39,299 nt of DNA from Sphingomonas sp. (lineage in GTDB: Bacteria > Pseudomonadota > Alphaproteobacteria > Sphingomonadales > Sphingomonadaceae). The DNA is taken from positions 1 to 39,299 of the forward strand of contig JAEKMC010000086.1 in assembly GCA_019508115.1 (NCBI GenBank), given 5' to 3'. The position numbers and the translations under genes are program-made. The notes below the pieces were generated by a model that was not told the origin of the DNA, ran no database searches, and was given only the letters and a program-made list of their open reading frames with translations. This document shows, piece after piece, positions 1 through 39,299 of the stretch; within the stretch, counting starts at the first letter, position 1, and the number at the start of each line of letters is the position of its first letter.

Positions 1-2
1 AG

Positions 3-164
3 GCAGTCTTCAAGGACTGGACGCTGTCGCTCGACACCAAGGCGGCCTTCACCATGAAGCTGCTGCTCCCTCATTTCCTGGATCAGGTCGAACAGACACC
101 GTCCAACACCTGCGCGCCCTTCCCCGTGATGGTGGACGCTGTGTTCGACCACCTGACCTACTGA
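3..164 (+). CDS. 3' end of an unidentified CDS (partial at window edge), ending ...MVDAVFDHLTY*
   Basis: Open reading frame from the window edge to TGA at 162-164, immediately upstream of rtcB; no recognisable family from ~53 residues. Confidence 0.45.
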   Translation, partial: AVFKDWTLSLDTKAAFTMKLLLPHFLDQVEQTPSNTCAPFPVMVDAVFDHLTY

Positions 165-178
165 TAGAAAGAACAATC

Positions 179-442
179 ATGGAACCCCAACACATCCACG
201 AAGACGTCCCCGGCGGCGTGCCACTGAAGATGTGGACGCAAGGCGTGCCAGTCGAAGACTCGGCCAAGCGCCAGCTGCAGAACGCGGCCCGCCTGCCCAT
301 CGTCTTCAAGCACATCGCCGCGATGCCCGACGTGCACTTCGGCATCGGCGCCACCGTCGGCTCGGTCATCCCCACCGTCAAGGCCATCATCCCGGCTGCG
401 GTCGGTGTGGACATCGGCTGTTCTTCCGACATCCACTTGTAA
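179..442 (+). pseudogene. rtcB: RtcB RNA ligase, N-terminal fragment interrupted by the mobile element
   Basis: MEPQHIHEDVPGGVPLKMWTQGVPVEDSAKRQLQNAARLPIVFKHIAAMPDVHFGIGATVGSVIPTVKAIIPAAVGVDIGC is the RtcB N-terminus; the reading frame then enters element sequence (SSDIHL*). The rest of RtcB resumes at 19579. Confidence 0.9.
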
Positions 443-485
443 CCCCATCCCGAAGCATGTAGGCTCCGCCCCCGAACAACGGGAA

Positions 486-521
486 CGAGTAGCCCCAGCC
501 TCTTTTAGAGGCGAGTAGCCC
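486..521. repeat. Left-end direct repeat CGAGTAGCCC (486-495, 512-521) flanking palindrome GCCTCT-TTT-AGAGGC (498-512)
   Basis: Read directly from sequence; located between the left junction and the first ORF of the element. Confidence 0.7.
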
Positions 522-546
522 TCCGCCCCACCGAGCAGGAGGAAGG

Positions 547-858
547 GTGGCCATTCAGCGCAGATCGTTCGGAGTTGCCGTATTGGAGCGGCTGCGGGCC
601 ACCGCATGCACCACGGCCTTCGGGCGGTTGGATGGCCACTTCAAGCGCGATTCAACGTTCATCCCAACAAAGGACCCCAACACTGAGCGGTGGCACTGTT
701 CCACCTCAAAGGGTGAGTGCGAGCTGCTGGTCAATGGCCCAAAGTGGTACGACACCAGAACCCGGGAGGGTGGAGGTGGCTCGATTGATCTAGCGATGCA
801 GTTGTACCGACTCGACTTCGTCGATGCGGTGAACCTCTTGGTGGGCAGGGGCCTATGA
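547..858 (+). CDS. Small protein resembling a DNA-primase CHC2-type N-terminal domain without obvious zinc ligands
   Basis: 103 aa; ...FIPTKDPNTERWHCSTSKGECELLVNGPKWYDTRTREGGGGSIDLAMQLYRLDFVDAVNLLVGRGL resembles the primase-type 'W...GGGAIDLVM' region; stop overlaps the start of the next gene (ATGA). Confidence 0.55.
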   Translation: MAIQRRSFGVAVLERLRATACTTAFGRLDGHFKRDSTFIPTKDPNTERWHCSTSKGECELLVNGPKWYDTRTREGGGGSIDLAMQLYRLDFVDAVNLLVGRGL

Positions 859-2039
859 ACCTCTACTTCAGCACCAAGGACTTTGCAGTCGACGGTCAGC
901 ACTACGAAGGCTTCCCGATTCTCGTGGACGCCTCGGGTGCAGTTGTTGAGGTCGCCCTGCTCTTCTTCGTGGACGACCTCCTCAACCGCGGTGGCGCGCG
1001 AGACCTGAAAACGTGGGCTGCCTATGGCCGGCACATGTACGACTACTTCGGCTACCTGGAGCAGCGTCTGGCCTGGGATCACATCCCAGCTGAGGGTAGT
1101 GGACAGCTCTCACCACTAGCTGCCTACGTGCGATGGTGCGACACCGACGTCCGCAATGCTCCTGGCTACGTCAACGACAAGCGCGCGACCATCGAGCGCT
1201 TCTACGAATGGGCAAAGCGGGTCGGGCGCATTGATGAGCTGCCCTTCACCCGAAGTGAAGTCATTTCATCTAGCGCTGATGGGGTGCTTGCGCACGCCTC
1301 GGCAACTCGAGGCCGACGGTCGGCGTCCAACCTGCATCTGCCTGAGAACGACGACGACGTGCCAGACATGGTGCTGTCGCGTGGCCAGATCGACGCAGCG
1401 TTTGAACACGCGACGAATCCAACGCACCGTGCCGTCCTGCACCTGAGCCTGAATGCCGGGCTGAGAGCGGAGGAGCTCGCGACGTTCCCGATGAAGTACG
1501 TCGTCGACACCAGCAGGCTATCGCCCAAGGTGAAGACGGTGCCCGTGACCCTTGATCCGAAGGACATGCACACCAAGAACGACAAGAAGCGAACAGTGCG
1601 ACTGTCGGTGCGGTGCATGAACCTGCTCTGGCAGTATCGAGAGGCCGTTAGGCCACGACTGAGGGCTCGGGCGAAGGGAGGCCCCGCCGACAGCGGAGTG
1701 CTGCTCCTGACCCGGTTTGGCGTGCCATTCGTCGCCGACGGCTTCGTGTCACCCATGGCGCGCCTAGGGAAGCGTGCTGGATTCCACATCCACCCGCACA
1801 TGCTCAGGCATACGTTTGCCACCCATACGCTAGCCTCCCTCGAGGACTTGAAGCGTGCCGGCAGGCTCAGGAGCTCGCCGCTCGTGGTTCTCAAGCGTCT
1901 TCTGGGCCATTCGAAGACAACCAACACAGAACGCTACCTGCATCTGCTGGATTCAATCGAGGACGTCTACGGCACCCGCTACCAAGCGGAGATTGACGAG
2001 TTGGCGCTGGGGTATCTGAACGAGGCAGAGAAGAAGTAG
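855..2039 (+). CDS. Tyrosine recombinase 1 (TnpA-like)
   Basis: 394 aa; catalytic motifs NAGLRAEEL, HPHMLRHTFATH, LLGHSKTTNTERYLHL present. Confidence 0.92.
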   Translation: MNLYFSTKDFAVDGQHYEGFPILVDASGAVVEVALLFFVDDLLNRGGARDLKTWAAYGRHMYDYFGYLEQRLAWDHIPAEGSGQLSPLAAYVRWCDTDVRNAPGYVNDKRATIERFYEWAKRVGRIDELPFTRSEVISSSADGVLAHASATRGRRSASNLHLPENDDDVPDMVLSRGQIDAAFEHATNPTHRAVLHLSLNAGLRAEELATFPMKYVVDTSRLSPKVKTVPVTLDPKDMHTKNDKKRTVRLSVRCMNLLWQYREAVRPRLRARAKGGPADSGVLLLTRFGVPFVADGFVSPMARLGKRAGFHIHPHMLRHTFATHTLASLEDLKRAGRLRSSPLVVLKRLLGHSKTTNTERYLHLLDSIEDVYGTRYQAEIDELALGYLNEAEKK

Positions 2040-3647
2040 ATGGCGAAGAAGAAGGACTTCGGGGTCGGAGGGCCGCCACCGAAGCCGGTGATCCCCATTT
2101 TCCCGACGAGTAGGACGCTCGAACGTGCGGCCGTGAGCGCTCTCGTGATCCCGCTACCTCATGGCGTCGACGCGGAGTTCGATTGGTGGGAGTACCTCGG
2201 GCATGGGTTCGATGACACGGTGTCGGCTATCACGTTGGAGATGCGCGCCATGGTTGCGCGCGGCAGACCGAAGCCCTTGGCCTTGAAAACCATCGCCAAC
2301 GGCGGCGTGATTCACTGGTTCAGGTTCTGCGTTGAGCGCGCCTCTGCGGGCACACCACCGACGTTGGACAGCATCAACGCCGAGACGATTGAGGTCTTTG
2401 CCGGTTGGCTCGCGACCCGTTTGAAGCCCGACGGCGAGCTGTGGTCGTTGAACACTGCGCGGACGGTCTACCAGAAGGTCAAGACCGTGCTGGAGGCACT
2501 TGCAGATCGCAAACTGCTGCCAAGGGATGGGCTGTTTCCTAAGAACCCTTTCCCGGGGGCCACTGACATCAACCGGCGCCGCAACCACATACTGCCTCTG
2601 TCTGATGGCGAACGAGAGCGCATCCTCCGCCCGCTGGCGATGCAGGTTGCCCAGGTGTACGACGGCACCCACCCCGGCACACCGTCGACGCAATTGGGGC
2701 TGTGCGTCTTTGCCATCTTCTTGAAGACCGGCGTCAACCCCACCCCGTTCCTCGAAATCCCTCGGGACCTGCAGAAGTGCTTCATGAGTCATCCGCGCGT
2801 GAACACGAGGATTCTGGTGACCTTCAAGCGCCGGGCGAACAAGCGCACCAAGACGCCGCTGGAGCCTGAGTCTCGGGTGGTGTCGCTGGACGTCTATAAG
2901 CTCTGTGAGCGCGTTCTGGGCCTCACCGAGGGTGCGGCCAAGCTGGCGGTTGGCACGAAGCTGGAGGGCTTGCTGTGGGTCTACGAGCTCGATGGTGCAC
3001 CCCGTGGCATGACGACCGAGACGCTGAGCGCCGTCGCCAACGCATTCACGTCGCGTCACGCCCTTGTGCGCGACGACGGCACCCGCCTGAAGATGAGCAG
3101 CCAGCTCTTCCGCAACACCAAGCTCAATCGCGTCTGGCGAGCGTCCAAGGGCGACCTGCTCGCAACGGCGCGAAGCGGATCGAACACGCCGACTGCCGCT
3201 CAGCGATACCTCGCAGTCACTCCCGACATGCTCGACGAACATCGCATGGCAGGCGAGGTGCTGGTGGACACCCTGTCGGCTGCCGGCCCGAGGGACAACA
3301 CGCCGCACAGCGGCTGCAAGGATGCCTTCAACGGCGAGTTCGCGCCGAAGGACGGCTCGCCTTGTGTCGACTTCCTCTCGTGCTTCCGATGCAAGTCTCA
3401 GGTCATCATCCAGGACGACCTCTACAAGCTGTTCTCGTTCTATTGGGCGCTGTTTTCGCAGCGGAGCCACATTGGCCAAGACAACTGGCGCAAGCTCTTC
3501 GGCTGGGTCACGAGGGTGATTGACCGCGACATCGCGCCGAAGTTCGATGCGACGGTCGTGGAACGAGAGAGGGCTCGCGCCCGCTCCGAACCACACCCGA
3601 TGTGGCGGTCTCCGTCGGTCTTAGCTGCACTGAGGTCCATCCAATGA
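2040..3647 (+). CDS. Tyrosine recombinase 2, degenerate catalytic motifs
   Basis: 535 aa; QLFRNTKLNRVW and SNTPTAAQRYL boxes with C-terminal Cys-rich segment (GCKDAF...PCVDFLSCFRCK); immediately follows recombinase 1 and overlaps recombinase 3. Confidence 0.8.
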   Translation: MAKKKDFGVGGPPPKPVIPIFPTSRTLERAAVSALVIPLPHGVDAEFDWWEYLGHGFDDTVSAITLEMRAMVARGRPKPLALKTIANGGVIHWFRFCVERASAGTPPTLDSINAETIEVFAGWLATRLKPDGELWSLNTARTVYQKVKTVLEALADRKLLPRDGLFPKNPFPGATDINRRRNHILPLSDGERERILRPLAMQVAQVYDGTHPGTPSTQLGLCVFAIFLKTGVNPTPFLEIPRDLQKCFMSHPRVNTRILVTFKRRANKRTKTPLEPESRVVSLDVYKLCERVLGLTEGAAKLAVGTKLEGLLWVYELDGAPRGMTTETLSAVANAFTSRHALVRDDGTRLKMSSQLFRNTKLNRVWRASKGDLLATARSGSNTPTAAQRYLAVTPDMLDEHRMAGEVLVDTLSAAGPRDNTPHSGCKDAFNGEFAPKDGSPCVDFLSCFRCKSQVIIQDDLYKLFSFYWALFSQRSHIGQDNWRKLFGWVTRVIDRDIAPKFDATVVERERARARSEPHPMWRSPSVLAALRSIQ

Positions 3648-5527
3648 GCGCTGCCCTGGCCTATGAGCTACATGCGGCTGCGTTGGAGCTGTCGCCGGCG
3701 GAGCGAGACGACCTCGTCATCTCGTACGTTCAGCTGGCGGGCGGCGAGCGCATTCCGCTCTCTCGCTACGGTGACCCCGTCTGGAACTACACGCCATTCT
3801 TCCCCGGCGCAGCCCGCGGCAAGCAGGACAAGGAGATTGTCTGGGCCAAGACTCCTGACGAGTGGGTTCCGTCGATGCGAAGCGCAGCCGCTGCGCTCAC
3901 ATACCGCAAAGCTCCTGGCGGTGTCCGACTGGACCCGTCGACGATCCCCAAACGGCACGTCATCCTGAATGCCTTCGCGAAGTGGGCCAGCTCAGAAGGC
4001 ATCAGGCGCTTCGGCGACGTCCGCGCTGCCGACTTGACCAGGTACATCCAGAAGCTTCGCGACGACGGTCTCTACGACCGTAGCCTGGCCAGCCACATTG
4101 CCATCCTGCGCAAGGTACACGAGCTTCGGGGAGCAATGCTCGACAGCTTGACCGACGAAGCTGCGACCGCGCTGCGGTTTGACCAGCTCGGCGCGCTCTG
4201 GGAGCCTGACGCGGTCAACGACCGCCGTACTGAGCTCATCCCGCTCGCTGAGGCGTCAGCATTGTTCGTGGCCGCCAGAGAGCACCTGACCAGGGCACCA
4301 ACCCTACTGCGTCTGCGTGACGACCTGGCTGAACAGTGGGAGGCCGCAAAGGTCACCTGGGACCGGAGGGTATGGGGTGACGACGTCAAGAAGCCGGCGG
4401 TGCGAGCTGCTGGCTTCCGAGACGCCCTTGAGTTCGAGTCCGCCGTCAGTGACATCCGGACTGCGGCCTACATCGTCCTCGGCATCACCACGGGTTGCCG
4501 CGTCCATGAGCTTGGCGAGGCGGAGGTGGGCTGCGTCTATCCGGACACGGTCGACGGTGAGACGTATTGGTGGCTGAAGGCCGCGACGCGCAAGATCGGC
4601 GACGGACCGATGCGTTGGCTGGCACCTGAAGTGGCCAAAGAGGCCTCCGACGCCCTCGAATGGCACTCTGCCCCCTTGCGAGCCCGCATCGCCGCTGAGC
4701 TGCCTGTCATGCGAGAGCAGTTCACAACCGCAACCACAGAAGCGGAAAGAGCCAGGCTGGCGGCGCATATTCTTGAGCTTGAGCGCAATGCCGACCGCTT
4801 GTTCCTGAGCGAGTCGACGCGGGGCGTTGTCTCAACCGACACCAAGTCGCACAACAAGCAACTAAAGGCCTTCGCTGCACGCAAGGGCATCAAGCTCGGC
4901 GTGCCGCTTGCCACCCACCGGTTCCGCCGCACCTACGCCGTTATCGTCGTGCATCTGAACAAGGGGCCGCGCATCGACATGGTGACGCTGCAGCGCCACT
5001 TCAAGCACGCGAGCGTGCTCATGACGGAGTGGTACGCCGAGCTGTCCGAGACCGACAGGGAGCTCTACGAGCTCATCGAGACGGAGACAGGCTTCTTCGA
5101 CATGGCGCTGGTCGACCACTGGCTGGATGGATCGACGCCGCTGGCCGGCGGCCTGGGTGCCCGAATCAAGGCGTACGCAGGCAAGCATCACCAGCCCATC
5201 TTCTTCAAGACCCGGCGCGAGTTCGTTGACAGCATCCGGGAGGGCATCAACATCCGGAGCACAGGGCACAGCTGGTGCCTGGCAGAGGCGAAGGACTGTG
5301 GCGGGCAAGGGCTTTTCGATGCTCCCCAGTGCGGCAGTTGCGGCAACGGCGTCATCGACGACAACTTCCGAGAGGTGTGGCAGAACCTTCGTCAGGACCA
5401 CGAGGACTTGTCCAAGCTCGACGACATTGGGCCTGGCGGCAGGGCAAAGGCGGCGAAGGGCCTCGCAGCGGCCGAAGCCGTCCTCGCACAGCTTGAACAA
5501 CCTGACGACGAGACCGCCGATGTCTGA
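3644..5527 (+). CDS. Tyrosine recombinase 3 (TnpB-like)
   Basis: ATG at 3644 (ATGA overlap with upstream stop). Motifs TTGCRVHELGEAEV, ATHRFRRTYAV, RHFKHASVLMTEWYAEL; C-terminal Cys-rich CGGQGLFDAPQCGSCGNG. Confidence 0.88.
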   Translation: MSAALAYELHAAALELSPAERDDLVISYVQLAGGERIPLSRYGDPVWNYTPFFPGAARGKQDKEIVWAKTPDEWVPSMRSAAAALTYRKAPGGVRLDPSTIPKRHVILNAFAKWASSEGIRRFGDVRAADLTRYIQKLRDDGLYDRSLASHIAILRKVHELRGAMLDSLTDEAATALRFDQLGALWEPDAVNDRRTELIPLAEASALFVAAREHLTRAPTLLRLRDDLAEQWEAAKVTWDRRVWGDDVKKPAVRAAGFRDALEFESAVSDIRTAAYIVLGITTGCRVHELGEAEVGCVYPDTVDGETYWWLKAATRKIGDGPMRWLAPEVAKEASDALEWHSAPLRARIAAELPVMREQFTTATTEAERARLAAHILELERNADRLFLSESTRGVVSTDTKSHNKQLKAFAARKGIKLGVPLATHRFRRTYAVIVVHLNKGPRIDMVTLQRHFKHASVLMTEWYAELSETDRELYELIETETGFFDMALVDHWLDGSTPLAGGLGARIKAYAGKHHQPIFFKTRREFVDSIREGINIRSTGHSWCLAEAKDCGGQGLFDAPQCGSCGNGVIDDNFREVWQNLRQDHEDLSKLDDIGPGGRAKAAKGLAAAEAVLAQLEQPDDETADV

Positions 5528-5933
5528 AGAGCTCACCACCCGGAAGAAGCTGACCCTGGCGTTCGCCAGGCTAAAGCGAGATGCCGCCAAGGCCGGGAAG
5601 CCTGGCCCGTCTATCAGCGCCGTTGCTCGCGAAGCCGGCGTCAGTCACACCCTCGTTCACACCAAGTACCCGGACATCGCTGACCAAATTCGCGAGGTGA
5701 GCGGCCGTGGGCCCAAACAACAGCTAGAAAAGCAGCGCACCGCGGCGAAGCGGTCCGAGGACCGAGCTGCGGAACTGCGCGCGGAGCTTGCGGACCTGAA
5801 GGTCCAAAACCGAGGACTCGCAAGTGAGAACGCGCGCCTCCTTCTGCTCGTACAAAGCCTAGAACAAAAAGTCACTGCCCTTCAGTCTGGCTCCAAGGTT
5901 GTGCAGTTGAAGCCGATGCGCCGTCCAAATTAG
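5520..5933 (+). CDS. TnpC/DUF6262-like small protein (HTH plus C-terminal coiled coil)
   Basis: MSEELTTRKKLTLAFARLKRDAAKAGKPGPSISAVAREAGVSHTLVHTKYPDIADQIREV...RAELADLKVQNRGLASENARLLLLVQSLEQKV; start overlaps the stop of the TnpB-like gene. Confidence 0.75.
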   Translation: MSEELTTRKKLTLAFARLKRDAAKAGKPGPSISAVAREAGVSHTLVHTKYPDIADQIREVSGRGPKQQLEKQRTAAKRSEDRAAELRAELADLKVQNRGLASENARLLLLVQSLEQKVTALQSGSKVVQLKPMRRPN

Positions 5934-6049
5934 GTGCAGATGTCGCGCCAATGACCAAGCCGTTCCAAGCAATGATCGACCGTGGTTTTGAGGTCCTATG
6001 CGTATCCCATGCCGCGCCCGACTAGCTCGCTCGGCTCAAGGCGAGCCGA

Positions 6050-7741
6050 TTACCGGCTCAGCGCCTGCGACGGTGCTGGTCCTGCGATGGAAACCGGAGT
6101 GGGTGGCGCCGCAATCGCGATGTGGCTGGTGCTCGGCAACTTGACAGCAGTCTCCGGCTCAACTTCTTCGAAGCCGAACAGGCCCTGCGGGATGCTGCGT
6201 TTGCTGAGTGGGTTGATAACCGCATCGGGGAACGCCATCGGCGCCTGCAGGAAGTGCTGATCGACCACCTTCCGCAATGAAGGGTCCTTGACCAAGCCGA
6301 CCAGGTGGTCGATGTCAGCGGCGTAAAGCACCTCGATGAAGTAGCCCTTCCCAGCCGCCCGCTCCTGGGCCACTGCAACCATGGCCCTGGCTTCCGTGCT
6401 CAACTCGCCGGTCACCCAGAGTTCGAATCGAAGGTCGAGCTTGGACAGCTCGTTGTTCTTGCGTGTCTGTGAGAGGACGACCGGCAGGCGCTTGTTCAGC
6501 CATTTGTCGACCTCGTCGTCGCTGAGCAGGTTGCCAGGCACTAGGCCCTTGCACTCGATGAACCGGATGTAGCGGTTCTTGACGATGACCCGTACATCGA
6601 CCTCCGCCACGTCCTTGCCGCCCTCACGATAAATCTTATTGAGGGTGATGTCCGCCGGCGGCTCAAGTACGCGAACGACTTCCGCCACGACGAACTCGAA
6701 GAGGGCCCCTCGCAGGGTGCCCGCCGCACCTTCCGCCTTGCCCAAGCGCTCGAACAGCTGGCTGAACAGGACCGGGTCGACAGCCTTTTCCGCCGCCTGA
6801 CTCAGGGTCCTGAGCAACTCCAGCAGAGCCTTGGCCACGTCGGTCCCAAACAGAGATTCGGGCGTCGCTGGAACGATGCCCGCCCTACGGATGAGGTCCA
6901 GCGCACCTGGCGAATAGCGGTTGGCGACGAAGAACTGCAAGCAACGGCCCATCCCACGGAACTGCCGCAGCGTGGCGCACTTGTAGAGAAACGGGCTGAC
7001 GTCGTCGACACCCACCACCTCGGTCATGAGCACGTCGATGACAAGGAAGCCGGGCTTAGGCTTCGCCGAGCTTGACCAGTCAGCCAGCGGGCCGAGGAAG
7101 GATGGCGCGGACAAGTCCCAGCTGAACGCGCCGACCAACGGGGCCGTCCCCGTCCTGTCAGCCCTCAGCTTGAACGAGTTGAAGCTGCCGAGTCCGAGCT
7201 TGGCTGCCCACTCCTGGATCGACTGCAAGAGCACCCTCTCGGCGATGAGCCGAGCACGAACTGCGGGATAGCGGTCGTCAAGGTATGAATCGCCACGGGC
7301 GAATGCCACGCAGGGCCCGACGCCGGGCATCTCAACCATTTGCAGCAACTCCGCATCCACGAGCCGCTTGACGACTTCATCGCTGGAAATCTGCCGCTGC
7401 CCATCTGATGTGCCTGCAGCCGCCGAGAAGTGCATGGCCGGAACGATCCCGCCCCGGGCAGTGAGCGCCTTGATGGCACGGGCATACGCACCGTTTCCAT
7501 CCATCAGGGCCGCGGCCAGGCGATCCCAGAACTTCGGGCTGCCGTACTGGCTTTCGAGGTACAGGAACTGGGCGCCACGCGGAAGCACCAGATTCACTGC
7601 ACGGACCGACAACGTGCGTCGCTCGATGCGCTTGCGAGCAGCCGCGGGCGTGATGTTCAGCTTGGCTGCCAACGCTGCGGCCAGAGAACCACTGGTCATC
7701 GGACCATTGGCGGCTAAGAGGGCTGCTATCTCGACGCTCAC
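6050..7741 (-). CDS. Putative PD-(D/E)XK nuclease-like defence protein with N-terminal winged-helix-like region
   Basis: 563 aa; GALFEFVVAEVVRVL...GKDVAEVDVRVIVKNRYIRFIECKG resembles a E..D..ExK nuclease core; GTG start. Confidence 0.6.
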   Translation of the reverse strand: MSVEIAALLAANGPMTSGSLAAALAAKLNITPAAARKRIERRTLSVRAVNLVLPRGAQFLYLESQYGSPKFWDRLAAALMDGNGAYARAIKALTARGGIVPAMHFSAAAGTSDGQRQISSDEVVKRLVDAELLQMVEMPGVGPCVAFARGDSYLDDRYPAVRARLIAERVLLQSIQEWAAKLGLGSFNSFKLRADRTGTAPLVGAFSWDLSAPSFLGPLADWSSSAKPKPGFLVIDVLMTEVVGVDDVSPFLYKCATLRQFRGMGRCLQFFVANRYSPGALDLIRRAGIVPATPESLFGTDVAKALLELLRTLSQAAEKAVDPVLFSQLFERLGKAEGAAGTLRGALFEFVVAEVVRVLEPPADITLNKIYREGGKDVAEVDVRVIVKNRYIRFIECKGLVPGNLLSDDEVDKWLNKRLPVVLSQTRKNNELSKLDLRFELWVTGELSTEARAMVAVAQERAAGKGYFIEVLYAADIDHLVGLVKDPSLRKVVDQHFLQAPMAFPDAVINPLSKRSIPQGLFGFEEVEPETAVKLPSTSHIAIAAPPTPVSIAGPAPSQALSR

Positions 7742-8227
7742 ATGTCCACCTTGCCGGATGTCACACAGCGCTATTTATAACCGGTACTGATATATGCCTC
7801 GGCACGTTTTTTTCGCCAAGGCAGAGAAGCGCCTTAACAAAATCAACAACTTAGCAGATGGCAACGGACCTCGGATGACATGCCCGATGTCACACTCGTC
7901 GTCGGGAGACGTTCCGTATCGTACTGATCTGTACTGAGCACGATACGAATACAGTATCAAACGGGCTTGCTTGCGATGCCGGCCGGCCAGTCTGGACCGG
8001 CACCCTGTCGACGCTTTAGTTCAGGTTGAAAGCCGCATCATCAGTTGGCCCAGTCGGACCGCCGCCCTCAGGCTCACGGTCGATGCCGCACAGGAGAGCC
8101 GGACAAGCGTGTCGTCTCCGCACCGACCGAAGTCCTTCCCGGGCGTCAGCGCGACCCTGGCAGGGGCAGGCCGATGCGCTCAAGACCAGCGAGCACCAGC
8201 TCCCGGCGGGCCGCGAACTCCTCTCGT

Positions 8228-8959
8228 CTAACTGCCATTGCCCAATCGCAGCGGATGGTCGGCGGGTAGCGCTGCAACACACGTTGCGAGCTTGCCCTCT
8301 AGCTCGGCGACCAGCGGCTCCAGGTGCGCTACGACCAGTTGGGGAGAGTTCAGCACTTCTGGGAAGACCCACGATGACGCCGCCCGGGACATGTAGTCGG
8401 CTTCGAACGGGTAGACGCCCCTGAAAGCCTTCAGGATGGTGTTTTCCGCGAGCTTGATGACGGCATCGCCCGAGTATCCAAATTCCCCGACATCAGGCCG
8501 TAAGCCGTGCTCGATGCGGAGGGACTTCGGAAGCTCCCAGTAGGTGGCTCTGCATTTCTGCGCCCGGTCATTGAGCTCGGCGAGCCGCATGGCGATGACC
8601 TCGGCGCTCGCCGCGGCTTCAGACTCGGCCAGGGACTGCAGATGGACGTTGGTGAGCGCTGCGGCCTCCTTCGCACCGATCTGGAAGCCACTCTCGGACA
8701 GCAGCATGCCCCGGTCAGCGCCGGTGTCGGCGACTATCTCGCGCAGGGCGAGTACGTGTAGCTTGTTCACCGGGCTCTGCCAGCACTTGCACTCGACGAT
8801 CCAGGTCACCTCGAAGCCCACATGGTGCGACTTCACGAGCACGTCGACGTCGTGCTTCGTTCTGGCGCCCTGCACCGTAACGTCAGTTTGTGCATCCATC
8901 CCCAGCGACCGAAAGAAGGCCGCAGCTTCCTCTTGATAGTCCTGCCACGCAGCAGCCAT
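8228..8959 (-). CDS. Mrr-like restriction endonuclease
   Basis: 243 aa; KHDVDVLVKSHHVGFEVTWIVECKCWQSPVNKLHVLALREIVADTGADRGMLLSESGFQIGAKEAAALTNVHL is typical of the Mrr_cat family. Confidence 0.75.
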   Translation of the reverse strand: MAAAWQDYQEEAAAFFRSLGMDAQTDVTVQGARTKHDVDVLVKSHHVGFEVTWIVECKCWQSPVNKLHVLALREIVADTGADRGMLLSESGFQIGAKEAAALTNVHLQSLAESEAAASAEVIAMRLAELNDRAQKCRATYWELPKSLRIEHGLRPDVGEFGYSGDAVIKLAENTILKAFRGVYPFEADYMSRAASSWVFPEVLNSPQLVVAHLEPLVAELEGKLATCVAALPADHPLRLGNGS

Positions 8960-9020
8960 GTGTCGCCCTCAAGCTGTATAGAACCGGATGCTACGAGACC
9001 GCCTGCTAGAGTCAGCCTTG

Positions 9021-9125
9021 AAGCCGGCGTTGCCGGCTTTCCTGCTTTTCCTCCCTGAGCAGGAGCTTCGGCTCGATGACAGCGACGAGGCTTTGCCGCC
9101 CCGGCATGTCCGGGGCGTTCTTTTT
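9021..9125 (+). terminator. Tandem terminator-like hairpins in the leader of the DUF4031 operon
   Basis: AAGCCGGC-gtt-GCCGGCTT (9021-9039) and CGCCCCGG-catgt-CCGGGGCG followed by TTCTTTTT (9097-9125). Confidence 0.6.
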
Positions 9126-9203
9126 GGCCGACGCGCGGCCCGAGAAGCTGGCCTCCGCATGCCGCTTAACAGCCGTGTTACATTTTTCCTAGGGGGGAGA
9201 AAA

Positions 9204-9506
9204 TTGGTATACGTCGACGATGCCGATGTGCCTAAATACGGTCGTGGCTGGTGCCATTTGACGGCGGACAGCCTTGGTGAGCTTCATGCCTTCGCAGCTC
9301 GCATTGGCCTACCTGCCCGCGCCTTCCATCGCGGCGCGCGCCACCCCCACTACGACATCACAGCCGACCAGCGGCTGAACGCCCTGCGCAGCGGAGCGCA
9401 TCCCGTCAGCCCTCGAGAGGTCGTGCGCATCGCCAGGCAGGTTTTCGTTCCCCCGCCAGCCGTCGCAAGTTCTCCCAGCGACGCGCAGCTTGCCCTGTTC
9501 GCCTAG
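9204..9506 (+). CDS. DUF4031 domain-containing protein
   Basis: TTG start proposed at 9204 behind AGGGGGGAGA; LVYVDDADVPKYGRGWCHLTADSLGELHAFAARIGLPARAFHRGARHPHYDITADQRLNALRSGAHPVSPREV. The listed ORF start at 8988 would run through the terminator-like hairpins. Confidence 0.75.
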   Translation: MVYVDDADVPKYGRGWCHLTADSLGELHAFAARIGLPARAFHRGARHPHYDITADQRLNALRSGAHPVSPREVVRIARQVFVPPPAVASSPSDAQLALFA

Positions 9507-9520
9507 GGCTTCAGCGCATC

Positions 9521-10537
9521 GTGTACGTCCGCGCCGACTCCCTGGATGACCTTCTGGCCAAGGTTTATCGGCAGCTTCTGGCACGCGGCACGCGCATCGA
9601 ACCCACGAAGGGCCCGGCTCGCGAAATCTACGGCGCGCTGCTGAAGCTGTCAGCCCCGCGCCTTCGCCTCAGCCGCACCGAGTCTCGCGGCATCCTTTTC
9701 AGCGCGCTTGGCGAACTGCTGTGGATGCTGGCCGGAAGCAACGAGCTCGACTTCATCGAGCACTACATCGCCGAGTACAAGAACCTATCCGACGATGGCC
9801 TGACCATCTACGGCGCGTACGGACCCAGGATGTTTGGCAAGCGCCCGAACGATCAGTTGGCGCGCGTCATTTCGTCGCTGAAGGGTAAGTCCGACTCGCG
9901 CCAGGCGGTGATCCAGCTGTTCGACCGCCGTGACACGCTCGAGTACCACAGGGACATCCCCTGCACCTGCACGATGCAGTTCGTCATACGGGATCGACGG
10001 CTGCACATGCTGACCTCCATGCGGTCCAACGACGCCTGGCTCGGTCTACCGCACGACGTGTTCGCGTTCACCATGATCCAGGAGCTGGTAGCGCGCTCGC
10101 TGGGCGTCGAATTGGGGGAGTACCGGCACTCCGTCGGTAGCCTGCATCTGTACGAGCGAGACGACAAGAAGGCCATTCGGTATCTCGACGAAGGGTGGCA
10201 GCCCAGGAGGCCTATGCCGCCAATGCCCCAGGGCGACCCTTGGCCTTCCATTGGGAGATTGCTGGAATTCGAGGAGGCCGTGCGGAATGGCGATGCAAGC
10301 GCTTTGGACCCACGGGAGTCCATGGAGCCCTACTGGGCCGACCTAGCTACCTTGCTGGCTATCTACAAGGCAGGCAAGACGACGGGCAACCAGAACGAAA
10401 TCAAACGGCTGAAGCGGCGCCTGACGGACGAGGTCTACGCCATGTACATCAACAAACGCTACGGGATGGTGCCTTCGGTCAAGGACCAGGCCACGATCTT
10501 CGACGGCGGCACCGACGCATCAAAGGCTGCGGCATGA
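9521..10537 (+). CDS. Thymidylate-synthase/dCMP-hydroxymethylase-fold enzyme, predicted dCMP-specific
   Basis: 338 aa, GTG start; LGELLWMLAGSNELDFI, IPC148TCTMQF, MRSNDAWLGLPHD179VFAF, GSLHLYERD motifs of the TS fold. Confidence 0.88.
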   Translation: MYVRADSLDDLLAKVYRQLLARGTRIEPTKGPAREIYGALLKLSAPRLRLSRTESRGILFSALGELLWMLAGSNELDFIEHYIAEYKNLSDDGLTIYGAYGPRMFGKRPNDQLARVISSLKGKSDSRQAVIQLFDRRDTLEYHRDIPCTCTMQFVIRDRRLHMLTSMRSNDAWLGLPHDVFAFTMIQELVARSLGVELGEYRHSVGSLHLYERDDKKAIRYLDEGWQPRRPMPPMPQGDPWPSIGRLLEFEEAVRNGDASALDPRESMEPYWADLATLLAIYKAGKTTGNQNEIKRLKRRLTDEVYAMYINKRYGMVPSVKDQATIFDGGTDASKAAA

Positions 10538-11448
10538 ACGCGCAACAGAAGGAACAGCGGGCGCTCGCCCTGGAAGCCCAGCTTCTCGCCTTTCACCAGA
10601 ACAACATGCCGCTGAACGGCGTCGCATCGCCCGAGAACATGCTTGCCTTCGTCTGGCAACTCATCGACAGCATTCAACGGGTGTCGTATGTGACGGCCGT
10701 CCGCGCCCGTGCCGTCAGCGCTGAGCGATCCGATCCGCGCAGCCCCTCCTTTGACCCCATCAGGGCCGCCGTGGCTGCAGGGCAAACTGAGGAGGCCTTC
10801 TGGCTCGTCTTCCTGGCCACACACTGCGGGTACAACCTTCGGACCAAGTGGCTGCTTTCAGCTGAGCTCTATGGCGCTTCTGAAGCCGCGCCGTGGACAT
10901 GGGTGCGCGTCCTGAATGATCCCGAAGCCTATGCTGACTGGGTCGAAGACAACTACGACACGTTCACCGGCAAGTTCGGCAACCACCGCAAGTACGAGTC
11001 GCTCAAGCCCGGCCCCAAGGGGACGGGCGCCGTAGTCCGCAGCTATGTCGACTGGATCACTGGCTTCGGCTCGCACGCGGCAATGGTTGCTCAAGCGCAG
11101 GCGCGAGCGAACGGGAATGCACGTCGCGCCTTCAACGTGCTCTATGAGCAGATGCGCGCGGTCATGCGCTTCGGCCGCACGGGCCGCTTCGACTACCTCA
11201 CCATGCTCAGCAAGGTCGGGCTCGCCAACATCGAAGCGGACTCGACATACATGAACGAGGCGACCGGGCCGAAGCGCGGCGCACGGCTGCTGTTTGACGG
11301 CCAGATCGACTCCAACACCGGCGCCCGCGTCTTGGAGGCGCGCGTGGCCGCCCTTGAGCAGCATCTCGGCGTCGGCATGCAAGTGATGGAAGACGCCATG
11401 TGCAACTGGCAGAAGAGCCCGAACCTCTACCAGGCCTTCCGAGGCTAG
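10534..11448 (+). CDS. Possible alpha-glutamyl/putrescinyl thymine pyrophosphorylase-like protein
   Basis: 304 aa, starts at ATGA overlapping the upstream stop; mostly helical sequence with ...GRFDYLTMLSKVGLANIEADSTYMNEATGPKRGARLLFDG; family assignment by recall of motif and TS linkage, not by search. Confidence 0.45.
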   Translation: MNAQQKEQRALALEAQLLAFHQNNMPLNGVASPENMLAFVWQLIDSIQRVSYVTAVRARAVSAERSDPRSPSFDPIRAAVAAGQTEEAFWLVFLATHCGYNLRTKWLLSAELYGASEAAPWTWVRVLNDPEAYADWVEDNYDTFTGKFGNHRKYESLKPGPKGTGAVVRSYVDWITGFGSHAAMVAQAQARANGNARRAFNVLYEQMRAVMRFGRTGRFDYLTMLSKVGLANIEADSTYMNEATGPKRGARLLFDGQIDSNTGARVLEARVAALEQHLGVGMQVMEDAMCNWQKSPNLYQAFRG

Positions 11449-11450
11449 GC

Positions 11451-12527
11451 CTACTCAGCCCAGGAATAACGCTTCTTGAGGAAGTTCAGCTTGTCCTGAC
11501 GTACCAGCCCGCGATGCTGAAGCTGTCCGACCACGATGCCGGGCGAGATGGAGAGGTTCTTCGCGAACCGCATGATGTTCCGGTACTCATGGGGTAGCGC
11601 CCGCAGGGCCGCCTCTTCCGACGGCGGGATGAGCACTTGGCCAGCGAACTTGTTCGCTTCGGCTTCTTCGTGGCTATCCAGCTCACGCCGGTCGGACCAC
11701 TCAAGGAACAGACGGTCCTAATGCAGCACCAGGTGGCCGGCTTCGTGGAAGAACGTGAACCAGAAGCTGTCGTCGCGTAGGTAGCGAACGCTGAGCTGCA
11801 AGATTGCCTTGCCATTCTTGACGCGGGTCGCGCCGCTGGCAGGACAGCCCTTCGGCGCACGCACGATGACAACTGCGACGCCACAAGCAGCGCACTGCTC
11901 TTGGAGCTGAGGGATGAACTCGGCAGGCTCGCGGACACGGGTCAGCGACTTCAAGGACGGCAACAAGCGTTCAAAGCACTCGCGCGACCAGGTGCCCACC
12001 GACAGCTCCGCCGCAGCCAGTTCGCCCTGTCTGAGCCAAGCAGCGACCGACGCTGATTGCGCCGTGAATACGGGCGAGGTGCGATATGCGGTAAGGCCGG
12101 CTCGATCCGAGAGCCAGTTGTCGCGCCACTCGTCAACGGTGCTGACTTCGAAGAACTCCAGGGCATGCCGTAGCTTCTCGCCCGTCGAGGTTGCTGTCTT
12201 CAACCACCCGTACCTGGCCATGTCCGCAAACGGAAGGCTTGAGACCCATTGCCTGCTGTCGTCCTGCAGCGCCTGGACGTCACGCCTGTATTGCGCCTCG
12301 CGTGCCAGCCAGAAACGCACGCTGGCCCCAACGACACCAGCCAAGCCTTTGGCACGAGCCGCAGTGATCGGCAGTTCGCCGTTGAAGAGCTGCGTCAAGT
12401 CCTCTGGGGGCAGCCCAACCGCCTGCGCGAGGTCGTCAGACCGAAGGTTCTTCTTGGCGGCCAGCTGCCGGACAGTCTCGCCCGGTGGGGACGCCCATGC
12501 TGGGGAGAACTCGGCAGAGCGCGTCAC
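11451..12527 (-). pseudogene. HigA-like HTH fused to ImmA/IrrE metallopeptidase, interrupted by an in-frame TAG at 11718-11720
   Basis: XRE-type N-terminus, HEAGHLVLH* then in the same frame DRLFLEWSDRRELDSHEEAEANKFAGQVLIPPSEEAALRALPHEYRNIMRFAKNL... Confidence 0.8.
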
Positions 12528-12856
12528 AGGTCGCCTCCAATGTGGATGACCTTCAGCCTCGAGACCTTCGTCCAGTCGACGGCTTCACCGCTCATCGGCA
12601 CATGCTGGTGGTTCACTTCGCAGTAGAGGTGTCGCCCTTCACTTAGCCCAAACCGTATCAGTCCCACCTTCGACCCGCAATTCTCGAATTCCAGCCCCAT
12701 CTCCACCAGCTCAGCGACCGTTTCAACGGCCTCCAGGTCGGCGAGATACCTACGCAATGCGGCGGCGGCACTTTCCCCAAGCTCACGCTTGGCCCTCGCG
12801 GGGCTCTCACATGTCGAACGCAACTCTTTTGACCGGAACGCGACCTCAAGCCCCAT
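12524..12856 (-). CDS. HigB/RelE-like toxin
   Basis: 110 aa; MGLEVAFRSKELRSTCESPARAKRELGESAAAALRRYLADLEAVETVAELVEMGLEF...VDWTKVSRLKVIHIGG, overlapping the start of the HTH-ImmA gene. Confidence 0.65.
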   Translation of the reverse strand: MGLEVAFRSKELRSTCESPARAKRELGESAAAALRRYLADLEAVETVAELVEMGLEFENCGSKVGLIRFGLSEGRHLYCEVNHQHVPMSGEAVDWTKVSRLKVIHIGGDL

Positions 12857-12906
12857 GGGGCGATTGTCGACGAACAGCGAGGTGCTCGACGGATAGCAGC
12901 CGCGCC

Positions 12907-14319
12907 TCAGAACAGCTTGCTGTTGATGTCACTGACCATGTTCAACCCGCCGCGATGGTCACTGCCAGTCTTCGGAAAGGCGAAGGTGTACCGTGGGTCG
13001 CCCTGGAAGACGGCCTTCCAGTGCTTGCCGTCATCCGACAGGTCGAAGCCCAGCCGCGTGAGCGCCGTTTTTGTCTTGCCGTCCATGCTCCGGTAGTCCC
13101 GCAGTAGTCCCTTCAACTCCTCGCGCATCTTTTCGGCTTCGCCGCCCGGCTCATTCGCCTCAAGTAGGTCTCGCAGGACATGATCGCGACGGCTGCCGGG
13201 CTGCGCCACACGGTCGAGTGCGTCTTTGAGCGCCGCCGAGACGATGTCTCGCACCTCGCCGTCGTAGAGGTCGGCTTCGTCGCCGTGTTTCAGCAGGCCT
13301 GCCTCGCTGGACTGCTCAATGCTGCGCAGCCGGCGTAGATCGGCCTTCAGCCGCTCAATCTCCTGCCCGCGCTCGGTGATGACGAGTTCCTTGGCCTTGC
13401 TCTCATCGTCGAACGCGGAGATGAACTTGTCCACCTCGGTCGATCCTGCCAGCTTCAGCTGCTCGTACGTGTTCTTGGCCACGGCCTCCTTGAGGTGGGC
13501 CCAGGTGCAATCGGAGCTTTGTCGTCGGTTGGAAAGGGCAACGCGGATGTCCTTGGCGACGTCAATGGCCAAGGCCCTAGACGCCCGGTCGCTGTCACCG
13601 TCGTCCGAGAAATAGCTGTTTCGTCGGTCCGAGTTCGGCCAGTACACGCCTACCGTTCCGCCAAACACGTTCCTGGACTTCGTGAGGCGCTTGACCCCGT
13701 AGGAGAAGGCCCGGCTCGGCTCCACGACCACATGAGCCAGGCCGCCGACGTAGCGTGCTAGCTCGTCAGGGTCGACCATCGGTTGATCGTCTACCCCCGC
13801 GCTGACGTACACGATGGGCAGCGAATTGCGCGCCGTTCCGAGGATCAGGCTGGCTGCCACGTTCTCTTCACCGGCAGATAGCTTGAAGGGACGGTCCGTC
13901 ACGGGGACTTCTCCGTCGTCCCCACCGCCAAGCTCGGTAAGAGCCTGCTTGATGAAGTAGGGCTTCTTCGGCGGAGGCAAGCGAACCTGCGTTGTCAGCG
14001 CCTCGCACACCACCTCCATGCGCAAGAGGTGATGCCCATCGGTCTTCAACGACACGATGGAGGTTGTCCAAGCCAGCCCGTCCTCGGTGCGTTCGTAGCG
14101 AAGGCCTCCAATCTCTCCGGCAGCCGTCGTGGCATGAGCCAGCACGACGTGCTCAACGCCCGCATTGACCGTCAACTCGCCGTTGCTGGGGAAGGTATCG
14201 AGGGCGTCGCTGGCGAACGCTGTGTGTGGACTACCGGTAATCCATCGACAGGCCAGCCGAGCAACATCAGCGACCGCCCATTTGGGGTTGACGGGAAACT
14301 CAGCGGCGAAATTGGCCAT
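12907..14319 (-). CDS. Uncharacterised coiled-coil protein with HicA-like C-terminal segment
   Basis: 470 aa; central LPIVYVSAG...ELARYVGGLAHVVVEPSRAFSYGVKR...GGTVGVYWP, a coiled-coil-like stretch, and C-terminal LTRLGFDLSDDGKHWKAVFQGDPRYTFAFPKTGSDHRGGLNMVSDINSKLF. Confidence 0.7.
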   Translation of the reverse strand: MANFAAEFPVNPKWAVADVARLACRWITGSPHTAFASDALDTFPSNGELTVNAGVEHVVLAHATTAAGEIGGLRYERTEDGLAWTTSIVSLKTDGHHLLRMEVVCEALTTQVRLPPPKKPYFIKQALTELGGGDDGEVPVTDRPFKLSAGEENVAASLILGTARNSLPIVYVSAGVDDQPMVDPDELARYVGGLAHVVVEPSRAFSYGVKRLTKSRNVFGGTVGVYWPNSDRRNSYFSDDGDSDRASRALAIDVAKDIRVALSNRRQSSDCTWAHLKEAVAKNTYEQLKLAGSTEVDKFISAFDDESKAKELVITERGQEIERLKADLRRLRSIEQSSEAGLLKHGDEADLYDGEVRDIVSAALKDALDRVAQPGSRRDHVLRDLLEANEPGGEAEKMREELKGLLRDYRSMDGKTKTALTRLGFDLSDDGKHWKAVFQGDPRYTFAFPKTGSDHRGGLNMVSDINSKLF

Positions 14320-14448
14320 GTGTCCTCCTCTCCTCGGCCTTCTCTGTGCCGCGGTCGTTTGGGGTTGGTGTCAGCGCCGATTCTCTGGGCGCTGGTCGGT
14401 GTGGTGCAAGCAGGCACAGCCGATGGGCGGGATTGCCAGTGTGTAGCG

Positions 14449-15330
14449 TCACGAAGTCTTGAGCGGTCCACCCGGCATGCTCGCTTCCTTGCCGTCGTCC
14501 AGGTCCTCGCCGGTGGCCGCCTTGAACATACGTCGAAACAGCTCCCGCTCGATGTCCGCAAGCGGTTTGCAGTCGTGGACCTTGGCGAACGCTGCCAGGA
14601 AGCCGCTCGCTGCGTGAGAAACCGCGGTCAAGATGTCGATCACCTGGGCTGCGGTGCCGGCTCGAAAGGCCTCAACGCTCTTGTCGCCCTGGTTGTACGC
14701 GCTCATGAAGTAGCTCATGCCGTAGACGGACCCGTGGATGATTTCCGAGGAGACGGCATACACAAGTGCGTAGGCGCCAAGCAGCGCTCCACCGGCCCTT
14801 CCTGCAACCTTCCCGATGCGGTTGATCTTCGAAGGCGCATCCAGCGTGCTCCACGAGTCCTGACCCTTTCCTGCGAAGTCAGGGAACAGCGTTGCCGCAG
14901 CTGCCTTGTGGTCTGGTCCACTGCTTAGCCTGAAAGCGAAGTCGCCATTGCCGATGGCCCGATTGCTGTGCTTCCAAGCCGCGTAGTCCTTGTGTTTCAT
15001 CGCGCGCTCAGACACCTCGACGGGCTGGGTGACAAAGAAGGCCGCGTTGATGAACCCTTCGACCACTGCTCTTGCGATGGGATAGAGGTCGCGAACTGGG
15101 ATGCCCACCGCGGCGGCCCCAGCCAAGATCGTGTTGATGGACTGCCCCGCTCCAAGCGATGTGGCGCATGCGGCCCGGACCTGGTCTCGAGCCAGGATGC
15201 AAGATAGGTTCTGGCCGGCAAAGTCGGTAGGCCCTTCCGACATCACCCACAGCGTCAGACGAAGCAACTCCTGCTGCGCGCCAATGATTGCGCGAAGTTC
15301 CTCGATGACGTCGCTGGTTGTGCCGGCCAT
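14449..15330 (-). CDS. DUF5677-like protein
   Basis: 293 aa; RAVVEGFINAAFF ... YAVSSEIIHGSVYGMSYF, helical profile; family assignment tentative. Confidence 0.5.
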   Translation of the reverse strand: MAGTTSDVIEELRAIIGAQQELLRLTLWVMSEGPTDFAGQNLSCILARDQVRAACATSLGAGQSINTILAGAAAVGIPVRDLYPIARAVVEGFINAAFFVTQPVEVSERAMKHKDYAAWKHSNRAIGNGDFAFRLSSGPDHKAAAATLFPDFAGKGQDSWSTLDAPSKINRIGKVAGRAGGALLGAYALVYAVSSEIIHGSVYGMSYFMSAYNQGDKSVEAFRAGTAAQVIDILTAVSHAASGFLAAFAKVHDCKPLADIERELFRRMFKAATGEDLDDGKEASMPGGPLKTS

Positions 15331-15461
15331 GGTCGATCCAGTATCAAGCCGGATGAGCCGCTAACGCTTGACCTTCGGCGTCATCCCCGAGTGGCTAGGT
15401 CATACCGAGAGGCGTGGTCCCATGCCCGACACTTGGGTGGTAAGAACCCCCGGGGCGAGGC

Positions 15462-16404
15462 ATGAGCGAGGAGCGGAACTACCTGGCGCTGACCGTTGAA
15501 GACCCCCTGTCCGCGCTTAAGGACGGGTTTGAGCTCCGGTTTCGCGCCTTCCACGCAGAAGTGAGCGAGGACGCCCTACTTGCAGCCCATAGCGACTGGA
15601 CTTTGCTGAACGGCGTCATGCTATCCGTGGGCTTCGGAAACCACGAGCACACCCAGGTCTTGGGCTCCGCTGTGATGGTGGCGCCGGGCATCGCGATCTG
15701 CGCTTGGCATGTGTTGGAGCATGGCATGCCCAAGGATGGCCCCCCAACTGATTGGCTGGTGTGCATGGCTGTCGCCGGCGCCACCCTTCGCATGTGGGAG
15801 GTCCACCACTACACACGGGTGGGCACAACAGACCTGGTGCTACTGTCGATTCGCCTGAAGACTGCTATCCAGGAGGGTGACAGCTTTCATCAAGCAGTGG
15901 TCACCTCACGCATACCTGCGATTGGCGAAATGGTGACCGTCATCGGGACCACCGCGGCTCACGACAAGTTCTTCGATTCGATGGGCGCTACGCCAGAAAC
16001 CACGGTGCCGATGCACATCGCGCTGCACATCGCCAAGGGGCCCGTCACGCAACGCTTCTTGCCGCAGCGAGACAGCGCGCTGCTGCCGTGGCCTTGCATT
16101 GAAGTGAACTGTCCGGCGCAAGGTGGGATGTGGAGGCCCTGTCTTTGACCAAGCGGGGGCGCTGGTTGGCGTGGTTTGCAGCTCCATACAGACCGAGACC
16201 GGTACTGGGCCAACCTACGTGTCGTTGGTGTACCCCGCACTCGTCGCGATCTACCAAGGCGGGTGGCCAGCAGAGCTGTTTCAAGGAACGCAGCTATTGC
16301 TCAAGAACCCATACTGCGTGGTCGAAGGCCGCGAGGCTTTCGAGCCCATTGTGGAAGCGACCGCGCCCGGCGAAACCAGCCAGTACAACTTCCGGTACTC
16401 GTAG
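15462..16404 (+). pseudogene. Trypsin-like serine protease, frameshifted at the catalytic Ser codon
   Basis: Frame 1 has GSAVMVAPGIAICAWHVLEH and TTDLVLLSI, then ...VNCPAQGGM; a second frame from 16132 continues GGPVFDQAGALVGVVCSSIQTETGTGPTYVSLVYPALVAIY. Confidence 0.8.
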
Positions 16405-16646
16405 GCCAAGGTCGACCAACCTAGTTCCGATAGCGTGCACCACAGGCTTGGATGGCGAAGCGGTCTAACCTCACGGACGCTGGGAGGCAAAGCAAGAGCG
16501 TCGAACGCCGGGCTACACGACGGAATGGGCGGCGGCCAGGGCGTGATCCTAGAAAAGCTCAGCGCTATTTCTCAACCGTCTTGTCGCACTTTCCTCAAAG
16601 CCTGCAGGGGCGTCAGGCTGCTGCGCGTTGTTCGTATCTGAGCGCC

Positions 16647-17150
16647 TCAGTTCTCGTCCGTTGCTTGCTGCCGAATCTGTCGCCATCGGGTGCGATAGGC
16701 GTCACTGGCCAGCCAGCCGAGGAAACCGGCGCTGAGCATGTTGATAAACACCTCAAGGAGTTCCATGGGTTGCTGAGGGACCTCCTCCGCTTTCGACTTT
16801 TCCAAAAAACGGATCAACGGCAGGTAGTCGAACTCATCCGGCTGAGTTTCCGGCCTGTGAGCGAGCTTGTTGCGCAATGCGTTTATGTGACGCACCGCTG
16901 CAATGACCTCGTCGCCATTGGGAAATAGGGCGTGAGGAAACAAGGCAGCCTTCTGGCTGAACGTCAGTCTGGGTCCATCCCATGTCAGGTCTGGCGCGCG
17001 GCTCTCCAAGAACTCGTCTAGGTAGTGTTCGATCAGAAGATGGCAAGCCAATAGGTAGCCCATGAACGCGAAGTCGACGTTTTTGTGGGGCACCAACTGA
17101 AGGAAGTTGCTCTCGTCCACTGTTCCTATGCGCGGGGGTAGCGATGGCAT
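16647..17150 (-). CDS. HEPN-like protein
   Basis: 167 aa helical protein with AVRHINALRNKLAHRPE (Rx4H motif). Confidence 0.55.
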   Translation of the reverse strand: MPSLPPRIGTVDESNFLQLVPHKNVDFAFMGYLLACHLLIEHYLDEFLESRAPDLTWDGPRLTFSQKAALFPHALFPNGDEVIAAVRHINALRNKLAHRPETQPDEFDYLPLIRFLEKSKAEEVPQQPMELLEVFINMLSAGFLGWLASDAYRTRWRQIRQQATDEN

Positions 17151-17240
17151 ATGTGCTTGCTTTGACTAGACGGTTGAATCGTAGGACGGCGGCCGACCAC
17201 TGTCGCAGGTCTGCGGTTCGCATTGACGGACTCTGTCGAC

Positions 17241-17759
17241 CTAGTCTTCTTCAATTCTTTTCGCGACGAGGTCTTCGGGACCGTCGGTAGCTGCCCGAGT
17301 GGCCTCCCGGCCGACGCGCCTCGAGAGCGCCAGGTCAACAATGCTTTCGACATGAACATGAGCTGTGGCATCGGTGAGCTGCATAGGGATCGCAACGTCA
17401 TCGTCGGGCACGTCGACAGGTGCAGCACCCACACCGATGGCGATCCGCTGCATCACCCACCGAAGCTCAGATGCGTCGAGGTCCCAGCCTTTGGTGGCGA
17501 CGGCCCCACGCATGCGACGCAGCAACTCGCCCATAGGCCGGTCGGGGTGCTTAGCCTGCTTCTGCAGCGTGTATGCAGTTAGCTCTGTGACCAGGTCCCG
17601 GCATGCCTCGTAGCGGGCGTCCAGCTCTTCCGCGGTCTCGCCGGCGACGAACTTGCCGTCCATCAGCCGCACTCCGATCTTGGGATGAGCACCGGCCAGC
17701 GCGCTTTCGCTGCGCCGCGGGAAATCTGCCGGTATGTGGCTCGTCATTCGCGTGGCCAA
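17241..17759 (-). CDS. Hypothetical protein
   Basis: 172 aa ORF overlapping the AbrB-like gene, same strand as its neighbours. Confidence 0.5.
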   Translation of the reverse strand: MATRMTSHIPADFPRRSESALAGAHPKIGVRLMDGKFVAGETAEELDARYEACRDLVTELTAYTLQKQAKHPDRPMGELLRRMRGAVATKGWDLDASELRWVMQRIAIGVGAAPVDVPDDDVAIPMQLTDATAHVHVESIVDLALSRRVGREATRAATDGPEDLVAKRIEED

Positions 17760-17983
17760 GCGTGCTTGCCAGCATGCCTATTGGCTCCGGTCGGGTGGGA
17801 AGCCCTAGTTCCCTGGCGGCAGGCGCCCATCAGAACGGCGCCATCATGTTGGACCGTGAATTGCACCTTGCCGCCCGCCTTGAGGGCGAGACAAAGGCGC
17901 AGCTCAGCCGGCAGTGTGATACGGCCGCGAGGCCCAACGATGGCAACCTTCAAAACGGACCCAGACAGGCAAACATTGACCAA
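17744..17983 (-). CDS. AbrB/MazE-type DNA-binding protein
   Basis: VLKVAIVGPRGRITLPAELRLCLALKAGGKVQFTVQHDGAVLM is a SpoVT-AbrB-type domain. Confidence 0.6.
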   Translation of the reverse strand: MVNVCLSGSVLKVAIVGPRGRITLPAELRLCLALKAGGKVQFTVQHDGAVLMGACRQGTRASHPTGANRHAGKHAWPRE

Positions 17984-18002
17984 GCGGCGAACGGCGCTCG
18001 CG

Positions 18003-18734
18003 TCACGATACGACCTCAGCGCGGAGAACCCTGGTGCCGCGCCCCGTCTGAATCAGGCAGCGAAGTCGCTGGCCAACGGACAGGCTCTGCCAGCGGACTC
18101 CAGGGGTGTCCTCGCCCAAGCTGAGAGTGATGCCACCGTGGTCGGTCTCGGCATGTACCAGCTGAAAATCGGGCAGCAAGAGCGTGACAGCGGCATCCAC
18201 TTCGAAGACTTTTTCTTCAACAACAGGCGTCCACGGGTGAACCGCCTCGACCCTTACTCGCAGCGCCACCGCATCGGCGAAGGCATGGTGCTGCGAAATG
18301 CCCATCGTGGCGCCAAGCGCGTGCCAGCACGATGCGGCCGCATTCTTCCCATCGGCATCGTCGAGCAAGTAGCTCACATTGGCTGGGATCAGCCGCGCCC
18401 GAGGCGGCCTCTCCATGCGTTGAAGCAGTTGCTCGATGAGAAAGTAGTCAGCGCTGAAGTCGTAGTGCACTTCCAGTTCGTCGGCGCCCAGCTGGTCGAG
18501 CCATGCCAACAGCTGAGCAGGCAGGTCTGACCAGGGCACGCCGTCAAAGCGGTTGAACTGCACTAGCACATGCCGGCGCACGAAGTCGTTGTCGTGCTGC
18601 GCAAGCACGGCCTTGGCGTCAACCAGCGAGCGTTCTGAGTAGAGCTGGTCGCCCGCGTCCGACACGATGCCAAGGCTCAGGAAGTCGAACCCGCTGGACG
18701 TCTGGATGAACTCGGTGTCGATGAACAGTCGCAT
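18003..18734 (-). CDS. DEDDh 3'-5' exoribonuclease-like protein
   Basis: MRLFIDTEFIQ...FLSLGIVSDAG, LEVHYDFSADYFLIEQLL, HHAFADAVALR (DxE, D, HxxxxD). Confidence 0.75.
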   Translation of the reverse strand: MRLFIDTEFIQTSSGFDFLSLGIVSDAGDQLYSERSLVDAKAVLAQHDNDFVRRHVLVQFNRFDGVPWSDLPAQLLAWLDQLGADELEVHYDFSADYFLIEQLLQRMERPPRARLIPANVSYLLDDADGKNAAASCWHALGATMGISQHHAFADAVALRVRVEAVHPWTPVVEEKVFEVDAAVTLLLPDFQLVHAETDHGGITLSLGEDTPGVRWQSLSVGQRLRCLIQTGRGTRVLRAEVVS

Positions 18735-18752
18735 TTGCCGTTCCGCACGCCG

Positions 18753-19178
18753 CTACGCGATGGCCGGCGCGGTCGGCGCTGGCGCACTACTCACTTGCGC
18801 GGCTTCAGCCAACTTTTTAGTCGCTAGGTGGTGGACGGTCACCGCAAGCGACGCCAGTGGCTCGGGCTGGCTGGGACGCTGCCTGGCGACTAGACCGGCA
18901 ACGCGCGCGAGGCTCGTGACCGAAGAAACTGCGAGACCAGGCGAATCCGGACAAAACTCGACGCCATCCACACCGCGAACCACGACTACCGCGGTGGCCC
19001 CAACGCTGCCGATGTGAACACTGAGCAGGTCTCGAATGTCCCAACCCTCCGCGTAGGGGACGGCGCACAACATGTGCACAGGCAGCCCTCCGCTTGCAAG
19101 GAGGTGCGCTGCGAACTCAGTGCCGCTGTGCGCCTGGCAGGTCTGGAGATGGGAATCAGGGCCAGCATCCATAAGCAT
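18753..19178 (-). CDS. Hypothetical protein
   Basis: ATG at 19178 (MLMDAGPDSHLQTCQAHSGTEFAAHLLASGGLPVHMLCAVPYAEGWDIRDLLSVHIGSVG...), co-directional with the exonuclease gene. Confidence 0.45.
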   Translation of the reverse strand: MLMDAGPDSHLQTCQAHSGTEFAAHLLASGGLPVHMLCAVPYAEGWDIRDLLSVHIGSVGATAVVVVRGVDGVEFCPDSPGLAVSSVTSLARVAGLVARQRPSQPEPLASLAVTVHHLATKKLAEAAQVSSAPAPTAPAIA

Positions 19179-19442
19179 GGTCGCTACGAGCCAAGGCTTG
19201 GTTGTCGCGGGCCAGCTCACCGCGTTGGTCGGGATTCTGCAAGGGCAGTTCTTGCCGCGAATTTGCAGTCCCTTCGGGGCGGCCTTGGGGTGACCCAGGA
19301 GAAGCTTGCCGAGATGGCCGGGTTCCACCGAACCTACATCAGCCACGTCGAGACACAGCGCGCGAACGTCACGTTGGACAACCTTGAGCAGTTAGCCGCG
19401 GTCCTCGATGTCCGGGTGTTCGAACTGTTGGTGGAGCACTGA
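19149..19442 (+). CDS. XRE-family HTH regulator
   Basis: LAANLQSLRGGLGVTQEKLAEMAGFHRTYISHVETQRANVTLDNLEQLAAVLDVRVFELLVEH; the exact start is uncertain. Confidence 0.75.
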   Translation: MGIRASIHKHGRYEPRLGCRGPAHRVGRDSARAVLAANLQSLRGGLGVTQEKLAEMAGFHRTYISHVETQRANVTLDNLEQLAAVLDVRVFELLVEH

Positions 19443-19470
19443 GGTCGGCAGAGCGGCGGGCCGCCCCCAT

Positions 19471-19560
19471 AACTGTTACCCCCAGCAGCCCTCCCGAAAA
19501 ACTGTTACCCCCTTGCGTGAGGCTTGTTTCCCAGGGAACTCGCACGAGGTAACAGTTACC
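19471..19560. repeat. Right-end repeats: AACTGTTACCCCC (19471-19483, 19500-19512) and palindrome GGTAAC-A-GTTACC (19548-19560)
   Basis: Two identical 13-bp direct repeats plus a perfect 6-bp palindrome containing the same GTTACC core, 12 bp from the CGGCTG junction. Confidence 0.8.
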
Positions 19561-19578
19561 ATGTAGTAAGAGCGGCTG

Positions 19579-20817
19579 CGGCATGATGGCCTGCAAGACG
19601 ACGCTGACGGCCGAGGACCTGCCCGACAACCTCGGCCCGCTGCGTGCGGCCATCGAGCGCGCCGTACCGCACGGCCGCCAACCCGGCAACCGCGACCCGG
19701 GTGCCTGGCAGAAGCCGCCCGGCTCGGTCAACACGGCCTGGGCGCAGCTGGAGCCCGAGTTCACCGAGCTCTGTCGCGACTATCCCAAGCTGGCCAAGAC
19801 CAACCACATCCAGCACCTGGGCACGCTGGGCTCGGGCAACCACTTCATCGAGGTCTGCCTGGATGAAGCCGGCGCGGTGTGGTTCATGCTGCACTCGGGC
19901 TCGCGCGGCGTGGGCAACTTCATCGGCACGATGTTCATCGAGCTGGCCAAGCAGGACGCGATGCGCCACCAGGCGAACCTGCCGGACCGTGACCTGGCCT
20001 ACTTCGAGGAGGGCAGCCGCTACTTCGGCGACTACGTGCGCGCCGTAGGCTGGGCGCAGAAGTTCGCGGCCACCAACCGCGAGGTGATGATGAAGCGCGT
20101 GATCGAGGCGGCGAAGACGGTAATCCACAAGAACTTCCAGGCCCACACCGAGGCGGTGAACTGCCACCACAACTATGTGCAGAAGGAAACGCACTTCGGG
20201 CAGGAGGTCTGGCTGACCCGCAAGGGCGCGGTGAGCGCCAAGGCGGGGCAGCTGGGCATCATCCCCGGCAGCATGGGCGCGCGCAGCTACATCGTGCGCG
20301 GCAAGGGCAATGCAGACAGCTTCGAGAGCTGCTCGCACGGCGCCGGCCGCGTGATGAGCCGCGGCGATGCCAAGCGCCAGTTCACGCTGGCCGACCACCG
20401 CGCCGCGACCGAGGGCGTCGAGTGCCGCAAGGACAAGGACGTCATCGACGAGACGCCCGCGGCCTCGGGCCTGTTCACGCCACGGCAGTGGGTCGCGAAG
20501 GCCGTCCGCCAGGGGGCAATCAAGGCGCAGCGCGCCGCCCGCACTCGTGTGCGGGCAAGCGCTGCAACGCCGAGTGGCCCCTGGCGGACGGCCTTCCCTT
20601 CGGGTTGTGGCCAGAAAGCCCGCGCGCGGCGTTGCAATGCTCGCCGGGTGTCCAACCCGGCTCCGATTTGCGCCTTACTGGCGGGCTTTCTGGCCACAAC
20701 GCGACCCACTGCCGTGGCGTGAACAGGCCCCAGGACATCGACGCTGTGATGGCTGCCCAGCGCGAGCTGGTGGACGTGGTGCACACCCTCAAGCAGGTGG
20801 TCTGCGTGAAGGGTTAG
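19579..20817 (+). pseudogene. rtcB: RtcB RNA ligase, C-terminal portion, itself interrupted near its 3' end
   Basis: GMMACKTTLTAEDLPDNLGPLRAAIERAVPHG...GSRGVGNFIG...RKGAVSAKAGQLGIIPGSMGARSYIVRGKGN...ECRKDKDVIDETPAA, then an insertion, then DIDAVMAAQRELVDVVHTLKQVVCVKG* in another frame. Confidence 0.9.
20467..20730. mobile_element. ~264-bp palindromic MITE-like or structured repeat element inside rtcB
   Basis: 31-bp perfect terminal inverted repeats GGGCCTGTTCACGCCACGGCAGTGGGTCGCG (20467-20497 / 20700-20730) with two internal hairpin arms (stems 20497-20515/20578-20596 and 20604-20623/20681-20700). Confidence 0.88.
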
Positions 20818-20838
20818 CCAGGCAAAGCGCACCGCTTC

Positions 20839-20875
20839 AGGGCGCCCAACTCCGGTTGGGCGCCCTTTCTTTTGT
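20839..20875 (+). terminator. Rho-independent terminator downstream of rtcB
   Basis: AGGGCGCCCAAC-tccg-GTTGGGCGCCCT followed by TTCTTTTG. Confidence 0.88.
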
Positions 20876-20961
20876 CCCTGCAAAAGCGGTCAACGGCGAG
20901 CGAGCAGGCAAGCCCATCGACACAAGCCGGCACTACCATTGCCGACCGTTACGAGGTCGCC

Positions 20962-21834
20962 ATGAAACTGCTCGTCAAATTCAATCTGGTCTATCTGCTG
21001 GTGATGAGCCTGGGCATCGCCGTCAGCGGCTACATCGCCCGCAGCCTGCTGCAGGACAACGCGAAGCAGGAGGTCGTCAGCAGCGCGCAGATGCTGATGG
21101 AGAAGGCACTGGCTGTTCGCGCCTACACCAACACGCAGATCAAGCCGCTGTTGGTCTCGCAGATGGCCAACGAGTTCCTGCCGCAGACGGTGCCCAGTTA
21201 TTCGGCCACCGAGGTGCTGGGCACGCTGCTGGCCAAGCATCCCGAGTTCGCCTACAAGGAGGCGACGCTCAATCCCACCAACCCGCGCGACCGCGCGACG
21301 AGCTGGGAGGCCGACATCGTCGGGCAGTTCCGCAGCCAGGCCGAGCTGAAGGAAACCAAGGGCGAGCGCGATACCCCTGCCGGCCCATCGCTGTACATCG
21401 CCCGGCCGCTGCGCATCACGGACCCGGCCTGCCTGGCCTGCCACAGCAGCGTGGACGCCGCGCCCGCCACCATGGTCGCCAAGTACGGCCCCGCCAACGG
21501 CTTCGGCTGGAACCTGAACGAGGTCATCGGCGCGCAGATCGTGTCGGTGCCGCTGGGCGTGCCGCTGCAGCGCGCCAACGAGGTGTTCAAGGTCTTCATC
21601 ACGTCGCTGGTCGGCGTGTTTGTCGTCGTCGGCATCGTGCTCAACCTGATGGTGTGGATGCTGGTCGTGCGCCCGGTCACGCGCCTGTCGGCGCTGGCCG
21701 ACCGCGTCAGCCAGGGCGACCTGGAGGCGCCCGAGTTCAGGACCGGCGGCCGCGACGAGATCGCCACGCTGTCCGACTCCTTCTCGCGCATGCGCGCCAG
21801 CGTCGTGCAGGCCATGAAGCTGCTGGACGCATGA
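20962..21834 (+). CDS. DUF3365 (Tll0287-like) heme-binding sensor with HAMP domain
   Basis: N-terminal TM, RPLRITDPACLACHSS (CxxCH), second TM, then VVRPVTRLSALADRVSQGDLEAPEFRTGGRDEIATLSDSFSRMRASV HAMP. Confidence 0.82.
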   Translation: MKLLVKFNLVYLLVMSLGIAVSGYIARSLLQDNAKQEVVSSAQMLMEKALAVRAYTNTQIKPLLVSQMANEFLPQTVPSYSATEVLGTLLAKHPEFAYKEATLNPTNPRDRATSWEADIVGQFRSQAELKETKGERDTPAGPSLYIARPLRITDPACLACHSSVDAAPATMVAKYGPANGFGWNLNEVIGAQIVSVPLGVPLQRANEVFKVFITSLVGVFVVVGIVLNLMVWMLVVRPVTRLSALADRVSQGDLEAPEFRTGGRDEIATLSDSFSRMRASVVQAMKLLDA

Positions 21835-21847
21835 GTCATTTCACGGC

Positions 21848-23314
21848 ATGAGTGACCCCAAGAAGCACCCGACGCAGCTCGGCAAGTACCGCATCACCGA
21901 AGTGCTCGGTGAGGGCGCGATGGGCGTCGTCTACAAGGGCTTTGACCCCGACATCCAGCGCACCGTCGCGCTGAAGACCATCCGCCAGCAGATCGACGCC
22001 GACGACGACAGCCCGGGCGGCGCCGCCTCGCGCTTTCGCAACGAAGCCCAGGCCGCCGGCCGGCTGGGCCACCCGGGCATCGTCGCCGTCTACGACTTCG
22101 GCCGCGACCAGCAGATCGCCTACATCGCGATGGAGTTCGTCGAGGGCCGGTCGCTGGCGAGTTATCTCAGCGCCAAGCTGCGCTTCACCGACACCGACAT
22201 CCCCGGCATCATGAGCCAGCTGCTCGATGCGCTGGGGCATGCGCACGAGAACGGCGTCTGGCACCGAGACGTCAAGCCCAGCAACATCATCATGACGGCC
22301 AGCGGCCGCCTGAAGGTCGCCGACTTCGGCATCGCGCGCATCGAGAGCACCAGCCTCACGCAGACCCACTACATGGTCGGCACGCCCAGCCACATGGCGC
22401 CCGAGCAATTCCTCGGCAAGCCCATGGACCGGCGCGTGGACATCTATGGCGCCGGCGTCGTGCTCTACCAGCTGCTGACCGGCCGCGCGCCGTTTGCCGG
22501 CACGACCGAGGCGCTGATGTACAAGGTCGTCAACGAAGACCCCATGCCGCCGTCCATGGTCGAAGGCGCCGACCGCCCCGGCTGGTTCGACGCCATCATC
22601 CGCCGGGCACTCGCCAAGCGCGCGACCGACCGCTTCGCCACCGCCTACGAGTTCAAGCAGGCCCTCGTCACCGGCGCCGGACGCAGCATCGACGACAGCA
22701 GCTGGGAACGCACCCTCATGATGGCTCCGCCGCGGGCCGCGCAGCCGCCGCAGTCGCCTCCCACCTTCGCGCCGCCATCCACGGCCGGGGGATCCAGCGG
22801 TGCACCGCCTGCCACGCACTGGGACAAGGCCCAACTCACGCAGGCCGAGCAGACGCTGGCCAAGCATGTCGGGCCACTCGCCAGCGTCCTCGTGCGCCGC
22901 GCCGCACGCGAATGCCAGGACTTGAACGAGCTCTACAGCAAGCTGGCCGAACAGGTCAGCGACCCACGGGCGCGCGACGCCTTCTTGGGTCAGGCCAGCT
23001 TGGTCACCGGCGGCAGCGTGAAGACGGCGGGCAGCACCGCCGGTGCGGCGCCCGGCTCCAAGGGCACGAAAGGCTCGGCGGGTTCGGCCGGTTCAGCCTC
23101 GGCCACCGCCATCGGCGGGCCGCTGAACGAGGCGGTCATGGACAAGGCCCAGGTGTTGCTGGCCCAGCATGTCGGGCCCATCGCCAAGGTGCTGGTCAAG
23201 CGCGCAGCGGCCGGGACGGACAGCCGGGCGGTGTTCTTCAATCGGCTGGCGGAGGCGGTGAGCGATGCGAAGGCGAGGGAGAAGCTACTGAAGGAGCTCG
23301 GCCGATTGCCCTGA
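21848..23314 (+). CDS. Serine/threonine protein kinase
   Basis: GKYRITEVLGEGAMGVVYKGFD, VWHRDVKPSNIIM, VADFGIAR, GTPSHMAPEQ motifs; two related C-terminal repeats (AKHVGPLASVLVRRAA / AQHVGPIAKVLVKRAA). Confidence 0.93.
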   Translation: MSDPKKHPTQLGKYRITEVLGEGAMGVVYKGFDPDIQRTVALKTIRQQIDADDDSPGGAASRFRNEAQAAGRLGHPGIVAVYDFGRDQQIAYIAMEFVEGRSLASYLSAKLRFTDTDIPGIMSQLLDALGHAHENGVWHRDVKPSNIIMTASGRLKVADFGIARIESTSLTQTHYMVGTPSHMAPEQFLGKPMDRRVDIYGAGVVLYQLLTGRAPFAGTTEALMYKVVNEDPMPPSMVEGADRPGWFDAIIRRALAKRATDRFATAYEFKQALVTGAGRSIDDSSWERTLMMAPPRAAQPPQSPPTFAPPSTAGGSSGAPPATHWDKAQLTQAEQTLAKHVGPLASVLVRRAARECQDLNELYSKLAEQVSDPRARDAFLGQASLVTGGSVKTAGSTAGAAPGSKGTKGSAGSAGSASATAIGGPLNEAVMDKAQVLLAQHVGPIAKVLVKRAAAGTDSRAVFFNRLAEAVSDAKAREKLLKELGRLP

Positions 23315-23502
23315 GATTCCGGCGGGTTCTCCGGCGCGCTCATCGCCCTTGCCGATGGGGAATAGGACCACGCGAGTCCCCGGCGAATCCGTGAGGACGC
23401 CACGCAAGGGCAGGCTGCGGCGTTGTCACGACGCCAAGCGAAGCATGGAAGGCGGCGGCAGTTCTTACCATCGCGCCCCGTTCCTGTTTCCTGATTCGCA
23501 CG

Positions 23503-24273
23503 ATGTTCCGTCCCAGCGTTTTTGTCTGTCTCGCAACTTGCAGCCTGTCTGCCGCCCTCTTGTCCGCCTGCGGAGGCGGTGGAGATGGAGGCAGCCCAAC
23601 ACCCCTCGATACGGCCGGCGCCTGGTTTGCGGACGAGACGGCGAGCGGCGGCTCCGCCGGCATGCTGCTCACCGTGGGGGACACAGCCTATGGCTTTGAA
23701 ACGCAAGGCTCCGCCGTACGCTACTTCAAGGGTGCCGGCTACAGCTCCGACGGCGAGAACTACACCTTCGGCGCCAGCCGGTATGACGAGGTCAACACCG
23801 GCGGGGCGATCACGACCGTCCAGGGAAAGCTGGAAGGCAAGTTCATCCCTGGCACATCACCGAGCAAGCTGTTCATCACCTTCGGGGCCATGGGCGGCGT
23901 AGCGAACCAGTTCTCGCCCTTGAGGGCAGACCCGGCCACAGCCAACGTCGCGGCAGTGGCCGATCTGCGGGACTTCGCCGTCCGCTTCCCGTTGACGGCC
24001 GGCAGTCTCACCCTGACGGCGCAGTCCGCCACGGCGGCAACGCTGAGCGGGACCGGCGTGAATGGCTGCACCATCAGCGGCACACTGAGCCAGCCGCGCG
24101 TCGACCGCAACATTTGGGCGGTCAAGTTGAATCAGACCGTTTGCAGCGATGCGACCCGCAACGGCATCGCCACGACGGGCCTAGCCGTTCTTTACAAGTC
24201 CGGCGCCAAGCTCAACCTCCTCATCCTGGGTGAGGACGGTCGCGCCTGGACCCTGGTGTCATCGTCCTACTGA
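23503..24273 (+). CDS. Putative lipoprotein
   Basis: Signal peptide with lipobox LLSAC, then secreted-type domain. Confidence 0.65.
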   Translation: MFRPSVFVCLATCSLSAALLSACGGGGDGGSPTPLDTAGAWFADETASGGSAGMLLTVGDTAYGFETQGSAVRYFKGAGYSSDGENYTFGASRYDEVNTGGAITTVQGKLEGKFIPGTSPSKLFITFGAMGGVANQFSPLRADPATANVAAVADLRDFAVRFPLTAGSLTLTAQSATAATLSGTGVNGCTISGTLSQPRVDRNIWAVKLNQTVCSDATRNGIATTGLAVLYKSGAKLNLLILGEDGRAWTLVSSSY

Positions 24274-24611
24274 GCATTCGAGCTGCCCTCAGAGCCGCTC
24301 AAGCCGCAGCCACGAAATCCCACCGATAGCTGGGCGGCGTCATGCCGCTACCGCACCGGGTGCGCGCACAGGCGACGCCGCAGCCGAACTTGTTGCCATC
24401 AGACGCAGGATGGACAGAAGAATTGCGCCGGCGCCATCAACGCCGGGCTACTTCTCGTCGTCCTCCGTGAGCCAGGGACCGTAGCCGTTAACTCGTTTGG
24501 GGGTGGCCGGCCTGCGAATCGCGATGCGGCCGGCTCGGGAAGCTGCCAATCCAGTAGACGACCAACGGCCCGATCACGGGATCACGCAGGCCAGTTGGGA
24601 TCGGGGGCGGG

Positions 24612-25559
24612 TCATGTGACTTCCAGACCCGAAATCTCAGCAGTTCTCCCATAGATCAACACCTTGAGGCCGCGGTCCTCCGACACATCCCCAAACGCCG
24701 CCGGATTCGCCACCCGCTCGACAAAGCTCAGCTCCGGCGCGTTTTCCGCCACCACGTCGCGCAAGAACTCCAACCCCAACTTCGGCGTGTTCAAACACAG
24801 CAGCGCCATCCCACCCGGCGCCAGCAGCGACGGCAGCCGCCGCGCCAGCCGCGCGTAGTCCTTGGTCGCGACAAAGCTGCCCTTCTGGAAGCTGGGCGGG
24901 TCGCAGATGACGAGGTCGTAAGGCCCGCCGCGGGTCAGCTTGCCCCAAGAGTTGAAGATGTCGTGGGGCAGGAATTTCGCGCCGCGCTCGACACCGTTGA
25001 GCGCGTGGTTGCGTCGGCCGATGGCCAGCGCGCCGTCACTCATGTCCACGTTGACGACCTCGGCTGCGCCGGCCTGCAGCGCCACCACGGAGAAGGCGCA
25101 GGTGTAGGCGAACAGGTTCAGCACCTTGGCGCCCGGCTGCACGTGCTCGCGCACCCAGCGCCGGCCCTCGGCCATGTCGAGGAACAGCCCGTGGTTCTGG
25201 CCGCGCAGCAGGTGCACAAGGTAGCGCGTGCCGGCCTCGGTAACGATGTGCGGCTCGGGTACCGCACCGGCCATCAGCCGCGTGTCGGTGCGGCCGCCTT
25301 CCTGGCGGCATTGGTAGACCCAGTTCAGCGGCTCGCCTTCCGACGCGATCTCGCGCCACCGCGTTTCGAGCGCGGCACCGAGGGCAGCCAACGCCTCATC
25401 GGCCAGCGGCTCGAAGCTGGTCAGCAGCAGCACGGGCGGGTAGGCGTCCAGCGCCAGGTGCTCACAGCCGGGGAAGCGGCCGCCGCGGCCATGGAAGAGG
25501 CGCTGGGCGTCGGTCGGGACCTCTGCCAGCGAGGCCATCGTGTCGAGCAGGGCTTGCAT
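24612..25559 (-). CDS. Class I SAM-dependent rRNA methyltransferase-like protein
   Basis: VLNLFAYTCAFSVVALQAGAAEVVNVDMS...YDLVICDPPSFQKGSF motifs. Confidence 0.82.
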   Translation of the reverse strand: MQALLDTMASLAEVPTDAQRLFHGRGGRFPGCEHLALDAYPPVLLLTSFEPLADEALAALGAALETRWREIASEGEPLNWVYQCRQEGGRTDTRLMAGAVPEPHIVTEAGTRYLVHLLRGQNHGLFLDMAEGRRWVREHVQPGAKVLNLFAYTCAFSVVALQAGAAEVVNVDMSDGALAIGRRNHALNGVERGAKFLPHDIFNSWGKLTRGGPYDLVICDPPSFQKGSFVATKDYARLARRLPSLLAPGGMALLCLNTPKLGLEFLRDVVAENAPELSFVERVANPAAFGDVSEDRGLKVLIYGRTAEISGLEVT

Positions 25560-25583
25560 GGCCGCGATTGTCCCGGGGCCAGA

Positions 25584-26504
25584 ATGTCCGGCATGGACTT
25601 TCAAACCATCCTCGACGAGATCAACACCGAGCTGCGCCCGCTGCTGGGCACGGGCGGCAAGGTGGCGAGCTACATCCCGGCACTGGCGCGCGTGTCGCCG
25701 CTGCAGTTCGGCATCGCGCTGCGCACCTGCGCGGGCCAGACGGCGCAGGCCGGCGACAGCGCGACGCCGTTCTCCATCCAGAGCATGTCCAAGATGTTCT
25801 CGCTGACGCTGGCCATCCGCGCTTTGGGCGAGGCGATGTGGGACCGCATCGGCCGCGAGCCCTCGGGCAGTCCGTTCAACTCGCTGGTGCAACTGGAGTC
25901 GGAGCGCGGCATCCCGCGCAACCCCTTCATCAATGCCGGCGCCATCGCGGTGGCGGACCGGCTGGTGTCGCAGGGCGATGCCAAGGTCGAGCTGCTGGCG
26001 CTGCTGGGCCGGCTGTGCGGCGAGCCCATCCACATCGACGCGGAGGTCGCGCGGTCCGAAGCCGACACCGGCTTTCGCAACACGGCGCTGGCCAACTTCA
26101 TGAAGGGCTTCGGCACGCTGGACAACGACGTGGCCACGGTGCTGGACGTCTACTTCAACCAGTGCGCCATCGCGATGAGCTGCGAGCAGGTGGCCTGCGC
26201 CGCCGGCTACCTGTGCCGCGACGGCCGCCATCCGCTGGCCGGCACACCCGTGCTCAGCGCGGCGCAGGCGCGGCGCGTCAACGCGCTGATGCTGACCTGC
26301 GGCACCTACGACGCGGCGGGCGAGTTCGCCTTCCGCATCGGCCTGCCGTGCAAGAGCGGCGTGGGCGGCGGCATCGTCGCCGTGGTGCCGGACCGGCTCA
26401 GCCTGTGCGTCTGGTCGCCCGGGCTCGATGGCACCGGCAATTCGTGGCTGGGGCGGCAGGCGCTGGAGCTGTTCGTGGCGAAGACGGGGTTGTCCGTCTT
26501 CTGA
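25584..26504 (+). CDS. glsA: Glutaminase
   Basis: GGKVASYIPALARV, FSIQSMSKMFSL, RNPFINAGAIAV, CKSGVGGGIVAVVP motifs of serine-dependent glutaminase. Confidence 0.93.
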   Translation: MSGMDFQTILDEINTELRPLLGTGGKVASYIPALARVSPLQFGIALRTCAGQTAQAGDSATPFSIQSMSKMFSLTLAIRALGEAMWDRIGREPSGSPFNSLVQLESERGIPRNPFINAGAIAVADRLVSQGDAKVELLALLGRLCGEPIHIDAEVARSEADTGFRNTALANFMKGFGTLDNDVATVLDVYFNQCAIAMSCEQVACAAGYLCRDGRHPLAGTPVLSAAQARRVNALMLTCGTYDAAGEFAFRIGLPCKSGVGGGIVAVVPDRLSLCVWSPGLDGTGNSWLGRQALELFVAKTGLSVF

Positions 26505-26506
26505 GA

Positions 26507-27112
26507 TCAGCTGGCGTACTTGACCGAACAACCGTAAGGCCGCGTCGACGCCTTCTCCACCTTGCGCCCCGCCGCCACGGCGGCCAGGGCCTCGGCGACA
26601 TAGGGCTCGGCCTTGCTGATGTCCGCCTTGTCGGTCGTCGCGAGGCTGTCGATGCCGCCCTTGTAGACCAGCGTGCCGTCGGCCTTGATGACGTACATGT
26701 GCGGCGTCGTCTGCGCGCCGTAGAGGCGGCCGAGGTCGCCCTTGGGGTCGAGCAGCGTCGCGGTGGGCGCGGCGCCGCGCTCGGCGTTGAGCCTGGCGGC
26801 CGCGGCGCCGTCGACATAGCCCTGCTGGCCCGGTGCCGACGAGATCACCTGCAGCCAGACGACGCCCTTGGCCGTCGCGGCCTTCTGCTGGCTTTGCATG
26901 TTGCCGCTGCCGTAGTGCTTCTTCACGTAGGGGCAGTCGTGGTTGGTCCACTCCAGCACGACGGTCCTGCCCTTGAAGTCGGCCAGCGAGATGGTCTTGC
27001 CGTCGGCCGTCGTGGCCGTGAAGGCGGGAGCCGGCGCGTCCACCGTGGCGGCGGCGTGGGCCAGGGCCGGCGCGATCAGCAAGGCGAGCAGGATGCGGCG
27101 AATGATCTTCAT
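26507..27112 (-). CDS. Thioredoxin-like/redoxin family protein with signal peptide
   Basis: APAFTATTADGKTISLADFKGRTVVLEWTNHDCPYVKKHYGSGNMQ; ATPTATLLDPKGDLGRLYGAQTTPHMYVI. Confidence 0.85.
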   Translation of the reverse strand: MKIIRRILLALLIAPALAHAAATVDAPAPAFTATTADGKTISLADFKGRTVVLEWTNHDCPYVKKHYGSGNMQSQQKAATAKGVVWLQVISSAPGQQGYVDGAAAARLNAERGAAPTATLLDPKGDLGRLYGAQTTPHMYVIKADGTLVYKGGIDSLATTDKADISKAEPYVAEALAAVAAGRKVEKASTRPYGCSVKYAS

Positions 27113-29091
27113 GACGAACTCCTGGGCGTGGCCGAAACGGCCTCGACGAGAAGGCCGGGGGTGAGGATCTGCGGCAGCACCTGCGCCTCGGTGGCGCCCG
27201 GCGCGTAGAACAGGTAGAGCGGCACGCCGGAGCGGCCGTTGGCTTTGAGCACCGCAGTGATCCTGGGGTCTTCGCGGGTCCAGTCGCCCTTCAGGTAGAC
27301 GACGCCGGCCTTGGCGAAGGCCTCGGTCACTTCGGGCCGCGACAGCGCCACGCGTTCGTTGACGAGGCAGGAGATGCACCAGGCCGCCGTCAGGTTGACG
27401 AACACCGGCTTGTTCTGCGCGCGCAGATCGGCCAGGCGCTCGGCGCTGTAGGGCTCGATGGCGGACTCGCCGGCCACCGCGTGCGCCTCGGCCGTGGCGG
27501 GCTTGATCCAGGCCGCCGCGCCCAGCGCCAGCACGACGCTGACGACGGCCGCAGCCGTGCCCAGCAGGCTCGCGCCGCTGGCATTGCGCCACCACAGGCC
27601 GAAGGTCATCAACACCAGGCCGCCGAGCGCCAGCGCCACGCCGTCCGGCCCGGCCTGCTGAGCCAGCACCCACAGCAGCCAGACGACGGCCGCGTACATC
27701 GGAAAGGCCAGGGCCTGCTTGAACTTGTCCATCCACGCACCCGGGCGCGGCAGCCAGCGCTGCGCGGCCGGCCAGAACGCGAGGATCAGGAAGGGCAGCG
27801 CCAGACCCAGGCCCAGCGCCAGGAACACGGCCAGCATGACCGCCGCCGGCTGCGCCAGCGCGAACGCCAGCGCTGCGCCCATGAAGGGCGCCGTGCACGG
27901 CGTGGCGACCACCGCCGCCAGCACGCCGGTGGCCACGACCAGCACGAACACCGGCGAATGGAACTGGAAGCCCCAGCCCACCTGCTGGCCGCCGGCGCGC
28001 AGCGCGATCAGCACGGCCGCCAGCACCGCGAAACTGGCCAGCACGCCGGCCGTGTAGGCCAGGCCTTCGGCCTTGTGGTTGCCCTTGTTCACCAGCGCCA
28101 GCGCCTTGATGGACAGCACCGGGAAGACGCAGGGCATCAGGTTCAGGATCAGGCCGCCGACCAGCGCCAGCGCCAGGGCCGGCAGCAGGCCGAGGTCGCT
28201 CTCGGGCGCAGGGGTCGGCGCTGCGGCGTCGGCCGCCGGCGCGTTCAGGTCGGCCGGGCCGGGGCCCTTGCCGGCGCCCTCCGGCATGGGCGCGGAGACG
28301 TTCCAGGCCTGCTCGCCGGCGGCGGTCGTCAGCACGATGACGCCGGACAGTGGCTTGCCGGCGGCCAGTGGTTCATCGCCGGCCGGCAACTCCAGCGCCC
28401 AGCCCGCGCCGTCGGCCTTCAGCGCCTGCGGCGCGCTGTGGGCGACAGCGCCCCAGGTGTCGGCGAAGAAATAGGCCTTGGTGACGCCGGCAGTCGGGCC
28501 GCCGAGCCTCACGCCCTGAGCCACGGGCTTGAGCGTCACCGCGAACGGCGCGGGCTTGGGGATGGCGCCGCGCCACTCTTCGATCTGGGCCGCATCGGCG
28601 CCAGCCTTGGCTTCGGCGGCCGAACCCACAACAGGCAGATCCAGCCCCAGCGACACCTGCTCGGGGATGCAGACGTCCTTGCAGACCAGCCATTTCACCT
28701 CGGCCGTCGGCTTGAAGCGGCCGCCGGGCTTGGCGTCCGCCGGCACGGTCAGGTCGACGAGCAGGGCCGCGCGGCCCTCGTAGCCGTAGTTGACGATGGG
28801 GCCGATGGCCTGGATGGCGGGCGTCGGCCACTGCAGCGGGCCGGCCTGGGCGCCCGCCCAGTCGATGCTGGTCGCCTGGCCGGAGTCGCCGGGGTTTTGC
28901 CAGTAGGTGTGCCAGTGCGGCTTGATGTTCTGCTCCAGCGCCACCGTGAAGCGCTGGCCCGGCGCGACCACGGCCTGGCTGGACACGAGGCGGGCCTGCA
29001 CATGCTCGGTCGACGCCTGCGGAGATGCGGCGAAAGCAGCCAGCGGAACAGCCAGCAGGGCGAGAAAAACAGGGCGCAGGAGCGAGAGCAT
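27109..29091 (-). CDS. DsbD-like thiol:disulfide interchange protein
   Basis: 660 aa; N-terminal DsbC-like domain, multi-TM core with FPVLSIKALAL and ATPCTAPFMG, C-terminal thioredoxin VNLTAAWCISCLVNE. Confidence 0.88.
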   Translation of the reverse strand: MLSLLRPVFLALLAVPLAAFAASPQASTEHVQARLVSSQAVVAPGQRFTVALEQNIKPHWHTYWQNPGDSGQATSIDWAGAQAGPLQWPTPAIQAIGPIVNYGYEGRAALLVDLTVPADAKPGGRFKPTAEVKWLVCKDVCIPEQVSLGLDLPVVGSAAEAKAGADAAQIEEWRGAIPKPAPFAVTLKPVAQGVRLGGPTAGVTKAYFFADTWGAVAHSAPQALKADGAGWALELPAGDEPLAAGKPLSGVIVLTTAAGEQAWNVSAPMPEGAGKGPGPADLNAPAADAAAPTPAPESDLGLLPALALALVGGLILNLMPCVFPVLSIKALALVNKGNHKAEGLAYTAGVLASFAVLAAVLIALRAGGQQVGWGFQFHSPVFVLVVATGVLAAVVATPCTAPFMGAALAFALAQPAAVMLAVFLALGLGLALPFLILAFWPAAQRWLPRPGAWMDKFKQALAFPMYAAVVWLLWVLAQQAGPDGVALALGGLVLMTFGLWWRNASGASLLGTAAAVVSVVLALGAAAWIKPATAEAHAVAGESAIEPYSAERLADLRAQNKPVFVNLTAAWCISCLVNERVALSRPEVTEAFAKAGVVYLKGDWTREDPRITAVLKANGRSGVPLYLFYAPGATEAQVLPQILTPGLLVEAVSATPRSSS

Positions 29092-29138
29092 CCTGAAATG
29101 CTAGGGCAAAGCGCTTTCACCCCGATTAGTCACCCCGT

Positions 29139-29681
29139 TTAGTCACCCCGTCGCGACAGGCCGGTCCGGACGAATTCGTCAAAGGCCGCCCACAGCGGCG
29201 CGAAGCGTTCCGGCGCGCCTTCCAACAAGGCCAGCGCGTGCAGTCCGGCCTCCAGCGTCGACAGCTGGCCGGGGCGGTGGGCACGGCGCAGTGCATAGCG
29301 CGACGGCTGCTCGGGCAGGGCCAGGCGCGGCAGCCCGGCCAGCCAGGGGTTCGCGGCCAGCAGGCGGCGGCTCTGGCGCCAGCTGCCGTCGAGCAGGATC
29401 AGGCGAGTGACATTCGTCGGCGGCGCGGCTGAGACCTCGCCGGGGTAGAGCAGCGCCGTGCCGGGGCCGGCCAGGGCGGCGTCGAAGGCCTCGCCGCGGA
29501 GCAACTGCGCGGCCGGGCTCAGGCCCAGCGTCAGGAAGGTGGCCGTGTTCTTCGCGTGTCCGGCTTCGGCAGGGTGCTGCAGGATCAGCAGCCCGGTGCG
29601 CACGGCCACGGGCGCCGGCAGCGCCGCGCACAGGCAGGTGGGCGCCGGGCGCTCGCAGCGCGGGCAGACCGCGCGCGGCAT
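29139..29681 (-). CDS. DTW domain-containing protein (TapT-like tRNA-uridine aminocarboxypropyltransferase)
   Basis: CPRCERPAPTCLCAALP, LLILQHPAEAGHAKNTA, LILLDGSWRQSRRLL. Confidence 0.85.
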   Translation of the reverse strand: MPRAVCPRCERPAPTCLCAALPAPVAVRTGLLILQHPAEAGHAKNTATFLTLGLSPAAQLLRGEAFDAALAGPGTALLYPGEVSAAPPTNVTRLILLDGSWRQSRRLLAANPWLAGLPRLALPEQPSRYALRRAHRPGQLSTLEAGLHALALLEGAPERFAPLWAAFDEFVRTGLSRRGD

Positions 29682-29684
29682 GGC

Positions 29685-30266
29685 TCAGTGCACGCTGGGC
29701 GGCGCGATGGTGTGCGGCCCGATGGTCGACACGGTGCTGTCGGCGCCGGCATCCGCCTGCGGCGCATCCTCACCGGGGCGGCGGCGCGAGCGCGAGGTGG
29801 GCAGGCCAACCTGGCGCCTCTTGGCCAGCGCGCCAGCAACCCAGACGCCGCCGATCACGCCAAAGATGTTCATGGCGCCGAACAGCGGCGCTGCGTTGGA
29901 TGACAGCAGCATGCTCTGCAGCGGCGCCGAGTAGGACCGCGGCTTCAATGCGAAGCTGAAGGCGCCGAAGATCAGCCAACCCGCCCAGGCCACGCCGATG
30001 CCCGCCATCATCCACGCGACGTAAGGGCGGTGGCGGCGGCGCTGCGGGCGCAGCGTCAGATAGCCCCAAATGGCCGCGGCGACGAAAAGCAGCGCCGCGA
30101 TGGCGACGGCCTCGCCCAGCATGACGGGCAGGCTGCTGCGCCCGCCCAGCGAGGTATAGACCTGGCGCGGCAGCCCGGTGTTGGCGTACTTCATGGCCGC
30201 GCCAGCGCCAAAGCAGTACAGCAGGACGCCGGAGAAGAAGGCGACGGAACGGCGGGCAGCTTTCAT
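29685..30266 (-). CDS. Hypothetical membrane protein
   Basis: Several hydrophobic segments; ATG at 30266. Confidence 0.6.
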   Translation of the reverse strand: MKAARRSVAFFSGVLLYCFGAGAAMKYANTGLPRQVYTSLGGRSSLPVMLGEAVAIAALLFVAAAIWGYLTLRPQRRRHRPYVAWMMAGIGVAWAGWLIFGAFSFALKPRSYSAPLQSMLLSSNAAPLFGAMNIFGVIGGVWVAGALAKRRQVGLPTSRSRRRPGEDAPQADAGADSTVSTIGPHTIAPPSVH

Positions 30267-30353
30267 GGGGGCGCATTTTCGGCCCCAGCCGGTGCGTCGA
30301 CCGTCACAGGATCCCCGGCGGCGCGACGGAGTCCACGCTCGGGAACAAAACAA

Positions 30354-30384
30354 AGCCCGCCGTCCGGAGGCCGGGTGGCGGGCT
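30354..30384 (-). terminator. Rho-independent terminator (minus strand)
   Basis: AGCCCGCC...GGCGGGCT with T-rich tract TTGTTTTGTT on the minus strand, just downstream of the small ORF 30447-30620. Confidence 0.7.
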
Positions 30385-30446
30385 GGTGAGGGGGTTGCGA
30401 CTCGGTCATCCGGCCTGCAAGCCGGATGGATGTCGCGGCGCGCGGC

Positions 30447-30620
30447 TCAGCGCTTGCGGTCGAATCGCATCGCGCGGGCCAGGCCGCGGCGCTCGCCGCT
30501 GTAGAAACCGGTGTCGAAGGCTTCGTGCTTGCGGCCCTTGTCCGCGCTCCAGTCCAGGCCCATCTCGGGCACGGGGAGGCGGCGGTGCTGCGGTTCGGTA
30601 CGGGGATGGATCTTCATCAT
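30447..30620 (-). CDS. Small 57-aa protein, not in the supplied ORF track
   Basis: MMKIHPRTEPQHRRLPVPEMGLDWSADKGRKHEAFDTGFYSGERRGLARAMRFDRKR*, followed by a good terminator. Confidence 0.5.
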   Translation of the reverse strand: MMKIHPRTEPQHRRLPVPEMGLDWSADKGRKHEAFDTGFYSGERRGLARAMRFDRKR

Positions 30621-30766
30621 GGCTGTCTGCCTGTCTCGCGACCGGAAGGCGGCGCGATTGGGGGCACAACGCAGCCCGTTTCGGGCTGGTTGACAAGCCA
30701 GATCACATTTCTTTGCCTGCGTCTTACCGACAATGCCGGCTTTCGAACCGCCCGGGACCCCCTGCG

Positions 30767-32141
30767 ATGACCGTCCAACTGAAGAAAACCCTGCCGGCCA
30801 AGGCCGTTCCCATCACTGTCGTGGACCGCGCGGCCTTCCAGGCGCTGGCCCCCGGCCTGCCCGAGGCCACGCGGCACTGGCTGGCCACCGTCGGCTTTGT
30901 CGGCGCTGCAGACTCTTACGCCTTGTTGCCGGATGCCGATGGCCGCCTGGCCGGTGTCTGGGCCGGCCCACGCCGCCCACCCCTTCGCGCTGAGCCACCT
31001 GCCGCTGGCGCTGCCGGACGGCGTCTACAAGCTGGACGAGGCCGGCCTGGCGCTGCTGCCCGAAGCGGCATCGCTGTCCTGGGAGCTGGGCGGCTACCGC
31101 TTCGACCTCTACAAGCCCGCCAAGCGCGCGCCGGCAACGCTGGTGCTCAAAGGCGGCGCCGATGCCGAGCGGGGTGTCGCCTTGGCGACAGCCATGGCCG
31201 CGACGCGCGACCTCGTCAACACGCCAGCCGAACACATGGGCCCGGCCGAGCTGGCCGCCGCCGCCAAGGCGCTGGCCAAGCAGTACGGCGCGAGCTACAG
31301 CGAAATCGTCGGCGACGCACTGCTGAAGAAGAACTTCCCGAGCATCCACGCCGTCGGCCGCGCGAGCACGCGTTCACCCCGCCTGATCGAGGTGAATTGG
31401 GGCAACCCGAAGCACCCGAGGCTGAGCCTGGTCGGCAAGGGCGTCTGCTTCGACAGCGGCGGCCTGAACATCAAGCCGGGCGAAGGCATGCGCCAGATGA
31501 AGAAGGACATGGGCGGCGCGGCCAATGCGCTGGGCCTGGCCGGCTTGATCATGGCTTTCAAGCTGCCCGTGCGGCTGCAACTGCTGATCCCGGCCGTCGA
31601 GAACTCGATCGCGGGCAACGCCTACCGGCCGGGCGACGTCATCAAGACGCGCAAGGGGCTGCACATCGAGATCGGCAACACCGACGCCGAAGGCCGCGTC
31701 ATTTTGTGCGACGCGCTGGCCTATGCGGCCGAGAGCCAGCCCGACCTGGTCATCGACCTGGCGACGCTGACCGGCGCCGCGCGCGTGGCCCTGGGCGCGC
31801 AGCTGCCGGCGCTGTTCGCCAAGCACATGGACACGGCGCGCGACCTGGTCGACCTGAGCCTGAAGCTGGACGACCCGCTGTGGCACATGCCGCTGTGGGC
31901 GCCGTATCACGCCGGCATCGAAAGCACGATCGGCGACATCGTCAACACCGGCAAGAGCCCGCTGGCCGGCGCGATCAACGCGGCGCTGTTCCTGGAAGAC
32001 TTCCTGCCACCGCAGCAGGACTGGCTGCACGTCGACCTGTTCGCCTGGAACGATTCGCCCCGCCCCGGCCGGCCGGTGGGCGGCGAGGCGCAGACGATCC
32101 GCACGCTGCTCGCCTACCTCGAGCAGCGCTATTCGGCCTGA
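30767..32141 (+). pseudogene. M17 leucyl aminopeptidase family protein with an apparent frameshift near 30968
   Basis: Frame 1: MTVQLKKTLPAKAVPITVVDRAAFQAL...LAGVWAG; frame 2: HAAHPFALSHLPLALPDGVYKL...GKGVCFDSGGLNIKPGEGMRQMKKDMGGAA...NTDAEGRVILCDAL. Confidence 0.8.
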
Positions 32142-33098
32142 TCAGTCGGAAGCCTGATCCTTGGCCGGCGGCGCATCGGCGGCCGGCTCGGCCTTGCCGG
32201 CCCGGGTGGCGGCCTGCAGGGCCTGAGCCATCTGAGACGGCGCGGCTTGCTCGGGAGGCTGAGGGGCCGGCTTGCGGGCCGGCTGCGGCGCACGGCCGCC
32301 ATCACGGCCTCCCTCACGGCGCTCGCTGCGAGGCGCGTCGCGCCGGCCGGCCGTGCGGTGATCGGGGCGACGCTCGCCGCGGCCCTCCGGCCGGCCGCCA
32401 CCCGGGCGACGGTCATCACGGCGCGCCTCACGGGGCGGTTCTGGCGGTGCCTCGGCGCGCTCCCTGCGCGCGATCTCGAGCAGGCCCGGCAGTTCCTCGG
32501 GCACGACGCCCTTGAGCACGCAGAAGTTGGCCTCGGTCAGCGTCGTGCGCTCGAAGTCCCACAGCAGCTGGGCGCGGTTGCGGCGCTGCTGCACCTCGAG
32601 CTGCTGGCGCTCCTGCTGCACGCCCTTGCGGCGGGCCAGCTCTTCCTTGGCGACGTTGAGGTGCTCCTCGCTGATCTCGCCGGCCGGATTGCCGTCGAGG
32701 TCGAAACGGGTCTTCGCCTGCGTCAGCGCGATCAGATAGCCCGTGCCACCGGTGTGGCGGCGCAGGAAGGCGCTGAGCTGGGCCTTGCTGAACCTGCCGG
32801 GCGCACGCTCCTGGATGTCGGACTGGATGCGCAGCTTGACGGGCTTGGGCCGGCCGGAGAAAAGGGCCGGGAACAAGGCTTTCAGCTCGGCCGTGACGTC
32901 GCGCGTGGCGCCGCCTTCGCTCGCTTCAGCAGGCGCTGCGACAGGCGCCGCAGCGGCGGTGACGGCTTCGGGTGCATCGGCCACCGTGGTTGCTGCCGCG
33001 TCGGACGTGGCCTCGGGCGGCGCGACGGCCGCCGGTTCTTGCGCGGCAGACTCGGCTGCGGCGGGCGGGGTGACGGCGTCGGGAAAATCGGAATTCAT
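32142..33098 (-). CDS. ProQ/FinO-family RNA chaperone-like protein
   Basis: LKALFPALFSGRPKPVKLRIQSDIQERAPGRFSKAQLSAFLRRHTGGTGYLIALTQAKTRFDLDGNPAGEIS plus Arg/Gly/Pro-rich C-terminus. Confidence 0.88.
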   Translation of the reverse strand: MNSDFPDAVTPPAAAESAAQEPAAVAPPEATSDAAATTVADAPEAVTAAAAPVAAPAEASEGGATRDVTAELKALFPALFSGRPKPVKLRIQSDIQERAPGRFSKAQLSAFLRRHTGGTGYLIALTQAKTRFDLDGNPAGEISEEHLNVAKEELARRKGVQQERQQLEVQQRRNRAQLLWDFERTTLTEANFCVLKGVVPEELPGLLEIARRERAEAPPEPPREARRDDRRPGGGRPEGRGERRPDHRTAGRRDAPRSERREGGRDGGRAPQPARKPAPQPPEQAAPSQMAQALQAATRAGKAEPAADAPPAKDQASD

Positions 33099-33235
33099 CG
33101 CAAAGCAGGCCTAGAGCAAGGGCCGGGATTGTCGTTCACATGGGCGATCAACCCCAGACCATTCAAGGGATGGGGCCAGCCGGCCGCTGCGGGTGATCAT
33201 CGGCGGCTCGTTCCACCTCCCCGCGGAGCACCCCA

Positions 33236-33730
33236 ATGCATCTCGAAGGTTCCTGCCACTGCGGCAGCGTCAGGTTCTCCGTCGAGGCCGATTCGCCCGT
33301 GCCTTTCATGCGCTGCTACTGCTCCATCTGCCGCAAGACGGCCGGTGGCGGCGGCTATGCCATCAACCTCGGCGCGCTGACGCACACGATGAAGGTCAAG
33401 GGCAAGCGCCATCTGCGCATCTACCGTGCGCCGCTGCCCAACAAGGAAGGCTCAGGCACGCACACCAGCAGCGGGCGGCGCTACTTCTGCAAGCGCTGCG
33501 GCAGCGCGCTGTGGCTGTGGGACCCGACCTGGCCTGAGCTCGTGCACCCGCACGCCAGCGCCATCGACACGCCGCTGCCGATGCCGCCGGACAACGTGCA
33601 TTGCATGGTGGGCTCCAAGGCGCCCTGGGTGGCCGTGGAGGGCAGGCTGCGGGACCCGCGCTTCGACGAGTACCCGGACATGTCGCTGGCCGAGTGGCAC
33701 GAGGCGCACGGCCTCAGGCCGAAGGCCTAG
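33236..33730 (+). CDS. GFA family (glutathione-dependent formaldehyde-activating enzyme-like) protein
   Basis: MHLEGSCHCGSVRFSVEADSPVPFMRCYCSICRKTAGGG zinc-binding pattern. Confidence 0.9.
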   Translation: MHLEGSCHCGSVRFSVEADSPVPFMRCYCSICRKTAGGGGYAINLGALTHTMKVKGKRHLRIYRAPLPNKEGSGTHTSSGRRYFCKRCGSALWLWDPTWPELVHPHASAIDTPLPMPPDNVHCMVGSKAPWVAVEGRLRDPRFDEYPDMSLAEWHEAHGLRPKA

Positions 33731-34401
33731 CCCAGGCCGCCGAAGACCTTTTTCAGGATGGCGCTGCCGGTGCCGACCGGGTCCCGGCGGATCTTCTTTT
33801 CTTCCTCGCCGATCACTTTGTAGAGCCCGTCCAGCGCCCGCGCGGTCACGTACTGCTGGATGTTGGCGTCGTCGCCCTTCACAAGGCCGAAGCCCGAGGC
33901 CTTCTTCGCCACGGCGTTGTACTTGTCGGCCAGCGACACCCTCTCGGTGGCCTTGGTGACGATGGGCAGGAACTGCTGGCCCAGCGGCTCGCGCGTCTTC
34001 ACGGCGAAGAACTGAGTCACCGAGTCGTCGCCACCCTTCAGGATCTTCAGGCCGTCCTCGACGCTCATGCTCTTCACCGCGTTGACCAGCAGCGGCCTGG
34101 CGGCCGGCACGGCGGCTTCGGCGGCGCGGTTCATCGCCGTGACCAGCTCGTCCAGCCTGCCGCCCTGGCCGGTCGCCCTGAGCAGCTTGGCCGCGTCCTT
34201 CAGGTAACCCGGCAGCTCGATCCTGACGAGGGGGTTGCGGAGGAAGCCATCCTGGCGGCCCAGCAGGGCCACCGCGGAGTTGGCGCCGCGTTCCAGCGCC
34301 GTGCGGATGCCGGCATTGGCGTCGCCCTCGGTCAGGCTCAGTGCCCAGGCGGGGCGCAGCAGCAGTGCGGGCGAGCAGGCAAGGACGAGGCGGCGTTGCA
34401 T
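33727..34401 (-). CDS. DUF4197 domain-containing protein
   Basis: LTEGDANAGIRTALERGANSAVALLGRQDGFL...VRIELPGYLKDAAKLLRATGQGGRLDELVTAMNRAAEAAVPAARPLLVNAVKSMSVEDGLKILKGGDDSVTQFF. Confidence 0.88.
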   Translation of the reverse strand: MQRRLVLACSPALLLRPAWALSLTEGDANAGIRTALERGANSAVALLGRQDGFLRNPLVRIELPGYLKDAAKLLRATGQGGRLDELVTAMNRAAEAAVPAARPLLVNAVKSMSVEDGLKILKGGDDSVTQFFAVKTREPLGQQFLPIVTKATERVSLADKYNAVAKKASGFGLVKGDDANIQQYVTARALDGLYKVIGEEEKKIRRDPVGTGSAILKKVFGGLG

Positions 34402-34571
34402 GGCGGGTTCCGGTCGTGGCGGGAAGCCCATCTTGCCATCGCCGCGTGATGGCTCCGGCCAGGCTCGGGCGCTCATCATGAATGGCGGCGCAAGCGGCTC
34501 ATGCCCGGTTGCGCTGGATCAAGCGCCGGCCGCGCCGGGCTGCCTAGCATGGGCGTCGCAGAGACAAGACC

Positions 34572-35510
34572 ATGCTGCCCGCCTACATCAGCCACCCCGA
34601 TTGCGCCCGCCATGAGATGGGCGCCGGCCATCCGGAATGCCCCGAACGGCTGGCCGCCATCGGCGATTCGCTGCTCGCGCGCGGCCTGCTCGACTACATG
34701 CTGCCCTTTGACGCCCCGCTGGCCACCGTGGCCCAGCTGGAGCGGGCACACACGGCCCTGCACGTACGACGCCTGCTCGCCGGCTCGCCCGCAAGCGGCT
34801 ATGCGCAGGTGGACCCGGACACCTGGATGAATCCGCACACCGTGAACGCCGCGCTGCGGGCCGCCGGCGCCGCCGTACTGGCGACCGACCTGGTGCTCGG
34901 CGGCGACGCGTCGGCCGCCTTCTGCGCCGTGCGTCCGCCCGGCCACCATGCCGAGCGCGCCGCGGCCATGGGCTTTTGCTTCTTCAACAATGTCGCCGTC
35001 GGCATCCGCCACGCGCTGGACGTGCACGGCCTGGCGCGCGTGGCGCTGGTCGACTTCGACGTGCACCACGGCAATGGCAGCGAGGACATCCTGGCCGGCG
35101 ACGAGCGCGTGCTGATGTGCAGCACCTTCGAGACCGGCCTCTATCCCTTCAATGGCGAGGACACCCGCTCGCTGAAGGACGCCGCCAACATGGTCAACGT
35201 CGGCCTGGCGCCGCGCAGCGGCAGCGAGTCCTTCCGCGCCGCGGTCACCGGGCACTGGCCGCCCGCACTGGAGCGTTTCCGGCCCGAGCTGATCTACATC
35301 AGCGCCGGCTTCGACGCCCACCGCGACGACGACATGGGCAACCTCGGCCTCGTGGACGCCGACTACGAGTGGGTCACGCGACAGTTGATGGACCTGGCCT
35401 CGCGGCATTGCCGCGGCCGCGTCATCTCCTGCCTGGAAGGCGGCTACGTGCTGGACCCGCTCGCGCGCAGCGTCGCGGCCCATGTGAAGGTGCTGATCGG
35501 TGCCGACTAG
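34572..35510 (+). CDS. Histone deacetylase family protein
   Basis: GHPECPERLAAIGDSLL, RPPGHHAERAAAMGFCFFNNVAVG, DFDVHHGNGSEDI, YISAGFDAHRDD. Confidence 0.95.
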   Translation: MLPAYISHPDCARHEMGAGHPECPERLAAIGDSLLARGLLDYMLPFDAPLATVAQLERAHTALHVRRLLAGSPASGYAQVDPDTWMNPHTVNAALRAAGAAVLATDLVLGGDASAAFCAVRPPGHHAERAAAMGFCFFNNVAVGIRHALDVHGLARVALVDFDVHHGNGSEDILAGDERVLMCSTFETGLYPFNGEDTRSLKDAANMVNVGLAPRSGSESFRAAVTGHWPPALERFRPELIYISAGFDAHRDDDMGNLGLVDADYEWVTRQLMDLASRHCRGRVISCLEGGYVLDPLARSVAAHVKVLIGAD

Positions 35511-35520
35511 AGTGCATTGA

Positions 35521-38217
35521 ATGGACAAGCATTTCCTGACGCCGCTGTTCCTGCCTCGGTCGGTCGTCGTCTTCGCCGGCTCGGACGACCCGGCGGGCCA
35601 GACGCGGCAGGCGCGTGCGCTGCGCGCGGCGCTGCAGGCCGCCCCCGGCGCCAACCCGCCGCAGTTCCTGCACGGCGACACGACGGGCACACTGGGCGAG
35701 CTGGCGCGCTCGCGGGCCGACCTGGCCATCATCGCCCTGCCCCCCGAGCAGATCGCCGCGGCGCTGGAGGTGGCGGGGCGCATCGCCTGCCGCTCGGCGC
35801 TGATCGTCAGCGAGGGCGTCGAGCCCGAGCAGGCCACGCTGCTCAAGCGCATCGCGCGGCGCGAGGGCATGCACCTGCTGGGCCCCAACTGCCTGGGCTT
35901 CCAACGCCCGCACCTCAAGCTCAACGCGAGCGCCGCCGGCCCGCTGGCGGCCGAGGGGTCGCTGGCGCTGGTGTCGCAGTCCGGCGCACTCACGTCGGCC
36001 ATGCTGGACTGGGCGCAGCAGAACCACGTCGGCTTCAGCCAGGTCGTGTCGCTGGGGCCGAGCGCCGCGGTGGACCTGGCCCAGGTGCTGGACTTCCTGG
36101 CCAGCGACGCGCGCACGCAAAGCATCGTCGTCTACCTGGAGGGCATCTCCAGCGCCCGTCGCTTCATGAGCGCGCTGCGCTCGGCGGCGCATGCCAAGCC
36201 GGTCGTCGTGCTGAAGGCCGGCCGGCGCAGCGCCGGCAACGAGGCGGCGCTGACGCATTGCCGCGCCATCGTCGGCAGCGACGATGTCTTCGACGCCGCC
36301 TTGCGCCGCGCCGGCGCGGTGCGCGTGCGCAGCTTCGTGGAACTGTTCTCGGCCGCCAAATGCCTGGCCGCGCGCTACCGGCCCGTGGGCAAGCGCCTGG
36401 CCATCGTGACCAACGGCGGCGGGCCTGGCGTGCTGGCGGCGGACTGGGTCAGCGAGATCGGCCTGCAGCTCGCGCGCCTGTCACCCGACACGGCGCGCGC
36501 ACTGACCCCGAAGCTGCCGCCGCGAGCCTCGCTGACCGAACTGGTCGACCTCTCGGCCGAGGCCACGCCCGAGCATTTCCGCACCGCCATCGAAGCCGCC
36601 GCCGCCGACCCGACGGTCGACGGCATGCTGGCCGTCTACGCGCCGCAGCTGGGTTCCGATGCGACCGAGGTGGCGCGCGCCGTCGTCGCGGCGCGGGCCG
36701 CCACCGCCAAGCCGCTGCTGGGCTGCTGGATGGGCGACGCCTCCGTGCAGGAAGCGCGCCGCGTGCTGAACGACGGCGGCATCGCCAATTTCCGCACGCC
36801 CGAAGCCGCGGTGGGCGCGTTCGGCAACATCGCGTCGTTCTACGCCAACCAGCAGTTGCTGCTGCAGACGCCGCCGCCGATGTCCAGCCTCGCCCAGCCC
36901 GACGTCGAGGCAGCGCGCCTGCTGATCGAGAGCGTGCTGGCCGAGCGCCGCCGCACGCTGACCGAGATGGAAAGCAAGGCGCTGCTGGCGGCCTTCCACA
37001 TTCCCGTCACGCAGACGGTGCTGGCGCGCAGCGCCAACGAGGCCATGATGCTGGCAACCCAGCTGGGCTTTCCCGTCGCGCTGAAGATCGACTCGCCCGA
37101 CATCGCCCACAAGAGCGACGTGCAGGGCGTGGCGCTGAACATCCAGAGCGGCGCGGCCGCGCGCGACACCTTCAACGAGATGGTGGCGCGCGTGAAGCGG
37201 CTGCTGCCGCAGGCACGCATCAACGGCGTGACCGTGCAGAAGATGGCTGCCGCACGCCGTGGCCGCGAGGTCTGCGTGGGCCTGGTGACGGACGAGGCCG
37301 TCGGGCCGACCATCGTCTTCAGCGCGGGCGGCACGATGATCGAGCTGATCGCCGACCGCGCGATGGAGCTGCCGCCGCTGAACCAGTTCCTCGCCCGCCG
37401 CCTCATCGAGCGCGCGCGCATCGCCGAGACGCTGGCCGGGGGCTGGCAGGGCGGCGCACCGGCCGACCTGGAGGCGCTGGAGCGGGTGTTGCTGCGCGTC
37501 AGCGAGATGGTCTGCGAATTCCCGCAGCTGCGCGAGATGGACATCAACCCGCTAATCGTCGACGAGCACGGCGCCGTGGCGGTGGATGCACGCATCGTGC
37601 TGCAGCCGGGCCAGCAGGCCGCCAGCCCGCGCGCCTTCGACTACCCGCACCTGGCCATCCTGCCCTACCCGGCCCGCTTCGAGCAGGTCTGGCCGCTGTC
37701 CGGCGGCGGCGAGGTGACCGTGCGCCCGGTGCGGCCGGACGACGCGCAGATGCTGCAGGACCTGGTGCGCGGCCTGAAGCCCGAGAGCCGCTACTTCCGC
37801 TTCGCCAGCGCGATCCAGGAGCTGCCGCCGGGCCTGCTCGCCCGCCTGACGCTGATCGACTACGACCGCGAGATGGCGCTGGTGGCCGTCTACACCGAGC
37901 GCACCGCGCGCGACGACGGCGGCTTCGACGAGGCGGAGCGCATCGTCGGCGTGTCGCGCATCATCACCAACCCCGACCAGACCAGCTGCGAATTCAGCCT
38001 GCTCGTCGCCGATGACTTCGGCGGCAAGGGCCTGGGCTCCCGGCTGATGGAAGGCATCACGGACGCGGCGCGCGAGAAAGGGCTGTCGGACATCGAAGGC
38101 CTCGTGCTGACCCACAACGCCGACATGCTCAAGCTGATGCGCGGCCTCGGGTTCACGGTGAAACCCTTTCCCGAAGAGCCGGATTTCCGGCTCGTGTCGC
38201 GCTCACTGCAGGGTTGA
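35521..38217 (+). CDS. Bifunctional acyl-CoA synthetase (NDP-forming)/GNAT N-acetyltransferase
   Basis: CoA-binding and succinyl-CoA ligase-like domains (GPNCLGF, SQSGALTSAMLDWA, KIDSPDIAHKSDVQGV) followed by a GNAT domain (VRPVRPDDAQMLQDLVRGLKPESRYFRF). Confidence 0.92.
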   Translation: MDKHFLTPLFLPRSVVVFAGSDDPAGQTRQARALRAALQAAPGANPPQFLHGDTTGTLGELARSRADLAIIALPPEQIAAALEVAGRIACRSALIVSEGVEPEQATLLKRIARREGMHLLGPNCLGFQRPHLKLNASAAGPLAAEGSLALVSQSGALTSAMLDWAQQNHVGFSQVVSLGPSAAVDLAQVLDFLASDARTQSIVVYLEGISSARRFMSALRSAAHAKPVVVLKAGRRSAGNEAALTHCRAIVGSDDVFDAALRRAGAVRVRSFVELFSAAKCLAARYRPVGKRLAIVTNGGGPGVLAADWVSEIGLQLARLSPDTARALTPKLPPRASLTELVDLSAEATPEHFRTAIEAAAADPTVDGMLAVYAPQLGSDATEVARAVVAARAATAKPLLGCWMGDASVQEARRVLNDGGIANFRTPEAAVGAFGNIASFYANQQLLLQTPPPMSSLAQPDVEAARLLIESVLAERRRTLTEMESKALLAAFHIPVTQTVLARSANEAMMLATQLGFPVALKIDSPDIAHKSDVQGVALNIQSGAAARDTFNEMVARVKRLLPQARINGVTVQKMAAARRGREVCVGLVTDEAVGPTIVFSAGGTMIELIADRAMELPPLNQFLARRLIERARIAETLAGGWQGGAPADLEALERVLLRVSEMVCEFPQLREMDINPLIVDEHGAVAVDARIVLQPGQQAASPRAFDYPHLAILPYPARFEQVWPLSGGGEVTVRPVRPDDAQMLQDLVRGLKPESRYFRFASAIQELPPGLLARLTLIDYDREMALVAVYTERTARDDGGFDEAERIVGVSRIITNPDQTSCEFSLLVADDFGGKGLGSRLMEGITDAAREKGLSDIEGLVLTHNADMLKLMRGLGFTVKPFPEEPDFRLVSRSLQG

Positions 38218-38218
38218 T

Positions 38219-39160
38219 TCAGCCCAGTCTGGAAAGTCGCTCGGTCAGCAGCGCGAAGAAGCCGTCCGAGTCGACATGGCGCAGCACCTGCGCGTTGGCC
38301 GGCAGGCCGGTCACGGCCCACCAGTCGACGACGCTCATGCCCCGCGTCAGCTCGCTCGCCGTCTCGATACGCACGTTGCAATCGCGGCCGCTGAACAGCG
38401 CCGGGCGCAGCAGCCAGGCGATGACGCAGGGGTCATGCAGCGGGCCGCCGTCCTGGCCGTATTTCTCCTCGTCGTAGCGCTCGAAGAATTCCATCCACGC
38501 AGCGACGACCGGGCCGACGCGGTTGCCGATGGCGCGGATGGCCTCGATGCGCGCGGCCGTCGTCAGCGCTTCGTGGGTGACGTCCAGCGGTGCCATCGTG
38601 ATCGGCACGCCGCTCGTGAACACCTCGTGCGCGGCGCGCGGGTCGACGTAGAAGTTGAACTCCGCCGCCGGCGTCACGTTGCCGCCCTCGAAGAAACCGC
38701 CGCCCATCAGCACGATGCGGCGGATGCGCGGTGCGATGTCGGGCGCCTGGCGCAGCGCCAGCGCGATATTGGTCAACGGGCCCAGCGGGCACAGCGTCAC
38801 GGTGCCAGCCTCGCGCTCGCGCAGCGTCTGGATGATGAAGTCAACCGCGTGGCGCGGGTCCACCGCCAGCGTGGGCTCGGGCAGCTGCACGCCGTTCAGG
38901 CCGGTGTCGCCGTGCACGTGCTCGGCGGTCACCAGCGGCACGTCCAGCGGCCGGTCGGCGCCGGCGCAGATGGGCACGTCGCGCCGGCCGGCCAGTTCCA
39001 TGACCTTGCACGCGTTCAGCGTCGTCAGTGCGAGTGGCACGTTGCCGGCCACGGTCGTCACGCCCAGCAGTTCCAGCTCCGGGCTGGCCGCCGCGAGCAG
39101 CAGTGCGACGGCGTCGTCCTGGCCGGGGTCGGTGTCGATGATGATGGAGAGGGCGCTCAT
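38219..39160 (-). CDS. Nucleoside hydrolase (IUNH family)
   Basis: IIIDTDPGQDDAVALLLAAASPELELLGVTTVAGNVPL, LCPLGPLTNIALALRQ, FYVDPRAAHEVF. Confidence 0.95.
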   Translation of the reverse strand: MSALSIIIDTDPGQDDAVALLLAAASPELELLGVTTVAGNVPLALTTLNACKVMELAGRRDVPICAGADRPLDVPLVTAEHVHGDTGLNGVQLPEPTLAVDPRHAVDFIIQTLREREAGTVTLCPLGPLTNIALALRQAPDIAPRIRRIVLMGGGFFEGGNVTPAAEFNFYVDPRAAHEVFTSGVPITMAPLDVTHEALTTAARIEAIRAIGNRVGPVVAAWMEFFERYDEEKYGQDGGPLHDPCVIAWLLRPALFSGRDCNVRIETASELTRGMSVVDWWAVTGLPANAQVLRHVDSDGFFALLTERLSRLG

Positions 39161-39299
39161 GCGGGCTGGCTTCCGAGGTCGAGGTCGATGGCGCCGAACA
39201 GGCTGGCGCCGTCGGCGGATTTGAGGTCGAGATGCAGGCTGTCGCCGGGCGCGAGCGCCAGGTCGAGTGCGCCCAAGGCGGCACCGGCAAGCTGGCCGG
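39157..39299 (-). CDS. 3' end of an unidentified CDS (partial at window edge), overlapping the nucleoside hydrolase start
   Basis: Reading frame ...GALDLALAPGDSLHLDLKSADGASLFGAIDLDLGSQPA*; possibly an ABC-transporter ATPase C-terminal domain, but too short to assign. Confidence 0.45.
   Translation of the reverse strand, partial: GQLAGAALGALDLALAPGDSLHLDLKSADGASLFGAIDLDLGSQPA

Follow-up and report, generated by a model that had tools for sequence, protein, structure and literature searches.

A predicted deoxycytidylate hydroxymethylase coupled to an aGPT-Pplase3/ADDT-family transferase in a mobile bacterial cassette

The open reading frame at positions 9521-10537 of the window (the whole stretch of 39,299 nucleotides that was analysed) very probably encodes a deoxycytidylate (dCMP) hydroxymethylase of the thymidylate synthase (TS) fold, as judged from its sequence. 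The gene is part of a discrete, conserved cassette situated at about 8.2-12.9 kb of the window, which the first-pass annotation had missed. The explanation that best accounts for the whole, and in which we have moderate confidence, is that this enzyme and a predicted transferase form the modification arm of a widespread, mobile defence cassette.

The TS-fold gene lies on the forward strand, starts with GTG and codes for 338 amino acids. It matches the Pfam family Thymidylat_synt (PF00303) at 1.3e-23. A sequence search of the PDB gave MilA, a CMP 5-hydroxymethylase, as the best match among solved structures (3e-48), whereas the best thymidylate synthase reached only 9.5e-19. The earlier assignment of the protein to the TS fold is thus confirmed. 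In the plasmid records of cassette homologues the gene is labelled thymidylate synthase. Comparison with three relatives at the codon level gave a dN/dS of 0.08-0.15, showing that the gene is under purifying selection.

Upon alignment with T4 gp42 (gene 42 of NC_000866), the columns of Cys148, Thr149, the MR-S169-ND motif and Asp179 coincide between the two proteins. The first-pass annotation had equated Cys148 (codon 9962-9964) and Asp179 (codon 10055-10057) with the residues of the same numbers in gp42, and both the codons and the correspondence are correct; the identical numbers are a coincidence of N-terminal length, but the match of columns is not. Cys148, Thr149, Ser169 (codon 10025-10027) and Asp179 are invariant in all 86 cassette TS sequences that could be aligned, so that the catalytic cysteine is retained together with the conserved core of the fold. 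This invariance was repeated by 26 further homologues, taken from IMG/VR contigs and one relative genome. With the window protein these make up a second set of 27 rows, every one of which has Asp179 (27/27). Asp179 is therefore a constrained feature of the family and not a chance substitution. It occupies the position of Asn177 of the E. coli enzyme, as had been proposed, and differs from the Asn of canonical thymidylate synthases. A change from Asn to Asp at this position shifts the preference from dUMP to dCMP and tracks with phage contigs that have modified cytosine (PMC8670742).

The residues expected to discriminate between the two cytidylates are of the deoxyribose type. Position 127 (codon 9899-9901) is Arg in 77 of the 86 sequences, the window protein included, and Lys, as in MilA, in the other 9. 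In MilA, Ala176 and Lys133 permit the use of CMP, its preferred substrate; the A176S substitution alone shifts the activity towards dCMP, and the A176S/K133R double substitution abolishes CMP turnover (PMC5175136). The window protein has Ser169 and Arg127 in place of the ribose-type Ala/Lys pair of MilA and BcmA, favouring dCMP over CMP, and dCMP can be predicted as the substrate with good confidence.

Position 145 (codon 9953-9955) is Asp in the window protein and Asp or Glu in 75/86 sequences, the acidic residue being lost in 11/86. The equivalent Asp145 of T4 gp42, three residues N-terminal of Cys148, activates water for hydroxymethylation, whereas thymidylate synthases have Leu there; T4 Ser94 is the other half of the published hydroxymethylase signature (PMC6400193). 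The column of Ser94 is occupied by Gly98 in the window protein (Gly in 75/86). Of the Ser/Thr-x-Tyr signature (Ser94-x-Tyr96 in T4) the tyrosine is conserved as Tyr100, with Gly98 instead of the serine, and the published signature is consequently only partly present. Asp145, standing at the water-activating position, favours hydroxymethyl over methyl transfer, and hydroxymethylation is the likely reaction. Every sequence feature behind the earlier claim of a cytidylate (dCMP or CMP) substrate rather than dUMP holds. The predicted product, hydroxymethyl- or methyl-cytidylate, is likewise supported, with hydroxymethyl favoured by Asp145 although the Ser94 half is absent.

T4 gp42 shares with the window protein the Cys, Ser169, the MRSND motif, Asp179, Asp145 and the phosphate-site Arg in matching columns. 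The two proteins are nevertheless only 26% identical over 129 amino acids, and the window protein is about 90 amino acids longer. Moreover, gp42 is a phage enzyme, whereas the window gene belongs to a bacterial mobile cassette, in which the partner is aGPT-Pplase3 instead of a glucosyltransferase and no dCTPase gene recurs among the loci. The MilA/BcmA CMP 5-hydroxymethylases are closest in solved structure, have an Asp for cytosine and are similar in length, but differ in the Ala/Lys pair.

The TS gene and the next gene (10534-11448, forward strand) share the sequence ATGA as stop and start, giving a translational overlap. This second gene encodes a predicted base transferase, which matches PF18746 at 9e-94 and PF18724 at 1e-78, with 314 bits for aGPT-Pplase3 and 265 bits for ADDT (Pfam gathering cut-offs 25 and 26.2). 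Its AlphaFold model is all-helical and confident (pLDDT 95). Neither a sequence search nor a fold search with the model found a relative in the PDB, and the predicted chemistry therefore rests on the family name. The aGPT-Pplase and ADDT families are named for the transferases of phage thymidine hypermodification, which act on DNA bases. The PADLOC models gave no match to the TS protein or the aGPT protein, and a search of 50,697 phage records turned up no relative of aGPT-Pplase3. The HMUDK-associated helical domain PF18723 had no match in the host genome, but as it had none in the control genomes either, this negative carries no information.

Phage thymidine hypermodification employs a TS-like dUMP hydroxymethylase, a 5-hmdU DNA kinase and an aGPT-Pplase/ADDT protein. 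The cassette resembles it in that a TS-fold hydroxymethylase is paired with a member of the aGPT-Pplase/ADDT families. It differs in having the cytosine-type Asp, in lacking a recurring kinase, in being bacterial, and in using a transferase clade that is absent from the phage records searched.

Convergent to the transferase gene is a gene for an HTH-ImmA/IrrE (M78) metallopeptidase (11454-12527, reverse strand), which matches the PADLOC model PD-Lambda-2_B at 8.5e-15; the intact homologue of Pantoea matches the same model at 8e-30. In the window copy the reading frame is broken by a TAG at 11718-11720, immediately behind the metal-binding motif HEAGHLVLH. Beyond it the frame stays open and family-like, and the gene is intact in the near relatives L008 and L009. 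The TAG may be a real nonsense mutation, in which case the window copy may be partly inactive, or an error of the metagenome-assembled sequence. Upstream of the peptidase gene lies a gene for a small protein (12527-12856, reverse strand) that is kept beside ImmA in nearly all loci and has a dN/dS of 0.12-0.29. It has no Pfam, PDB or PADLOC match; its description as HigB-like is based on where it lies and on visual inspection of the sequence. The pair recalls PD-lambda-2, a validated abortive defence system that resembles a toxin-antitoxin pair and consists of a HigB-like protein followed by an Xre-HTH/ImmA peptidase; in that system B is toxic when overexpressed and A relieves the toxicity (PMC9519451). 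Of its A, B and C components, the cassette has a B-like protein, an A-like protein by position, and no recurring C-like neighbour, the TS and aGPT genes being coupled instead.

The boundaries of the cassette were defined by comparison with L008 and L009, which share positions 8164-12907 of the window and nothing beyond. The unit is hence made up of the Mrr, DUF4031, TS, aGPT, ImmA and small-protein genes. The genes at 6050-7741 and 12907-14319, once taken as candidate parts of the cassette, were dropped since the shared block ends at about 8164 and 12907. With the aGPT protein as query, 155 relatives were found, and the genome contigs of the best 80 were used as cassette loci. These best 80 of 155 span Proteobacteria, Acidobacteriota, Bacteroidota, Chloroflexota, Planctomycetes, Gemmatimonadota and Myxococcota. 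Every one of the 80 has an ImmA relative, and the TS gene lies upstream of aGPT except in two loci, on contigs that stop before that point. The order TS-aGPT-ImmA-small is also found in 25/25 IMG/VR contigs, within the stretch that each contig covers, and the same gene order occurs on plasmids of Roseomonas, Pantoea, Leptospira, Rathayibacter and Agrobacterium. In a sample of 399 genomes from the phylum, aGPT-Pplase3 occurs in four, the window's own included. Among the genes that recur in the cassette loci there is no nucleotide or DNA kinase.

The flanks of the cassette are rich in defence genes only sometimes. The 116 flanking ORFs include several integrases and three Mrr genes, with single matches to Gabija-like, SoFic, methyltransferase and PD-T4-6 models; they were counted without a control set, and any enrichment in defence islands is thus anecdotal.

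Three further genes accompany the four-gene core of TS, aGPT, ImmA and small protein in part of the loci. A DUF4031 protein (8988-9506, forward strand; PF13223, 3.7e-27) is encoded directly upstream of the TS gene in the window and recurs in a subset of the cassettes, in many loci, either upstream of TS or between TS and aGPT. Divergent from DUF4031 and TS is a gene for an Mrr-type restriction endonuclease (8228-8959, reverse strand; PF04471, 8e-14), which is contained in the block common to the window and L008/L009. An Mrr relative is found near the cassette in 8 loci among the best 80 of 155 relatives. In about thirty of these 80 loci (L019-L025, L027, L029-L031, L036-L038 and others) an extra gene is inserted between TS and aGPT, its product having the motifs GLNPSNREF...GxNHNxQSS and no convincing Pfam match. 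The model of this protein (pLDDT 93) matches family 4 UDG, UdgX and TDG with a probability of 1.00, although with moderate TM-scores of 0.4-0.5 on the query. The top fold match is 4ZBY, the structure that was likewise reported to match Brig1 best; Brig1 is a glycosylase that excises alpha-glucosyl-hmC (PMC11078745). A UDG-fold glycosylase beside a cytosine hydroxymethylase is as expected if the modified cytosine ends up in DNA. The presence of the UDG-fold gene is scattered on the aGPT tree, and it was rejected as a clade marker.

In the mechanism that we propose, the TS-fold protein would act as the first enzyme of the cassette. Cys148 would add to C6 of dCMP, methylene-THF would give the one-carbon unit, Asp179 would select cytosine over uracil, and water activated by Asp145 would complete the formation of 5-hydroxymethyl-dCMP. 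This nucleotide, or hydroxymethylcytosine once in DNA, may then be taken by the aGPT-Pplase3/ADDT transferase and derivatised on the 5-methylene group of cytosine, by analogy with phage thymidine hypermodification but with cytosine as the base. Activation is the weakest link of this mechanism. In phage thymidine hypermodification the hydroxymethyl group is phosphorylated in DNA by a kinase before the transferase acts. With no kinase recurring in the cassettes, either a host kinase serves or aGPT-Pplase clade 3 works differently. The modification arm would be paired with the convergent HTH-ImmA/IrrE and HigB-like module related to PD-lambda-2, and the ImmA/small pair would control or execute the response. 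Where present, the UDG-fold glycosylase or the Mrr nuclease may act on DNA in a way that depends on the state of the modified base.

Other substrates and products have to be weighed against hydroxymethylation of dCMP. That the protein is an additional or diverged thymidylate synthase with dUMP as its substrate, as the annotation of the plasmid records would have it, is very improbable. Every homologue has Asp at the Asn177 position, and the same genome carries a housekeeping ThyA, whose fragment on contig C247 has retained the residues typical of TS (CH...RSCD...FAFN), with Asn instead of Asp. Nearly all relatives likewise have one TS match at only about 23-33% identity, as expected of ThyA, and the thymidylate synthase reading was rejected on Asp179 and the separate host ThyA. 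A MilA-like enzyme making 5-hydroxymethyl-CMP for a small molecule (an antimetabolite or a signal), and not for modified DNA, would agree with MilA being the closest solved relative, with the Lys at position 127 of the nine sequences, and with the lack of a DNA kinase. The mildiomycin pathway also has an N-glycosidase, which might parallel the UDG-fold protein of about 30 loci. Against this stand the invariant Ser169, given the effects of the MilA substitutions, and the prevalence of Arg127; furthermore, the transferase family takes its name from a reaction on DNA bases, and the glycosylase shares its fold with DNA glycosylases. We consider a CMP enzyme unlikely. Reductive transfer to the same substrate, giving 5-methyl-dCMP as in phage XP12, is slightly less probable still. 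The exchange of Asn for Asp in an ordinary TS is enough to create a dCMP methylase, according to work as cited in PMC8670742, and the loss of T4 Ser94 in the cassette enzymes fits such a reaction. However, the acidic residue at position 145 is that of a hydroxymethylase, the closest characterised relatives, MilA and T4 gp42, are both hydroxymethylases, and a methyl group would offer the aGPT/ADDT partner no hydroxyl to activate.

A different question is what the cassette does for its host, and here a selfish addiction module has to be considered, in which the TS/aGPT product or a DNA mark silences the ImmA/small pair, loss of the cassette kills, and any benefit to the host is secondary. Its patchy distribution, its carriage on plasmids and viral contigs, its sharp edges and the likeness to PD-lambda-2, with a toxic B part and a rescuing A part, all agree with such a role. 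The toxicity of the ImmA/small pair is nevertheless putative, by likeness to PD-lambda-2, and the nuclease and glycosylase genes that some of the loci carry point to DNA as a target and not to addiction alone. Addiction as the main function thus appears rather doubtful, and the cassette, with dCMP hydroxymethylation as its predicted first step, probably works in anti-phage defence.

A defence role for related genes has also been predicted by DefensePredictor (2026), which flagged an aGPT-Pplase system as defensive by prediction only; a figure legend of that report lists UDG and HTH domains together with aGPT-Pplase, and the likeness to the present cassette is one of the domains named in that legend (PMC13092281). 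TS domains are called defensive in the same source, the TS-containing system validated there being a different one, with TS, dNMP kinase and 5hmdU kinase domains (PMC13092281). A cassette combining a cytosine-type TS, a PD-lambda-2-like pair and a glycosylase was not found described in the literature covered.

Hydroxymethylated cytosine made in the nucleotide pool is known from phages, T4 disguising its DNA in this way, and from antibiotic pathways. It is a tentative idea that many bacteria carry a 5-hydroxymethylcytosine pathway of their own on a mobile cassette, with hydroxymethyl-dCMP being converted through aGPT-Pplase3 into a new hypermodified cytosine. This base might serve to mark self or be a poison base directed at phages, working alongside an ImmA/HigB-like trigger and either a glycosylase of Brig1-like fold or an Mrr nuclease. 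If true, the conservation of the cassette across bacterial phyla would mean that bacteria themselves use the phage trick. There would be a new cytosine hypermodification to seek by LC-MS and a defined set of partners, and an all-helical transferase family without a solved structure or, as far as found, a tested function would gain a role.

Some other features of the window lie outside the shared block. Positions 855-5527, in the lower-GC half of the contig, hold three ORFs in a row, of which two encode tyrosine recombinases, and resemble a recombinase-trio element. The gene at 6050-7741 encodes a 563-amino-acid protein that has no family match and whose C-terminal half is nuclease-like by eye, and the protein encoded at 12907-14319 has a weak match (1e-10) to the PADLOC model HEC-07. 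At 19583-23314 an RtcB ligase gene is followed by an unknown ORF and a gene for a Ser/Thr protein kinase, and beyond these the GC content rises to about 70%.
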